A DNA stretch of 64,000 bases from Planctomycetes bacterium syqfu (lineage in GTDB: Bacteria > Planctomycetota > Phycisphaerae > Phycisphaerales > Phycisphaeraceae), in assembly GCA_020974905.1 (NCBI GenBank), contig CP087563.1:2480001-2544000 (forward strand), written 5' to 3'. Below the pieces are notes generated by a model that saw only the letters and a program-made list of their open reading frames with translations, made no database searches and was not told the origin of the DNA. Below are positions 1 through 64,000 of this stretch, piece by piece; position 1 is the first letter of the stretch, and each line of letters opens with the position of its first letter. Made by a program: the position numbers and the translations under genes.

Positions 1-176
1 ACCCCATGTAAAAAATCATAGCCATCTATGTCTTTCTCCCACTTCTTGATGACGTAAAATGTCACGTCTTTTAGCTGTGGGATCGATTCACTAATGGGTA
101 ATACTTCACCGTGCCATAACTTTTTTTCTTTACATAGGTCCGGGATTGGAAGTGTTGTTGGGGGTGTGTAAGTCAT
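1..176 (-). CDS. Sialidase/BNR-like protein, N-terminal 58 residues
   Basis: This frame opens at an ATG at 176 and runs off the left edge of the window, so only the N-terminus is visible. It begins MTYTPPTTLPIPDL and later has a DGYDFLHG stretch. That wording resembles the N-terminus of exo-alpha-sialidase-like (BNR repeat) proteins of planctomycetes, but the match is from memory and the catalytic Asp boxes lie outside the window. No signal peptide is seen. It lies 86 bases downstream of two DapA/NanA-family genes on the same strand, which would suit release of a sialic-acid-like sugar followed by aldol cleavage. The reading frame is well supported; the function is only a guess. Confidence 0.45.
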   Translation of the reverse strand, partial: MTYTPPTTLPIPDLCKEKKLWHGEVLPISESIPQLKDVTFYVIKKWEKDIDGYDFLHG

Positions 177-262
177 GATCGTGATTTCCTGGCATCTTGC
201 ATCGACTTCATATTTCGCAAGAAAAGTAATGATATATTAAAAAATGTTGCATCCACTTCCAA

Positions 263-1192
263 TTAGCACACGACCTTCAGGCCGGCGTTTTTCAAGACCA
301 TGCGCATCTGATCCAACAGTTCTTCATTGGGCATTAATGCGGGCCTGCGAGCAACACCAGCCTGGCGTCCTTGAAGGTTGATCAGGGCTTTAACCTTGGG
401 CGGATAGGGAGCAGCAAGATAGGTTGCAACAATGGGTGTCAGCATTTTCTGTATCGCAATTGCTTCATCCTGTCGCCCCTCCTGATATGCATTCCACTGC
501 CTGATGCACAACTCAGGAGCCACTGTAATCATCGCGGATATCGCGCCGCATGCACCGGACACATATGTACCGTAAAGCATCTGATCGCAGGCACAATAGA
601 CATGGTATTTTCCCGCACAAGCCATTTCTGCCATTTTGACCGGATCGACCTGTTTGATCCCAAGCACCCATTCCAGTTCTGAAAGTCTGTAAAACAAGGC
701 TGGGGAAATAATGTTGGTCGGAACAACATTGTAGATGACAATCGGCATTCTGACTGTCTCGCTGATCTCTTTGAAGAATTCATAGTTATCGTCTTGAGTT
801 GCCCCATGATAAAAAACGGGAGTCACCAAAAGTGCGTCTGCACCGATCGATTTGGCTTGGAGTCCCGCGTGGATCACATCACGTGTCGCATTGCGTATGA
901 TTCCTGCATAAACAGGAATCCTATTGTGATTCTCTTCACGAATCACTTCCAGGCAGCGGCAAAGCTCTTGATCACCGAGTAACGCACCTTCTCCGGTACT
1001 TCCTCCCGAACTGATTCCATGAATCTCAGTGTCCAGCAAAAAACGCACTTCAGAACGTAATGCGCACTCGTCTATGACGCCATCTTTATCAAAAGGCACG
1101 ACAATCGGAGGTATCAAGCCACGAAGCCGATCCCGCTCATTCGTACAACCATGGGATGTATTTAAAATGTCCGTATCCAAATGATTATTCAC
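263..1192 (-). CDS. DapA/NanA-family class I aldolase (copy 1)
   Basis: A 309-residue member of the dihydrodipicolinate synthase / N-acetylneuraminate lyase family, which makes or breaks pyruvate-containing sugar or amino acids through a lysine Schiff base. The family signatures are present: GSTGE near the pyruvate-carboxylate site, the YNVVP tyrosine segment, and a GIKQ lysine. The frame stays open to 1366, but that stretch overlaps the upstream gene, so I choose the GTG at 1192, which lies 17 bases after that gene's stop and follows an AAGG-like site. It is co-directional with a second paralogue and with the sialidase-like start. Likely substrates are N-acetylneuraminate or a 2-keto-3-deoxy sugar acid; motifs alone cannot separate these. 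Confidence 0.82.
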   Translation of the reverse strand: MNNHLDTDILNTSHGCTNERDRLRGLIPPIVVPFDKDGVIDECALRSEVRFLLDTEIHGISSGGSTGEGALLGDQELCRCLEVIREENHNRIPVYAGIIRNATRDVIHAGLQAKSIGADALLVTPVFYHGATQDDNYEFFKEISETVRMPIVIYNVVPTNIISPALFYRLSELEWVLGIKQVDPVKMAEMACAGKYHVYCACDQMLYGTYVSGACGAISAMITVAPELCIRQWNAYQEGRQDEAIAIQKMLTPIVATYLAAPYPPKVKALINLQGRQAGVARRPALMPNEELLDQMRMVLKNAGLKVVC

Positions 1193-1208
1193 GCTCAATA
1201 ACCTTGTA

Positions 1209-2123
1209 TCAGAGTATTTCCAAACGTTCCAAATGACTGCGCATGATATTGATCTCGGCTTGGGTAGCCGGTTCCAACGGGAGGCGTGGTAAACCCACAT
1301 CAAGGCCACATAGATTGATCGCTGCTTTCCAAAGTGGAATCGGATTAAGACGACCATTACTGCCAAAAGCTTTGAACAATGGGTCCAAATCCATGTGTAT
1401 TTTTCTTGCGCCGATCACATCGCCATTCACAAACGCGTTGATCATTTTTCGCATCAACTTGCCAATGACGATCGACCCGCCACTGACCACCCCTGCTGCA
1501 CCTTGCGCAAGGCCGCAAAGAACCATGATGTCATCGCCGTTGTAGATCGTGAAATCATCCGGAACGACTTGCCTGTAATCGCTCATTTGTGTTGGGTTGA
1601 TACCAGCCTCATCCTTGATGGCCACGATATTTTCAAAGTTTTCGACCAAACGCCCCAACGTTTCCTTCTCCAGGTTAAAACCCATGAAAATCGGAATGTT
1701 GTAAAGCATGATTGGCAGGGAAGTGGATTGCGCCACATGAGCAAAATGCAGATAACCCCCCTGTTGTGTCGGTTTGCAGTAACAGGGTCCCAAAGCCATC
1801 ACGGCATCGTAGCCAAGTTTTTCGGCTTCCTGCGCCAGGCGAACGACATTACAGGTTGAATTCGCACACGCACCAGCAACCACTGGCACACGCCCGCCAA
1901 CCGCGTCTTTGGTGACACGATAAAGCTCTAACCGCTCTTGCATACTCATCGCATTGAATTCTCCGGATGTGCCTGAGACAATTAATGAATCGCATTTACC
2001 TTCGGCAATCACATGATCCGCCAACCTCGCAGCAGCATCGTAGTTCACCTTCAGTGAATCATTGTGAAATGGTGTGGCTAAAGGGATAATAATATGCCCG
2101 AGTTTGTCGCCTAATTTCTGCAT
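1209..2123 (-). CDS. DapA/NanA-family class I aldolase (copy 2)
   Basis: A 304-residue dihydrodipicolinate synthase / N-acetylneuraminate lyase family protein, the usual length for the family. It carries GTSGE, the YNIP tyrosine motif and the AIKD lysine expected of the Schiff-base barrel. It is the first gene of the minus-strand operon and diverges from the FCD-AraC regulator at 2401. It is clearly a distant paralogue of the next gene: the lysine context differs (GIKQV versus AIKDE), so the pair probably acts on different or successive 2-keto acids. A housekeeping DapA role is less likely given the sialidase-like neighbour and dedicated regulator. Confidence 0.85.
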   Translation of the reverse strand: MQKLGDKLGHIIIPLATPFHNDSLKVNYDAAARLADHVIAEGKCDSLIVSGTSGEFNAMSMQERLELYRVTKDAVGGRVPVVAGACANSTCNVVRLAQEAEKLGYDAVMALGPCYCKPTQQGGYLHFAHVAQSTSLPIMLYNIPIFMGFNLEKETLGRLVENFENIVAIKDEAGINPTQMSDYRQVVPDDFTIYNGDDIMVLCGLAQGAAGVVSGGSIVIGKLMRKMINAFVNGDVIGARKIHMDLDPLFKAFGSNGRLNPIPLWKAAINLCGLDVGLPRLPLEPATQAEINIMRSHLERLEIL

Positions 2124-2400
2124 GTGTAACTTCCTTTTTCTGTATTTTTTCGCATTGAGAATACGCTTGTCGTTTGTTCATTCGGTTTGAGGTTTCAAGT
2201 TCGCAAATAAACTTGCATAGATAAAAAACACAATGATATTGATCTTGCTTATCTTGTTTTGTTTGGCATAATTCACAAACTGTCCCACTACCTTAAATTT
2301 GAATGATGATGCGTCAATAGCAATGCATTAATCTAAAATAACATTGCACGACCGGGCTTAAACGCATGTGCGATATCGCATAAAAATGGGAAAACAGAAG
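2124..2400. promoter_or_regulatory. Divergent regulatory region with 12-bp palindrome
   Basis: This 277-base gap separates the aldolase operon from its divergent regulator. It is AT-rich. A perfect palindrome, TGCGATATCGCA, lies at 2369-2380 just before the preferred ATG of the regulator and is a candidate operator for autoregulation. No promoter hexamers are convincing enough to call. The frame of the regulator is open through the palindrome from a GTG at 2368, so if that GTG were used the palindrome would be coding. Confidence 0.4.
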
Positions 2401-3195
2401 ATGAAAAACAGTGATTGGACACCGCCCCGAATCCGAGCGATTTCCGGTTTGCGCGCTCATCTGGAAAGCTATGCAGCGCGTCATGCAGCGATGCAATCAT
2501 CGCAAAAACCTGCCCAAGTCATGGCTTTGAAGCAGGCCCTCAACCGGCTAGCCCAATCTGTCAAGTCGCGCGATTATCCAGCCTTTGAACAGGCTGACTA
2601 CCAACTGCATGCCACCATCATTTCAATGGCAAACGTCCCGTTATTACACGAGTCCTGGTTGCCGGTTTGGAAAGGATTACTCAAACTCCACCGCGAGAGT
2701 TTCAGTGAATGTTGGCCTGATATGGGGGTGTTGACGCAGGAGCATGTCCATTTGGTGAGTGATATATTGCGCGGTGATGCCGGGGCAGCCGAAGTCACCG
2801 CGCGCGCACATGTCGAAGCCGTCTGGTATCGATATGACGAAATGAGCCGAAATCATAAAGATGGTGACCCCTTACAACGCGCAACGGCATACATCGCGTT
2901 TCGAATGGCTTTACCTCTCACCCTCGATGAGGTCGCTTCAAAGGCAGCATGTGTCAGTTCAGGACATTTATCGCGATTGCTTAAAGCAGAATATGGTGAG
3001 AGTTTTCAAAAATATGTTCAGAATATTCGATTGGAAAAGGCTGCTGAGTTACTCCAATGCAGCAGTCTGAGCATAAAGGAAATCGCCAATCGCGTCGGTT
3101 ATCAAGACTTGAGTCGCTTCGGGCAGCATTTCAAACGCCGCTACCAACTCACACCACGTCACTACCGTAACGCAGCCGCACATACCCTTGATTGA
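2401..3195 (+). CDS. FCD-domain / AraC-type HTH fusion transcription regulator
   Basis: About 264 residues. The N-terminal 150 residues look like an FCD ligand-binding domain (the C-terminal domain of FadR/NanR-type GntR proteins), with D-x-x-L-H near residue 60, QEH near 114 and RAH near 137, which match the metal-binding Asp/His pattern. The C-terminal 100 residues are a double helix-turn-helix of the AraC family, ending in the typical VGYQDLSRFGQHFKRRYQLTPRHYR-like segment. FCD is normally preceded by a GntR winged helix, which is absent here. ATG 2401 is preferred because GGGA lies 9 bases upstream; ATG 2386 and GTG 2368 are alternatives. Divergence from NanA-like aldolases suggests a NanR-like role in sensing sugar acids. 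Confidence 0.8.
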   Translation: MKNSDWTPPRIRAISGLRAHLESYAARHAAMQSSQKPAQVMALKQALNRLAQSVKSRDYPAFEQADYQLHATIISMANVPLLHESWLPVWKGLLKLHRESFSECWPDMGVLTQEHVHLVSDILRGDAGAAEVTARAHVEAVWYRYDEMSRNHKDGDPLQRATAYIAFRMALPLTLDEVASKAACVSSGHLSRLLKAEYGESFQKYVQNIRLEKAAELLQCSSLSIKEIANRVGYQDLSRFGQHFKRRYQLTPRHYRNAAAHTLD

Positions 3196-3371
3196 AAAGT
3201 GCAATCGTAAGCATGGCAGGTGAATACTTCACTCAGCCACCTGCCCCTACCCATGTGATACACGCCAGGTCTTCTTCCCCCCTTCAGACCAGAACTACGA
3301 ACCACGCCCTGACAGACATGACATCCTGCGGGCAGAGAATGCTTCCTTGACACAATAACTGAAAACAGCTG

Positions 3372-3400
3372 TTGACCTTTGCAGGCTATCGCCCTAGAAT
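3372..3400 (+). promoter_or_regulatory. Sigma-70-like promoter
   Basis: TTGACC at 3372-3377 and TAGAAT at 3395-3400 are separated by exactly 17 bases, the ideal spacing. It points toward the GntR/LacI hybrid regulator and GH71-like gene, with a leader of about 180 bases. Confidence 0.5.
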
Positions 3401-3409
3401 TTTAAGTCA

Positions 3410-3432
3410 GACTAATTTTAGTCAAACTAAAA
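3410..3432. promoter_or_regulatory. Overlapping inverted repeats, candidate operator
   Basis: Two overlapping inverted repeats sit immediately downstream of the promoter's -10 box: GACTAA-TT-TTAGTC at 3410-3423 and TTTTAGT-CAA-ACTAAAA at 3416-3432. Their position over the likely transcription start suits repression, probably by the adjacent regulator at 3590. That pairing is inferred. Confidence 0.45.
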
Positions 3433-3589
3433 TAAGAAGTTTTATCTCAATTGAATTAAGAGTTTATGAACAAATATCCAGAAGCAATTTAAGCCACTGC
3501 CTGTGTTTGGTGACACCCACAATGTGCGGATGAAGCTTGGTTGCAGAGGGTTGAGTAAAGTGCTCGGTATCTATATTGGATGATTGAAC

Positions 3590-4687
3590 ATGCCTAAAGT
3601 TTTGCAGCAGACCAAACATTTTCAGATCACCAGGCAACTGCGTCGCGACATCAAGCGCTTAAAGGCACACGAATTCGTGCCGACCGCTGCGGAATTGGTT
3701 TCGCGGTATGACACATCACATGCCACGATCATCCGGGCGTTGTCCAATCTCAGGCGTAACGGGGTGATCTACCGCCCCGCTGGTCAGAAGCGATACCAGG
3801 TAGCCGAGTTCACCGCCAAGCCGTTGGCTCGGATTGCCATTGTCCGACCGCAATATCCGTCACCGGGCATGGATGCCAATGTCAGACAGATCGTTGAAGC
3901 CGGTCAAAAGATGCATCTGGCCTTCGATTTCAAACATTACGAGAGCATGGCCGTACTGGATTTGAATCATGCATCGGAGGAAGACGACGCGATTATTCTG
4001 ATGCCCACGACCGAAGCCATCCCGCCACAGATTCACAAAGCGTTGACCAAACCCAGCAAGCCGATTGTCCTGCTGACACATCACACGGATTTGCCACAGA
4101 TTTGCAGCGTCACTGTCAATGACCGTCAAGTCGGACGGTTGGCTGTAAAACATTTGCAGGAACTTGGGCACACCCGGTGTCTGATTCTGCTTGATGAAAT
4201 GCTCGATACCACGATTCAAGGTCGGCGTGATGGCTGGCGTGAGCAGATGGCAACCCAACTGGATCAAGCTGAGGTTGAGAAACTGATTCTCGATGCAGGG
4301 ATCAAGCCATTCGACGATGCACGTGAAAAAGCCTACCAGGCATTCAGTCGACTGCTGGATGATCCGAAAAAGCCTGAATTCTCTGCTGTTTTCTGCACCA
4401 CGGACAGTGGCTCCCAAGCGGTGATCCGAGCATGTTACGAACACGATATGACCATGGGCAAAGACCTGAGCGTGATCGCTTTTACCGGTGGCAATCACAT
4501 TGGTGAATATACCAACCCACCCATGTCGACCATCCAGGCGGATACCGCGGACCTGGGTGAACGCATTTGTGATTTACTTCTGACACAGCTTAAAAATGAG
4601 ACACCCACACAGCGTCACCAGCAGATTACACCAACGCTGCATGTTCGAAAAACAACCGTGCCTTTTAACCCATCCACATCGCAATGA
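3590..4687 (+). CDS. GntR-HTH / LacI-type sugar-binding hybrid regulator
   Basis: A 365-residue regulator. The first ~70 residues form a GntR-type winged helix (helices around RQLRRDIKRL, then PTAAELVSRYDTSHATIIRAL). Residues ~80-360 are a periplasmic-binding-protein-like sensor of the LacI type, with VNDRQVGRLAVKHLQELGHTR and a PMSTIQAD stretch near the end. This is the AraR-like architecture used to sense sugars. ATG 3590 is chosen over the TTG at 3584 because GGA lies 9 bases upstream. The GH71-like gene starts 46 bases after its stop on the same strand, so it likely controls that enzyme in response to an oligosaccharide, probably together with itself through the inverted repeats at 3410-3432. 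Confidence 0.85.
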   Translation: MPKVLQQTKHFQITRQLRRDIKRLKAHEFVPTAAELVSRYDTSHATIIRALSNLRRNGVIYRPAGQKRYQVAEFTAKPLARIAIVRPQYPSPGMDANVRQIVEAGQKMHLAFDFKHYESMAVLDLNHASEEDDAIILMPTTEAIPPQIHKALTKPSKPIVLLTHHTDLPQICSVTVNDRQVGRLAVKHLQELGHTRCLILLDEMLDTTIQGRRDGWREQMATQLDQAEVEKLILDAGIKPFDDAREKAYQAFSRLLDDPKKPEFSAVFCTTDSGSQAVIRACYEHDMTMGKDLSVIAFTGGNHIGEYTNPPMSTIQADTADLGERICDLLLTQLKNETPTQRHQQITPTLHVRKTTVPFNPSTSQ

Positions 4688-4733
4688 TTTGATGGCTGAA
4701 TATCAATATGACATGAAAGAGGAATTGGAACTG

Positions 4734-7184
4734 ATGCAAAAATGGGCCAAGGAAAAAGTATTTGGGCTGTTACTTGTAATGCTGTCACTGGCTTTACCCG
4801 TGCATGGGCAGGAGAAGCAACTGACCAATCACATGTCTTCGCAAAACATCCCGAAGATGGCGTGGGCGCATTACTGCGGCTGGGGTTTTAACTTCGACAA
4901 GATCTACGATATCCCCAATCGTTTTACCAGTACCTATGACCGCACCACGCTGGGAAAATGGGTTGGCTCGGATACCGGGGCTTATTCCAATACGCGGAAT
5001 CAGATTCTCTCTGCCAAACGATATGGGCTTGATGGCTTTTGCGTGGACCTTCTGTCGACTAAAGTCTTTGCCAGCGCAATGGGTCGGTTTTACCGGGCAG
5101 CAGAAGGCTTGGACTTTCGCATTGCCCTGTGTGTTGACGGATGGCACGAGCCGATGGACCAGGTGATTGCGGGGATGACCGAGTTTCTTGAGCGCTGGGG
5201 CGACCATCCCAACAATGCCTACATTGATGGCAAGCCGGTGATCTTCATGTATAAGGTTCAGAAAACACCCGAACAGTGCAAACAGATTCTCGATGCCTTG
5301 GCAGCAAAGGGACTCAAAGCCTATTGGCTGCTTCAGCCTCAACGGGAAACGACCTTGTGGCAAAACACGGAATTGATCAGCCGGTACATGCAGGTTTTCG
5401 ATGGTTTGTACGACTTTGGCATTAATGGTTACAGTCAGGAAGACAACAACCGACGATTGCTTAACGGTCGCAAAGCATTGGCACAGGCAGGTAAACCAGA
5501 CGGTCTGCTCTGTGCCGGTATTACCCAAGGGTACATTGGCCCGCACAACGGGTTTTACAGGCCGTTCTTTGGCACCGGATCATTTCAGATGAACTGGAAT
5601 GCCGCGCTCAAAGCCAATGCCCAATGGGTCTGCCTGTGTACCTGGAACGACTACTGGGAAACCACGCACTTCGAGCCTTCGGTCTGGGGCAATGATGTGT
5701 TACTGAGCTTAAACCAGGAAAAGTTGCGTACATGGCGAAACCAGCCGCTCTACGCCCGAACACCCCAGGTTTTTGTCAGCTATCCACAGGAAGTCCGCAT
5801 GGGGGATCACTGGGAACTGGAACTTGTCAGCCTGCCTTACACCACAAACCAGGCATCGGCCATTCTGCGGCTTGTGGATTTTGAGGGCAAAACGGTTGAA
5901 GAATCCAAGCCTATCGTGCTGCCCAAAGATCAAGAATTCATTCACCGATTCACGTTCACCGACCTTGGCATCGATACCCCCAATCGTCTGAAAATCATGG
6001 TCAAGATTCAGGATGACTCACAAGAACAAAAACCCAATGAAAACTGGATCCGACTTTATCCGCTGACCATTCGTCCCGGCCAGATGCTCTCGATGCGAAC
6101 CATCCGATTTAATCTTGCTCGCATGTATGACACCTATGCCTCCACGCAACTCAATGATAAAAAACTCACTGCCACGCTTAAAAGCTGGACATGGGTTGGC
6201 AAGGCAGATCTCTATCAAAACACCCAGTTCATCGCCAGCCAGAACATTGCCAAGTTCGGTGGCATGGATACCCGTGTCAGCTTCGACCTTACCGATGTCC
6301 CACAACAATACCCGCGCGACCTCTACACCGTGCGATTCTCACGCGATGATGGTACGCTGCTTTGGAGCAATCCGCTGCTCGTTGATGCACCGGATGTCGA
6401 TCTCAAACAGACCGTGGACTACCCCGTGCTCAAGCGACACATGACCTTTGACCATGCCTGGTTGGGACAGGTCACCGGCTACAAACTCAAGCATCCGCCG
6501 TATCAGATCGTCAAACATAAATTACCCCTGGCTGAAATCTTCACGGTTCATCTGCCAATGGATCACCGCGATCCACTTGGGCAGTTGATAGACATCGGTG
6601 GCTGGCATTGGCCTGCACTCATCGGTGGCTCCCATCGCTTTGGCAGGCAGAATGACAAAGATATGCCACAGTGGGTCGAGCAATCCGGACCAAACGGCAG
6701 CACGCGTAAAGTCCTATCCTTTGACGGGGAAAATGATCGCATTGCGCTCAAAGCTCGATCCATGCCCCATGACATGGCAACCGTTGAAGTCTGGATCAAA
6801 CCCAGCATGACAGCAGGTATGCCGATGTCAATCTTCTCGGATCAAAACAACGCAATGCATCTGGGGCTAAATGAACAAGGCCTCCCCTTCGTAGAGTGTC
6901 ACCAGAAAATCGCCATCGCATCCCAACTCATTTCAACAGAAGAATGGACGCACCTGGACGGCAGCTACGATGGCCAATTCGTCCGGCTGTGGGTCAATGG
7001 CAAAGAAGTCGCCCAAAGCCTCAATCCCTACCAAAGTCACGGGTTTAACTCGCTGGGCATGATCGGTGGACTGATCCGCGAAGGCAGCAATCTGCAACAT
7101 CCGTATCGCGGCTTCATGGCAGGATTTGTCCTGCGTGCACTTCCTGCCAAAGACGACGGCTTGGTCATGTATCCCAAACAGTAA
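4734..7184 (+). CDS. Secreted GH71-like glycosidase with C-terminal LamG-like domain
   Basis: An 816-residue secreted protein. The start at ATG 4734 gives a clean signal peptide (lysines, then FGLLLVMLSLALPVHG) and follows GAGGA by about 10 bases; upstream in-frame ATGs would bury it. Residues ~35-350 resemble the GH71 (alpha-1,3-glucanase, mutanase) barrel: an opening AHYCGWG, then AKRYGLDGFCVDLL, then YIDGKPVIFMY and WNDYWE. GH99-like enzymes are the alternative. The middle is beta-rich. The last ~120 residues look like a concanavalin/LamG-type carbohydrate-binding sandwich (TVEVWIKPS, then FVRLWVNGKEV). It sits between its probable regulator and a pseudopilin. Catalytic residues were not assigned. 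Confidence 0.72.
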   Translation: MQKWAKEKVFGLLLVMLSLALPVHGQEKQLTNHMSSQNIPKMAWAHYCGWGFNFDKIYDIPNRFTSTYDRTTLGKWVGSDTGAYSNTRNQILSAKRYGLDGFCVDLLSTKVFASAMGRFYRAAEGLDFRIALCVDGWHEPMDQVIAGMTEFLERWGDHPNNAYIDGKPVIFMYKVQKTPEQCKQILDALAAKGLKAYWLLQPQRETTLWQNTELISRYMQVFDGLYDFGINGYSQEDNNRRLLNGRKALAQAGKPDGLLCAGITQGYIGPHNGFYRPFFGTGSFQMNWNAALKANAQWVCLCTWNDYWETTHFEPSVWGNDVLLSLNQEKLRTWRNQPLYARTPQVFVSYPQEVRMGDHWELELVSLPYTTNQASAILRLVDFEGKTVEESKPIVLPKDQEFIHRFTFTDLGIDTPNRLKIMVKIQDDSQEQKPNENWIRLYPLTIRPGQMLSMRTIRFNLARMYDTYASTQLNDKKLTATLKSWTWVGKADLYQNTQFIASQNIAKFGGMDTRVSFDLTDVPQQYPRDLYTVRFSRDDGTLLWSNPLLVDAPDVDLKQTVDYPVLKRHMTFDHAWLGQVTGYKLKHPPYQIVKHKLPLAEIFTVHLPMDHRDPLGQLIDIGGWHWPALIGGSHRFGRQNDKDMPQWVEQSGPNGSTRKVLSFDGENDRIALKARSMPHDMATVEVWIKPSMTAGMPMSIFSDQNNAMHLGLNEQGLPFVECHQKIAIASQLISTEEWTHLDGSYDGQFVRLWVNGKEVAQSLNPYQSHGFNSLGMIGGLIREGSNLQHPYRGFMAGFVLRALPAKDDGLVMYPKQ

Positions 7185-7238
7185 TACCGAATCACCGTCC
7201 GCCTAATCGGACAATCAACTTATTCCATGGAGCAAACC

Positions 7239-7889
7239 ATGAAACATCGCAAACATGCCTTCACACTCATTGAACTGTTGGTGGTCATTTCCATCGTTGT
7301 GCTTCTGATTGCAATCCTGCTGCCAGCCTTGAGCAAAGCACGCGAAGCTGCCAAGAAAATTAGTTGCCTGTCGCAGGTGCGACAAATCGGTACTTTTGTC
7401 AACATATATGTCAACGACAACAAAGGCTGGTTCAAAACCACTGTCGATACTGGCGGGCCCGATGAAGGTTCAGCCATCTCATCACTGGTGCAAATGTTCT
7501 ACCCGACTTACATTAACAAGGGACAACTCCAAGATCTGCTGCTATGTCCGGCAGATGATAATCACCGACAGTTTAATCAAAGTCAGAACGGCTTTAAACG
7601 CGTCTCCTACACCGGACGCTGGACGGATTACATCCAGTGGCAAGAATCTGCAAAACCTTACTTAAAACTTGATAACTACACTTTCAAATCCATCTTTTCG
7701 GATAACTTCAATTACAGAGCCCGCAATCATAGCGATGGAAATTCAACCCTTGAACTGAATTTCCTGCGCGGTGACGGCAGTGGTGCGACCTATCGTGACA
7801 GCAGGGGTGATCTTCCTATTGCCAGCTCAATTTGGGGTGGAGGCTATACCGCCTATACCAGCGCGTACTTAAATATGGACAAACAATAA
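7239..7889 (+). CDS. Type II secretion-like pseudopilin (1)
   Basis: A 216-residue protein with a prepilin N-terminus: a short basic leader, then [12 protein letters not shown] and a long hydrophobic helix, then [10 protein letters not shown]. Prepilin peptidase would cut before the Phe; the residue at -1 is Ala rather than the usual Gly, and Glu+5 is present. ATG 7239 is preferred over 7227 because GGAG lies 7 bases upstream. It lies 54 bases after the GH71-like gene. The usual C-terminal H-x9-DG motif is not clear; an FLRGDGSG segment is near the end. It probably assembles into a T2SS-like pseudopilus, possibly specific to the neighbouring enzyme. Confidence 0.88.
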
Positions 7890-7918
7890 ATTATCAACAT
7901 GGCTTAATCCATCTACAA

Positions 7919-7955
7919 AACGCTCCTGCAAGACACCTGCGGGGGCGTTGTTATT
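7919..7955 (+). terminator. Hairpin terminator after pseudopilin 1
   Basis: A 12-base stem (AACGCTCCTGCA with TGCGGGGGCGTT, two G-U pairs) with a 7-base loop at 7919-7949 is followed by GTTATTTC. It lies 30 bases after the pseudopilin stop and probably ends the 3.4-7.9 kb operon. Confidence 0.55.
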
Positions 7956-8315
7956 TCACATGCTTCATAGATTAACTCCGGTTTCTACCCAAAAACAATC
8001 GACGGCAAAGTCAATGTCGATCTCAACACAATCGATAGCAGTGGTCATCCATCTCATCAACAGCGATGACCAATATACCCGGCGTCTGAGAATTCACCCT
8101 ACCCATGCAATTGCTCTTGGCAAGTTAAACACAAAAATAAAAACTTTATCTCGGCAACCTCACTTTCAGCCCCATAAGTCACGATTGCCACATCCAGTTG
8201 GATACAATCTAAAGTAAAACCGAAAATATTCTTTGATCTCCCGAGTGATTTACCATTGCTTGCGCAAATACAATCGTAAACCAGCACACTTGAACGAGGA
8301 AAAGATTCCTAGCCC
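7950..8315. other. Intergenic region before the sigma factor
   Basis: This ~370-base gap has no convincing gene. A short plus-frame stretch around 7990-8060 (reading TIDGKVNVDLNTIDSSGH) looks protein-like and could be the tail of a lost gene, but it is too short to call. No clear promoter was recognised. A GAGGA lies about 15 bases upstream of the sigma factor ATG, which is farther than usual. Confidence 0.35.
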
Positions 8316-8912
8316 ATGGTAGATGACGCGACATTGATACATGCACTTCTAGCTCGGCAGCCCAAGGCGTGGACCGCGTTCTATCAGTCTCGCCATGTGA
8401 CGGTCTGGCGGTTTGTGCGTGGTCGGATTACCTGCCGCCAAACGGCGGATGACATCACGGCTGAGGCGTTCATGCAGGCGTTGCGGTCGATTGATCGGTT
8501 TGACATCACCTACCTGTCGCTGGATCGCTGGTTCTTTGGCATCGTTCGGCGCGTACTGGCTGGATACCTTCGTAAACACTACCGCGAACGGAAGCACCTG
8601 ACATTCACCGGCGAACCCGCTCAATACGAAACGGTACAAAACGCCCGGCAAACCGATGACCATGTCAGCCAAACCATGGCACAGCTTGCGACCATGGAAC
8701 GTGAAGTGCTCATTTGGATGTACCAGGAACAGGCCAGTGTCCGCGACATTGCCAATCGACTCAATCGCTCGGAAAAAGCAGTGGAAAACCTACTCTATCG
8801 AGCCAGGCAACACTTTAAAGAACTCTATCAATCCAATCACCCACAAGGGATGACAAGCCATGCAACCCGACCTTCACCAATTGCTCAAAAACCTGCCGCA
8901 AGACTCACCTGA
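8316..8912 (+). CDS. ECF-type RNA polymerase sigma factor
   Basis: A 198-residue sigma factor of the extracytoplasmic-function type. Region 2 spans residues ~10-85, with the ADDITAEAFMQALRSIDRF-like helix that binds core polymerase and the -10 element. Region 4 spans ~125-175 (MEREVLIWMYQ, RDIANRLNRSEKAVENLLYRAR), the helix-turn-helix that reads the -35. Its end overlaps the next gene by 53 bases, so the two are translationally coupled. The next protein has one membrane helix and is the likely anti-sigma partner. The operon also holds a pseudopilin, suggesting envelope or secretion stress as the signal. Confidence 0.88.
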   Translation: MVDDATLIHALLARQPKAWTAFYQSRHVTVWRFVRGRITCRQTADDITAEAFMQALRSIDRFDITYLSLDRWFFGIVRRVLAGYLRKHYRERKHLTFTGEPAQYETVQNARQTDDHVSQTMAQLATMEREVLIWMYQEQASVRDIANRLNRSEKAVENLLYRARQHFKELYQSNHPQGMTSHATRPSPIAQKPAARLT

Positions 8913-10035
8913 TGAGCGCGTCGCATTGCAATTCCAAACCCAATTGCAAATAGAAGCAGCCAAACTCCAACAGCAGCGACGCAGTCCATTGGCGCGATGG
9001 GGCACCCGCTGTGCGACGTTGGCAGCATGCATCGCTTTGACACTTTTGCTGCTTCTGCCAACGAACACTGACAGCTTTGCAGCCATGCAACATGTACTCC
9101 GTCAATCCGATTATATGAGTGTTAAAATTGACATTGCTTTATATGTTGCCTTGGTGGATCAAAACCTGCCGCTGAGTACGACACACTCCTGGATCAGCCG
9201 AGATCATGGGCTCTGTTCGGACATTGAGATTCTGGGCAAACCGGCCATGCGCCTGTGGCATCCTTGGGATGGGGACACGCTGTTTATCAATCATATTCAG
9301 CAGATCACCACGCCCATTGAAGTCTCGCCAGACATTGACCCGCGTGAACTTTTGCAGTTCAATCCTGCGGAATTAATCCAGCGCATCAGCCAAATCACCG
9401 GCGAACCCGAACGCATCGATTCAGACGGTCCCAATACTCTCTGCTATCAACTGAGTAGTTCACAGATGCATTTGCCAACCCATGCCAATGTACAGGTGTG
9501 GGTTGATCGTATCTCCAACCGCCCGACACAAATTGTCTGTGATATCCCCGTGAATGATGGCACGAAGTTACGTTGGCGTGCGACGGACTTTGCATGGGAA
9601 CCCGATGCAAAGCAGATGTCACAAACAACCATCGCACCGCCAAACTATAAACTGGCCAAAGCCGTTACAATCCCGACCCCCAGTATGGATGCTGTGGCAG
9701 AGAGTCTCCGTCTTTTTGCTGACCGACTGCATGGCCAATTCCCAAGCAAACATACATTGCCCTGGCAAACCGTCATCGCTTCGGCCATGCAACTGCTCCA
9801 ACAACCCAATGCGTTGAAAAACGCCAATCTCAGCAGACAGGAAATCGACGGCTTGGCCAACACCATCGCCGGGAGTATCTACATCATGCGTGCTCAACAA
9901 CATGGTGCGAAAATCATCTATCACGGCAATAAAGTCAAACTGGGGGACGATGCAACCTTATTGCAAATCATTGAACCCAACGGCAAAACCCAAACCCTCA
10001 ACGGCAAGCTCCAGCGTCAGGCGGATCAGCCATGA
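8860..10035 (+). CDS. Single-pass membrane protein, candidate anti-sigma factor
   Basis: A 391-residue protein. Residues 1-45 are a soluble, helical N-terminus ([20 protein letters not shown]); residues ~52-68 are a transmembrane helix ([17 protein letters not shown]); the remaining ~320 residues should lie outside the membrane. The middle ([19 protein letters not shown]) resembles the LolA/MucB-like beta sandwich found in some anti-sigma sensor domains. No zinc-binding HxxxCxxC motif is seen, so it is not a classic ZAS anti-sigma. The 53-base overlap with the sigma gene is the main argument for the role. It could instead be a general envelope protein. Confidence 0.65.
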
Positions 10036-10595
10036 AAAAACACTGTGATTTAAGGGCTTTTACGCTCATCGAATTACTCGTCGTCATCAGTATCATCACC
10101 TTGCTCCTGGGCCTGGCATTGCCCGCATTGAAAATGGCGCGTAAAGCTGCCCACACCACGCAATGCGCATCGAACCTCAAAAACATCGGCACGATCTGGG
10201 CCATCTACTGTGATCAGAATCCCAACACGCTACCCAATGCCGTGAGTCTGCCATCACCGATTGACAGTGTCCCGCTGGGCGAGATCAGTCTTATGGATGC
10301 GTTAAGACCTTACATGAATACGCAGTCCACAGCGATCTATCAATGTCCCGAAGATATATTGGGCTATTACCAGGATCGCAGAACAAGCTATGAATACCTG
10401 CCGGGGTTGGCCATCACATTTAATCCTGAACATATTCCCAGTCTCGTTGAACTATCGCGTCGAGATCCAGCCATGTTGCCAATCATGACCGATGCTGCCG
10501 TGTTTCATCCTGCACCCAACGATGTCGATCCCAGACAAACGGTCTACCACGACACGCATGTGGGTTGGCTTTTTGCTTCCAGCTTGACACCTTGA
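10032..10595 (+). CDS. Type II secretion-like pseudopilin (2)
   Basis: A 187-residue pseudopilin whose ATG overlaps the TGA of the preceding gene (ATGA). It shows MKKHCDLR, then [12 protein letters not shown] and a hydrophobic helix, then [19 protein letters not shown]. The cleavage site has Ala at -1. The C-terminal half is short and ends DTHVGWLF, where other copies have the DGHV of the H-x9-DG motif; here Asp-Gly is replaced by Asp-Thr. It is part of the sigma/anti-sigma operon, so unlike the other pseudopilins in the window it appears tied to an ECF switch and not to a sugar sensor. Confidence 0.87.
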
Positions 10596-10618
10596 ATCGA
10601 TATGCAAGGCAAATAGAT

Positions 10619-11251
10619 ATGTTCAATCATCTCAGAAACAAAATACGTTCAAGTCGTCGCCATCAAATCATTGTGTCGGTGTTTGCGATTTCAATCCTCT
10701 TGCTTGGCGTGGTGCTACTGTATGAATCGCTTCGCCCGATCCATGCCCCGGATATGAATGACGCATCAGCCAATGAAGTCATTGCGTTTCTGTGTGATGA
10801 CTATGCCAACGTCCCCCCTGCCAGGCAACAACAATTCATGCGACAGTTAGCTGATTGGTATTTGAAGTTGGATCACAACGACCGCACGTTGTTTGAAAAC
10901 AGTTGGCATGACACCACCATGCCCAAGGACATCAAGTCCCGCCTCACCGCGCAGGTTCGCGTCTCAACCATCAATCAACTCTCCGGCCAATACGCAACCA
11001 TCACCGACTCTGAAAAGAAACAATTCCTCGCCCAAGTCACATTCATGATGAAAGCGCTGCCTTCAGGCAAGAAACTCGAACATGTTCTCAGAGACAAAAA
11101 GCAGTGGGAACCAGTGTTCAATAACCCCAAAAGATATTGGCAGACAAAGGACAAATATGCCACGGAGCTGGCCCATCATGCTTCAGCAGAACAACGCGCC
11201 AACCTAGCCAAACTCCTGCGAGACCTTGCAGAATACAATGGTATTCGATAG
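10619..11251 (+). CDS. One-pass membrane protein of unknown function
   Basis: A 210-residue protein not recognised as a known family. The start at ATG 10619 (24 bases after the pseudopilin stop) is chosen because the upstream 18 codons overlap the previous gene and read poorly; AAGGCAAATAG lies before it. Residues ~1-18 are basic and cytoplasmic, ~20-38 form a membrane helix (IIVSVFAISILLLGVVLLY), and the rest is soluble and mostly alpha-helical with many Lys and Gln. It is the last gene of the sigma-factor operon. A role as an accessory anchor or sensor is possible but unsupported by motif. Confidence 0.65.
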   Translation: MFNHLRNKIRSSRRHQIIVSVFAISILLLGVVLLYESLRPIHAPDMNDASANEVIAFLCDDYANVPPARQQQFMRQLADWYLKLDHNDRTLFENSWHDTTMPKDIKSRLTAQVRVSTINQLSGQYATITDSEKKQFLAQVTFMMKALPSGKKLEHVLRDKKQWEPVFNNPKRYWQTKDKYATELAHHASAEQRANLAKLLRDLAEYNGIR

Positions 11252-11718
11252 TCAACGCGGTGTTGATATGTGTAAAACCTTCTTTCTTGACTAGCAAAAA
11301 ACCGGTGCCAAAATCTCAGTCCGAGATAGGCGTTTGCTGTCAGCCGTTGTCAAAGAGCGGGTGAACGGACTCGAACCGTCGAGAAGCAGATTGCAATCGT
11401 CCCGGAAATGAGACGGAACCACCATGAGCTAAAACTAATTCGTCAGGCTATTCCCCCAGCCTGAACTTTACTACTAAACCGATATGAACCTGGCGGAGTG
11501 AAGAAGATCGTTCTGTTAATGACCATTCTCATCTTCACTATCGGCAACAACATTTTGAACTTTTGACTCATTGACAATTGCCGCCAATCAATGAATACTT
11601 TTGAGTACATTCGGATCCCGATCTATATAGATTGCGATCTGTTTAAATCACACAAAGCAATGCACAAACGATATACATATGCAACAACTATAGCACATGC
11701 CACAAGTTTTTTGCCAAA
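11252..11718. other. Intergenic region between convergent transcripts
   Basis: This 467-base gap lies between the end of the sigma operon and the end of the minus-strand GH2 cluster. It has no convincing open frame. It holds the tRNA-like remnant listed separately (11351-11440). The right half (11500-11718) is AT-rich with nothing recognisable. Confidence 0.5.
11351..11440 (-). other. Degenerate tRNA-like sequence
   Basis: On the minus strand the segment contains a good T-arm (GACGG-TTCGAGT-CCGTT, 11380-11364) and a TAGCTC that resembles a D-arm start, with a self-complementary GATTGCAATC between them. The 3' acceptor half (CACCCGC) finds no partner upstream, and no anticodon stem of five pairs closes properly. 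It is best read as a decayed tRNA or an integration scar. Confidence 0.22.
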
Positions 11719-12258
11719 TTACTCTGCCATCTCTGAAAGAGTTATTTTATTAACAACTAACTCACCACCATGCATGAGCCCACACATCAATCTCAGTGAT
11801 CGTGGGAAATCATAGGTGCCCTTAAACGCTCTTGGTGTCATTTTAATTGAATGTTCTTCTATCCCCCTAGATTTAAGCAGAACTTCCTGACTGAAAAATG
11901 CACAATATGGTTTCACATCAAGTACATAACCAACAACAAGCTTTCCATCTACACTACTTTCCGTTGTAAACTTTAAAATATATGTTTTATTCTTCTCCAA
12001 CTCAACTCTTTTAATCACTTGCTGTCCATAATATTTTTCTTTCATGTTTTCGTTTTCACTGGCTGTATTGACAAAAATCATATTCTTATCAAATTTAATT
12101 GAAGCGCCTTCTTTTCTATAATCTGAAAAAATCTGAATCTTCCACCCAGACTTCTGACTCACCTCTTCTCCCAAAAGATTGTTGACGCCTTCTTTTTCTG
12201 CCCCAAACGCAACAGATAGGCACACAAACAACATTAAAAAAGCAGTAAAAACTTTCAT
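11719..12258 (-). CDS. Small secreted protein, possible carbohydrate-binding fold
   Basis: A 179-residue protein with a clear signal peptide (MKVFTAFLMLFVCLSVAFGA). The mature part is beta-rich, with GWKIQIFSDYRKEGASIKFD and NKTYILKFTTESSVDGKLVVG, which reads like a CBM4/9/22-type jelly roll as found in many secreted sugar-binding proteins. No catalytic motif is seen. It is the last gene of the minus-strand cluster with GH2 and a GH39-like enzyme and starts 64 bases after the GH2 gene. A role in presenting the substrate of those enzymes is plausible. The family was not recognised with certainty. Confidence 0.65.
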   Translation of the reverse strand: MKVFTAFLMLFVCLSVAFGAEKEGVNNLLGEEVSQKSGWKIQIFSDYRKEGASIKFDKNMIFVNTASENENMKEKYYGQQVIKRVELEKNKTYILKFTTESSVDGKLVVGYVLDVKPYCAFFSQEVLLKSRGIEEHSIKMTPRAFKGTYDFPRSLRLMCGLMHGGELVVNKITLSEMAE

Positions 12259-12322
12259 AACAGACCTTTCTATAAAATTACACCACGATATTTTGAACTT
12301 CTTAATACAATAATCATAAACG

Positions 12323-15526
<3,204 letters not shown>

Positions 15527-15549
15527 CTAGCCTACAAGATTAATCTTAT

Positions 15550-18285
15550 TCAATTGTCAATATTACCATTTTGATGGGTTAGCGATTTTTCTAAAAAGTC
15601 TATAGGCAAATTGGAAACAACATAAATAAGACGACCTTTATACAACGCTTTCCCTGCAATGGGATTGCCAAATAAATCCAACACATCTTCTTGCAGATTT
15701 TTTGGAACAACGTAAACACCATCAGGTGTTCCTGAGATAATTGCAACTCTAGCACCTCGACCAGAAAATATATAGGCCCAAACTTTATCTCCTACGCGTA
15801 TACGTTTCACAAATACCCTATCCTCTAATAACCATGCTAAATTTGAAAAGGCTGACAACATTGGATGTGGGTAACCATCGGCACCAAGCAAAACAGGGAA
15901 AGACGGGGGCCTCATCATATAGTGATAACAATGATCCGAGTACAGAAATATGCGATTAACACCTAAAGCAAGGTGACTTGCAATATAACGACTTGTCGTG
16001 TCACATAACTTGAGATTATTATCATGGGATACCCAGGGAATCGTGTTCCGATACAGTCCAGCACAATCATCTAATCCCTTAAAGTCCAATGGGACAGCAC
16101 CGCCACGTGTTGGGTTCCCCTCGCTATTAATTACCGGCTTGATCGGTTCTGAAATATTATCTTTGATATATCCGGTAACACCAGAATAAGCATTTTGTAT
16201 TTTGTCGTCCGGAATCAGACACAATTCGCCTGATTTATTGTATAAATGATAATCAATCATATCGCAAAATGGATATGCACCATAATCAAAAACCTGTTTA
16301 GTCCAATCATCTCTACCACCTGTCGTGTTAAATCCATACATAGAGATATTAGGATCCGCTTTTTTTAATTCTTGATATGCTATTTTTGAAAGTTTTGCAT
16401 AATCTTGGGAAGGGGTCGCACCTTGGTCAAATTTATGTGTCTTCTGGTCGTAATCTTTATGCCAGAAAGCCTCTCCCCATGGTTCGTTCTGGAATTGGTA
16501 CTCGTCTATACGACCTTTATAATGTGCTGTAACCGTTCTTACGTAATTTTTAAAGGATGCAATATCTCTAGGCTGGTACATTCGGTTAAAATAATCATAT
16601 GAATGTTTTTTCCCACTGTAATATGAAGCCCATTCTGGCGCGCTACCTAAATACCCTAAAATTTTAATTTTGGCATCGCGGTAAGCATTAATTTTATCAT
16701 CTGAAAAAGTCCATTTCCCCTTCTCTTTTTCGAGCCATCCCCATGCAGTTCCCTCCATACAAACATCGTTGAATCGTACCCAATTCATACCAGCAGCCTT
16801 CATTGTTAACAAAACTCTGGGATTGGCATAGAAATGTCCACCAAAAGGAGAGTCAGGCGCGTCTTTACCCCAATATAATGGCCTTCGAATCCGATTAAGA
16901 ATAATTTCGTTATAGGGTGAAATACGCTTACCATTGCGCTCAACCCATACTTCCACTCGAAATGGCCCCAACGGAGCCGAAGCAAAAGCCCCCGCATCAA
17001 GCAGACCAGACGCCATTTTAAGATCTAGATTTTCTGACGTACTAGTTTGATTCAAATTCACGTCGGGTAGCAGTACCTCACGATCATAAACATTAACAAC
17101 TTTTCCCTTGAGTATTCCCCCGTTAAAATCACCAGACACCACGTAACGAACACTAGCAGATTCGTCAATAAATTGAATATGGGTTTGTTCCAATTCACTA
17201 TCAGCCAACTTCAAGGCAACTTCACAGCTTCCTGCTGATACGTACGCTTGATCATGAACACCAGAATAGGCCATAAGTGAGTCAAGAAAGAGTGTTCCCT
17301 TACCGCCGATATCCAATTGAAACCCTTTGGTTAATGGGTCAGGAATAAATGACAATTTTGCAGTTTGCCATGTACTCGATTCAGCAAGTTTTTGAGACGT
17401 ACTTCCTATCCTAGCCAACCATCCACCTTGACTCTTATATTTAAACGAAACCTGAAGTTCTTGATCCGGATTGTCCGACTGAATAGGTTCAGTGTAAACC
17501 CTAATAAATGGGTCTTCACCTGACTGTATTTTCAATGAGGATACGCCACTAGGGCCAGGATTTCCGGCATCAGGAACAACACTTCCGCTACGACTTTGTC
17601 GATTCACACTCCAACCAGATTGCATGCCCAATGGGAATCGAGTATTACGGAACAAGTTTACCAAACCTTTTTGAGGCCTCTTAATTTCTTCCGATTTTTC
17701 TGAAATATATGCTTCTTTACTACTTTTAATAAGCTGTACAGAAGCAATATCTGTTATCCCTTCCTTAAGAGATATATACAATGCCATATTTGATGAATCC
17801 AGCACACTAATAAAACTTTTAGCATCTTTCAAACACACCAAAAACCGCAACTCTTGCCAGCCAATCTTACTTGGAGTATCAACTTCCCAAAATGTTTTGT
17901 AGGGAGAAGGAAGTTGTCGAACATGCAGATTCAAGGGTTTATCAGGACAACGACAAACCACTTTAAGCTCGTAATATCCTGGCACTTCAATCTTATTTCC
18001 AGAAAGTCTGAACAAAACAAGCGAATCCAGTTCCTGAACGTTAAAACGGAGAAACTCACGACCGTTTTCAGATAATTTTTCACTCGTAACTTTTGATGTG
18101 TTCCAGACTGGAAAGTCGGTTTTAATCTCATCAGGCAATGGCCCACTAAACTCTCCTTTTACATTCACACGCCGTTGGTGGCATTCAGAAGCAAAGTCAA
18201 TGTCCACCACGTTTTCATCTGCAAGCAACCCACAATTCACAATCAGACACAAAACCACAGACATACCAATATAGACTTTTAACAT
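15550..18285 (-). CDS. Secreted GH39-like (clan GH-A) glycosidase
   Basis: A 911-residue protein with a signal peptide (MLKVYIGMSVVLCLIVNCGLLA). The first ~450 residues are beta-sandwich, carbohydrate-binding-like. Residues ~480-830 form a clan GH-A barrel: GMNWVRFND, the likely acid/base Glu601 in FQNEPWGEAFW, and the likely nucleophile Glu722 in VINSEGNPTRGG. The pattern resembles GH39 and related families; the exact family and substrate are unsure. A short beta domain ends the protein. It is the first gene of the GH2 cluster, so extracellular cleavage here followed by intracellular beta-galactosidase is a sensible order. Confidence 0.78.
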   Translation of the reverse strand: MLKVYIGMSVVLCLIVNCGLLADENVVDIDFASECHQRRVNVKGEFSGPLPDEIKTDFPVWNTSKVTSEKLSENGREFLRFNVQELDSLVLFRLSGNKIEVPGYYELKVVCRCPDKPLNLHVRQLPSPYKTFWEVDTPSKIGWQELRFLVCLKDAKSFISVLDSSNMALYISLKEGITDIASVQLIKSSKEAYISEKSEEIKRPQKGLVNLFRNTRFPLGMQSGWSVNRQSRSGSVVPDAGNPGPSGVSSLKIQSGEDPFIRVYTEPIQSDNPDQELQVSFKYKSQGGWLARIGSTSQKLAESSTWQTAKLSFIPDPLTKGFQLDIGGKGTLFLDSLMAYSGVHDQAYVSAGSCEVALKLADSELEQTHIQFIDESASVRYVVSGDFNGGILKGKVVNVYDREVLLPDVNLNQTSTSENLDLKMASGLLDAGAFASAPLGPFRVEVWVERNGKRISPYNEIILNRIRRPLYWGKDAPDSPFGGHFYANPRVLLTMKAAGMNWVRFNDVCMEGTAWGWLEKEKGKWTFSDDKINAYRDAKIKILGYLGSAPEWASYYSGKKHSYDYFNRMYQPRDIASFKNYVRTVTAHYKGRIDEYQFQNEPWGEAFWHKDYDQKTHKFDQGATPSQDYAKLSKIAYQELKKADPNISMYGFNTTGGRDDWTKQVFDYGAYPFCDMIDYHLYNKSGELCLIPDDKIQNAYSGVTGYIKDNISEPIKPVINSEGNPTRGGAVPLDFKGLDDCAGLYRNTIPWVSHDNNLKLCDTTSRYIASHLALGVNRIFLYSDHCYHYMMRPPSFPVLLGADGYPHPMLSAFSNLAWLLEDRVFVKRIRVGDKVWAYIFSGRGARVAIISGTPDGVYVVPKNLQEDVLDLFGNPIAGKALYKGRLIYVVSNLPIDFLEKSLTHQNGNIDN

Positions 18286-18449
18286 CTTTAATATACTTTC
18301 ATCAAAAGCTGATCACACAAAAACAACATGCTTACATAAAACAATTAGCTGGAAGGGTATTATTTATCAACTTTAGCGCGTACCATATGCAAAAAGCTAA
18401 AAACAGCAGCACTCAAAGCTAGAAATACACTAATCGTACATCAGAATGT

Positions 18450-19238
18450 TTAATTTAATGGCACAAAATCACTGTCAAAAACAGATCCTCCGGTATATCT
18501 ATATGACATTACATGACCATCTATAAACAGGAAATTAGCAGACTTTTGATGGTGATTCCATGCAGCGCTGCTCCCAACAGTAACGTCCCCGTCTGAATAA
18601 GGGCCCGTTAACCACATAGCACACGTATTTCGAGTAGAATCAGATGCAAAATAGTTCTGTTCACCTACAATCACACTCCCGGATTTGATATAATCAAGTT
18701 TTCGATATGATTTTAGGGTTCCACTACTTCTTTTATAAATCAACCAGGCCCCGGACCTTTCATTAACACCTGCACTATCATTCATTGTTGATGAGTAATT
18801 GGACAGGTACATATTTCTAACCGGATAAGTCACAACCCAACATGGTGACGAATTAGGCGGCAAAGTATCAGGACAAAAAAAAGCCCCCTTTGTACTTTCA
18901 AAGCCAAGCCCATGATAGTTCGCACCATCATCCGTCAATTGTGTGTACTTGGTCGCAGAATGAGCATTCAGGTAATATTTAAGATAGTATGTATATCCGT
19001 TATGAAAACTTGACGGAGGCATCCAACCTTTATTGTCGGAAGCATACAAAGCAATCCCGGTATAAATCTGGCGCTGTTTATTAGCACAGGTAATTTTCCT
19101 CGCTGCTCCGCGAGCATTTTTCAAAGCAGGCAAGAGTATACTAACCAGAAGAGCAATGATTGATATAACCACCAGCAATTCAATCAAAGTGAATGCGGCA
19201 CTTGCGCCACTATTGTTATTCAGCTTTCTCATTCGCAT
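18450..19238 (-). CDS. Type II secretion-like pseudopilin (3), H-x9-DG type
   Basis: A 262-residue pseudopilin: basic leader [28 protein letters not shown] and a hydrophobic helix, then [20 protein letters not shown]. Near the C-terminus [14 protein letters not shown] matches the H-x9-DG signature common in PVC-group pseudopilins. The -1 residue is Ala. It is a duplicate, with its upstream flank, of the next pseudopilin: both are preceded on the minus strand by the end of a GntR-type regulator, intact at 20233 and truncated at 19243. It lies 165 bases upstream of the GH39-like gene and may be cotranscribed with it. Confidence 0.9.
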
Positions 19239-19242
19239 TTCC

Positions 19243-19413
19243 TTATTCGGAATCTACTAATTCCAACACACCTGATTTAAACCAGTTTTGATATTCAGTA
19301 CCTAATTCCTGTACGAGGATATCATTGCAAACATATTGGGTTTGAATATCATCACGAGAGCCGCCGAGGACGTTATCAAATTCAAGCCAGTTGAGATATT
19401 GATAATACCACCA
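19243..19413 (-). pseudogene. C-terminal remnant of a GntR-type regulator
   Basis: On the minus strand this stretch encodes about 56 residues ending CNDILVQELGTEYQNWF then [11 protein letters not shown] and a stop. It is closely similar to the last residues of the intact regulator at 20233 ([17 protein letters not shown] then [11 protein letters not shown]). A stop codon closes the frame upstream and the rest of the gene is missing. The position, directly upstream of a pseudopilin start, mirrors the intact copy. It is therefore a relic of a tandem duplication of a regulator-pseudopilin unit. Confidence 0.85.
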
Positions 19414-19495
19414 TCAATTTCATAGCTATACTTCTGAAACAATTTTCAGAAAACTTTATAATAGATTCATATAAAATTTTATTATTAAATAAACT

Positions 19496-20221
19496 TCACT
19501 TTCTTGACCAGTATTCATATGTTTCCAAAATTGGAAATGTTTTAACATGCCCGTCACAGAATAGATAGTTAGATTTATCGCCATGTATCATCATTGTAAC
19601 AGGCGCATCAATTTGCTTAACGTATCCATCCTCACGAGCAGCATTGCTACCATCTCCCAGATAGTTTGAACGGCGTGCAAAATCAAACATTTGAATTACT
19701 TCAGATGCCTTTTGGATACTGCTCAATCTCATTGAATACAATTTTCCCGAAACGTCATATGCTGCGATACCGCCAAGCCCCAAAAAGCCACCATCAGCTG
19801 CATATGCGTTCATGGCGTATGTCCGAACTACAGACGTGCTTTGGCTACCATCAGTTTTCAATGCATACCAATATGGATACAGTGGACAACGATACAAATC
19901 TGCCTTCTGCGGATAACCTATTTTTTGATCATATGAAAGATTTCTTCCATCATAATCCCCTAATGAGTCGTCCCAAGAAATTTGATAACCATTACTATCT
20001 TTGTAATATGACGGAACAATCATATCATCGTTCGCATCCGCATACATCACTCCTGCCAAACCAATTGTTCTCAAATTGTTTGAACATTTAATTGATTTAG
20101 CCGTTTTTTTCGCCTTACCCAAAGCAGGAAGCAGGATACTGATCAAAATTGAAATGATTGATATAACCACCAGTAATTCAATTAGTGTAAATGCACCACT
20201 CTTGCGATTCAGCTTTCTCAT
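19496..20221 (-). CDS. Type II secretion-like pseudopilin (4), H-x9-DG type
   Basis: A 241-residue pseudopilin: [32 protein letters not shown], then [33 protein letters not shown] near the C-terminus is a near match to H-x9-DG. The -1 residue is Ala. It starts 11 bases downstream of the stop of the GntR-type regulator at 20233, so regulator and pseudopilin are one operon. The start region and flank are nearly the same as in the other pseudopilin at 18450, showing a local duplication; the central regions have diverged widely, as expected if each adapts to another partner. Confidence 0.9.
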
Positions 20222-20232
20222 TGTGTATTTCC

Positions 20233-21342
20233 TTATTCGGAATCTGCTGATTCCAACACACCTGACTTAAACCAGTATTGATGTTCAGTACCTAAATCCT
20301 GCACGAGGATGTCATTGCAAATTGAGCGGGTTTGAATTTCACCTGGAGCGTCGACCACTGAGCTGATCAAATCAAATGTCGCACGGTAGAAAGGCTCCAT
20401 ACTGCTTGAAGCTAATTGCGGTTCAATAAATGGAACAGTAGATGTTAGACGCTGCTGAATATGTGAATTGGCAAGGAAGATCGGATTGATCATGCCATAA
20501 AGCATCACCGGGCAATCCAGTTGGCCACCGGTATGGGCTTTATCGATCTGGCGTGCATAGACTTTGGCAACTTTGTTTTGATCCATCTCAGCAAAGAGTG
20601 AAGTGGGAACTTCAAACAAGTTGAGTTTAATCCCTGCCTGGCTTGCTCCCATGACGACAGTCCGCGTAAACTCTTTATAGAAGACAATCGAGCCATCCGG
20701 CACAAACAGGGTCACTTCTTTTTCCTGTAAGTGTTTTAAAACCGCCAAACATGCTTGAGCCTTGTCTGCGGTATCGATAATACGATGACGGGGATAATCG
20801 ACCGCTTCTTCATATTTGGAATCGCCAAAATAGACAACTGGACAGTGCAACTGTTCGAGCTTTTCAAAGTGCTCCACGTTGTACTGGGCAGCACTTGTCA
20901 ACACGCAACGGATGTGCGGCGAGTTTTCGATCCGTGCCAACTCCTGATCGAAGTGCTTAAAGTCGTCAGTATCCTTAAAGACGGATCGCAAAGTAAAAGC
21001 ATAGCCAGGCTGCAATGCCGGGGGGTATGCTAATTTGATAATCTCTTGAAAGTAGTTACATGATTCGCGGCGCATGCCCCAAAGCATGATGTAGACTTCA
21101 ATCTCACCAGCCTGGGCACGCGGCTGGACGAATATGCCACGCCCATGTTCGCATCGCACCAAGCCCTCTTCCTGAAGCAGATCCATGGCACATTTAACCG
21201 TCTTGGCACTGACATTGAACTCTTGAGCCAGTTGACGGGTACCGGCCAATCGGCTTCCGGGCCTGAGATTGTCTTTTTTGATCATCTGTCTTAGCCGTGA
21301 CGCGACCTGGCTGGTTTTGGACGTATTTGTCAACAATTGCAT
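20233..21342 (-). CDS. GntR-family regulator with sugar-binding-like sensor domain
   Basis: A 369-residue regulator. Residues ~10-75 are a GntR winged helix ([36 protein letters not shown]). Residues ~80-360 look like a degenerate LacI/periplasmic-binding fold: [21 protein letters not shown], then [13 protein letters not shown]. It diverges from the 21553 operon (DUF5696-like, epimerase, glycyl-radical enzyme) and is followed by two pseudopilins on its own strand, so it could control both sides. The intergenic gap holds promoter-like sequences for both directions. A truncated second copy remains at 19243. Confidence 0.85.
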
Positions 21343-21400
21343 TCGTAATCCTTTTTACCCCTCCGCCCGCTGCATGCTTAATGATTCCTCACTTAGAATC

Positions 21401-21411
21401 ACTTGTCAAGT
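21401..21411. promoter_or_regulatory. Inverted repeat, candidate operator/-35 on minus strand
   Basis: ACTTG-T-CAAGT is a perfect odd-centred inverted repeat between the divergent regulator and DUF5696-like gene. Read on the minus strand it contains TTGACA, a perfect -35 toward the regulator, though the -10 at 17 bases (AATCAT) is weak. A related CTTGACGACTTG lies at 21471-21482 over the plus-strand promoter. Confidence 0.35.
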
Positions 21412-21471
21412 ACAACGCCACAAAAAAGTTTCTTAATGCCAAATTTGTTGAAATTTCTCATTAAATACAAC

Positions 21472-21500
21472 TTGACGACTTGCCATGTGCTGAATACAGT
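21472..21500 (+). promoter_or_regulatory. Sigma-70-like promoter for the 21.5-29.6 kb operon
   Basis: TTGACG at 21472-21477 and TACAGT at 21495-21500 are 17 bases apart and point to the gene at 21553, whose start has a GGGAG ribosome-binding site. Confidence 0.45.
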
Positions 21501-21552
21501 TTTGGAAACACTTTGAATCAGTTGGCGATCATCCGCTAGGGAGATACACGTA

Positions 21553-23553
21553 ATGCACATTGAAGCAAGTGATTCGGGCTTGGCACTTAGCCAAGGCAGT
21601 TTCGATCACGCCGATTCCCGCTGTTTGGCCCAAATTGAGTATTGGGATGCTAGTGGGCAGATCCAATTCACCGAAACGCACGCCGATTCCGGATGGCAGG
21701 TCGAATTCACCGGTTCGGTGAACAAAGGCAGTTGGTTGGCAACACATCCCCAACTCGGCCTTGCGATGAGCGCAACGATCACACAAACTGCCATCGGCAA
21801 ATTACTCACTGTCCCATACGAACAGTTGAAGGAATCCGCATTCGCGCGGTTTAAGAGCATTCGCCTATTGCCTGGCCTGGGAGAAACATGCGAGGGAGAT
21901 GGCAGCACATTGGTTCTACCTTACGAGGAGGGTGCATTATGCGACTGCCAGGATAAAACCCCCGACGAACATGTATTGCCCCTGTTCTACCCGCTCCCCT
22001 GCTATGGCAATATGGCGTTGTTCGGCATCACGTTTGGTGACGGTGATGCACTTGCTGCAATTGTTGATGGTGGAAGATTCGACTGCTCGCTGGCCATCCG
22101 GACGTGCTGGGGATCAAACAAGTCCTATGGCATTGATCCGGTCTTCAGCATTCGGGACTATGCAGACGATGAACCACTGGCGGAAAACATCAGCATCTAC
22201 TACAAAGTCCTGAATGGTCAATCCGCCAACGTTGCTGGCATCGCTGCGTTTTACCGGCAGTTCAATCGCCAAGTCCGTCAATTGACAACCCTGGCTGAAA
22301 AGATCCAAACCAATGAGGCTCTGTCCTATTCAGCAAAGGCAACCTCCTTGCGATGCAGGCTCGGGGTCAAGCCGATGCCGGTGACCATTCTGGAACAGAC
22401 TCCGGAAAACCAGCCGCCTGTTAACGTCTTTATGAACTTCGATGATGTCAGCAGTTTGGTTGATGAATGCGCCCGGCAGGAAATCGGCCCAACTGAATTC
22501 AACCTGGTCGGCTGGAATTTCGGCGGACACGACGGTGCATTCCCCCAACTCTTTCCTGTGGAACCAGCCTTAGGTGGACAAGCCGCATTAACCCGTTTGA
22601 TTGAACAGTCTCACGCGCATGGCTATCCCCTATCACTGCATGACAACTACTTTGATGCCTATTCACTGGCCGAGAACTTTGATCCACAAACCATCAATTG
22701 CAATCACGATGGTTCGCAGACGTTGGGCGGACAATATGGAGGTGGCCAGGCTTACCAGGTTTGCCCGAAATGTGCCTACGAAAAATATGCACGAACCCTC
22801 TTGCCGAAAGTTGCAGCATTGGGGATCAAGGGTGCTTACTACACTGACGTGCTCTCCGTTGCGCAACTTTGTAAATGCTATGATTCCAATCATCCACTCT
22901 CACGACGTGGCAATGCAAAATGGTGGAAGAAAATACTTGCTGAAATCCACACCCATTTCGGCGTCAGCTATTCCGAAGGCGCACGCGATTGGGCCTTACC
23001 CGAATTGGATCGTGCCTACCTGGTCAGCCTGACCACGGAGACGGCATTCTCGTTCATTGATAAAAAGGTGCCATTGTTCCAGATGGTTTATCACGGTTAC
23101 CTGATTTACAACAGCTTCCGCGGCGGCGTCAATGCATTACCCGGTGAAGAAATTTACCTGCGGAACATTGCCTATGGTGGCATGCCGATTCTCTACTACC
23201 ATCACATTTTCAATCCCGCATGGTCTGCTGAGGATGGATGGGATCGCGATCTGACTTTCGAAGGTCCCGAGAAACTCAGAGATGACGTCGCCCTGATTAA
23301 ACAGGTCACGGATGATGTTCAACGCTATGCATGGCTGCAAACCTGCTTCATCGAAGACTTCATTGAACATAGCCAAACGCTATCCGAAACAGTGTATTCA
23401 AACGGTGCCAGTATCTATGTCAACTATGCAGATCATGAATGTGTCACACCGGATGGCCAAACCGTGCCAGCGAAAAACTTCCTTGTCATCCCCAACACAA
23501 GCGACATGGACAATATGCCAGGCCAGAACAAGACGCTCACTGCAACGACTTAA
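21553..23553 (+). CDS. DUF5696/GH101-like putative glycosidase, no signal peptide
   Basis: A 666-residue protein. ATG 21553 follows GGGAG by 10 bases. The first ~250 residues are beta-sandwich. Residues ~280-600 look like a TIM barrel of the type annotated as DUF5696 and related to GH101 (endo-alpha-N-acetylgalactosaminidase): VNVFMNFDD, GYPLSLHDNYFDAY, GIKGAYYTDVLSV as a candidate nucleophile Asp, and GVSYSEGARDWAL as a candidate acid. There is a Cys-rich patch (QVCPKCAYEKYA). No signal peptide is present, so it should act in the cytoplasm on imported material. It is the first gene of an operon with an AGE epimerase 156 bases on. Family assignment is from memory. Confidence 0.62.
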   Translation: MHIEASDSGLALSQGSFDHADSRCLAQIEYWDASGQIQFTETHADSGWQVEFTGSVNKGSWLATHPQLGLAMSATITQTAIGKLLTVPYEQLKESAFARFKSIRLLPGLGETCEGDGSTLVLPYEEGALCDCQDKTPDEHVLPLFYPLPCYGNMALFGITFGDGDALAAIVDGGRFDCSLAIRTCWGSNKSYGIDPVFSIRDYADDEPLAENISIYYKVLNGQSANVAGIAAFYRQFNRQVRQLTTLAEKIQTNEALSYSAKATSLRCRLGVKPMPVTILEQTPENQPPVNVFMNFDDVSSLVDECARQEIGPTEFNLVGWNFGGHDGAFPQLFPVEPALGGQAALTRLIEQSHAHGYPLSLHDNYFDAYSLAENFDPQTINCNHDGSQTLGGQYGGGQAYQVCPKCAYEKYARTLLPKVAALGIKGAYYTDVLSVAQLCKCYDSNHPLSRRGNAKWWKKILAEIHTHFGVSYSEGARDWALPELDRAYLVSLTTETAFSFIDKKVPLFQMVYHGYLIYNSFRGGVNALPGEEIYLRNIAYGGMPILYYHHIFNPAWSAEDGWDRDLTFEGPEKLRDDVALIKQVTDDVQRYAWLQTCFIEDFIEHSQTLSETVYSNGASIYVNYADHECVTPDGQTVPAKNFLVIPNTSDMDNMPGQNKTLTATT

Positions 23554-23709
23554 ACAAGGCTACTGTAGCCCACAAGATCACTCCGGCAACTCAACCGAAT
23601 TCATCAAGCAATTCAGGTGAACTAAATACTTCTGATCACCTTCTTGACAACATATCAAAAGATAAATCAATCTACATTCTTCATTAAATAAACGATAAGG
23701 ATTTGAACC

Positions 23710-24891
23710 ATGGATCTCGCATCGATTCAAAAGTACATTGATATCAACCGAAGTAGTTTACTCGACAGTGTCATTCCGTTCTGGATGCAACACGGCGTCG
23801 ACCGTGAATACGGCGGCTTCTTCAACTATCTTGGTGAAGACGGCCAGGTACTGCATACCGACAAAGTCGTCCGGCATCTTGGGCGCTTCGTCTGGCTTTA
23901 TACCTTGTTTTACAACGAAATCGAAAAGCGACAGGAATGGCTCGATCTTGCTCTGCAAGGAATCGACTTCATCGAAAAATTCGGTTTCGACCGCGACGGG
24001 CGAATGTTCTATGAAGTCACCCGCGACGGTCGCCCCGTGCGCAAACGCCGCTATGTGATCACCGAGCATTACACCATCATGGCGTACACCCTGCTTTACC
24101 TGGCAACTGGCAATCCGGAATGGAAAGCCAAGGCCCGCAAACTCTATAAATGCGTGTTGATGTACTACTACAACCCGGAACTGTTGCCCCCCAAATCTTA
24201 TCCGGTGCGCAAAACCAAGGCTCACAACATCCCCATGATCATTGTCTGCTCAACTCAGCAATTACGTCTGTCAGGTGATGATCCGCTCTATAAAAACACC
24301 ATCGACTTCTGTCTGAATGAAGTCTACAACAACTTCCTGAACCCGGAGAAAAAAGCCTTGCTGGAAGTGGTCAATGCCGATGGCAGCTTCCTCGAAACCC
24401 CCGAAGGTCGCACCATCAATCCCGGGCATTCCATCGAATCCGCCTGGTTCACGATGGAAGAAGCGCGTCACCGCAATGACAAAAACCTGCTGCAAAAAGG
24501 CCTTCAGGCATTGGACTGGGCATTGGATTGGGGTTGGGATCACGAACATGGCGGCATCCTTTACTTCGTTAATGTCGATGGTCATCCCTGCGACCAATAC
24601 GAACACGAACTCAAACTTTGGTGGCCTCAGAACGAAGCGATCTATGCCACCCTGCTTGCATATCACATGACTGGCGAAGAAAAATATTGGAACTGGTTTA
24701 CCAAAATCCACGACTATGCCTACAGCCACTTCCCAGACCCCAAACATGGTGACTGGTTTAAATATCTTCGTCGTGACGGCAGCCTTTCCTCCACTGCCAA
24801 GGGAACCCGTTGGGCAGGTATGTTCCACCACGCACGCATGATGCACAACTGCGTGAAGCTACTGGAAGAAATCAAAGCCAAAGTACAATGA
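23710..24891 (+). CDS. AGE-family N-acyl-glucosamine 2-epimerase / sugar isomerase
   Basis: A 393-residue protein of the N-acylglucosamine 2-epimerase (AGE/RnBP) family, an (alpha/alpha)6 barrel that interconverts N-acetylmannosamine and N-acetylglucosamine or related aldoses and ketoses. The conserved histidines are visible: His240 in NPGHSIESAW and His373 in MFHHARMMHN, along with LKLWWPQNEAI. It overlaps the next start by ATGA, so it is coupled to the glycyl-radical enzyme. With NanA-like aldolases 21 kb away, an N-acyl sugar pathway is plausible. The cellobiose 2-epimerase and YihS-like branches are alternatives that motifs here do not exclude. Confidence 0.85.
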   Translation: MDLASIQKYIDINRSSLLDSVIPFWMQHGVDREYGGFFNYLGEDGQVLHTDKVVRHLGRFVWLYTLFYNEIEKRQEWLDLALQGIDFIEKFGFDRDGRMFYEVTRDGRPVRKRRYVITEHYTIMAYTLLYLATGNPEWKAKARKLYKCVLMYYYNPELLPPKSYPVRKTKAHNIPMIIVCSTQQLRLSGDDPLYKNTIDFCLNEVYNNFLNPEKKALLEVVNADGSFLETPEGRTINPGHSIESAWFTMEEARHRNDKNLLQKGLQALDWALDWGWDHEHGGILYFVNVDGHPCDQYEHELKLWWPQNEAIYATLLAYHMTGEEKYWNWFTKIHDYAYSHFPDPKHGDWFKYLRRDGSLSSTAKGTRWAGMFHHARMMHNCVKLLEEIKAKVQ

Positions 24892-27056
24892 CCATGAAAA
24901 AATACGCACAACAACTTGAGCATTTAAGATTGACCAAATCGCGCCAGACCCGCGAAAAACTGGATCAACTCGGTGTTCGCGATGAGGACGATTATGGCTG
25001 CATTCTCCCGCCTGACGATTTTAAATGGACACCGCCGATTACCGATGACAATGGCTCATTCTCCGGTGCAAGGACATGGGGTAAAAACTTCCGCTCACTG
25101 ATGGAGCATCACCCGGTCTATGTCGATCCCAATGACGCACTGGCTGGGCGATGGATGTTCATGCTCTCGCGTATGCGACAGGGGTATCGCATCGAGCTAT
25201 CCAACTTTGCCTTCGACTATTCGCATCTCAAACCTGATCAACTGAAATACGACATCACCTGTGGCATCGGCAAGGACGCTCACTTTGCCCCCGACTATCG
25301 CATCGGCCTTGAACTGGGTTGGAATGGCCTGCTTAAAAAAGTCCGTGATGCAAAGGTAAGATACAGCAGCGATCCGGTGGCACGTGAACTACTCGATGCA
25401 GAGGAAGATACCATACTTGGCATTCAGAATTGGATCGAACGCACTGCACACCAAGCCAACGTTCTGGCTCAACAGCAAACCGATGCATGGCAACGTGCCA
25501 ACCTGACCCAGATCGCAGAGATGAATCTGAAACTTGTCGACCATGCGCCGCTGACGCTACGTGAAGTCTGTCAATGGATCGCCTGGTTTAACATGGCATC
25601 TAGAACCTACAACCGTGACGGCGCGGGCGGACAACTCGATGAACTGCTGCGTCCATACTATGAACGGGACAAGGACACCGGCATCATCGATGACGAAGAT
25701 GCACAATTCTATATCGCCTGTTTGCTACTCAACGATCCACACTACTATCAACTCGGCGGCCCCGATCAGAATGGCAAAGACCAGACTTCTGCTCTGTCAT
25801 TCATCATTCTGGAAGCAGCCTCAGATCTGAAAATATCCTGCAATCTGACCATTCGCGTCCATGATGGAATGGACCGCAAACTGTTTGAACGTGGCGTGGA
25901 GATTTTGCTACAAGATCGTCTAGCCTATCCACGCTTCTCCGGCGACAATGCGTTGGTCGAAGGCTTCATGAAAAACGGCTTTTCCGCCGAACTCGCCCGG
26001 CAGCGCATTGCTACCGGTTGCAACTGGATGAGCCTTCCCGGCATGGAATACACGCTTAACGATGTGGTCAAAATCAACATCGCCAAGGTGTTTGAAGTCG
26101 CCTTTAGTGAAAACATGTCACATCAGCCGTCACTGGAACAACTGGAAGAGCTCTATATCAAGCACTTTGCCAAGGCTGTGAAAACTGTGGCAGAGGGGTT
26201 GGACTTTCACCTGGAATACCAATACCTCAACGAACCGGAATTGCTGCTCAACCTTCTGTCACATGGCCCCATCGAAAAGGGACTCGACGTCTCGCATGGC
26301 GGCGCAACGTACTACAACATGGCATTGGATGGTGCGGGTCTGGCAACTGTGGCTGATTCGTTTGCAGCCATCGAGCAACGCGTTGTTCGCGAGCAATGTC
26401 TGGCCTGGAAACAATTGGCTCAATCCATTGAAGCTGATTTTGAAAATGAAGATGGCCAGCGTATTAAGCTGATGCTTAAACATTCCGAGAAGTTCGGACG
26501 AGGTGATGGACTGGGCGACAAATGGGCATTGCGTCTGACACAAATTCTGCAAGACCACGTGGCAGGCAAACAAACCCCCGGCGGCAGACGCATGATTCCC
26601 GGCTGGTTCTCATGGGCGGACACCGTGCGTTTTGGCCGAAGTGTCGGTGCGACACCTGACGGCCGTAAAGCACATTCGGCCATCGCCCATGGAGCGAATC
26701 CCAATCCCGGATTCCGTCATGATTCCGCAGCATCGTGCATGGCTCAAGCGGTGGCTGCAATCCAACCCGGCTATGGCAACACCGCGCCGTGGCAATTGGA
26801 ACTGGATCTGGGCATGGCGGATCATCCTGCAGCAGTCCAAAACGTCATGGCATTGATGCAGGCCCACTTTGACCAAGGGGGCACACTCATCAATATCAAC
26901 ATTGTCGATTCCCAAACGTTACTCGATGCCCATGAACATCCGGAAAATCATCCCGACCTGATCGTCAGAGTCACCGGCTTCAGTGCCTACTTTACGTCTC
27001 TATCAAAGGACTTCCGGGAACTGGTGGTTAAGCGCGTTATCAAGGAGGCATGTTGA
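24888..27056 (+). CDS. Glycyl-radical enzyme of the PFL/dehydratase superfamily, subclass unknown
   Basis: A 722-residue enzyme. ATG 24888 overlaps the epimerase stop (ATGA). The glycyl-radical loop RVTGFSAYF places the radical on Gly697, 26 residues from the end. The thiyl Cys is Cys378 in ATGCNWMSLPG. Pyruvate formate-lyase has paired Cys-Cys and diol/choline/isethionate-type enzymes have GCxE; this protein has neither, since Trp follows at the Glu position. It is shorter than PFL and most dehydratases (about 750-850). The activase follows after 6 bases. The substrate may be a sugar-derived or amino-sugar-derived compound given the epimerase, but this is inference. Confidence 0.88.
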   Translation: MTMKKYAQQLEHLRLTKSRQTREKLDQLGVRDEDDYGCILPPDDFKWTPPITDDNGSFSGARTWGKNFRSLMEHHPVYVDPNDALAGRWMFMLSRMRQGYRIELSNFAFDYSHLKPDQLKYDITCGIGKDAHFAPDYRIGLELGWNGLLKKVRDAKVRYSSDPVARELLDAEEDTILGIQNWIERTAHQANVLAQQQTDAWQRANLTQIAEMNLKLVDHAPLTLREVCQWIAWFNMASRTYNRDGAGGQLDELLRPYYERDKDTGIIDDEDAQFYIACLLLNDPHYYQLGGPDQNGKDQTSALSFIILEAASDLKISCNLTIRVHDGMDRKLFERGVEILLQDRLAYPRFSGDNALVEGFMKNGFSAELARQRIATGCNWMSLPGMEYTLNDVVKINIAKVFEVAFSENMSHQPSLEQLEELYIKHFAKAVKTVAEGLDFHLEYQYLNEPELLLNLLSHGPIEKGLDVSHGGATYYNMALDGAGLATVADSFAAIEQRVVREQCLAWKQLAQSIEADFENEDGQRIKLMLKHSEKFGRGDGLGDKWALRLTQILQDHVAGKQTPGGRRMIPGWFSWADTVRFGRSVGATPDGRKAHSAIAHGANPNPGFRHDSAASCMAQAVAAIQPGYGNTAPWQLELDLGMADHPAAVQNVMALMQAHFDQGGTLININIVDSQTLLDAHEHPENHPDLIVRVTGFSAYFTSLSKDFRELVVKRVIKEAC

Positions 27057-27062
27057 AATTAT

Positions 27063-27968
27063 ATGCGTGGCATGATCTTCGATATCAAACGCTGCTCCAT
27101 AGAGGACGGGCCGGGCATCCGCACCACGGTCTTCCTTAAGGGCTGTCCGTTGCGCTGTACATGGTGCCACAATCCGGAATCTCAAAAAGGACAAAGCGAA
27201 TTACTGTTCTACCTGGAAAAATGCATTGGTTGTGAGCAATGCATTCAGACCTGTACGCACGACGTGCATGTCAAAGGAGACACAGGTCATCAACTCAACC
27301 GTGCAAACTGTACTGCCTGCGGACAATGCACACAGCACTGCTACTCCGGTGCGATTGATCTGGCGGGTCGTGAAGTAACCGTCGAACAAGTCATGTATGA
27401 AGTGAACAAAGACCGTAGCTTTTACATCCGATCCAACGGCGGCATCACTCTCTCTGGCGGTGAACCACTGCTTCAACCCGCATTCACTCAGGCAATCCTG
27501 AAAAAGGCACATGAATCCGGCATTCATACCTGCCTGGATACCAGTGGCTATGCACCATGGCAATCTATCAAAGTGTTGCTCGATGACGTTGACCTGTTTT
27601 TATTCGACCTGAAAATAACTGATCCCAAGCAACACAAACAATACACAGGCGTAAACCTTGCCCCGATCCTGGACAATCTCAAACGTATTGACAAAGCGGG
27701 TAAAGCAATCTGGTTACGGTGCCCAATCATCCCGGCAATTAATGCGAACATCGAACATATCAATAAACTCTCAGAGATCGCCTTAACTCTGCGACACCTT
27801 AAAAAAATCGATCTTCTGGCATACCATCCTCTTGGGGAAGACAAACGCAAAGCCATGGGCCAAACACCCACAGAGATCGCAGACGATATTCCGCAAACAA
27901 CAATCGACACCTATCGCACACTGTTACAAGATCGATTAACTCATCGAGAAATGGTTATCTCAACATAA
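27063..27968 (+). CDS. Glycyl-radical enzyme activase (radical SAM)
   Basis: A 301-residue radical SAM activase. Cys28, Cys32 and Cys35 form the CxxxCxxC cluster motif (KGCPLRCTWCHNPES). An insert holds two ferredoxin-like clusters, CIGCEQC/C at 54-64 and CTACGQC/C at 83-93, as in activases of dehydratase-type glycyl-radical enzymes and unlike PFL activase, which lacks the insert. The GGEPLLQ motif of the SAM site is present. It starts 6 bases after the glycyl-radical enzyme and surely activates it by abstracting hydrogen from Gly697. Oxygen would destroy both. Confidence 0.93.
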   Translation: MRGMIFDIKRCSIEDGPGIRTTVFLKGCPLRCTWCHNPESQKGQSELLFYLEKCIGCEQCIQTCTHDVHVKGDTGHQLNRANCTACGQCTQHCYSGAIDLAGREVTVEQVMYEVNKDRSFYIRSNGGITLSGGEPLLQPAFTQAILKKAHESGIHTCLDTSGYAPWQSIKVLLDDVDLFLFDLKITDPKQHKQYTGVNLAPILDNLKRIDKAGKAIWLRCPIIPAINANIEHINKLSEIALTLRHLKKIDLLAYHPLGEDKRKAMGQTPTEIADDIPQTTIDTYRTLLQDRLTHREMVIST

Positions 27969-28004
27969 CAATATAGCTTTGCTATGTAGACAATTGGACT
28001 CATC

Positions 28005-29096
28005 ATGCCGCCAAGTGAACAACCTATCAATGAATTGCCAACCCTAGCACAAACATCGCTATCCCTCATAGATACCGATGTTCATACCGCACTCAATCAT
28101 ATGGACGAACTCAAACCGTATCTGCCAGCCTATTACCGCAATCTAACCTTGGACCTTCCGGGACGTGCAGGTTTTTTGAGTCCCATTGGCGTTCAGCGTC
28201 AGGATGCGATTCCAGAAGAAGGTGGCATACCTGGCTCTTCCGTGAGCATGATGCAAAAACAGTTGCTTGATGCGTACCAAATGGATTATGCCATCCTCAA
28301 TGACTCATCGATGCTGGGCATCTCGGTACATGCCGATGCCAATTACGCCGCCGTACTGGCGCGAGCGTATAACGACTACTTCGCTGAGAACTGGCTTGAG
28401 AAAGATCCCCGGATCCTGGGCTGTGTCTTGATCGCACATAACAATCCGACGGAAGCCGCCAAGGAAATCAAGCGGATTGGCGGCCATCGAAAAATCGTGC
28501 AGGTCATCATGAGTAGTGCCAGCCGAAGTCCGTTGGGTGAACGGCAGTATTGGCCCATCTATGATGCTGCTTGTGAGATGAATCTACCAGTTGCTGTACA
28601 CCCGGGAGCTGAATGCTCCGGCGTCGCGAATCCCTTCACCGCCGGCTTCCCGACCAGTTACTTCGAATGGCACAACAATCTCAGCCAAAATTACATGTGC
28701 CAACTCAACAGTATGATCTGCCAAGGCGTCTTCAATCAATTCCCCAATCTGAAACTGGTCTGCATCGAAGGTGGCATCGGTTGGCTACCTCACCTGATGT
28801 GGCGAATGGACAAAAACTGGAAAGCGCTACGCTTCACTGTCCCCTGGCTTGATCGTCAGCCCAGCCAATGCATACTTGAACATGTCCGCCTGACCACCCA
28901 GCCCATCGAAGAACCTGAAAATCGGCAACACCTGCTGCAAATTCTGGAAATGGTCCATGCGGAGAAAACCGTCATGTTCTCCAGCGATTACCCGCATTGG
29001 GATGGTGACTGCCCTGTACATGGCTTGCCGCGGTTACCTGAAGCGATGAAGCAGGCAATCATGTTTGGTAACGCACAGGCATTGTACAACCTGTAA
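28005..29096 (+). CDS. Amidohydrolase-family (ACMSD-like) metal-dependent hydrolase or decarboxylase
   Basis: A 363-residue TIM-barrel protein of the amidohydrolase_2 family. Metal-site motifs: IDTDVH at 22-27 (a variant of the first HxH, with Asp in place of the first His, as in ACMSD-like proteins), VHPG near 200, and FSSDYPHWD near 330. Members hydrolyse or decarboxylate ring or carboxylate substrates. It starts 36 bases after the activase, so it is probably in the same operon, and is followed 58 bases later by a Rieske protein. Its substrate is unknown; a product of the glycyl-radical enzyme is possible. Confidence 0.83.
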   Translation: MPPSEQPINELPTLAQTSLSLIDTDVHTALNHMDELKPYLPAYYRNLTLDLPGRAGFLSPIGVQRQDAIPEEGGIPGSSVSMMQKQLLDAYQMDYAILNDSSMLGISVHADANYAAVLARAYNDYFAENWLEKDPRILGCVLIAHNNPTEAAKEIKRIGGHRKIVQVIMSSASRSPLGERQYWPIYDAACEMNLPVAVHPGAECSGVANPFTAGFPTSYFEWHNNLSQNYMCQLNSMICQGVFNQFPNLKLVCIEGGIGWLPHLMWRMDKNWKALRFTVPWLDRQPSQCILEHVRLTTQPIEEPENRQHLLQILEMVHAEKTVMFSSDYPHWDGDCPVHGLPRLPEAMKQAIMFGNAQALYNL

Positions 29097-29154
29097 AAGT
29101 TAAAACAGTCAGACAAACTTATCCCCAGCCCATCACAATCCTGTGGAGCTGCAT

Positions 29155-29610
29155 ATGAATCCGCAATCTCGCACAAAACATATTGTCTGTCCTGTCAGTG
29201 AGATTCCTCCCGGACATCGAAAAATCGTCACCATCAACGGACGGTCAATTGGCATTTTCAACATTGATGGCCAATACCATGCCATCCGAAACGCCTGCCC
29301 ACACCAACGCGCCCCACTCTGCATGGGAAAAGTCACCGGTACCAGTACATCCACAAAACCAGGAAAATATCAATGGGGAAAAGATGGCCAAATCATTCGC
29401 TGCCCCTGGCACAACTGGGAATTCGACCTGACCACGGGAAAAAGTGTATTCAACCCCAATCAAGTTCGTATCAAACATTACGATGTGACAACCGAAGCAA
29501 CATCAAATCAAACAAAATCATCATGCCATGTTGAAACGAATTATTCGGAACCCGAACTGGAAAAATACGATGTTGGTATTGAGCAAATGATGGTCGTCAT
29601 CCAAATTTAA
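29155..29610 (+). CDS. Rieske [2Fe-2S] ferredoxin-like protein
   Basis: A 151-residue protein with Cys48-x-His50 (NACPHQRAPLC) and Cys83-x2-His86 (RCPWHNWEF), the ligands of a Rieske cluster. ATG 29155 is preferred over GTG 29143 because GGAG lies 6-7 bases upstream. A ~25-residue insert between the ligand pairs is rich in Ser, Thr and Lys. It has no membrane helix or oxygenase domain, so it is a small electron carrier or a subunit. The same pairing of amidohydrolase-2 and Rieske proteins is familiar from aromatic-type degradation, but no oxygenase is present here. Confidence 0.88.
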   Translation: MNPQSRTKHIVCPVSEIPPGHRKIVTINGRSIGIFNIDGQYHAIRNACPHQRAPLCMGKVTGTSTSTKPGKYQWGKDGQIIRCPWHNWEFDLTTGKSVFNPNQVRIKHYDVTTEATSNQTKSSCHVETNYSEPELEKYDVGIEQMMVVIQI

Positions 29611-29743
29611 GGAGGCAACTACACTAAACCCACATAAAATATATCTAAATTTATAAAAAGCCAAGTAAACATTCGCAGGATTTGCTAATAAGCACAATAT
29701 TGCCAGTCACGAATACCTCCATAAATATATAGCATGCATATAT

Positions 29744-30604
29744 TTAATATTCATCACAGTCAAAAACCCGAACAAAATCAACCTCAAAACAATCTGGCAA
29801 TACCGCCGATTTTAATACCTCTACTGGCCCACAAGAATTACCAGAGCCAATTTTTTTCTCCAATCCGCCTCGATTACCCAAGTTTTTATGATAACCATGA
29901 CATTCTGTAGAGACCAGAATAAATTGTTCGATCTCAGAGACAGGCGTTTTCTGAACACCAATTTTCCTGCCATCTGCATAAAATGCATACCCAGATGGCG
30001 GCCAATCCACTGCATAATGATGCCACCCATCTTCTGTTTCTTGATAAGGAAACCAAAAATGACCATTCCACTTACAGTCCTTACCATACCCTCCCCATCC
30101 ATTTCCACATCCGATCAAACCATGCGTATGTTGCTTATAGTTCTCCATAATATCACATTCAACACCACCAAATCTCGGATCAGGATGAGAGCCGATACCT
30201 GGAGCCTGCAACCAGAACGCTGCATGCCACCCATCATTCTTCGGCAGTCTACAACGTATTTCGTAAAATCCGTATCGATGCATAAATTTAACTGGTTCAT
30301 ATGCTCCAAACGGCCAAAACCCATCACTATCTTTAGGTATATCAAATGTATTGGATCCAGTTTGAAGGTGTGGCGACAAATACTCGCCATTCTTTTCAAG
30401 AAGATGAAGTTTCAGTGAACCATCACTAACTTCAACTCCATCAGATGTAAATGTAGGCGAAGGGACTCCCCAATAGTTTAAGCGATAATTCCATTTAGTT
30501 TCATCTAGGGAATTACCATCAAATTCGTCGTGCCACACCAACTGCCACTGCTTTTCAGAAGGTACGAAACTGTCATTGTGATTCGGCACAGGATACTTGT
30601 TCAT
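29744..30604 (-). CDS. GH16-family endo-glycanase-like protein without signal peptide
   Basis: A 286-residue GH16 (laminarinase/agarase clan) jelly roll. WHDEFDG opens the domain; the catalytic motif is Glu149-Cys-Asp151-Ile-Met-Glu154 (ExDxxE form), with Glu149 as the nucleophile and Glu154 as acid/base; WHHYAVDW follows. ATG 30604 is chosen (GGGG 7-10 bases upstream) over an ORF extension to 30622. No signal peptide is seen, which is unusual for GH16 and suggests an intracellular role or export by another route. It is divergent from the AraC regulator at 30819, its likely regulator. Codons are AT-rich. Confidence 0.86.
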   Translation of the reverse strand: MNKYPVPNHNDSFVPSEKQWQLVWHDEFDGNSLDETKWNYRLNYWGVPSPTFTSDGVEVSDGSLKLHLLEKNGEYLSPHLQTGSNTFDIPKDSDGFWPFGAYEPVKFMHRYGFYEIRCRLPKNDGWHAAFWLQAPGIGSHPDPRFGGVECDIMENYKQHTHGLIGCGNGWGGYGKDCKWNGHFWFPYQETEDGWHHYAVDWPPSGYAFYADGRKIGVQKTPVSEIEQFILVSTECHGYHKNLGNRGGLEKKIGSGNSCGPVEVLKSAVLPDCFEVDFVRVFDCDEY

Positions 30605-30818
30605 TTTAAACCCCAAATACAAAACTGAAAAAAATTTATATTACTTAATTATTGTAAGTCATAAAATCTTCACAGCAATAGAACAAAGATAAAAATACTT
30701 TAACAATTCTACATTTTATCAATTTTTACAAAGATCAAGTCCGAGGCGTCAAAATCGTTTTGTGTTTTCAATTCCTCCAAACCATTTATTTCAACAATCA
30801 CTTGTACTGGAATCAATC

Positions 30819-31652
30819 ATGCAACAACAACCGTATCCTTTGGCCATTAAGAATGTGGCATTAGAAATATTAAGCCAAGCACCACTTTATCCCATGTACA
30901 GAATCACCAGATGCACCTATCCCGCAGGATTACAAAGCATGTTTCATAGCCTGCAACGTGATTTTATAGCCTGCATTATTCTTTCTGGGAAAATCTGCTT
31001 TCAGGAACAGCAGAAAGCCCCCTTGTGGTGTACACGAGGCAGCACCCTTTCAATTCCTAATCAATGCACGTACAGATGGGCCATTAATGAAGACACAACA
31101 ATTCTCCACATTCATCACAAAGGCTATGAGCTTAGAAACCATGGCATATTGTCATCGTTATTTGGCGAAATTAATCGACACCTAAAATTAACAAAAATTA
31201 AGGAAAATTATATTGATGATTTATCTCAACAGCTTGGCGACTCGAATAATTCATTAATCAAAGACTTGGATCTTTCACTAGCTTGCTTACAGGTTATGGT
31301 TCAAGCAGTAAAGAACATTCGAACTAATTGGGACAAGTATCATACCTGTCCACTGATTTCAAATTGCCTTGCATATATTGAAAGCAATTTAGACCGCAAT
31401 ATTAAAATAAAAGATATTGCAAAAGCTGCACATTCATCTCCCACGAAAGTTTTTCAACTATTCCAGCAGGAACTGGAGCTTTCACCATTACAATACATTA
31501 CAAAACGCAAGACTCAAATAGCTCATCATTTGCTTACTTCTGGCCGGCACAATGCTACAGAGGTTGCAAAATTACTTGGCTTCAATTCTCCAAGTTACTT
31601 CAGCCGTTTTTTCAAAAAGAATTTTGGACATAAACCCTCTGACATCTTGTGA
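30819..31652 (+). CDS. AraC-family transcription regulator
   Basis: A 277-residue regulator. The N-terminal ~160 residues resemble a cupin-like AraC sensor (ACIILSGKICFQEQQKAP, then GSTLSIPNQCTYRW). The C-terminal ~100 residues hold two helix-turn-helix units, with IKDIAKAAHSSPTKVFQLF and the typical AKLLGFNSPSYFSRFFKKNF. ATG 30819 follows GGA by 8 bases; the frame is open further upstream to a GTG at 30762. It diverges from the GH16 gene across ~214 AT-rich bases and most likely controls it. Confidence 0.87.
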   Translation: MQQQPYPLAIKNVALEILSQAPLYPMYRITRCTYPAGLQSMFHSLQRDFIACIILSGKICFQEQQKAPLWCTRGSTLSIPNQCTYRWAINEDTTILHIHHKGYELRNHGILSSLFGEINRHLKLTKIKENYIDDLSQQLGDSNNSLIKDLDLSLACLQVMVQAVKNIRTNWDKYHTCPLISNCLAYIESNLDRNIKIKDIAKAAHSSPTKVFQLFQQELELSPLQYITKRKTQIAHHLLTSGRHNATEVAKLLGFNSPSYFSRFFKKNFGHKPSDIL

Positions 31653-31957
31653 AATATCTACAATCCAAAGGTTATACCAAGCGACATAAATATTTATCTC
31701 CGCTTGACGAAGCAGGCTTCACACAAATCCATGTTTCTCCTCCCATCGCCTATGTTGATGCCAGCTGCCCACAACTTGTTGAAGGCTTTATGAAAAACAC
31801 TTTCGATGCCATGGTTCAAGGCATCCGCAATCATGCCATCCATGCTGGCCTGATCAATGTTACAACTTTCGATAAAGGGATTCGAGGATTACAGCGGACC
31901 ACAGAACCCGATGGCGTGTTCTGCTACACGTTCTTCAAAGCATTCGCTCAAAAGTAA
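31649..31957 (+). pseudogene. C-terminal fragment of a SAM methyltransferase
   Basis: About 100 residues open from a GTG that overlaps the AraC stop (GTGA). The part from ~residue 20 (EAGFTQIHVSPPIAYVDASC, then FMKNTFDAMVQGIRNHAI and RTTEPDGVFCYTFFKA) matches the C-terminal end of class I methyltransferases of the UbiE type. The SAM-binding core with its GxGxG motif is missing, so it cannot be an active enzyme. It is most likely the 3' relic of a lost gene that now abuts the AraC gene. Confidence 0.7.
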
Positions 31958-32327
31958 CCAGCCTGTCATCCTACAATAGACGAATGGGGACCCAACTCAG
32001 TAGCTTTGGGCTTGAGAGCATCACGATATCAATAAAAATACAACCACAATCCAATCCATTTCCAGTGCCAAATTCGGTGCCAAGAAAACCGTCCCAGGGC
32101 CGAAAATGGTGCCAAACGTCCGTGTGGCCAAACTCCGCAACAAGCCACCCCAGACTCCACATATCCAAGTTCAACGCAGCCGATTCGGTAGCGATGCCAA
32201 TCTGCCAGTGATCAAAATCACGGTGCACCGTCTTGCTGCGTAAAACCTGATCAGAATGTACTGCTCCGCTACATGGCAACAACTTCCAAACCTGCACAAT
32301 AGTCTGTCAGGCAGCAAAACATGTGCA
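31958..32327. other. Intergenic region with IS debris
   Basis: This 370-base gap separates the methyltransferase fragment from pseudopilin 5. A plus-strand frame of ~75 codons runs from about 32016 to the TAA at 32241; its last ~30 codons are the transposase tail listed separately, and the upstream part (AKFGAKKTVPGPKMVPNVRV) is unidentified. No promoter was recognised. Confidence 0.4.
32154..32265 (+). pseudogene. 3' tail of a transposase, repeat copy 1
   Basis: This stretch reads TPHIQVQRSRFGSDANLPV then IKITVHRLAA and a TAA at 32241-32243. It is nearly identical to 47598-47708, where the same residues follow in frame from transposase debris (GLTPEEA, stop, YAVLPAEPIPIR). Within the core from QRSRFG to the stop the differences I see are at third codon positions and silent, so the two tails diverged while still coding. 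No other part of the element is recognisable upstream. Confidence 0.6.
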
Positions 32328-33029
32328 TCAATGACTATCCATGAAATCAAAGATGTTATGAATTCGGGTCGAAGAGGGAAGTGCCAATTGGTAGAAGTGT
32401 TCAAACTCCCGCTTAGCGAACCATTTGGATGAGCCGTCGGCATGAGAGACATTCACACCGGTATCGTGCACTGCCTGGATCCGTGCTTCGGTCCCAAACG
32501 TATCTGCGTACAAAACGGTGTCAGTTGGCCAATCCATCCATTTAGGCCAAGGACGTAAAGGCGTCGCATCAGCGTCTGTATCCCATACCTGAAACAAAGC
32601 CTCGCCGTCGATGAGTTCACGCGACCCATAGGTGCCACGCCCCCAGGTACTCGTCCAGTAATTCGAACCGGGGTTCGGATCGGTGGGCATCCATTCGGAC
32701 TCGGCGGGACAATAAAAAACACCAGACCCTTTGACATATCCTTCATTGACTGGATAAGCCACACCGGTATAGGTGTCATACACCTTAAGCCGATAATTGG
32801 CCCCAATGCTATCCGCCACCCCCAGGGGCACCTGGTCTTTGTGATCTGTCGCAAAAGAACTTTGCATGACAAAAATCTGATGATGGTTGGATAGGCATCC
32901 GGTCCGAAACGCTGCCTTTCTCGCTGCCCCCAATGCTGGCAAAAGAATCGAAATTAACAACGACACGATTGAGATGACAACCAGCAATTCAATTAAGGTA
33001 AAACCTTTTTTGCGGTGAGTTACATTCAT
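32328..33029 (-). CDS. Type II secretion-like pseudopilin (5)
   Basis: A 233-residue pseudopilin with [31 protein letters not shown], and [19 protein letters not shown]. Here Gly is at -1, the canonical residue. Near the end [17 protein letters not shown] matches an H-x9-DG-like motif. The start is ATG 33029; a TTG at 33038 is the only longer option. It diverges from the LacI regulator at 33307, whose plus-strand operon has GH42-like, esterase and GH20 genes, so the cassette theme is kept here with opposite orientation. Confidence 0.9.
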
Positions 33030-33306
33030 GACATTCAAACCAATTAGGTAAATTTAAAAGGTAAAATCGTGCAGCGTTAAAAGTTTATTTAACCTAAGTA
33101 TTGACACCAAAGATTCAAATGTCAATGTTTTCTCGAATATATATGGATTATTTTTGGTTATACGAATACCTACTCTCCGCACAAAAAGTAAAATTAAATA
33201 AAATATTTAACCCTTTTACTTGAATTTATTTTACGAATCGTCTACGGTAACATGACAGTTCACATGTGGATTGCACGACTTGAATTTGGACCCTTGAGGA
33301 TTAGCA
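33030..33306. promoter_or_regulatory. Divergent AT-rich regulatory region
   Basis: This 277-base, very AT-rich gap lies between pseudopilin 5 and the LacI regulator. A TTGAAT with TACGGT 17 bases later (33221-33249) is a weak plus-strand promoter candidate. GAGGA lies 7 bases before the GTG of the regulator. No clear LacI-type palindrome was found by eye. Confidence 0.3.
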
Positions 33307-34350
33307 GTGTCATTTATTTCAACCATTGCCAAAGAAGCCGGCGTCTCAACTGCAACAGTCTCACTGGTTGCCAATAACAAGGGGAAAATTTCCCAAGCCA
33401 CGCGCAAGCGTGTGCAAAACCTCTTGGATCGCTATCAATTTCAACCCCGATCGTCCAGAGCAGTCAAATCCAAGACACCGACTCAGTCCACAGCCGCCCA
33501 ATTGGGGACGATCTGCGTGATCTGTCCGCAAATCACATCGGATGATGATGACGCCCCGGCGGGTGTCTATCGCTACTGGTCACAAGCGCTGCAGCTACAA
33601 ATCCTCAAAAAGGGTGGCAACTTCAGCTTCGTGACAGGTGACCTGCAAGCAAAGAACAATCCAATCTTTGAACATGGCCTTAACGATGGTCTGTTTAAAG
33701 GCATCATTCTCATGGGCGTCGAAGACGAAGATGGTTACATGAATGCGGCGCTGCGTAGCCGCGTGCCGTTGGTGATTCTTAATCGACGTTCTCTGCACGG
33801 CGAATTCAGTACCGTCGGCCAAGACAATTTCGGGGGCGGACGCCTCATCGCAAAGCACCTGATTGAACTGGGACATCAGCATATCGGTATGATTGCCCCT
33901 TCAAGTCAATCCAAAATTTCACATTACATCCAGGCTCGCCAGGCTGGCTTTGAATTCGAGCTTAAAACACATGATCTCAAGCCAAGCTTCATGCTTGAAC
34001 TGGCTCCTAAAGAACATGACAAAACCATCAAAGCATTGGCAGCAAAGGTCCGGAAAAGTGAGGCAACTGCTGTCTTTCTCTCAACGGACCTCCAGGCGAT
34101 TCAGTTCATCGAACAATGGGAAGCGATGGGGCTCTCCGTGCCTGACGATATTTCCGTCGCCGGCTTTGACCATGCTGATGTCCAAACCCCAGGCGGACTG
34201 AAACTGACAACCATAGCTCACGACAGTCGCGTGGTGGCTCAAAGGGCTGTGTCCATGCTTGAAGATTTGATTAACGGGCAAAGCGAGTCCATGTCCGAGG
34301 TTGTCCAGGTTTCACTGGTCACCGGTGACACGACGCGGCGGATCGACTAA
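33307..34350 (+). CDS. LacI-family transcription regulator
   Basis: A 347-residue LacI regulator. The helix-turn-helix is at residues 3-45 (ISTIAKEAGVSTATVSLVANN, then SQATRKRVQNLL). The sugar-binding domain follows (GIILMGVEDEDGY, VGQDNFGGGRLIAKHLIEL, VPDDISVAGFDHADV). The start is a GTG with GAGGA 7 bases upstream. It precedes the GH42-like gene by 209 bases on the same strand and diverges from pseudopilin 5; it is the likely sensor for that locus. A hairpin after its stop may partly separate its transcript from the enzyme genes. Confidence 0.92.
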   Translation: MSFISTIAKEAGVSTATVSLVANNKGKISQATRKRVQNLLDRYQFQPRSSRAVKSKTPTQSTAAQLGTICVICPQITSDDDDAPAGVYRYWSQALQLQILKKGGNFSFVTGDLQAKNNPIFEHGLNDGLFKGIILMGVEDEDGYMNAALRSRVPLVILNRRSLHGEFSTVGQDNFGGGRLIAKHLIELGHQHIGMIAPSSQSKISHYIQARQAGFEFELKTHDLKPSFMLELAPKEHDKTIKALAAKVRKSEATAVFLSTDLQAIQFIEQWEAMGLSVPDDISVAGFDHADVQTPGGLKLTTIAHDSRVVAQRAVSMLEDLINGQSESMSEVVQVSLVTGDTTRRID

Positions 34351-34362
34351 ACAACGACTGTG

Positions 34363-34389
34363 CTTGCAGCCGGGGTTCGCTGCAAGTTT
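34363..34389 (+). terminator. Hairpin after LacI regulator
   Basis: CTTGCAGC and GCTGCAAG form a perfect 8-base stem around CGGGGTTC, followed by TTTGATATT. A second small hairpin (CCCAGG/CCTGGG, 34438-34457) follows. Either could terminate or attenuate transcription into the GH42-like gene. Confidence 0.45.
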
Positions 34390-34559
34390 GATATTCATAC
34401 CACTGATGATCCCGACAACTTTACTTTGTCACGCTAACCCAGGCATTAAAACCTGGGACTGGTTTGGGTGCGCACTGATTTTCCAAGCACCGTCATGCCA
34501 GGGAATCAGTGGCAATGGATGCATTTTTTCTCCTCATTGAATAACCAAGGAACAACGCA

Positions 34560-37500
34560 ATGCCTTCACGTCTTTACGCATTGATCATGGTTGCATTATC
34601 AGCTTTGACATTGGCAAGCCAGGTCTGCGCAGCTGAATCGATCAGTCATCGCCAGGGAGCCAGCAATGACTATGAAGACTGCTTTCTTGCCAATACGCCT
34701 TTTTACAAGATCGCCATTGAGAAAGAGACCGGCTACGTGGTGAATCTGCACTACAAGGGATGGGAACGCAATGTCCTTGGAAGCAACATGCCCGTGCTGG
34801 TCTGGGACTCTGTTGTCGAATCCGGGATCAGTGAGTTTCCCAAACTCCCCGCCCAACAGAAAATCGAAATCGACGAACCCGGCAGGCTCGTGGTCTGCTT
34901 TTCAGCTCAAGGCGATTCGCCAACCACGCAGCATCTGACGCTGGAAAAACGCTTTGAATTACGAACAGACACGCCAGTCATCAACATCAGCATTACGGCC
35001 GTCAATAACGGTCCGATGCAACGCCTGCAATACCGCACATACAACGGCCTGCAGGTCAGTGACCACGCGCAAAACCAATACACACTCTACCCGCGTCCCA
35101 ATGGTGTGGTGCGCTACGATGGCAAGGAACATCCCTACCCCGGCACCCGAGACATCGCAGCGGTCAAGGACTTTACTGCCCCCTGGATCGCAACGATCAA
35201 TCAAAACAAGCAAGGCATCATTTTCCTCAATGATCCATCACAGACGATGCTCTTACGCAATATCCAGTTCTATCCCAGTGTCGAAGTGACCTATCACGAA
35301 ACGGGTATCAAACCCAATGAATCCTACACAACCGAGTTTTCGATTATCCCAACCCAGCAGCTTGAGCACATCGATTTTGTCTCAAAACAACTGCTCCTTG
35401 ATCTGGAACATGAAGATCAAATCAGAATTAATGCCTGGGGACTGATTCAAAGCGACAACATCTCGGTGCGTATAGATTGCATCATGCAAGACGGTCGCAT
35501 GGTCAAAGAGCTTGGCAAGCAACGACTGGACATTGATGCCAACAAATCGGCGTCGCTGACATTCGGTAAATTGGATGTCAAACCCGGCGCCTATGGTCTT
35601 CGCTGTACGGTCACCGATGCGGCAAGCAAAGTCATCGGAACGTTTGTTGTGCCACACAACACACGTAAATCCGACAACCCCTTTGTGGTCCAACCGCTTG
35701 AAGAATCACAAAGCGAGACGAAAAAAGTCCAGGCCATCACCGCCAAACGCTACGAACAATTCCGCCAATCGCGCAAGACCGACAACGCACTGGTGGTTCG
35801 ACGATGGTCAGAAAACACCTCATACCATGTTGCCCAAGCGTTGAACCAACGCCCCAACACGAATGTGAAAATCGTCACCTTCCTTCGAGCCGGACATAAC
35901 TGCATGGCCAAGGGTTTCCCGCTGGATCCAGCAGAATTCTTGAATCTCGATGCCATCTATCTGGTCGATGTCCCAGCTCATACGTTCTCCAAACTGGACC
36001 TGATGAATCTCACAGACTATGTCAACGCAGGTGGCCTGCTGGTGGTGTTTACCGGCTCGGTTTCGGGCAATTCCTATCATGGCAGTGATCTGGAAAAACT
36101 TCTGCCTGTCACGCATGATGATACGGATTCAAAGCTCAGCTTTTCGAAATCTATTTTTTCAGCAACGCCCATACCAACCTATCCGGTTGTGCTTGAATCA
36201 AAGAACAGTCCATTGTTTAGGGGGCTCGATGCCAAACTGCCTCAAAGCACGGTCTATCCCGCCAATCTCAAGTCCGGTTCTGAATTGTTACTGAGCGTGC
36301 GCAAAACCGATGAACCCAAAGCAAAGCAAAGCCAACCCATCCTCGTCTCCCGAAAAATGGGCAAGGGACATGTGTACAGCTTTGCCATCCGTCCGGATCG
36401 CCGTGATCTGATCGACCCATTGACCACCTGGCAAGGTTACCCGACATTGATCGCGCGACTCATGGAAGAGAACGCGGGACAATCCCTTTCCCCCTTCCCC
36501 CAACCCATCAAGGAAAAACCGTTACCGGTTGCTTATCTCAAGCCCGACATTCTCGAACACAACTTTAATTTCCGCACCGATGCCAGAGCCAAGGGACAGG
36601 CGTTAAACGAATGGGCCATGGGACGCGGCGATGTGTTTACATGGGGTTCCAACGTTCCCCTGCCGGTCACCATCGTCGCACAAAAGCCGATGAGCGTGCG
36701 ATATGAAATGACGATCACCGGGCCCCAAGGCAAAACGATTCACACCTTCAAATCCCGCCAATTTAAAGTCGATGATCAACACAAGCTCGATGACCACTGG
36801 CAAGCCCCAGCCCTGGCGCGCGCGCCTACCAAGTCACCGGCACACTGTACAACGACTCACAACAACTCGACCAGTTCACCGAAACCCTCTACTGCGAACC
36901 GGAGTCGGATTGGCGCGACTATTACCCCATTAACTTTTCCTACCTGGGCTACGGCGGGCGTGATGCGACCACGATCGATCGTGGTGTCCAAGAAGTGAAT
37001 ATCCTCAAAGACATGGGCTTTAACACCATCGGCTACGGTTACTTCGCTGACGAAATCCTCAAAACGGGTTTAAACATCTCCACCGTCACTGACGTGAAAA
37101 ATCTGGCATGGAACCATCAAACCGACTTCTGGGACCCAATCAATGAAAACAGATTCAAAGCCATGCTGCTTGACAACTATTCAGTGTATCACCGCCGTCC
37201 GCGTTTGGGCCTGCTCCAAACCGATGATGAAACCGCGCTGTTTCCCAAAGATGGTTTGGGCAAGATCGACAAAGCCCTGTTTCGTGAAAAATATGGCTAT
37301 GACATGCCAACCGACCCTGAAGATCCCAACTGGTATTTTGCTGCAAACTTTCGTGCTCAGGGGATGGCCAATGCCATGCGCAAAGGCCGTCGACTCATTG
37401 ATAAATACGCACCAATCCAAGGCATGACACGTGACCGGGCAATCTGCTTTCCGAGCGTTCATCACCATCTGCCCCATCCGACATGGGAAGCGTTCCACGA

Positions 37501-38791
37501 AGGCCCCGGCGCGCCGCGGTATGTCCTGGCTGAACGCTGGGCAGCATCAGAACCATCACATATCGACCATACACTGGCATGGACCTGGGCTGCAACGGAT
37601 TATTCAGACAACCGCCTGGGCCTGATCCTGGGCATCATCCCACAAGCCGGACAGGAATGGAAAAGCGCCCTGGGTTTCTGGCTGGGCATCTCCCATGGCA
37701 CGCAATTCCTCGAAGGCTACACGTGGGTTTCGACGCACGGTTACCTCATTGATAGCGAAGAACGTGTCCAGGTTCTGAGCAACACCCTCAACGAGATCAA
37801 ACAAATCGCCCCAATGTTCCTACACGTAAACAAACAGCGATCCCGCATTGCAATGCTCTGCCCGTGGAAGACAAGCATGGCATTGGATTCAACCAATCAC
37901 CGCATGCACTGGACCGAAGATTATGTCACACTTCGTGAAACATTCGGGCAGGTCGACGTGGTCTTTGCCGAGCAACTCCAAACCGCATTGCCTGACATTG
38001 ACATGCTCGTAATCCCACGTGCTTCAATCTCGGTTCATTCGCAGACACAGCAGCAACTTGCCCAGTGGTCCCAAAACGGTGGCCTGCTCATTGGTGCCCC
38101 CAACGTCGCAACACGCAATGAAAAACGTCAGATATCCAACATCCTTGTAGACTCAGCCATCATGACTCGTCTGGACCTGAGTCTGCCCAATGCCGATCAG
38201 AAGGTTAAAGCGCTAGCCAAAGGTCACGTCAAACTCATTGCCCAAAGTCAGAACCCCAAGATTGTCTGCAATCTGCATATGGCTGACCCGCAATTGCCCG
38301 ACCGTGTTTTAACAGCAGTCAATCTGGATCGTGCTAAGCAATCCACCACACTGAAGATGGTCTTGACCGACATCAAGTACCAGGCCATTGACATGATCAC
38401 CGGCAAGTCGCTTGCCATCAAGCAAAGCGGCAATGTCCTGGAGGTCCCACTGACACTTGACGGTGCATGGGGGCGCGTGATCCTGCTTTCTGCCACTCCT
38501 CCCGCAACCGTAAAGGTCAACGCGACAGCAACATCGAAGCAACTCACATATGCCGTCGAGGTGCTGGACAAGAGTGCAAAGCGCGTGAACATGCCAATGG
38601 TCTGCAACATCACGGTCACCGATCCCAGCGGCAATGACCACTTTGAGTACGGCGGTCGACTGGTCACAGAAGCGGGTAAACTCACGCGAACCTTACCCCT
38701 GCCGATTAACGAGCAGCAGGGAACCTGGACCGTCACGGTGACAGAAGGCACATCGCAATCCAAAGCGCAAACGACATTTCAAATTAAATAA
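34560..38791 (+). pseudogene. Giant secreted GH42-like glycosidase, frameshifted at a (GC)5 tract
   Basis: Two adjoining frames, 34560-36998 and one continuing in another frame from ~36824 to 38791, together describe one ~1409-residue protein if 2 bases are removed at GCGCGCGCGC (36816-36825). Before the tract the first frame reads well; after it the first frame turns to noise while the second reads AYQVTGTLYNDSQQLDQFTE and onward. A signal peptide (MPSRLYALIMVALSALTLASQVCAA) leads. Residues ~420-600 resemble a GATase/ThuA-like domain. The second part has GYGYFADEIL, RRPRLGLLQTDDETAL and a trimerisation-like domain (RIAMLCPWKT, DMLVIPRASI) as in GH42. It may be broken, phase-variable or a sequencing error. 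Confidence 0.78.
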
Positions 38792-38812
38792 CTGTCAAAG
38801 GAAGGCAACTTC

Positions 38813-40219
38813 ATGAAATCAATCGCAGTATTACAACTGGCTCTCGTGCTGGCGTTGAGCGTTCCTGCTTCGGCTGGTCGGCCCCCAAGTGTCGACAGAC
38901 TCTTCACTGATCACATGGTGCTCCAAAGTGATCAACCTGTCCCGATCTGGGGTCGAGCTCGTCCCAATGAAGAAGTGGCTGTCATTTTCGGTGAATATCG
39001 AAAGTCTACACAGGCCGATGGAAAAGGCCAGTGGCGTGCGGTCTTGGATCCGATGCCAGCCAACGATACGCCCCAGACAATGCTCATCACCGCTCTTGGA
39101 CCAAATGGTGACGATTTAAAAATCAACGACATATTGGTCGGCGAAGTGTGGCTCTGCACAGGACAATCCAACCTGTATGTGCGCATGCGTGAAGGACAGG
39201 TCAATGATGCCAAACAAATCATCGCAAGCGCCAACCAGCCACAAATCCGTATGAGTTTTAACCATAAACCATGGGAAGCCATCACGCCCCAAACGGTAAC
39301 GAATCATTCAGCGATCGCTTACCTCACAGCTCAGAATTTACATGACGAGTTGAAGGTGCCAGTTGGGATCATCACCATCACTGCCGGCGGTCGTGCATTG
39401 CAGACATGGTTTAATCTGGAAAAATTCAATGCTGATCCCGCCAATGCAGACATCGTGGAGCATTGGAAACATGCATCGGAGCATTCGCCCAAAGATCAGA
39501 TGTATCGTCCATTTCTCAGACCAGGCGGGATGGATCAACAATTCATGCAACCCGTCTATGGCTATGGGATTCGTGGTGTGTTGTGGTACCAGGGTGAAGC
39601 AGAAGCGGCGCGTGATTGGGGCAAGCGGTATCACCGACTGTTTCCACAACTGATCAGCACGTGGCGAAAAATATGGGACAACCCGGACATGCCGTTTTAC
39701 TGTGTGCAATTACCTGCCTATGGCAAACCAGCGGATGATCCAGGTGCACCAAGTGCCTGGGCCGATGTTCGTGATGCCCAGGCATTGGACCTGCCCCATA
39801 CCGGTTATGCGGTGACGTACGATGGCAAGGATGTTGACCTGCACCCCAAAGAGAAAAAGTTCGTAGCCGATCGTTTGGCCAAACTGGTCCTCCAGGATTA
39901 CTACTACAAGAATGTCGTAGGTGTCAGTCCAAGTATTAAAAAGGTGATTCGTGATGGATCGAACCTGAAGGTGACATTCAACCATTTACGTTCTGGTCTC
40001 AAGGCAAGCGCAAGCCAGGTCCACGGCTTTGCCATCGGCAATGATCAGGGCAAATGGATTTGGGCCGATGCCAAAATTGATGGCAAGACCGTCATCATCG
40101 ACACGGCTCAAATGTCCGACGCGACCCAAATTCGCTACGCATGGGCCGACAATCCGCAGGCCAATCTGATGAGCAAAGAAGACTTACCTGTCGCGCCTTA
40201 CCAAGGAAAAATCCAATGA
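38813..40219 (+). CDS. Secreted sialate O-acetylesterase-like SGNH hydrolase
   Basis: A 468-residue protein with a signal peptide (MKSIAVLQLALVLALSVPASA). It follows the DUF303/sialate-O-acetylesterase pattern: LFTDHMVLQ near the start, VGEVWLCTGQSN with candidate nucleophile Ser119, VLWYQGEAEA, and Asp342-x-His344 in VDLHPKEK as the rest of the triad. Family members remove O-acetyl groups from sialic acid or other acetylated sugars, including plant and algal glycans. It starts 22 bases after the GH42-like gene and overlaps the GH20 start by ATGA, so the three form one operon. The WYQGE segment has Ala where Ser/Asn is usual. Confidence 0.86.
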   Translation: MKSIAVLQLALVLALSVPASAGRPPSVDRLFTDHMVLQSDQPVPIWGRARPNEEVAVIFGEYRKSTQADGKGQWRAVLDPMPANDTPQTMLITALGPNGDDLKINDILVGEVWLCTGQSNLYVRMREGQVNDAKQIIASANQPQIRMSFNHKPWEAITPQTVTNHSAIAYLTAQNLHDELKVPVGIITITAGGRALQTWFNLEKFNADPANADIVEHWKHASEHSPKDQMYRPFLRPGGMDQQFMQPVYGYGIRGVLWYQGEAEAARDWGKRYHRLFPQLISTWRKIWDNPDMPFYCVQLPAYGKPADDPGAPSAWADVRDAQALDLPHTGYAVTYDGKDVDLHPKEKKFVADRLAKLVLQDYYYKNVVGVSPSIKKVIRDGSNLKVTFNHLRSGLKASASQVHGFAIGNDQGKWIWADAKIDGKTVIIDTAQMSDATQIRYAWADNPQANLMSKEDLPVAPYQGKIQ

Positions 40220-41550
40220 GTGATCCCAATGGATCTAAACTGGGGATTCGTGCTTTACATCTGGATTTAAAGGGGCTGCCGCCCACTGCGGATCGGCTGA
40301 TGGCCTTGCCACGCATTGCAGCACTTGGTGGCTACAACGCGATATTGGTCGAATGGGAAGATGCTTTCCCATGGACTTGTGATTCACGTTTTCAATCACC
40401 GACTGCTTACAGTCGTCAGACGGTTCGTGACTTTGCACAGGCTGCTTCGGATCAGGGCATCAAGATCATCCCATTGGTGCAATGTCTGGGACATATGGAA
40501 ACGCCGCTGCGGTATCACAAACACCTGCGTGAAATACCGGATCGACCAGAAGTCCTAAATGTCACTGCCAACGGCGCCCAGCAACTTGTCCAGAACATGA
40601 TGACCGACGTGCTGGATGTGTTACCTGATGTGCGTTATTTCCATCTTGGCGGAGATGAAGCACGAAGCTTTGGCGCGCATCCGGACACCGCTGCAGCCAT
40701 CAAACAGTCAAGCAAAGAGCAAGTTTATCTGCAGCATATCAAGCCGTTATGCCATACACTCTCCGAACGGGGCATTCGGCCGATTCTTTGGCATGACATG
40801 ATGTGTCATTGGTCAGATGAATGCTTAAAAGAACTGGCATCCATGGCTGATTTGTGCGCTTGGCATTACCACGGCGATCCGGCTGTGGCAGGCTTATGTA
40901 CACTCGACATCCTAAAGCATTTTGATGACGCAGGAATCAAACTCTGGTTAGCAACTGCATACAAAGGGGCGGACGGGGCAGATGCGGATTTACCCAATCC
41001 TGAAAAACGCATGGCGAATACCAAGTCATGGATGAAGCTTGCTCAACAAATTCCCTTCGTTGGCGGCATGGCAACAGGTTGGAGTCGCCATGCCACACCG
41101 GGCATGCAAAACGAACCAATGAATGCAGCGTTGGATGTGATGCTGGCGGTAGGTTGGACTTTACGTGATGGCCAGGTTCCGCCATTGTCAAAATGTATCG
41201 AAGCGCTGGATACCATCGGTGAGCGAAAGCTGTTTACCAACTGCCAGCAAGTCATGGCCAAACTCACAGACAGCCGCAGAGCAGCCTGGCATATGGTGGT
41301 CCAAATTCATCAGCAGTTGGTGATGGAGTCAGTTTGTCCTGAAAAGCAGGGATCGCGCATCCTGCCAACCATCGCCGGCTATCTGGATAACTACATCCAG
41401 GATGTCCAACGCGACGGCCAGAACATGCATCATGTCTTTGATGGCGTGATCGAAGCCTGCTGGATTGATGAATATCTGCAAGTGCGAATGCAATCACTCG
41501 AACAAGCGCGTAAGGACCTCAATGAGCATTTGAGGAAACATCTGCAATGA
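40216..41550 (+). CDS. GH20-like beta-N-acetylhexosaminidase, cytoplasmic
   Basis: A 444-residue protein built on the GH20 catalytic barrel. HLGGDEA gives the catalytic Asp147-Glu148 pair (Asp polarises the acetamido group, Glu is acid/base). ATG 40216 overlaps the esterase stop (ATGA); a longer frame to 40141 lies within that gene. No signal peptide and no N-terminal GH20b domain are seen, so it is a minimal, intracellular form. It should release N-acetyl-hexosamine from imported oligosaccharides. Some GH20 relatives without GH20b act on other sugars, so substrate is inferred. Confidence 0.82.
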   Translation: MSDPNGSKLGIRALHLDLKGLPPTADRLMALPRIAALGGYNAILVEWEDAFPWTCDSRFQSPTAYSRQTVRDFAQAASDQGIKIIPLVQCLGHMETPLRYHKHLREIPDRPEVLNVTANGAQQLVQNMMTDVLDVLPDVRYFHLGGDEARSFGAHPDTAAAIKQSSKEQVYLQHIKPLCHTLSERGIRPILWHDMMCHWSDECLKELASMADLCAWHYHGDPAVAGLCTLDILKHFDDAGIKLWLATAYKGADGADADLPNPEKRMANTKSWMKLAQQIPFVGGMATGWSRHATPGMQNEPMNAALDVMLAVGWTLRDGQVPPLSKCIEALDTIGERKLFTNCQQVMAKLTDSRRAAWHMVVQIHQQLVMESVCPEKQGSRILPTIAGYLDNYIQDVQRDGQNMHHVFDGVIEACWIDEYLQVRMQSLEQARKDLNEHLRKHLQ

Positions 41551-43463
41551 CCAAACAAAAGCCCAGAATCATTCTCATTACAGATCCTGACTGTGAAGAT
41601 GCATTGAAATGGCTTGATCGGCATGACTGGTGTCGGGGGGTGATTGTCCCACTTGATACGTCGGCTGAAGGTCTTGAATCGCTGATCAACCGACCTTGGG
41701 AAATCATCTGTCAGATGCCCGGCCATCCACAGACATTGGCCTTTCAATATGAATATCTGAAAAAACCTTTGCCGGACATCAAAACGTTATTACATCGAGC
41801 ATACGAAACACTGGGCGATCGCATGCACTGGTTGGGACTCGTCGAAGAAGACTCCAGTGGCGTGGCTTTCCCTCAGGCACTGTTACGTGAAAAACCCACG
41901 ACGCACGCCCAGGCCTATGCCATGCTCAAGCAACGTTTGCATGAAGGATTGGAACCCGCATCTGAATTGCCTGAAATACAGCTAAGTGCAACAGTAGGCT
42001 TTGCCATGAATCTGCATGCGCATGCCGCCACGGGCGTATCACATTTGACGCTGGAACGAACCAATGATGATGTCGATGATTTACAGACCGGGATTGCGTT
42101 TTGTCGTGGTGCAGCCAAGCAATATCAGGTGCCAACATGGGGGATTGATTTTTCATTGTGGTGGGGTGCGATTGTCGGGCCCGGCTATCTCGTTCAGAAG
42201 TTGCCAGCTTCATATCATCGGCGCAACCTCTTTATTGCTGCATTCTCCGGCGCCCAGGCATTAATCATGGAAGGGATGGCACGCGGTAAAGACTGCGTGA
42301 ACCCGGACAATCCACCAGCTATCGCAAAAGCCGTTGAGCAAGTCGGTACGTTCTTTGGTCACTTTGATCCGGGCAAGGTTCAAACGCCTGTCGCTGTGAT
42401 GCTCCCCGAAGATCATGGCTGGATGACACGCCCTTATTGGCAGGGAACACGCACGATGTGTTCCTATGCCCATGTCCCCTGCCGACCAGGTGATCGTGGG
42501 ATCGACGGCTTCTTTGGCACCGCCTTTCCTGGAAGTCCCTGTGCCATGGACCCATTCCCATTTGGCAGTTACCAAAGCAATGATCCACCCGCAACGCCGT
42601 TTGGTCTTTCATGCATTGGCCCGGACTTTGTCCCGACACCTGCTGATATTTTTGATGCGGCCCCCTACATTCCTTTTGGCCGATTTCATGATCGAGCACA
42701 AGCAAAAACAACATTCACAGAACAGAACATTGATCCCGCCCCCTATCGTCCGATGGCCACGTCGCGATGGGGAGACATCTTCGATGTGCTGACAACCGAT
42801 GTCACGTTGGATCTGATAAACGAGTATCCCGTACTTGTGCTATTGGGTGCCATCGAATTGACAGATGAACTGAACACAAAATTTCTTCGCTATGTTCATG
42901 CGGGTGGCAAGTTGGTTTTGTCAGCTGGTGTTGCCACGCCACAACACAGCCAACTCATCGGTATGGACCTTGAGCCGGAATTGCGAATGGGTCGAGCCTG
43001 GTCGTGGGACGGGCAACCGCATGTGCATGAGCCTTTCCGGTATCTTCCAGCAAAGTTGCATCCGCAAACACTGTGTATTGCAAAGACCAATTGTGGTCAA
43101 CCCCTTGTGGCCTGTCATTCCATCGGCCAAGGTCAGGCTTGGACGACGACCGTCCCATGGTTCCAGGGTGTTCATACCGACCATCTTGATTTATGCGTGC
43201 GGTTGTGGGATCACGTGATCAGTCAGGTCCAACCCGTGCATGTGGAAGGTTTGCCGGTGCAGTGGGTCACCGCGGTCGTTGATGATGCGATGCATGTCCT
43301 GGTGGTCAATCACGACCCGACACCCTGGCAAGGTTGCGTGACTGTCAACCGTGATCTGAGTACCGCAATAAGTCTAATGGACAATCAATCACTGAAGATT
43401 GAAAACAACCAAATCTCATTGAGCATCCCTGCATACGATCTGGCAATCATCAAGGCTCAATGA
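41547..43463 (+). CDS. Uncharacterised 638-residue protein, possible GH42-like glycosidase
   Basis: Its ATG overlaps the stop of the GH20 gene (ATGA), so it is coupled to it. No signal peptide. The first ~280 residues may form a barrel (WGIDFSLWWGAIVGPGYLVQ, NLFIAAFSGAQALIMEGMA). Residues ~400-480 (YPVLVLLGAIELTDELNTKF, YVHAGGKLVLSAGVA) resemble the GATase-like trimerisation domain of GH42 and related proteins. A short beta domain ends it (DAMHVLVVNHDPTPWQG). I do not recognise a named family and did not find an assured catalytic pair. Operon position suggests action on the same glycan. Confidence 0.6.
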   Translation: MTKQKPRIILITDPDCEDALKWLDRHDWCRGVIVPLDTSAEGLESLINRPWEIICQMPGHPQTLAFQYEYLKKPLPDIKTLLHRAYETLGDRMHWLGLVEEDSSGVAFPQALLREKPTTHAQAYAMLKQRLHEGLEPASELPEIQLSATVGFAMNLHAHAATGVSHLTLERTNDDVDDLQTGIAFCRGAAKQYQVPTWGIDFSLWWGAIVGPGYLVQKLPASYHRRNLFIAAFSGAQALIMEGMARGKDCVNPDNPPAIAKAVEQVGTFFGHFDPGKVQTPVAVMLPEDHGWMTRPYWQGTRTMCSYAHVPCRPGDRGIDGFFGTAFPGSPCAMDPFPFGSYQSNDPPATPFGLSCIGPDFVPTPADIFDAAPYIPFGRFHDRAQAKTTFTEQNIDPAPYRPMATSRWGDIFDVLTTDVTLDLINEYPVLVLLGAIELTDELNTKFLRYVHAGGKLVLSAGVATPQHSQLIGMDLEPELRMGRAWSWDGQPHVHEPFRYLPAKLHPQTLCIAKTNCGQPLVACHSIGQGQAWTTTVPWFQGVHTDHLDLCVRLWDHVISQVQPVHVEGLPVQWVTAVVDDAMHVLVVNHDPTPWQGCVTVNRDLSTAISLMDNQSLKIENNQISLSIPAYDLAIIKAQ

Positions 43464-43582
43464 TGCAAACATGCCAGAGGACATGGATTGGATCAAACGT
43501 CCATCTTCACAGCAGAGGGTTTTCAGTTTGATCCTTGATCGTCCTAAAATGGAATCACTGAAAAAAAGTCAAGTCCAGGCGG

Positions 43583-44692
43583 TCATTCATACCTGCCATA
43601 CTTATCCAGCAATTCAATGATCCATTGATAGGTCTGCCAACTGACATCCGGCGGGACGGAGTGGTCGGAATGATAAGCGTAACCATGGGTGGCCATACCA
43701 GCTGCAAGTTTGCTGCGGACTTCTTCTTCCACTTCGTCTCTGTCATTGCGACTGGCGACGGTCATGTCGATGTTGCCAAAAAAGGACAGACGATCACCAT
43801 AGCGTGGTGCCAGATCGCGTACGTCCATGTAGGCCTTGGCTTCCATGGGTTGCAGACAGTCATAGCCATTTTCGACAAAGCTATCCAGTAGCGGCCTGAC
43901 ATCACCATCGGTGTGATAGATCAGTTTAAGCCCTTTTTCATGGGCAAAACGTACTAATCGTTGATGGTCGGCCTGGATCAACTGGCGATACATCGCTGGA
44001 GAAAAAAACGGCCCACTGTTGTAACCGACATCCCCAAACAGCCACATGGCATCGGCACGCGAACCTTTGTCCAGAAGGATCTGCCACTCGTTGATAATTA
44101 GGTCGGTATACGTTGCGGACATGTCGATAACCCAATCGGCATCTTCGGCCATGGCCATCAAGAGCACCTCGTCGCCAACGAGTTGTCGCATGGCTTCGAA
44201 GGATTCAATCCCGCATATAGCGCAGAACTTTTCCTGGCGATCCTGCTCACGCCATGTTTCAAGCGTCTTGTCCAGATTCCCTGCGATACTCGGTTGAGCC
44301 TTAAGCAGAGCAGGCTTGTACACGTCTCGCCAACGCTGGGCACCATCACAATCAAAGGCGATGTGTTCGGGCGTACCCCATTTATCTTTCCACACGCGCT
44401 GAACCTGCCCCATACTGTCCTTGATCACACGTGTCTTTTCGTCTTCTTCAAGCACTTGCTCCTGGCCGGGAAACGGTCGGGGCCAGACAAAGACAACTTG
44501 CGCCACATCACTGCCCAACGCCTGTAACGCAGCATCGGCATCACCGACGAAACCCTCCATGTTCCAACGGGCAAGGGTTTCAGGCCAATAGCCATCGTGA
44601 CGCGGTATGCGATCGTGATCCTTGCGTTCAAGCATACGCGTCATGCGCTGTCGGCTGGTGAGTTGGGTAACAGATGATGTGGAACTGGTCAT
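43583..44692 (-). CDS. Uroporphyrinogen decarboxylase (URO-D) family protein
   Basis: A 369-residue URO-D superfamily barrel. Motifs: IPRHDGYWPETL near the N-terminus, WLFGDVGYNSGPFFSPAMYR, IYHTDGDVRPLLDSF and FFGNIDMTV. The HTDGD segment is typical of the methyltransferase-like branch and not of true HemE. The real role in heme is therefore unlikely; such proteins are common next to AraC regulators and PhyH proteins in PVC bacteria, and their substrates are mostly unknown. It starts 22 bases after the PhyH gene on the same strand and forms an operon with it. Confidence 0.83.
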   Translation of the reverse strand: MTSSTSSVTQLTSRQRMTRMLERKDHDRIPRHDGYWPETLARWNMEGFVGDADAALQALGSDVAQVVFVWPRPFPGQEQVLEEDEKTRVIKDSMGQVQRVWKDKWGTPEHIAFDCDGAQRWRDVYKPALLKAQPSIAGNLDKTLETWREQDRQEKFCAICGIESFEAMRQLVGDEVLLMAMAEDADWVIDMSATYTDLIINEWQILLDKGSRADAMWLFGDVGYNSGPFFSPAMYRQLIQADHQRLVRFAHEKGLKLIYHTDGDVRPLLDSFVENGYDCLQPMEAKAYMDVRDLAPRYGDRLSFFGNIDMTVASRNDRDEVEEEVRSKLAAGMATHGYAYHSDHSVPPDVSWQTYQWIIELLDKYGRYE

Positions 44693-44714
44693 GAATTTCC
44701 CTTAAAAACAGCGT

Positions 44715-45686
44715 TTATTCGCCCCATCGCGCGGTGACGGGACGATGTATATGTTCACGACGTAATTGTGAAAAAGCCGATGCGCTGGTGAGAACCTGCT
44801 CCGGTCGTTGACGGCTGCGAACCAGAAAATCAGCTTCCGGCGGATAACAGGCAGGCGGAATATAGTCCGGATCAGACGCGTCACTGCCATGCGGCAACAA
44901 CTCATCGGCTAATCGCGAGATCGGCGCGTTGGTCGGTAAAGCTGCACTTTGATACCGTAAATCCATCGACCAGCGCACGCCATCGGTCTTGTTCTCAAAA
45001 CTCACATGCGGCGTGCGATTGTGCAACAGCAACGCCCCACCCTTGGGCACCGGGCAACACACAGGCTTGTGTTCGGTTGGCAAGTTCTCTTCATCAATCA
45101 CAAGGTAACCGGCGTCGGCATCTTTGTGGTGTGGTAACACCTTGCCTTGATGTGCACGCGGAATTACCCAAAGACAACCGTTGTCCGCATCCGTATCCAC
45201 CAACGGGATCCAGATCGTCAACACCAGCCCGTTATCACAGAACGGCTCAAAGTAACCCGAGTCCTGATGCCAAGGCACCGCACCGTAGTTGTAATGTGGA
45301 ATCTTGGGACGCAGACGGTATACACTCGAAGCAATAATCTCCGGCCCGGTGAATGCTTCAACCGTATCCAGCAGATTCGTATTACAAATCAGATTGAAAA
45401 ACGCAGGACCACTCAATGAGCCATTCCAAATGGCACGGGCAACCTTGTCGCTGTGACGACTGATGCAAGCAAGGCGATGAGCAAAATCCTGCGTCTCATA
45501 CAACTCCGGCAGTTTGCCCTGAGCGTAAAGCTCACGAGCCTGTTGATCCACTTGCTCCTGAATCTCCGCGATGACTGGATTCAAGTCAGTCGGGTCAAAA
45601 AGATTCTCAAGCACCAGGTAGCCTTCATCTAAAAAGGCCTGCTTCTGATCGGACGAAATGGTCAAACGAGCGGGTGACTTCTGCAT
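44715..45686 (-). CDS. Phytanoyl-CoA dioxygenase (PhyH) family Fe(II)/2-oxoglutarate enzyme
   Basis: A 323-residue PhyH-type dioxygenase. The 2-His-1-carboxylate iron triad is visible: His140 and Asp142 in VPWHQDSG, and His227 in NRTPHVS; an Arg soon after (VRWSMDLRY) should bind 2-oxoglutarate. It needs oxygen, in contrast to the glycyl-radical operon elsewhere in the window. It is the first gene of a two-gene minus operon with the URO-D family protein and diverges from an AraC regulator. The substrate is unknown. Confidence 0.88.
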   Translation of the reverse strand: MQKSPARLTISSDQKQAFLDEGYLVLENLFDPTDLNPVIAEIQEQVDQQARELYAQGKLPELYETQDFAHRLACISRHSDKVARAIWNGSLSGPAFFNLICNTNLLDTVEAFTGPEIIASSVYRLRPKIPHYNYGAVPWHQDSGYFEPFCDNGLVLTIWIPLVDTDADNGCLWVIPRAHQGKVLPHHKDADAGYLVIDEENLPTEHKPVCCPVPKGGALLLHNRTPHVSFENKTDGVRWSMDLRYQSAALPTNAPISRLADELLPHGSDASDPDYIPPACYPPEADFLVRSRQRPEQVLTSASAFSQLRREHIHRPVTARWGE

Positions 45687-45789
45687 GTTTCATGCCCTCT
45701 GGCTAGTGGTTAAAATTGACTTCTTACATGAGGTATAGACAATTATTCACTGATAAAAAGAAATAACAATTGGATAGAATGGTAAATAA

Positions 45790-46572
45790 GTGGTCAATAT
45801 TGAAACCTTACCTGCCAATGCAATGTGCAAGATGCAACTTGACACCCCACCAGAGATCGCCTTTGCCGCCGTTGCAACCCATGGTCAATCCAGCAGACGA
45901 GACAGCTATGCTCTGCCGAATCTCTGGGCCATTCATCTTTATCTTGCACCAGCACAATTCACGGTGATGGGACAAAGCTACAGCTTACAGCCAGGCGACG
46001 TGAGTCTAACGCCCCAAGGACAGCGTTCGACCTATGACTGGCCTGATACCTGCCGTTTGTTATGTGCTCATTTTCAATTCCCGCAACGCGACTGTAGCGA
46101 CGACTACCCCATGCCCATCGTCATCTCGGTACGTGATGATCTTGGCCGATGGCGTGACCAGATGGAGACGATCGTAGCCGCCGGACAGACGACGAAAGCA
46201 TCTGCAATTCTTTGGACATTGTTATGGGAATTACATGACCGTGGTGCTCGGGATAACCCTTTAACTGATCCACTCCTTGAACGTGCCATGCAATGGATCG
46301 AATTACACTTGGACCGACAGTTTCACATGACCGAGTTGGCAAAGGCAATAAACATCTCGCAGGCCTATTTGGGGCGATTGTTTCGCAAGTATCATGCGTG
46401 TTCGATCATCTCCTACGTACAGACGCGTCGCGCCCAACGAGCTCGCCACCTACTCGAACACACCACCCAGCCAGCGAAGGTCATTGCATCACAAATTGGC
46501 CTTCCGGACCTGCAAAGACTCAACAAACTTCTGCGTCAAGTCTATGGCCACGGACCTCGATGGTTCAGATGA
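45790..46572 (+). CDS. AraC-family transcription regulator
   Basis: A 260-residue AraC protein. The N-terminal ~150 residues form a cupin-like sensor (AIHLYLAPAQFTVMGQSYSL, PGDVSLTPQGQRSTYDW). The C-terminal helices (MTELAKAINISQAYLGRLF, then QTRRAQRARHLLEHT) bind DNA; the second HTH is shorter and less canonical (IASQIGLPDLQRLNKLLRQ). The start is uncertain: GTG 45790 is the longest, and ATG codons follow at ~45823 and 45832. It diverges from the PhyH/URO-D operon over about 100 bases and is its likely regulator. Confidence 0.83.
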   Translation: MVNIETLPANAMCKMQLDTPPEIAFAAVATHGQSSRRDSYALPNLWAIHLYLAPAQFTVMGQSYSLQPGDVSLTPQGQRSTYDWPDTCRLLCAHFQFPQRDCSDDYPMPIVISVRDDLGRWRDQMETIVAAGQTTKASAILWTLLWELHDRGARDNPLTDPLLERAMQWIELHLDRQFHMTELAKAINISQAYLGRLFRKYHACSIISYVQTRRAQRARHLLEHTTQPAKVIASQIGLPDLQRLNKLLRQVYGHGPRWFR

Positions 46573-46769
46573 AACGACCAGCCTCACAGCGATAGCGATG
46601 TTGAATTCAGTGTCAGAAAACCACCTTTTAGCTGAAAATGGCTTTAAACTGGAAGTGCACAAGGGAATGGATTTCTTCTTTAGTTTAGGTGAAGGTTGCT
46701 GATTGCTACTCGATTCGATGGTTGTGTTTACGTCACGAGCGGATTGAGCAAGCCATTAACACAGCAATC

Positions 46770-46950
46770 AGCTGAGCCGTCACGTTGCTGATCATCGCAG
46801 TGTCCGTCGTGGCGGCGTTCCTTGAAATCCATCCGTCCCAGGATGGTAATGGGCGTCTTTCCCGCATCCTGACCACCTTACTGCTGATGAAACTGGGTAT
46901 GCCTATGTACGCCACAGCTCGATGGAAAGCGTCATCAGCGATTGGCCATT
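46770..46950 (+). pseudogene. Fic-family protein fragment, frameshifted
   Basis: One frame reads LLIIAVSVVAAFLEIHPSQD then GNGRLSRILTTLLL, the Fic active-site motif HPFxDGNGRxxR (with Ser for Phe). It then continues in another frame as GYAYVRHSSMESVIS, which matches the next segment of Fic proteins of the FLEIHPFQDGNGRLSR type. The rest of the gene is missing on both sides; transposase debris begins at ~46955. It is a dead fragment, probably carried or cut by the insertion element. Confidence 0.75.
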
Positions 46951-46954
46951 GTGT

Positions 46955-47687
46955 AACTCATGCGGCAACGGAATTGGAGTGCTGCTGTGGCTGCCAAGCG
47001 TTTTGTGGTGCATCCCAACACGATCCGCAAATGGATCAGGGCTATCGATGGACGAGAAAATGCCCAATCACTTCTGCCTCAGATATCCTGGAACCGCATG
47101 GATGATGCAGTTCGTTGGACTGTGCATGAATTACGACAGTTGTGTCCCGAGCCTGAAATGGGCACTCGAACCATTGCTCTGCAAATGGTTCGCTCGGGCA
47201 TTCAAATCAGTCGGAGATCTGTCCAGCGCATCCTGCGCGAATCTAAACCGAAAAAGCTCAGAAAAACCAGTATGTGTTGGCCCAAATTGAATCCAGCAAA
47301 AGGCGTTGAGCCTTATCATCTGCTTACACCTTCGGTCCCCAATCAAACTTGGTACACGGACATTATGACATTCCGCGTGCTTTGGACCACTTATTCGGCA
47401 GTCGCCATTCTTGACGGAGCAAGCAGAAAGCTACTGTGTCTTCGTGCATACCGCAACAACGCATTAACCAATACCAGGCTTGGTACAACACCGCGCGTCC
47501 ACACCAGGCACTCAATGGCCTGACGCCCGAAGAAGCCTAGTACGCAGTTCTACCTGCGGAACCGATTCCGATCAGGTCTGTTGATTGTCCTTCCTGCACT
47601 CCCCACGTCCGAGTTCAACGCAGCCGATTCGGTAGCGATGCTAATCTACCGGTGATCAAAATCACTGTGCACCGTCTTGCTGCGTAA
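46955..47687 (+). pseudogene. IS3-like transposase remnant A
   Basis: The frame begins MRQRNWSAAVAAKRFVVHPN (helix-turn-helix start), runs through RPSVQRIL-like repeats to NQTWYTDIMTF with the first DDE Asp, then is interrupted: it jumps to the C-terminal YQAWYNTARPHQALNGLTPE in another frame, so the middle of the catalytic domain is deleted. An in-frame TAG (47538-47540) replaces the expected codon after PEEA, after which the coding sense continues to a TAA at 47687 through the repeat shared with 32154. It closely resembles remnant B at 57033. The element is inactive. Confidence 0.82.
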
Positions 47688-47708
47688 GAACCCGATCAAA
47701 ATCCACAT
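47598..47708 (+). repeat. Repeat copy 2 (transposase tail), shared with 32154-32265
   Basis: About 110 bases, nearly identical to 32154-32265 and extending ~20 bases past the stop codon (AACCTGATCAGAAT versus AACCCGATCAAAAT). It encodes HVRVQRSRFGSDANLPV then IKITVHRLAA. It marks two insertions of related elements 15 kb apart. Confidence 0.75.
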
Positions 47709-47866
47709 ATCCACTGAACAAAGCAATCCAATGTGAATACTGCTGCATGCGCATTACGTGTTTATTGAACGGAATTAAGCGTAATCAGGCGCTTCAAAGG
47801 TGACGAAAACGTGTCAAACCAGCGCAACAATCTGCTGTGCCGCTACAAACTACTTCTAAATACCTA

Positions 47867-49825
47867 TTACGGAATCCGACTTAGTAGGTATACCCACTCA
47901 AGTGCTGGTCGACGATGCCCTCGACGCACGACACGTAGAGTAAGCGGTGAGCCGTCGCTAGTAAGTGTGATATCCCGTGTTTCCCAAGAGTCAGTCTCGA
48001 TAATTAATGATGCCAAGGTATCATCGTTCTCCTGAACAAGTATTTGGCCTTCCCCATAACAAGAGATCCGGATGATCTTGTTACCAATCTGAGAGGGAGT
48101 CAGTGAATATTCAAAAAATGTTTCAGCTTCTCGATAACATCGCTGGTCAGTCATTCGTGCAAAGCTACCATGCGTGTGCTTTCGGAGATTGTGTGATTCA
48201 CCGGGATAGCCCGTAAAAATGTAATCCTCCAGTTTGTCTAACTGTTCTCGCTCAAGCCCAGGCAGCAATCGCCGGACAGTGCGTTCAAGGTGAAAAGCCC
48301 AACGCAATTCCTTGGTGAACCTTTCTATGCGCAGCGGGGTGTCGCATAGCCAGTCTGATCCATATTTCACAGCTAAAGCCTGGCCACATTCACATAAAGT
48401 ATCGCAAGTAGAATAAAAGGGTGATTCAGGAAGTTTTTTTTCTATAGTCTTAATATATTCCAATATGGTAGTTGCAAGTAACAAATAAACTTGTGCAAAA
48501 TCGCATAATTTTTCCAGCCCCGAGTTCAGTAACAGATCATTAGGAGCTAAAACTTGAACTTGCTCCTTGATTTGGCGTAATTTCATAAGCGCTGTGCTAC
48601 GTTCTTCGATTATGTCCTTTCGTGTCGGTGTGATATCCTGATCCAAAATTGCCCATTCCAGGTCACAGTGATGCAGGCTGTGGTTTGGACGAAACAGATA
48701 GAACAGCATAAACCGTTGCGCATATTCAAGTCCACCAAATGGTACTTGAAAAGTCAGATTGCCGTTGACGTAATTTATATGGAGAGATAAATCTAGAAGC
48801 TTCAGTAATAATTCAGCGAGTAAGCGCGGTTGCTCGCTGATATCAGAGAGCCTGTTTTCCAGAAAGCTGGCAGCATCAAGACGTGAATCATGACAGAGAG
48901 CGATAAACAGTTCTACATTATGGCGATTCGGACCAATCATCGCACTCCGTCCATTTCGATCAATTCTCGCTACGACGGTCTTGATCCCCAGTGATCGCAC
49001 CTTATCAAGACGTTCACGAAAGTATTCAGGTGTGACAACGGGGAACTCTAAGCTACCGCCATAAAATTCACCACTGATACTGAATTCTGCTCTGGTCTGT
49101 CTTGCAGGAAATTGTTCCAATTCGGGATTTACCGGCAGGAAGGGGTTCCAGTCGAAAGGATCAGTCTTGAGCATGACCTGAACGTCGGTAGGCATCTGCT
49201 TAATGATACGACGCGTGATCGCATAATCTTCAGCGTTTGGAGAAAAAGGGCGAATGACCAGTGTTTTACCATATTCAGTACATACGCCGTAAACTGTACG
49301 AATCAACCAATCAAGGCACTGTTCGGCCAACCAATCATTGTCGAAACGAGTGAAAACAGAATACGAAACTTCTGTCAATGTTAAGACAATCGTGTCAACT
49401 TCAGGAACAGCTTTAAAGAATTGTGCGTACTTGTCTTTTACAAAATCAGTGAGTATGGGATGCGCCAAGTTTATATCGCCACGCGATGTTGCTAATTCAG
49501 GATAGACTTCCAATATATTGGAAGGAACCCACAATTCGTGAGACCATACGGACGTCTCACCATTACGCGATTTGATTTTTCCAAATAGCTGACGCATCGA
49601 TTCAACAACATCGGAACGATGCTCTTTATAATTATTGAGTTTACTGAGTACCGAGTATTGCACCCAATCGTCAATGCCTCCATTGGAGGGCATTCCATGA
49701 CGTTTTTCTGTGGATTCGTGACACAGCTCCAATCCATTATAATCCAAATGATCAAGCTGGCGGACCATTTCTGTCACGTAATAGTGATCATACATAAACG
49801 CGTGATTAATCGACAATAAAATTCT
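47867..49825 (-). CDS. Large uncharacterised protein, possible glycosidase barrel
   Basis: A 652-residue protein when started at ATG 49825 (MRILLSINHAFMYDHYYVTE); the frame is open to 49906 but that extension runs through a pentanucleotide repeat and reads poorly. No signal peptide. The first ~330 residues have the feel of a TIM barrel acting on sugars (DTIVLTLTEVSYSVFTRFDN, LVIRPFSPNAEDYA, VQVMLKTDPFDWNPF, VVARIDRNGRSA), reminiscent of GH67/GH115-like alpha-glucuronidases, but I cannot place it. The C-terminal half is helical, with a final beta domain. It lies downstream of three beta-helix genes on the same strand, after ~120 bases. Confidence 0.6.
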   Translation of the reverse strand, partial: RILLSINHAFMYDHYYVTEMVRQLDHLDYNGLELCHESTEKRHGMPSNGGIDDWVQYSVLSKLNNYKEHRSDVVESMRQLFGKIKSRNGETSVWSHELWVPSNILEVYPELATSRGDINLAHPILTDFVKDKYAQFFKAVPEVDTIVLTLTEVSYSVFTRFDNDWLAEQCLDWLIRTVYGVCTEYGKTLVIRPFSPNAEDYAITRRIIKQMPTDVQVMLKTDPFDWNPFLPVNPELEQFPARQTRAEFSISGEFYGGSLEFPVVTPEYFRERLDKVRSLGIKTVVARIDRNGRSAMIGPNRHNVELFIALCHDSRLDAASFLENRLSDISEQPRLLAELLLKLLDLSLHINYVNGNLTFQVPFGGLEYAQRFMLFYLFRPNHSLHHCDLEWAILDQDITPTRKDIIEERSTALMKLRQIKEQVQVLAPNDLLLNSGLEKLCDFAQVYLLLATTILEYIKTIEKKLPESPFYSTCDTLCECGQALAVKYGSDWLCDTPLRIERFTKELRWAFHLERTVRRLLPGLEREQLDKLEDYIFTGYPGESHNLRKHTHGSFARMTDQRCYREAETFFEYSLTPSQIGNKIIRISCYGEGQILVQENDDTLASLIIETDSWETRDITLTSDGSPLTLRVVRRGHRRPALEWVYLLSRIP

Positions 49826-49895
49826 CATAAAAGCTTGACTCAAAAACACTCTCACACAAACAGGATATTCAGTCACAAAAAATCTAAATAATGCT

Positions 49896-49915
49896 ATGCA
49901 ATGCAATGCAATGCA
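49896..49915. repeat. Pentanucleotide repeat (ATGCA)4
   Basis: Four tandem ATGCA units lie about 70 bases upstream of the preferred start of the 652-residue gene. Slippage here would change promoter or leader spacing, or shift the frame if an upstream start were used. Confidence 0.6.
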
Positions 49916-49947
49916 AGAGAAATAGGCACTGACTCAACAACCTCAAA

Positions 49948-51165
49948 TCATTGCTGAGGAAATGTAATATTATAGTTCACCATGGGCCTTTGCTTATAAA
50001 ATTGAATATCAAGGTTTGGTGTTATGGTTTGTAATTGTTGTAGATTAGCTGCGGTGTTTAAAGTAAGTGTAGAAGAGCCACTTGGGGGAAGTCCAATTTT
50101 TGCATCAGACATGTCTATATTACAAGTGTTAGAAAAATAAATATAGCCATCAGGTGCAGTTGTTTGTGTCAAATTACTTGAAAAATAAACTTCCTTACTG
50201 ATATTATTTTTGACAGTTACATTATCAAATAAGATTGAAACAGGATCTGATCCGGTTTGAGTTAAATAGCTGAAGTTAAAATTAATTCCAGATCCGTCAT
50301 TGCCTTCAACTAGACTATTTCGAATGATAATGTTGGACAAGAGGCATGATACATCATTCGGCGTAAAGTCGATACCTGACTTGGGTGATGCCCCAACAGT
50401 GTTACTGAATGTGCAATTTTCAATCGTTAGATTGTCAACACTAACAATGCCAATGCCTTGGCGATAATGACTTTCACAAACAACATCACGTATTAAAACA
50501 TTTGAGCTAAAGCCAGGAAAACCAATGTAGTGTGGGTAGCCAGAACGACGCCAGGAACCTGACCCGATATAAATACCATCGCCACCACTTTCTTTGAGTG
50601 TTAGACCTTCAACGGTCACATTATCGCTTCCAAGGATTGTCAAGGTATGTCGCCATTTAGCATATGGTGTTTGGTAAGAACCAGTTGCATACTCTGATCG
50701 GCGCATCTGAAAGGTCGCGCCATAACCTTTTAAATGAACATTTCTACAATCACGCATGGTAAACAAAGCGTCAGCAACGCCTGTAAATGAACCTTGGCGT
50801 GAAATGATGACGACGCCATTTTCAAATACGATTTGAAGATCACTACGTAAAAATATTGGGTCGACATGCCAATCCGAACTCATTTTGGGGACAACAAGAA
50901 CAGCAACGCCTGAGTCAATGGCATCTTGAAGATACGTCGTTGCGTTGGCTGAATCAAAACCCCACCATGCAGCGCTTGCGATACCCCGCTGTCCATTATT
51001 AACTTCCGTGACAGCTGTAAGATTTGCTTGGGTAATCGTAGGGTCTCTAAGAAAATCATGAACCGACATGTCCGCAACAGCTTGTCCCATGCAGTTGTTA
51101 TGAGAAAATAAAAGTATAAAATATACGATTAATAACATTATATTTAATTTCACAATTAGATCCAT
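49948..51165 (-). CDS. Secreted parallel beta-helix protein (paralogue 1)
   Basis: A 405-residue secreted protein with an N-terminal hydrophobic segment (LNIMLLIVYFILLFSHNNCMG) as signal peptide. The mature part is a right-handed parallel beta-helix of the pectate-lyase-like type: FLRSDLQIVFENGVVI at the N-cap, then SDNVTVEGLTLKESGGDGIYIG, VDNLTIENCTFSN and further coils. Such folds include lyases and glycosidases of pectin, alginate and carrageenan-like polymers, and also GH110-like alpha-galactosidases. No catalytic residues were assigned, though the GGDGIYIG segment, conserved in all three paralogues, is a candidate site. It is the last of three tandem paralogues. Confidence 0.82.
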   Translation of the reverse strand: MDLIVKLNIMLLIVYFILLFSHNNCMGQAVADMSVHDFLRDPTITQANLTAVTEVNNGQRGIASAAWWGFDSANATTYLQDAIDSGVAVLVVPKMSSDWHVDPIFLRSDLQIVFENGVVIISRQGSFTGVADALFTMRDCRNVHLKGYGATFQMRRSEYATGSYQTPYAKWRHTLTILGSDNVTVEGLTLKESGGDGIYIGSGSWRRSGYPHYIGFPGFSSNVLIRDVVCESHYRQGIGIVSVDNLTIENCTFSNTVGASPKSGIDFTPNDVSCLLSNIIIRNSLVEGNDGSGINFNFSYLTQTGSDPVSILFDNVTVKNNISKEVYFSSNLTQTTAPDGYIYFSNTCNIDMSDAKIGLPPSGSSTLTLNTAANLQQLQTITPNLDIQFYKQRPMVNYNITFPQQ

Positions 51166-51277
51166 TACAGTAGCTGTAAATATACGGCGGAAAACAACAT
51201 GACAATTGAGGCGATATATATTCGTTTATCAAAAGTCTGTACTAAATATCACTTATTCAAAGTCATAATATTTTGAA

Positions 51278-52495
51278 TTAATGCCGCACAAAAGTAGATG
51301 CCCGAATAGACATTGGGTTACTTTTGTAAAATTGTATATCAAGGTTTGCTGTAAGGCTTTGCATTTGTTGAAGGCTGCTAACAGTTTCTAAAACAATTGC
51401 AGTTGAGCCATCAGGGGGCAGGCCAATTTTTGCCTTAGTCATGTCAATTTTACAGCTGTTTGAAAAGTATATATAACCATCAGGAGCTGTTGTCCGTGTT
51501 AAATTACTTGAAAAGTAAACGTCAACACTGCCATTATTAATAGAGGTTACATTGTCAATTAATATTGAAACGGGAGGTGACTGACCTTGTAACATAAAAT
51601 TAAAATCAAACATCAACCCCACTCTACCATTGCTTTCTATCAAGCAGTTTCTAACGAGAATATTTGATAGTGGCGATGTTGAAGTGTTGGGTTCAAAGTC
51701 AATTCCTGATCGGGGATCTGCACCTTGCGTATTACGTATGATCGTATTTTCGACAATTAATTTGTCAACACTGACAACACTAATACCTTGTCGGCAATGA
51801 CTTTCACAGACAACATCTCGAATGTGGATGTTTGTGCTAAGTTCTGGAAAGGAACTATAGTCGTTTGAATCATCAGGCCGTTTCCATCTACCTGAACCAA
51901 TATATATACCATCTCCACCACTTTCATTAAGTAGCAAACCTTCAACGGTCACATTATCGCTACCTAGAATTGTTATGTTGTGACGCCATTCAGAATGATT
52001 GGCTTGATACTCAACAGAAGCATAGTCAACCCGATGCATCTGAAAAGTTGCACCGTATCCACTTAAATGTACATTCTCGCAATTACGAATGGTAAACAAA
52101 GCATCAGCAACGCCTTGAAACGAACCTTTACGAGCTTTGATAACGACATCTTTAGCAAAAACCAATTGAAGATCACTGCGCAAATACAGTGGTTCTACAA
52201 TCCAATCAGTAGCCATCTTGGGGACAACCAAAACAGCAACGCCAGAATCTATGGCATCTTGAAGTATCGACGTTGCGTTATCAGCATCAAATCCCCACCA
52301 TGCGGCACTAGCGATATTCCTTTGCCCATTAGATACCTCTGATACTGCTAATGCATTGACTTGACTAATCGTTGAGTCTTCAAGGAAATCATGAACAGAT
52401 TGATTTACAACAATCTGCCCCATACAGTCATTTACTACAATAATTTGCATGATGGCAATAACAACCATCAGAATACTCAATGGGACCGCCTTCAC
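51278..52495 (-). CDS. Secreted parallel beta-helix protein (paralogue 2)
   Basis: A 405-residue paralogue of the neighbour, very similar from the signal peptide on: ILMVVIAIMQIIVVNDCMG, then VHDFLEDSTISQ and IASAAWWGFDADNATSILQD. The same helix landmarks occur (FLRSD/YLRSDLQLVFAKDVVI, ESGGDGIYIGSGRWKRP, SGIDFEPN). The mature N-terminus after the Cys-Met-Gly is shared, and Cys there raises the possibility of a lipobox-like end, though the context is not canonical. It lies 112 bases from paralogue 1 and 525 from paralogue 3. Function as for the family: an extracellular polysaccharide-acting enzyme, substrate unknown. Confidence 0.82.
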   Translation of the reverse strand: MKAVPLSILMVVIAIMQIIVVNDCMGQIVVNQSVHDFLEDSTISQVNALAVSEVSNGQRNIASAAWWGFDADNATSILQDAIDSGVAVLVVPKMATDWIVEPLYLRSDLQLVFAKDVVIKARKGSFQGVADALFTIRNCENVHLSGYGATFQMHRVDYASVEYQANHSEWRHNITILGSDNVTVEGLLLNESGGDGIYIGSGRWKRPDDSNDYSSFPELSTNIHIRDVVCESHCRQGISVVSVDKLIVENTIIRNTQGADPRSGIDFEPNTSTSPLSNILVRNCLIESNGRVGLMFDFNFMLQGQSPPVSILIDNVTSINNGSVDVYFSSNLTRTTAPDGYIYFSNSCKIDMTKAKIGLPPDGSTAIVLETVSSLQQMQSLTANLDIQFYKSNPMSIRASTFVRH

Positions 52496-53020
52496 ACTAA
52501 ACTCCTATTTTATAAACAATAAACGTTTAAGTACATATTTTAAAAGTATAAATCACACAGTAAACCACAGTATTTTCCGTATAACACATACATAAGCAAT
52601 ATACTCATTAGGCAAAGAAAATATAATCTAACACATCGGAGTCTAATCACCGTATGGTATATTTTATAGCATTCCAACCAACAACAGAAAACAACAGACA
52701 CCGTAAGCATTAAATGAACCGCAAACACTATTCATTTAAATTTTAAAATATTGCTATTAACATTTTGTAGATAAAATAATTTTCTCACGGCATTCACAAG
52801 TTAAGAGCATCAAAAATGAACGTTATTTTTTACTTTTAATCAGCCAAAAAATTGTTTTTACTGGCCTGGTCTAATCTATTTCCTCATGTAAATTCGCGAT
52901 CAAGAATCATCCGTGATTAACATAAAAATTTATAATTATTCACCATCATCACCCAGACATTGTGTGACACATCAAAAACATTTTAATAACATAAACCACT
53001 AATCAATTATATACTCTTAT
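52496..53020. other. AT-rich spacer between beta-helix genes
   Basis: This 525-base spacer is strongly AT-rich. A 62-codon open frame on the minus strand (52540-52728) is Cys- and Tyr-rich and has no similarity I recognise. No promoter, terminator or repeat stood out. It could hold the promoter of paralogue 2. Confidence 0.4.
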
Positions 53021-54235
53021 TTATTTGTGCGAGTCAGACAATGTTGGGTTACTTCTATTAAATTGCACATCAACACTGGTCATCTCCTGCATCGTTTTCA
53101 GATTTTCTGGCTTATCTAACACTAAAACTGTTTTAGCACTAGGCGGCATGCCAATACTCACATCTTTCATATCAAAATTGCACGTATCAGAAAAGTAAAT
53201 ATAACCTTCAGGCGCAGTGTCTAGAGTCAATTTGCTCGATAAATAGACTTCTGCACGTTTATTGTTTTTTACTGTTACGCCGTCAAAGACGATCGAAACA
53301 GGAGCCGAGTAATTTTTCTTCAAGTGACGTGTATCAAAAAGTATCCCAGCCCCGCTATTATTTTCAATCAAGCTGTTTTTAATCAAAATATTTGCTAGAC
53401 GTGCAGTGGGATTATTGGGTTCAAAATCGATACCAGCCTGTGGATTTACACCGTCAGAATTACGAAGAACCGTATTTTCAATTAACAGATTATCAACACT
53501 TATAATACTAATACCTTGGCGATAACTTTTATTACAAACTACGTCGCGTATCTGAATGTTTGAACTATATAATGATGCGCCTTTTTTGATTTTTGGATAA
53601 CCGGCACGCCGCCACTTACCCGATCCTATATAAATACCATCTCCACCGCTCTCCTGGAAGGTCAGCCCTTGTACAGTCACATTATCACAACCAAAAATCG
53701 CCAATGTATGTCGCCATTCAGAGCGTTTTATCTGGTAAACTTCAGAAGTATAATCCGTTCGATGCATCTGAAACGTTGCTCCGTATCCACTTAAATGAAC
53801 GTTTTTGCATCCACGCATTGTAAACAAACAGTCCGCCACGCCACGAAATGATTCTTTACGTGCCATGATGACCACGCCATCAGCAAAGACAATTTTCAGA
53901 TCACTGCGTAAAAATATCGGATCAACAATCCAATCTGATTTCATTTTAGGGACAACAAGAACTGCCACCCCAGAATCGATGGCTTTCTGGAGAATACTTG
54001 TTGAATTTTTGGGATTAAAACCCCACCAAGCTGCGCTGGCAATATTACGATTACCCTTATTAGTCTGCGAAACTGCTTCTGGGTTTGGAGCGTAAATCGA
54101 TGGGTCTTTGAGAAATTCAGAAACCGCCTCATCTATCATTGGTTTACCAACGCAATTGTTTTGATAAACCAACAGGCTGGCAGGTACGATTAACAATAAT
54201 AGGTTTAGAACGGACAATTTTATATAAAATAACAT
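53021..54235 (-). CDS. Secreted parallel beta-helix protein (paralogue 3)
   Basis: A 404-residue paralogue of the two proteins downstream. ATG 54235 (MLFYIKLSVLNLLLLIVPAS) is chosen because it gives a signal peptide and the same length as the others; an ORF extension to 54268 adds 11 residues. Landmarks: IASAAWWGFNPKNSTSILQK, FLRSDLKIVFADGVVI, FQESGGDGIYIGSGKWRR and SLIENNSGAGILFD. It is the first of the three tandem copies and lies 78 bases from pseudopilin 6. It is somewhat less similar to the other two than they are to each other by eye. Confidence 0.82.
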   Translation of the reverse strand: MLFYIKLSVLNLLLLIVPASLLVYQNNCVGKPMIDEAVSEFLKDPSIYAPNPEAVSQTNKGNRNIASAAWWGFNPKNSTSILQKAIDSGVAVLVVPKMKSDWIVDPIFLRSDLKIVFADGVVIMARKESFRGVADCLFTMRGCKNVHLSGYGATFQMHRTDYTSEVYQIKRSEWRHTLAIFGCDNVTVQGLTFQESGGDGIYIGSGKWRRAGYPKIKKGASLYSSNIQIRDVVCNKSYRQGISIISVDNLLIENTVLRNSDGVNPQAGIDFEPNNPTARLANILIKNSLIENNSGAGILFDTRHLKKNYSAPVSIVFDGVTVKNNKRAEVYLSSKLTLDTAPEGYIYFSDTCNFDMKDVSIGMPPSAKTVLVLDKPENLKTMQEMTSVDVQFNRSNPTLSDSHK

Positions 54236-54312
54236 TACATAATTTCCATATAGAATAGCGTTGGTCATTTTTGACGAAATGACTGATTTGTAAACAGTAA
54301 TAAAACTAAAAA

Positions 54313-54999
54313 TTATGGGAGCCAGAGCAAAGTATCTTCATCTTTGTCTTTAATAGGATTGTCACCATGCCGTATAACATGGCCATCTAAGAATAAGACA
54401 TTTAAACGATCGTTATGACGATATTCCAGAGTATTTTCTGGCTGATCTGGTCGTATATATGCATTAATACCGACTCCCCACTCAGAAAACCACAAGGCTT
54501 TAGAGGGTTGTGTATATTCAGCAAATTTCCTGAAATTATAGCCGGTAAAATATCGACCGCCTGTGCCGGTATTACCCGCATAACTGGTATAGCGATCACT
54601 TCCCCTATCCACTGAAGCCCAGTCATTATCAGATGGGCAAAATAAAATCTGCCAAGAGGTTTTACTCGTCCTGCCAGTGAGTAATGCTGTAGAGGTATAC
54701 TCTGGCACATTAAGCAAATCTCTAAAATCCTTATTCCGCCACCAATGATCAGCAGCATATGAATTAGTCTTATAACTAGCAGAACCCCAGATAAATGGAA
54801 GTATATCCTTATAAGTCATGTAGTATTGCGATCCACCGAGTCCGAACTGCCTTAAATGATTCGAACATTGTAGCGCACGCGCGGATTTACGAGCGGCGGA
54901 TAAACCAGGCAATAGGATTGCAATCAATATTGAAATAATACTGATTACGACCAGCAACTCAATCAAAGTGAATCCGTTTATATTTTTAGATATGACCAT
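54313..54999 (-). CDS. Type II secretion-like pseudopilin (6), H-x9-DG type
   Basis: A 228-residue pseudopilin: [31 protein letters not shown], then [19 protein letters not shown]. The C-terminal [13 protein letters not shown] matches H-x9-DG exactly. ATG 54999 is chosen because GGAG lies 6 bases upstream; the longer frame to 55089 puts a 30-residue extension before the leader. Gly is at -1. It is followed by three beta-helix genes and preceded by a LacI regulator, all on the minus strand, which makes this the clearest regulator-pseudopilin-enzyme cassette in the window. Confidence 0.91.
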
Positions 55000-55265
55000 T
55001 GATATCTCCAATTTTAACACTCTTGCCACGCAAGCCCTAGTCTTGTGCGTCTGAACAACTAAACATGCAGGAAACGCTTTACTGCTCATTCCTGCAATAG
55101 ATAATTAATATCCTCAGGAGACAAACAAATCAACTAAATATTTAACAAAACAATTACTAAACATTTAAAGAGCAAAATTGTATCCTAACACCGCATTAAC
55201 ATTCACTAACTCACCAGACATTCAGGGTTAATTCGCAAATCTTGCAGTCAGAGGATTCGATCGCA

Positions 55266-56285
55266 TTAACGGTTTACATAACCACTCGTATCGTAAGCGC
55301 GCATTTCAGTTTTAATACAAGCGCCAAAGTGCGAAAAACGATTGTTTGGATCAACTAAACGCCAAAGGTATTCAACTGCCAGCACCCCACTACTTTCGAT
55401 ATCAAAATAAACCGAGCAAGGCTTACGCCCCTTCTTGTCGGTATACCCCATATCGTCAAATCCAACCACGGATAAATCCTCGGGAACAGACACCCCCATC
55501 GACTCCAGCAGATTCAACACCTCAATGGCGATGCCGTCATTGGTAGTAAATACTGCCGTAACCCCCTGTTTAAGCAATGACTTGATAGATTTTATTTTAC
55601 TGGCCTTTGTCGCAGTACGATCATAAAGTTCCGTCGGGAACACACTGGCGTCTAGTAATCGAGCCCGATCTCGAAAACCTTGCTCGCGCAGCTTGTTCCA
55701 GAAATAGGTTCGCTCTGGTTCAAGGAACCCCAACTGTTGATGTCCCAAGTTGATCAAGTATTCAGCCACTTGACTCCCCCCCAGGTAATCATCCCGACAG
55801 ACAAAGCTATACTGGTAATGCTCGGGAATTCGCCCGAGTACCACCATCGGGATATTTCGCTTTGCCAGCCAATCAATGTATCCGTCAGACTGGGTCGGTG
55901 ATGAAAGCAACACCCCGTCAACATGACCATCATCAATTGACTCCTGGAGCAGCATGTTGTTTTCGACCTTTGGAATACCAGCAAAGAAACTGATTTGATC
56001 CCCACTCGCTGCAATAGCCCGTCGAATGCTGTTGATCCGACGGCGTTGAATCGGATATTTTAAAACATCATCGTTCTGAGAATGAGGGACCACTAATGCT
56101 GCACACCGAGATCGTGATGCAGCCTTGGGACGCCCTACCGTCCGATGCGTATATCCCAGTTCGCTAATTGCTCGTTCTATCCGTTTTCGTGTTTCAAGCC
56201 GGAGACTTGCACGGTTATTAAGCATTGATGAGACAGTGCTTGGAGACACATTAGCATGCTTTGCAACATCACGAAGCGTAGGCAT
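55266..56285 (-). CDS. LacI-family transcription regulator
   Basis: A 339-residue LacI regulator. The helix-turn-helix is at residues 3-45 (LRDVAKHANVSPSTVSSML, RLETRKRIERAISELGY), and the sugar-binding domain holds DGVLLSSPTQSDGYIDWL, RDDYLGGSQVAEYLINLGH and SVPEDLSVVGFDDMGY. ATG 56285 is preferred because AAAGGAT lies just upstream; 56303 is possible. It heads a minus-strand cluster with pseudopilin 6 and three beta-helix proteins, which it probably controls in response to an oligosaccharide. Confidence 0.92.
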   Translation of the reverse strand: MPTLRDVAKHANVSPSTVSSMLNNRASLRLETRKRIERAISELGYTHRTVGRPKAASRSRCAALVVPHSQNDDVLKYPIQRRRINSIRRAIAASGDQISFFAGIPKVENNMLLQESIDDGHVDGVLLSSPTQSDGYIDWLAKRNIPMVVLGRIPEHYQYSFVCRDDYLGGSQVAEYLINLGHQQLGFLEPERTYFWNKLREQGFRDRARLLDASVFPTELYDRTATKASKIKSIKSLLKQGVTAVFTTNDGIAIEVLNLLESMGVSVPEDLSVVGFDDMGYTDKKGRKPCSVYFDIESSGVLAVEYLWRLVDPNNRFSHFGACIKTEMRAYDTSGYVNR

Positions 56286-56653
56286 TTTAAAGGATCCTTT
56301 CAATTACAATCACCAAGAAAGTCCTGATCTGAGAATTATTGCTATTCTATTACAAAACATTTAACAAACATTTTAATGCAATTCACAAACAAAACAATAC
56401 GCTTAACGCAACAACCCAAAATCTCAGAACAGATTGAAGCCCCCTCTCAAACCAATCCAGGATTTATGTGTAAAAGTCCTGATCGTAGACACATTTTGAA
56501 AGGCAGATCACCTTCGAATTCAACCGGTCTTGCACTGTAACCCCATATAAAAAAGGCCCGGCCTTTCCAAAGAAAAGTGCCGAGCCATTCCGGGGGCAGT
56601 GTTATTGCATCCAATGTATCCGTCCTACCTGCCCATGTAAGCAACCAGTACCC
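56286..56653. other. Intergenic region before integrase debris
   Basis: This ~370-base gap lies upstream of the LacI gene. Its left part is AT-rich and should hold the LacI promoter. Its right part holds a minus-strand terminator hairpin at 56547-56566. No gene is recognisable. Confidence 0.45.
56547..56566 (-). terminator. Rho-independent terminator for the integrase remnant
   Basis: On the minus strand AAAGGC-CGG-GCCTTT is followed by a run of six T (56554-56549). It lies about 90 bases beyond the integrase stop, in the right orientation to have ended that transcript. Confidence 0.6.
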
Positions 56654-56935
56654 TCATCCCTTGAAGGCAGAATCCGGCAACGCATTGACCGCCCCATTGA
56701 CGTCGAGCAAGGCGGGATCGGTGTAGAAGTTGGTGGTCAGTTCGATCCGTCTGTGCTGCATGGCAGCTTGGACCACGCGGGGATGTACACAGGCAACGGC
56801 CAAGTGGGTGCCGAAGGTGGGCGAAGGGCGTGGATGTCGACGACTCGGCTACGCGTCGGTTTGGGAGATTCCCGCCGCTTGGCAGTCAGCATCGAAGACG
56901 CGGAGCGGTTGCCCTCGGCATTGTTGCTGATGGCA
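56654..56935 (-). pseudogene. Tyrosine recombinase (integrase) C-terminal remnant
   Basis: On the minus strand three frames in succession give VFDADCQAAGISQTDA, then SRVVDIHALR, then TFGTHLAVACVHPRVV, QAAMQHRRIELTTNFYTDPA and LLDVNGAVNALPDSAF with a stop at 56654. This is the order of the C-terminus of planctomycete-type phage integrases: HALRHTFGTHL box (Arg-His), then MQHRRIELT, then the Tyr nucleophile in NFYTDP. A one-base loss at the RHTF box and another shift upstream break the frame. The N-terminal domain is missing. Confidence 0.75.
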
Positions 56936-57032
56936 ACAGCCACTAGATTGGCACAATGCCGGTTCAAGTGCAAAGCATGGACGGATGCGGCAACCATGGA
57001 AGCCCATGTGACTGTGACGGGCCTGTGGCTCG

Positions 57033-57850
57033 ATGTGGAAGGTAAAAGCGTCCAGCCGGCGGAGTTCCGCAAAGCCATTCCTACGTGGGAAGCCCAAACG
57101 TGTCAGCGTGCAACGCTCTGAATACTCGCCAGAGCAGAGACTGGCCTTTGCGCAACTGATGCGGCAACGAAATTGGAATGCTGCGGTGGCAGCCAAGCGT
57201 TTCGTGGTGCACTCCAACACGATTCGTAAATGGACCAGAGCAATCGATGGGCAAGAAAAAATCCTAGTCGCTTCTACCGCAGGTGTCCTGGAATCGCATG
57301 GACGATATGGTTCGTTGGACTGTGCATGAACTGCACCAGTTGTGCCCTGAACCTGAAATGGGCATGAAAACCATCGCCATGCAAATGGTTCGCTCAGGCA
57401 TTCAAATCAGTCGATAGATATGTCCAACACATCCTACGCGAAACCAATCCACAAAAGACCCAGAAAAACCAGGAAGCGTGGGCCCAAATTGAATCCAGCA
57501 AAAGGTGTTGCGCCTTACTATCCGCTGACGCCTTCAGCATCCAATCAAAACCTGGCACATGGACATCATGACATTCCGAGTCTCTGGACCACCCACTTCG
57601 CCGTTGCCGTGCTGGATGCGCAACACGACGGCTACTATGTCTGTGTGCTTATCGCCGTCAGGCACTTAACTCGCAACAGATGGTTCAATTGGTGACGGAC
57701 ACGACCAAGAAACATGGCGTACACGCCAATCTGATTACAGACCACGACGTTCAATTTCGCTACAAGTTCAAGGTGGGCTTAAAGTCGCTAGGCATCAAGC
57801 ATGTGCGAGGCCAAGTCCGCACAATGCTGCGTGACTACAGCTTCTTACGG
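57033..57850 (+). pseudogene. IS3-like transposase remnant B
   Basis: The plus-strand frames, broken by at least three shifts, read SEYSPEQRLAFAQLMRQRNW and AAVAAKRFVVHSNTIRKW (HTH), then VRWTVHELHQLCPEPEMG, an interrupted ISR stop, then LNPAKGVAPYYPLTPSAS, and finally MVQLVTDTTKKHGVHANL with ITDHDVQF, which holds the second DDE Asp. The last catalytic Glu and the tail are missing; the copy ends where pseudopilin 7 begins on the other strand. It is a sibling of remnant A at 46955. Confidence 0.8.
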
Positions 57851-58633
57851 ATAGTTAACAGCAAACAAACGCTTCCATGTATCGATTCCCGCACTGCCAT
57901 CGAGCGTGATATCCACTTCTTCAATGGCAAGTGTCCTTACGTGAAAATCTGCAAAACAAGCATTAAGGGTTTGACCATGCACAGGCCCAACGACCTGATT
58001 CGCACCGTTATAAAGCGACCTGTAATCCGGACACACGCCCGTACCAAAGTCATTTGTCAATTCCCGCTCAATCAAGCCAACCTTGGATGAAGGACTTAAA
58101 AACTGCTCTGGCAATAGTGGACCAACGACTTCATTCTGATTCGCACGCGTTTTACTTCCTGCAACGCCCCACATACCATTCCATGGTTTACCATTACCCG
58201 CTGTCGAACGAACCGTCGAGATCATGTTGTAGGAATTGATCGGAGCTGTGGACCCCGGACTGGAAGTATAAGCATCATGAGCTTGACAGCGTAATTGAGA
58301 AAAAGTGTGCTGCGAGCCTTTATAGCCTCCCTTGATATAGTCCTTCTCTGTCATCATCACATACCAATGGTAACTATCGATTGGATCATAAGCCGGCCAG
58401 GGCCAATAGTGAAAATCATTAATATAGGTCCCCACCGCGGTCCCCAACTGGCGTAATGTGGTCGCGCACTTGATCCTTTGAGCAGCCTGTCTTGCATTGG
58501 CCAATGCCGGTAACAAAATAGCTATTAACAACACGACGATCGAGATCACCACCAACAACTCGATAAGTGTAAATCCAGAACGAATATCCAACCTCGTCTT
58601 TGAATGCTTTAGGCGCCCGTCAGTCGACAACAT
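57845..58633 (-). CDS. Type II secretion-like pseudopilin (7)
   Basis: A 262-residue pseudopilin with a longer leader ([19 protein letters not shown]), then [23 protein letters not shown] and [19 protein letters not shown]. Gly is at -1. Near the C-terminus [17 protein letters not shown] follows the H-x9-D pattern with Phe-His in place of Gly-His. Its 3' end directly abuts transposase remnant B, but the C-terminus seems complete. It follows the LamG gene by 74 bases on the same strand, at the end of the cassette headed by the LacI regulator at 62526. Confidence 0.88.
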
Positions 58634-58707
58634 GGCTTACTCCAATTCATAAATTACGTCCTTGTGCTTCAAATCACACGGCATCAAGATCAACCGTTAC
58701 TTCATGG

Positions 58708-59511
58708 CTAATTATTCAACTTCCGTAAAGGCAAGTATTCGGCATGCTTCTTCACTTCATCTTGCCCCAAAGCTCTTTTGTAGATAGCGATTTCATCAAA
58801 GAGCAACCGGAACGACCCAACACCCATTTTCCCATACCCAACAATAAGCGACCGGGGCTTTTTATATTCAAAATATTTTCCTGAATATGCTGCCTCGCCA
58901 GCCAGCTTCCCATCAACATAGACTTTCATAATCTTGCCGTCCCACGTACAAACGAGATGCATCCAGACGTCCTTTTCAAGGGGAACCTGGTTGCCGTGCG
59001 CAATCATTTGCGGAACCTGAACACCTGTCCCTAAAACAAAGTAAACACATCCTCTTTTGTCAATAAGAATTCGCCAGCCTTCTCTATAACCACGATTACC
59101 AATAATCGTTCCATTAACAACACCTTTGCTTCCTTTTATACTCCCATAACCCTTCCATTTAAGGTATGCCTCGACAGAAAACATGCCGTCTTGGGGCTCA
59201 AAGCTGTTCGCTTGAATATAGCTGTCATCAAACATCATCGACTTTGTGGACGCCCATCGCCCCTTCTCCTCTATCCCGCCTTTGTTGACTGCGCCCTTAC
59301 CTGCGGAACTATCTGACTTGGCAATATTTTCAACACTGTCTGATTCACCGCCCTCAAAATCATAGTAAACCACAAGGTCCTTATCGGATAATATTTTTTC
59401 TTTGAAAGCATTCCACCCCTCAACACTTTCGCCAAAACAAACCTGCGAAACTATGAACAGGCAAAACACAATCACAGACAACATCACCATATTTTTATTA
59501 TTGAACGACAT
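58708..59511 (-). CDS. Secreted LamG/concanavalin-like protein
   Basis: A 267-residue secreted protein with a signal peptide (MVMLSVIVFCLFIVSQVCFG). The rest is one LamG-type jelly roll: LVVYYDFEGGE at the start, FSVEAYLKWKGYGS, WMHLVCTWDGKIMKVYVDGK and the ending FDEIAIYKRALGQDEV. Such domains bind sugars; no catalytic residues are expected. It lies 21 bases after the beta-helix gene, in the same operon, so it may help bind the same polymer. Confidence 0.85.
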   Translation of the reverse strand: MSFNNKNMVMLSVIVFCLFIVSQVCFGESVEGWNAFKEKILSDKDLVVYYDFEGGESDSVENIAKSDSSAGKGAVNKGGIEEKGRWASTKSMMFDDSYIQANSFEPQDGMFSVEAYLKWKGYGSIKGSKGVVNGTIIGNRGYREGWRILIDKRGCVYFVLGTGVQVPQMIAHGNQVPLEKDVWMHLVCTWDGKIMKVYVDGKLAGEAAYSGKYFEYKKPRSLIVGYGKMGVGSFRLLFDEIAIYKRALGQDEVKKHAEYLPLRKLNN

Positions 59512-59532
59512 TCAACATGCTCCAAACTCTAA

Positions 59533-62370
59533 TTATTTTACAAGCATTAATTGACCAGCAAGATCTACCCGCCAGCTGTGCGTTCTTGTAGGGCACCACA
59601 TCACCCACTGCTTACGACCTGACTGGCGTACAGTTACATTAAACGGGATCACCATATCTTGCGCAGGCTTAATGCCCAGCGAATCAAAAGGGATCTTCCA
59701 TTCACAGCTCCACGATTCCATCCCGTTTACAGAAGCACGGTATACGACCCCTTCGGCCGCTTTTTCCACCAAATCAGTTGGCGTCCCTGCTTCGTCACTA
59801 CTTTCAAACTCACCCTTTGGGTAACCCCTTAGTATTAAAATACAAAATGTTTTTTTCACATTCACACCAAATGCAAGTTCTACCGCATCAGACCGCCCCC
59901 ACTGAGCGCTGGTATCAAACGTCTTTTTCGGATCAATCATGCTTTTGACCGCAACATATAAACTGCTGTCATCATGCCTGATTCGAACGGTACTGGACAA
60001 AGGAGTTGTTTTGCCGACCCCCATCTTATTGACAACAAAATGATCATTGGGATTTTCACCCCAAGTCTCCTTGAATCGATCATCATGCCACTCGTTTTCA
60101 GAAATTTCCCCGTCAATCTTTATTGTCCCATTTGCGAACACTGCGTTAACCACCGGATGACTCTCAGCATCTCTTTTTTGCCAATCATCCGGTTTGGGAC
60201 TCACTTGATTTACCACGGGCCATGTCGCTCTCAAGGCGCTTTTGTAAAGGCCGATTTTGCCCGTAGGAAGTTTTTTAAACGAACTGTATTGCACTGAATC
60301 TTCGGGCAGATTAAAGCTTATTAAGCTATTCGTTCTGCCGACTTCCAACGTTTTAATGGCAGACCAGTCGTTACTAGAGATCTCAAAGCACTTCTTCAAT
60401 CGATTTATTTCCCCGCCATCACCCTGTCGCCAATTAATAAACATACCTCCCAGAGATATATTGTTTGTTACCACGCCATGCTCGGGATATTCGGGGGTTT
60501 CTTCAAGCACATTGACAAGTTCGGGATATTTCGTACTCCATGGCTTTGTTTTGTAGGGAAAACGCCTTAACTTTTCAGCCAATTGGTGCTGGGGGGTATA
60601 ACGGTAACCAAGAATCAGAGCACATTGAGTACAACCAGCGAAAAGATTATTTTTTATTTTGATTGACCGTCCACCATAAAGGGCAATCGCATTTCTCATT
60701 CGGCTGAAAATATTGCCATAGATAGAAATACCGCTTGCGGCATCGTCAAGATGGACCCCCAGGCCATACGAAGCGATCGGCCCATAGATATCGTGAATAT
60801 AGTTGAAGTGAATCTCATTGCCGTATGAAGCCCAGTCTCGACCTGTATATATCGCTCCCACTTCAGTGGTTTGGCGCGCGACACTGTGAATCTCGTTATA
60901 TTCAAATCGGTGATCATTCCCACGAAATAAATAGGCCGTATGTGGCAAATCATTCAGCAGGCAATGCGTGATTTTTGCCCCCACCCCATTGACTCCAATC
61001 CCTGGCCGATAGGTTCTCTCCCACAACCCGATTCGATAGATATGTGTATTATCAACCGTGTGATTGCATGGCGTCAGCGTTTGGCGATTTCCTCCCACGA
61101 TGCTGACGCCGCCAGCCGACAAATCGTGTATATCGCAACCCCTTATGAAATGATTTTCCCCGCCAGTGATCTTCACGCCGATGTTACCCAGATTGCGTAA
61201 AATACATTTTTCAATTCCAACATCACTCCCCTTGTCGATTATAATTCCCGCACTTCTGGCATTTTCAATAGTTATCCCATGAAAAGTAATGTATGAAGCC
61301 TTATGAACCTCAATCAACGGTTCGCTCATCAGCGGAACCTGAGCATCACCATCACGTATTTCTTCTGGCGGCCAAAAATAGATTTTCCCGTTTTCACGGT
61401 CTACTCTGAACTCACCGGGTTCATCAAGCTCGCTCAGGGCATTGGCAATGGTATAAGTACTGCGGGCACCGTCATGATTGGGATTATCTTTTTTATACCC
61501 ATAATGATGATATGGAGGAAATAACTCGATCAAACCTGTTTTCGGATCAATGCTTTTGACTTGCTGATTATCATCCGCGTACGTAACTGCAAAGTATCCA
61601 CGGCACCAGAGCTCCTTTTCCTGCGCCCACTTTTGCGCACGCTCTTGATTGACATAGAATTGCCCCAACGTATTAGCGGGCTGGCCGCGAAACGTAATCA
61701 TTTTCCCTTCAATATATGGAATATTACGAATATAATCCCCCCAGCCCTGATTGGGCCAACTGGCCAATCTCATGGCCTGCCCCTTAAACGACAACCACAG
61801 GCCATTGGGATTTATTTGCTGACGACGATGATCATCCGTCCAATTGCAATAGGGATTAAAGTCCGGCACATCGCTGATTCCCGCTTCAACAAGATCTTCA
61901 ACAAGCACTTTTTCCCTGGCCAACTCAGGCATTACTTTCAAAACGGACTTGTCTATAACGGACTTCCAATTCCCGAGCACAATGCCACCATTCAACGATA
62001 CATCAGTGACATTTCCACTGGCGCTACGGTAAACAATCGGTTTGCCCGGCTCTCCCGAATCCTCCTTTTGCAATACAAATGTTTGCGTTCGACGGTAAAC
62101 GCCCTTTTCGATCAGCACGGTCACGCCACCATCAGGCAAGCCGGTCTTTCTCCTGAGCTGTCGTATTGCGTCCCTGGCTCCTTCAAGCGTTCGTAATGGC
62201 GTTTCTTTTTTGCCATCATTAAAATCATGACCGGAAATGGAGACATAAATAGACTCACCTGCGCGACTGATTGATGGACATAGAAATCCTGTAACGAACA
62301 GTAGAAAAAATACAGCACACATACGGCCTGTATATTTTTCACTTCTATCATCCAAACAGCTATCAGACAA
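59533..62370 (-). CDS. Large secreted beta-helix protein with C-terminal CBM9-like domain
   Basis: A 945-residue secreted protein. The start is a TTG at 62370 with AAAGGA about 9 bases upstream; a downstream ATG near 62322 would also keep the signal peptide (MCAVFFLLFVTGFLCPSISRA). Residues ~40-120 begin YVSISGHDFNDGKKETPLRT, the usual opening of right-handed beta-helix enzymes, and coils run to ~600 (ITFHGITIENARSAGIIIDK, HDIYGPIASYGLGVHLDD, NNLFAGCTQCALILG). Residues ~750-945 resemble a CBM9-like domain (IKIDGEISENEWHD, LYVAVK). It probably attacks a polysaccharide; no specific site was assigned. Confidence 0.85.
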   Translation of the reverse strand: MSDSCLDDRSEKYTGRMCAVFFLLFVTGFLCPSISRAGESIYVSISGHDFNDGKKETPLRTLEGARDAIRQLRRKTGLPDGGVTVLIEKGVYRRTQTFVLQKEDSGEPGKPIVYRSASGNVTDVSLNGGIVLGNWKSVIDKSVLKVMPELAREKVLVEDLVEAGISDVPDFNPYCNWTDDHRRQQINPNGLWLSFKGQAMRLASWPNQGWGDYIRNIPYIEGKMITFRGQPANTLGQFYVNQERAQKWAQEKELWCRGYFAVTYADDNQQVKSIDPKTGLIELFPPYHHYGYKKDNPNHDGARSTYTIANALSELDEPGEFRVDRENGKIYFWPPEEIRDGDAQVPLMSEPLIEVHKASYITFHGITIENARSAGIIIDKGSDVGIEKCILRNLGNIGVKITGGENHFIRGCDIHDLSAGGVSIVGGNRQTLTPCNHTVDNTHIYRIGLWERTYRPGIGVNGVGAKITHCLLNDLPHTAYLFRGNDHRFEYNEIHSVARQTTEVGAIYTGRDWASYGNEIHFNYIHDIYGPIASYGLGVHLDDAASGISIYGNIFSRMRNAIALYGGRSIKIKNNLFAGCTQCALILGYRYTPQHQLAEKLRRFPYKTKPWSTKYPELVNVLEETPEYPEHGVVTNNISLGGMFINWRQGDGGEINRLKKCFEISSNDWSAIKTLEVGRTNSLISFNLPEDSVQYSSFKKLPTGKIGLYKSALRATWPVVNQVSPKPDDWQKRDAESHPVVNAVFANGTIKIDGEISENEWHDDRFKETWGENPNDHFVVNKMGVGKTTPLSSTVRIRHDDSSLYVAVKSMIDPKKTFDTSAQWGRSDAVELAFGVNVKKTFCILILRGYPKGEFESSDEAGTPTDLVEKAAEGVVYRASVNGMESWSCEWKIPFDSLGIKPAQDMVIPFNVTVRQSGRKQWVMWCPTRTHSWRVDLAGQLMLVK

Positions 62371-62525
62371 AGTACAAATCCTTTATTCTGTATAAAGTCC
62401 ATGTTACTAACATACAAAGTAATAATGCATGATATTCACCAGACACTCTGCCTATTGATACAAAAAACCAAGCGTTCATTGAAATCGAAAAGTCCGATGC
62501 ACACCAACAACTTCCACACTGGTCT
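62371..62525. other. Short spacer between beta-helix gene and LacI
   Basis: 155 AT-rich bases. It contains the AAAGGA site of the TTG start of the beta-helix gene and may contain its promoter. No clear operator was found. Confidence 0.35.
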
Positions 62526-63557
62526 TTAACCGCCTGCGATTAAACTGGGCTCGACCATCAAAGTGGTCCGGGGTGCACTACGGTGGTTGATCCGCCACAG
62601 GATTTGTTCAGCCGCTTTGATTCCTATGTCGTGCGCCATCACATCGATTTCCGCAGGCCGTGGATAAAGATTGGACACAACACGTTGTTCGTTGTTGCAG
62701 GACACCACTTCCAGATCGACACCCGGTCGAATCCCACGCTTGAGCAGATGCTGATAAACGGCAGTGACAATGGTGTCCGAATCGACCATCAATCCTGTCG
62801 GCCGGACTTTCATATCAAGCATCTGGTCGATGACCTGGGCGAGTTTGTCGTGATTGACCTGGTGAACTTGATCGGTCATTTCCATGATCTGGTCATCCAT
62901 CAACAATGTTGCTTTGCAGTCATGCTCCTCAAGGAATTGGCCAAAGGCTTTACCACGCTCAAGCATCGCCCCATTATTTCTGCCGATATAGACGCAGTGC
63001 CGATGTTGTTTCTGGAGAAGGTATTGGCCGGCAAGACGCGCCACGGTGACATGGTTGACGAGAATTTGATCAAACCATTGGCTGGGCGTGTCGTTGGTTC
63101 CCATCACTTTGACGCAGGGATATTCCCACGCCGCTTTGACGACACTATCCGAATGCGAATCCAACCCTAGCAGGATCATGCCATCAAAACTGTATTTGGA
63201 AACCGTATTCAAAAAGCGATCGGCCTTGGCGACGCCGATCAGGATCAGCGTCAAGCCTTTTTTCTGTAACGATTCTTCAATGCCTGCCATCACATCCGTA
63301 TAGACCGAGTTACTGAGCAATGAGCGATGCCGCTTGAGCATGCACAGTGCGATGCGGTTGGTTCGGCGTACGCGGCCCTGTGGCAATGACTCGGGACTCT
63401 GCTTTTTGAAAGGATACCCCAACTCCAGCATTACACTTCGAACGCGTTGAGCCGTCTTCACCGAGACACTGGGCTTTTCATTGACCACCAAAGATACCGT
63501 GGCCAAGGACACCCCGGCCTTTTCAGCGACATGTTTGATGGAAACTTCTTTTGCCAA
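62526..63557 (-). CDS. LacI-family transcription regulator
   Basis: About 343 residues if started at the TTG at 63557 (MAKEVSIKHVAEKAGVSLAT), which has AGAGGA 8 bases upstream; an ATG at 63599 adds 14 residues and lacks such a site. The helix-turn-helix is at the N-terminus (IKHVAEKAGVSLATVSLVVN), the hinge follows (VRSVMLELGYPFKKQ), and the sugar-binding domain holds DGMILLGLDSHSDS and ARLAGQYLLQKQHRHCVYIG. It is divergent from the ABC permease gene at 63758 and upstream of the beta-helix/LamG/pseudopilin cluster, so it could control import and degradation together. Confidence 0.9.
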   Translation of the reverse strand: MAKEVSIKHVAEKAGVSLATVSLVVNEKPSVSVKTAQRVRSVMLELGYPFKKQSPESLPQGRVRRTNRIALCMLKRHRSLLSNSVYTDVMAGIEESLQKKGLTLILIGVAKADRFLNTVSKYSFDGMILLGLDSHSDSVVKAAWEYPCVKVMGTNDTPSQWFDQILVNHVTVARLAGQYLLQKQHRHCVYIGRNNGAMLERGKAFGQFLEEHDCKATLLMDDQIMEMTDQVHQVNHDKLAQVIDQMLDMKVRPTGLMVDSDTIVTAVYQHLLKRGIRPGVDLEVVSCNNEQRVVSNLYPRPAEIDVMAHDIGIKAAEQILWRINHRSAPRTTLMVEPSLIAGG

Positions 63558-63694
63558 AACACCATTCCTCTTTCGTCGAAGCCCCGGTTCATTGCCCAAT
63601 CATAGAAGACTCGAATCGCAAGTCAATATTTTTTAAATTTTAAATTACTAAAATTATTTTACAATTACTTTAAAATTTGTATCTTACAAAATAT

Positions 63695-63722
63695 TTGATT
63701 TTTAAAATTTACTTTATACAAT
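63695..63722 (+). promoter_or_regulatory. Sigma-70-like promoter for the ABC permease
   Basis: TTGATT at 63695-63700 and TACAAT at 63717-63722 are separated by 16 bases and point to the permease. The surrounding 63620-63720 is extremely AT-rich with several TTTAAA-type short inverted repeats that could bind the divergent LacI protein. Confidence 0.4.
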
Positions 63723-63757
63723 CCACCACAGACTCGTTTCGAACACGGATTACCTTC

Positions 63758-64000
63758 ATGCCCAACCCCGCTTCAACATCTTTGCCAATCACAAACGACG
63801 CAAAAAAAGCGAACGCGGGCACCCTCAGCCAGCGTCAACTCATCTGCATGAACTTTTCCAAGCACAGGCTGGCGGTGATTTGTCTGTATGTGCTGGGACT
63901 GATGTATCTGCTAGCAATCTTTGCTGAGTTCTTTGCACCGTACACGCCCAATCACAAGATTCTGACCGATGCCTATGCCCCGCCGCAGCCGATCCTTTGG
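63758..64000 (+). CDS. ABC transporter permease (OppC/DppC-like), N-terminus only
   Basis: The first 81 residues of a gene cut by the right edge. It starts at ATG 63758 (MPNPASTSLPITN), has a basic, Ser/Lys-rich N-terminus, and then a membrane helix (HRLAVICLYVLGLMYLLAIF) followed by FFAPYTPN. That HRLAV..GL..L...F.P....N pattern is typical of the second permease of dipeptide/oligopeptide/oligosaccharide importers. The substrate cannot be told; next to a LacI regulator and a polysaccharide-acting operon, an oligosaccharide importer is likely. Confidence 0.75.
   Translation, partial: MPNPASTSLPITNDAKKANAGTLSQRQLICMNFSKHRLAVICLYVLGLMYLLAIFAEFFAPYTPNHKILTDAYAPPQPILW

Follow-up and report, generated by a model that had tools for sequence, protein, structure and literature searches.

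Introduction

Several of the most difficult anaerobic reactions are catalysed by glycyl-radical enzymes (GREs). New GRE clades have repeatedly turned out to mean new substrates. Their glycyl radicals are destroyed by O2.

The eliminases of this superfamily carry a CXE motif on the cysteine loop (PMC7077986, PMC8473560). Sugar-derived GRE ligands also exist, since there are structures of PflD and of YbiW-type enzymes in complex with 1,5-anhydrohexitol 6-phosphates (structure titles 8id0 and 8id7). A second group of relevance is that of the amidohydrolase-related dinuclear oxygenases (AROs). AibH2, SfbO and PtmU3 combine the PF04909 fold with six metal ligands, a second-sphere acid and an adjacent Rieske protein (PMC10811679, PMC7782822), the ligands of AibH2 being Asp25, His27, His211, Glu265, Asp337 and His340, with an acidic residue at 342 (PMC7782822). 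Of the four proteins treated in PMC10811679, only SfbO showed an O2-dependent reaction, and 8sm7 is presented there as a candidate ARO whose diiron site is redox-active and for which no substrate is reported. The GH129-like anhydrogalactosidase DagB of Zobellia (PMC5698469) is another close known system. Among the titles listed by literature searches, outside of which most subscription papers fell, none dealt with GREs with a GC[NHQ]W motif, with GREs linked to Gfo/Idh proteins or with GREs accompanied by an ARO.

Organization of the locus

The window, that is, the whole stretch of 64,000 nucleotides analysed here, carries six + strand genes where they had been described (Table 1).

Table 1. 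Features of the GRE locus, with window coordinates and the matches on which each assignment rests.
Feature	Coordinates	Strand	Evidence
Divergently oriented GntR-type protein; candidate regulator of the cluster (position only)	20233..21342	-	PF00392 59 bits, cut-off 27
DUF5696 protein, candidate GH129/GH101-like glycosidase	21553..23553	+	DUF5696 156.9 bits; PDB 5wzn E 1.4e-17
AGE-family sugar 2-epimerase/isomerase	23710..24891	+	PF07221 159 bits; 8bry E 6e-111
Glycyl-radical enzyme (GRE), GC[NHQ]W family	24888..27056	+	PF02901 306 bits; PF01228 57.9 bits; motif, tree, fold
Radical-SAM activase of the GRE	27063..27968	+	TIGR02494 (GRE-activase model) 338.9 bits, NCBIfam cut-off 174.35; motifs
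Predicted amidohydrolase-related dinuclear oxygenase (ARO), PF04909	28005..29096	+	PDB 8sm7 E 1.5e-109; ligand positions
AibG-like Rieske [2Fe-2S] ferredoxin	29143..29610	+	PF00355 67 bits; ligands C52xH54...C87xxH90

The anticipated ATGA coupling is present, the AGE stop overlapping the GRE start at 24888–24891; a further 6 bases separate the GRE from its activase and 36 bases separate the activase from the ARO gene. A consensus scan gave no promoters or terminators above chance level. Between the activase and ARO genes it marked nothing terminator-like on the + strand, and within the activase gene it gave one + strand promoter-like match (27589–27616), in a total no higher than chance. The six genes may form a single transcript. 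The gene that follows the Rieske gene lies on the opposite strand, so no transporter continues the same unit. G+C content is 51.6 per cent in the ARO gene, 52.1 per cent in the GRE gene and 50.3 per cent in the AGE gene, with a window mean of 46.6 per cent.

The six genes are not a conserved unit. An ARO with a Rieske gene accompanies 1 of 76 GRE loci, and no ARO was found at E <= 1e-20 in 21 other, mostly draft, GRE genomes (1/22 overall), which places the ARO/Rieske pair outside the core pathway of the GRE family.

A glycyl-radical enzyme family with a CXW motif

The window GRE is the sole PF02901 match in its genome and has the predicted features of the superfamily: a glycyl-radical domain with an RVxG loop (RVTGF, Gly697), a candidate thiyl cysteine (Cys378) and a cognate radical-SAM activase. 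The latter, identified as such in the original prediction, has a CxxxCxxC motif at residue 28 and two ferredoxin-type CxxCxxC stretches. The unusual thiyl-site motif reported earlier is likewise real (G377-C378-N379-W380), and it is not a chance product, given 17 further alignment rows that are 52–71 per cent identical to the window enzyme. GC[N/H/Q]W occupies the cysteine loop in 72 of 72 family rows and in none of 10 other GREs. This count left out L006 and L010, whose extracted frames were wrong, and family pieces shorter than 400 residues (L029 and, from L094 and L147, the smaller pieces); L008, L009 and L011 were not entered, and two duplicated loci (L160 = L012, L161 = L019) were each counted once. 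Two sequences outside the 72 that span the site, L162 (GCHW) and L164 (GCQW), also fit this pattern. In a tree of 77 rows, from which 5 of 82 rows shorter than 550 residues were excluded, the GC[NHQ]W enzymes form a cluster of their own, with support of 90 for the clade and 100 for a core of 63 rows; the window GRE and that of locus L028, from Lentisphaeria, are sisters (support 99). The window GRE is thus a member of an undescribed, widespread GRE family. Among characterised NCBIfam subfamilies (HypD, CutC, HpsG, HPAD, indoleacetate decarboxylase, PFL) it falls under the cut-off in all 12 models listed, the best being TIGR01774 at 264.3 bits against 678.2.

The structural model is good (pLDDT 82.7). 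Among solved proteins, eliminases come closest in sequence as well as in fold, namely glycerol dehydratase 1r8w, PflD 8yjo and propanediol dehydratase 9rcp. With eliminases (1r8w, 9rcp, CutC, HypD, PflD/YbiW) the window enzyme shares the glycyl-radical fold, the C-terminal glycine loop, a single thiyl cysteine and a dedicated radical-SAM activase, and its H132 aligns with the conserved histidine of the HypD motif APGHT. It differs from them in having CXW (C-N-W in the window, CXW in all 72 rows) in place of CXE, in an identity of only ~20 per cent in structural alignments and, together with most family rows, in reading RVTGF where the eliminases compared read RVAGY. The adjacent cysteines of pyruvate formate-lyase are absent as well, E. 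coli PflB showing CCVS in the column in which the window enzyme shows GCNW.

Distribution and gene neighbourhood

GC[NHQ]W GREs were found in 23 of 291 Clostridia genomes (8 per cent), 25 of 197 Lentisphaeria genomes (13 per cent) and 4 of 392 genomes of the Planctomycetota, the phylum of the window. Victivallis vadensis DSM 14823 is a named strain among the hosts, and the clade also has plasmid-borne relatives in marine Bacteroidota isolates.

Neighbours were counted as profile matches on all stop-to-stop frames within 6 kb of the GRE, across 76 loci that are not independent, some being near-copies or second copies within one genome. Gfo/Idh/MocA dehydrogenases occur in 33 loci, cupins in 13 (and a second cupin type in 2 more), FAD oxidoreductases in 9, mannose-isomerase-like proteins in 8 and mannoside hydrolases (GH38, GH47, GH130) in 7, the last as a raw count; a Pfam scan of 19 window proteins detected no mannosidase. 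The order dehydrogenase–activase–GRE–cupin–isomerase recurs in Lentisphaeria and Clostridia. By their profile matches these recurrent neighbours are sugar enzymes, and they differ from those of GRE eliminases. The expected association with an AGE and an amidohydrolase held in part: the AGE–GRE pair recurs, but in only 2 of 76 loci, and the ARO/Rieske pair does not. The second AGE–GRE locus is that of L028, in one Lentisphaeria genome, where AGE and GRE are each 68 per cent identical to the window proteins and the DUF5696 protein is 42 per cent identical.

The putative oxygenase and its Rieske partner

The PF04909 protein had been read as an ACMSD-like amidohydrolase, a likeness that holds at Pfam family level only. 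By sequence it is closest to the AROs: the five best chains (8sm7, 8sm6, 8sm9, 8sm8 and AibH2 6m1w) score 200–370 bits, with 8sm7 at 370, against 61 bits for 5-carboxyvanillate decarboxylase and at most 34.6 bits for ACMSD chains. All six metal ligands (D25, H27, H199, E255, D328, H331) and the second-sphere D333 align with those of AibH2, and the Rieske carrier stands directly behind it, as originally described. An ACMSD-like decarboxylase is rejected on its ligand set, scores and partner. The window protein shares with AibH2, SfbO and PtmU3 the features listed above, and differs from them in being encoded by a single subunit gene and in standing behind a GRE and its activase; no reductase gene adjoins it among the genes scanned.

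The Rieske gene lies directly 3' of the ARO gene in all eight annotated plasmid loci compared (seven haloarchaea, one Pseudomonas) and in 4 of 6 planctomycete ARO loci (L047, L049, L050, L051); at L052 the Rieske match falls in a frame that overlaps, and L048 has none. A sugar-specific ARO subclade is unsupported, as 5 of the 8 plasmid loci adjoin betaine or choline transporters and only those of Halobaculum and Halomontanus stand mainly beside sugar genes. The ARO/Rieske pair should need O2, which puts a putatively O2-requiring pair directly behind an enzyme that O2 destroys. That the organism is able to respire O2 is suggested by two above-cut-off matches to PF00115 (cytochrome-oxidase subunit I).

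Discussion

The genes probably serve the breakdown of an unusual sugar. The GH129-like glycosidase would release the sugar and the AGE protein would invert or isomerise C2 of a hexose, hydroxyl being a likelier substituent than N-acetyl at that carbon. The activase would charge the GRE, and a thiyl radical on Cys378 would initiate cleavage of a C–O (less likely a C–C) bond of an unphosphorylated hexose derivative. Because the CXE glutamate is lacking, acid/base help would have to come from other residues that the family keeps, such as His132, Asp392 and the Asn, His or Gln after the cysteine. The ARO, with its Rieske donor, would hydroxylate a C–H bond using O2. Since O2 destroys the glycyl radical, GRE and ARO could not run together, and the likeliest explanation of a shared transcript would be that they are the anoxic and oxic openings of the same substrate. 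We infer a sugar substrate, C–O cleavage and an oxic/anoxic division on these grounds, and the reading as a whole (a sugar-catabolic operon in which one hexose derivative is handled by a radical route without O2 and by a monooxygenase route with it) is held tentatively, at somewhat less than an even chance. A broader form of it is somewhat unlikely, namely that one operon offers two radical solutions, each excluding the other, to a single step of sugar breakdown, a new class of GRE (CXW, lacking the catalytic glutamate) without O2 and a dinuclear Mn/Fe or Fe/Fe oxygenase with O2, and that the CXW family as a whole provides bacteria of gut, sediment and sea with an as yet uncharacterised radical route for free sugars. 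The clade has lost the residue that underlies the eliminase mechanism. Because known members do not reveal the chemistry of its GREs, any outcome of an assay would be informative. If the ARO serves the GRE substrate, the two would also form a natural pair in which O2-free and O2-based C–H activation of one molecule could be compared.

It is a serious possibility, clearly short of an even chance, that the sugar operon ends at the activase and that ARO and Rieske protein are an unrelated downstream oxygenase whose substrate might be, say, an amino acid or a quaternary amine. The absence of the pair from the other 75 GRE loci, its travelling as a unit elsewhere and the transporters near the plasmid copies all fit this; against it stand the same-strand position after a 36-base gap with no terminator-like site, a G+C content that resembles that of GRE and AGE above the window mean, and the lack of a downstream transporter in the unit.

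Compatible with either role of the ARO, the GRE could instead break a C–C bond of a sugar acid or keto sugar, by decarboxylation, formate release or a retro-aldol-like step. The exchange of glutamate for tryptophan in every family row, the dehydrogenases of the 33 loci and an HpcH/HpaI aldolase near the GRE in two loci (L012, same strand; L027, opposite strand) would suit such a reaction, which is nonetheless unlikely given that the nearest solved relatives are eliminases and that the second cysteine of pyruvate formate-lyase is missing.

The pathway originally proposed, radical cleavage of an amino or N-acyl sugar alongside a decarboxylase or hydrolase of the ACMSD kind, is now quite improbable. 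The closest relatives of the AGE are GlcNAc 2-epimerases (8bry, 374 bits; also 6f04), with which it shares strong sequence similarity and the superfamily's catalytic Arg and Glu (R59, E309). It scores 362.5 bits against a cut-off of 600 in the NCBIfam N-acylglucosamine 2-epimerase model, however, and its coupling to a GRE sets it apart from these enzymes. The putative N-acetyl pocket, made up of Phe116, Ala173 and Ile177 in nAGE10 numbering (PMC6333288), reads I117, N173, I177 in the window AGE and V117, N173, I177 in that of L028. Both GRE-linked AGEs thus depart in like manner at two of the three positions; in the window protein the exchanges are Phe to Ile and Ala/Gly to Asn relative to 8bry and 6f04. 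The phenylalanine is kept in all four solved AGEs shown and in three of three Bacteroidota AGEs compared. The altered sequence of this putative pocket argues against an N-acetylhexosamine and weakens the amino-sugar part of the proposal.

The DUF5696 protein if anything points to GalNAc. Its DUF5696 assignment stands, while its GH101 likeness is sub-threshold (23 bits, cut-off 25). The nearest solved relative is the GH129 alpha-N-acetylgalactosaminidase NagBb (5wzn), at a weak 66.6 bits, and membership of GH129 is unsure. The position of NagBb E478, the second catalytic residue of that enzyme, is also a glutamate, and D432 aligns with NagBb Asp435, a residue named in PMC5698469. A GH20 domain protein at 40141–41550 also speaks for an amino sugar. 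Further against an amino sugar are the ARO ligand set and Rieske partner of the PF04909 protein, and the recurrent neighbour clusters that were identified, a part of all clusters, include no deacetylase or deaminase.

A role of the GRE as a diol dehydratase-like eliminase acting on a small deoxysugar product such as 1,2-propanediol, as its top Foldseek match to propanediol dehydratase and rhamnosidase-like genes in L021 (GH106), L028 (GH78) and, weakly, L127 might suggest, is very improbable in view of the missing CXE glutamate, family profiles far under their cut-offs and many invariant, often polar residues that would fit a larger polyol.

Other candidate pathways and glycoside genes

Two pathways modelled on known systems found no backing in the 19 Pfam-scanned window proteins. 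For a PflD/YbiW-like 1,5-anhydrohexitol 6-phosphate route they included no phosphotransferase or fructose-6-phosphate aldolase, and for a carrageenan reading of the GH129-like, GH16 and GH2 proteins, prompted by PMC5698469, they included no sulfatase or anhydrogalactose gene. The GH16 protein is encoded at 29744–30622 and has a weak kappa-carrageenase match (28 bits), and the GH2 protein is also encoded in the window.

A clade of glycyl-radical enzymes

The glycyl-radical enzyme (GRE) of the window, with GCNW at its thiyl Cys378, belongs to an unassigned clade, as the original prediction had rightly intuited; its size and spread exceed what could have been known at that point. In a joint alignment, every one of the 72 family rows with 400 aa or more has the motif GC[NHQ]W (CXW), the cysteine being followed by His in 38, Asn in 30 and Gln in 4, and the same column in 10 other GREs reads GCVE, GCIE, TCVE, GCVT or CCVS; family membership was set by overall similarity, and the motif was not used as a criterion. 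All 67 CXW rows of a 77-row tree fall on one side of a branch with SH-aLRT 90 (100 for a 63-row core), a split to be taken with caution given the long outgroup branches.

A scan of genome contigs recovered 18 relatives at 52–71 per cent identity. Alignment A1, an 18-row query holding the window GRE and 17 of these (L029, a fragment, was omitted), gave matches at E <= 1e-100 in 4 genomes out of 392 sampled from the window's phylum and in 6 out of 397 from its class (Phycisphaerae), the host itself counted in both. For the class to which Victivallis vadensis belongs (termed Lentisphaeria) the figure is 25 of 197, and for that of the Clostridia genome carrying L022 it is 23 of 291; these two samples were centred on known carriers, which are included in the counts. 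Relatives also occur on Bacteroidota plasmids (Persicobacter, 51 per cent identity; Flammeovirga, 50 per cent). In the 7.38 Mb host genome the window GRE is the sole PF02901 match, and an orthologue was found in none of 60 relatives searched, seven of which have GRE matches at 22–38 per cent identity; the gene thus appears sporadic among these relatives and was probably acquired.

Other types of GRE also occur. L003 (G053:C48), from a relative, encodes a HypD-like GRE with GCVT at the thiyl site, a further departure from the CXE motif of eliminases. L126 (G834:C53, positions 8818 and 17189) has a GCHW operon and, nearby, a second GRE–activase pair with TCVE, and L164 (G934:C13, 7572–14340) has a tandem of two GREs, one GCQW and one of another type, with two activases behind a sodium:solute symporter-like gene.

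Gene order and a proposed sugar substrate

Coordinates of the six genes in the window, which lie where originally predicted
Gene	Start	End	Strand
DUF5696 protein	21553	23553	+
AGE-family epimerase	23710	24891	+
GRE	24888	27056	+
Activase	27063	27968	+
PF04909 protein	28005	29096	+
Rieske ferredoxin	29143	29610	+

The epimerase (AGE) and GRE frames overlap by ATGA, and gaps of 6 and 36 bases separate the GRE from the activase and the activase from the PF04909 gene. As a six-gene pathway, which is how it had been conceived, the set is not conserved: the AGE and the DUF5696 protein are present at just two of the 76 loci (the window and the Lentisphaeria locus L028), and the oxygenase described below was not found in the 21 other GRE genomes searched. 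The GREs of the window and L028 are sisters (68 per cent identity; AGE 68 per cent, DUF5696 proteins 42 per cent).

Within 6 kb of the GRE, across 76 loci that include 8 stretches shorter than this, near-copies (L016/L018; L087/L088/L100) and second copies within one genome, there is an activase in 57 and a Gfo/Idh/MocA dehydrogenase or several in 33. Less frequent neighbours are a cupin (13 loci, with a different cupin in 2), an FAD oxidoreductase (9), a mannose-6-phosphate-isomerase-like protein (8) and mannoside hydrolases of GH38, GH47 or GH130 (7). As a raw neighbour count, the mannoside link is suggestive only. Stronger evidence for a sugar pathway is the conserved gene order: a TIM-barrel and Gfo/Idh fusion, activase, GRE, cupin and isomerase, often with the FAD oxidoreductase, recur in Lentisphaeria and Clostridia, and Victivallis vadensis and its relatives have activase, GRE and then two Gfo/Idh/MocA genes. 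At L143 and L144 the CXW GREs adjoin a protein that appears to be a member of the uroporphyrinogen-decarboxylase-type (methyltransferase) family.

An amino-sugar substrate, as first proposed, is now the weaker guess. The N-acetyl pocket proposed for AGEs comprises Phe116, Ala173 and Ile177; cellobiose epimerase and YihS are reported to have Tyr, Asn and His at these positions (PMC6333288). The window enzyme has Ile117, Asn173 and Ile177 and that of L028 Val117, Asn173 and Ile177; the Phe is kept in all four solved AGEs shown and in three from Bacteroidota, two of which come from loci of sialic-acid type, and the Asn occurs in none of these seven. Judged from this one pocket, the change argues for a C2-hydroxyl, mannose-like sugar over ManNAc. 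The first gene product is GH129-like (5wzn, E 1.4e-17) and would release the sugar, be it GalNAc, anhydrogalactose or something else.

A predicted oxygenase beside the GRE

The PF04909 protein, which had been labelled an ACMSD-like amidohydrolase, is most likely an amidohydrolase-related dinuclear oxygenase (ARO). It matches 8sm7, 8sm6, 8sm9, 8sm8 and AibH2 (6m1w) at 370 to 200 bits and ACMSDs at no more than 34.6 bits. The six metal ligands of AibH2 and an acid reported as conserved in binuclear members (PMC7782822) are all kept here (D25, H27, H199, E255, D328, H331 and D333). A Rieske ferredoxin (CxH...CxxH) follows. One study used this combination to predict new AROs; its four candidates are all described with redox-active diiron sites, and it reports a reaction for SfbO only, on a surrogate substrate (PMC10811679).

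Plasmid relatives of the ARO reach 52.6 per cent identity (Halobaculum); a Rieske gene follows in 8 of 8 annotated plasmid loci read, and betaine or choline transporters adjoin in 5 of the 8. In the haloarchaeal loci L044, L045 and L151 the ARO–Rieske pair precedes an MmgE/PrpD protein, and glycine-betaine ABC genes and a carbon–nitrogen hydrolase lie on its flanks, a candidate betaine-type route.

Inactivation of the glycyl radical by O2 is established for GREs as a class, whereas AROs depend on O2, which rules out simultaneous activity of the two enzymes. It is possible, and our tentative preference, that they provide alternative uses of one substrate in this planctomycete, whose genome encodes respiratory oxidases (two matches above cut-off to PF00115, cytochrome-oxidase subunit I). 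The ARO may nearly as well be a passenger. Of the 392 genomes sampled from the phylum, 7 have the ARO, the host counted; the other six do not figure among the GRE carriers in the phylum sample drawn in the same way for the GRE. C–C cleavage is a rival reading for the GRE only and is compatible with either alternative use or passenger status of the ARO. The CXE glutamate is reported as conserved among GRE eliminases (PMC7077986, PMC8473560); as the whole CXW clade has lost it, the mechanism known for elimination is not simply transferable. The best structural matches to an AlphaFold model of the window GRE (pLDDT 82.7) are eliminases, including PflD/YbiW structures titled with 1,5-anhydrohexitol 6-phosphates, and none of the NCBIfam GRE models listed reaches its cut-off with it.

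The activase and other features

The window activase lies downstream of its GRE, the less common arrangement (40 upstream vs 14 downstream within 300 bases). Its identity to 11 other activases of the family is 31–46 per cent, including cases in which the GREs share 60–71 per cent; at L024, for instance, the activase is 43 per cent and the GRE fragment 71 per cent identical. By this comparison the window activase has either been exchanged or run ahead in divergence.

Elsewhere in the window, pseudopilin-like genes that share an 11-residue start are scattered and number at least seven, at 7227, 10032, 18450, 19496, 32328, 54313 and 57845.
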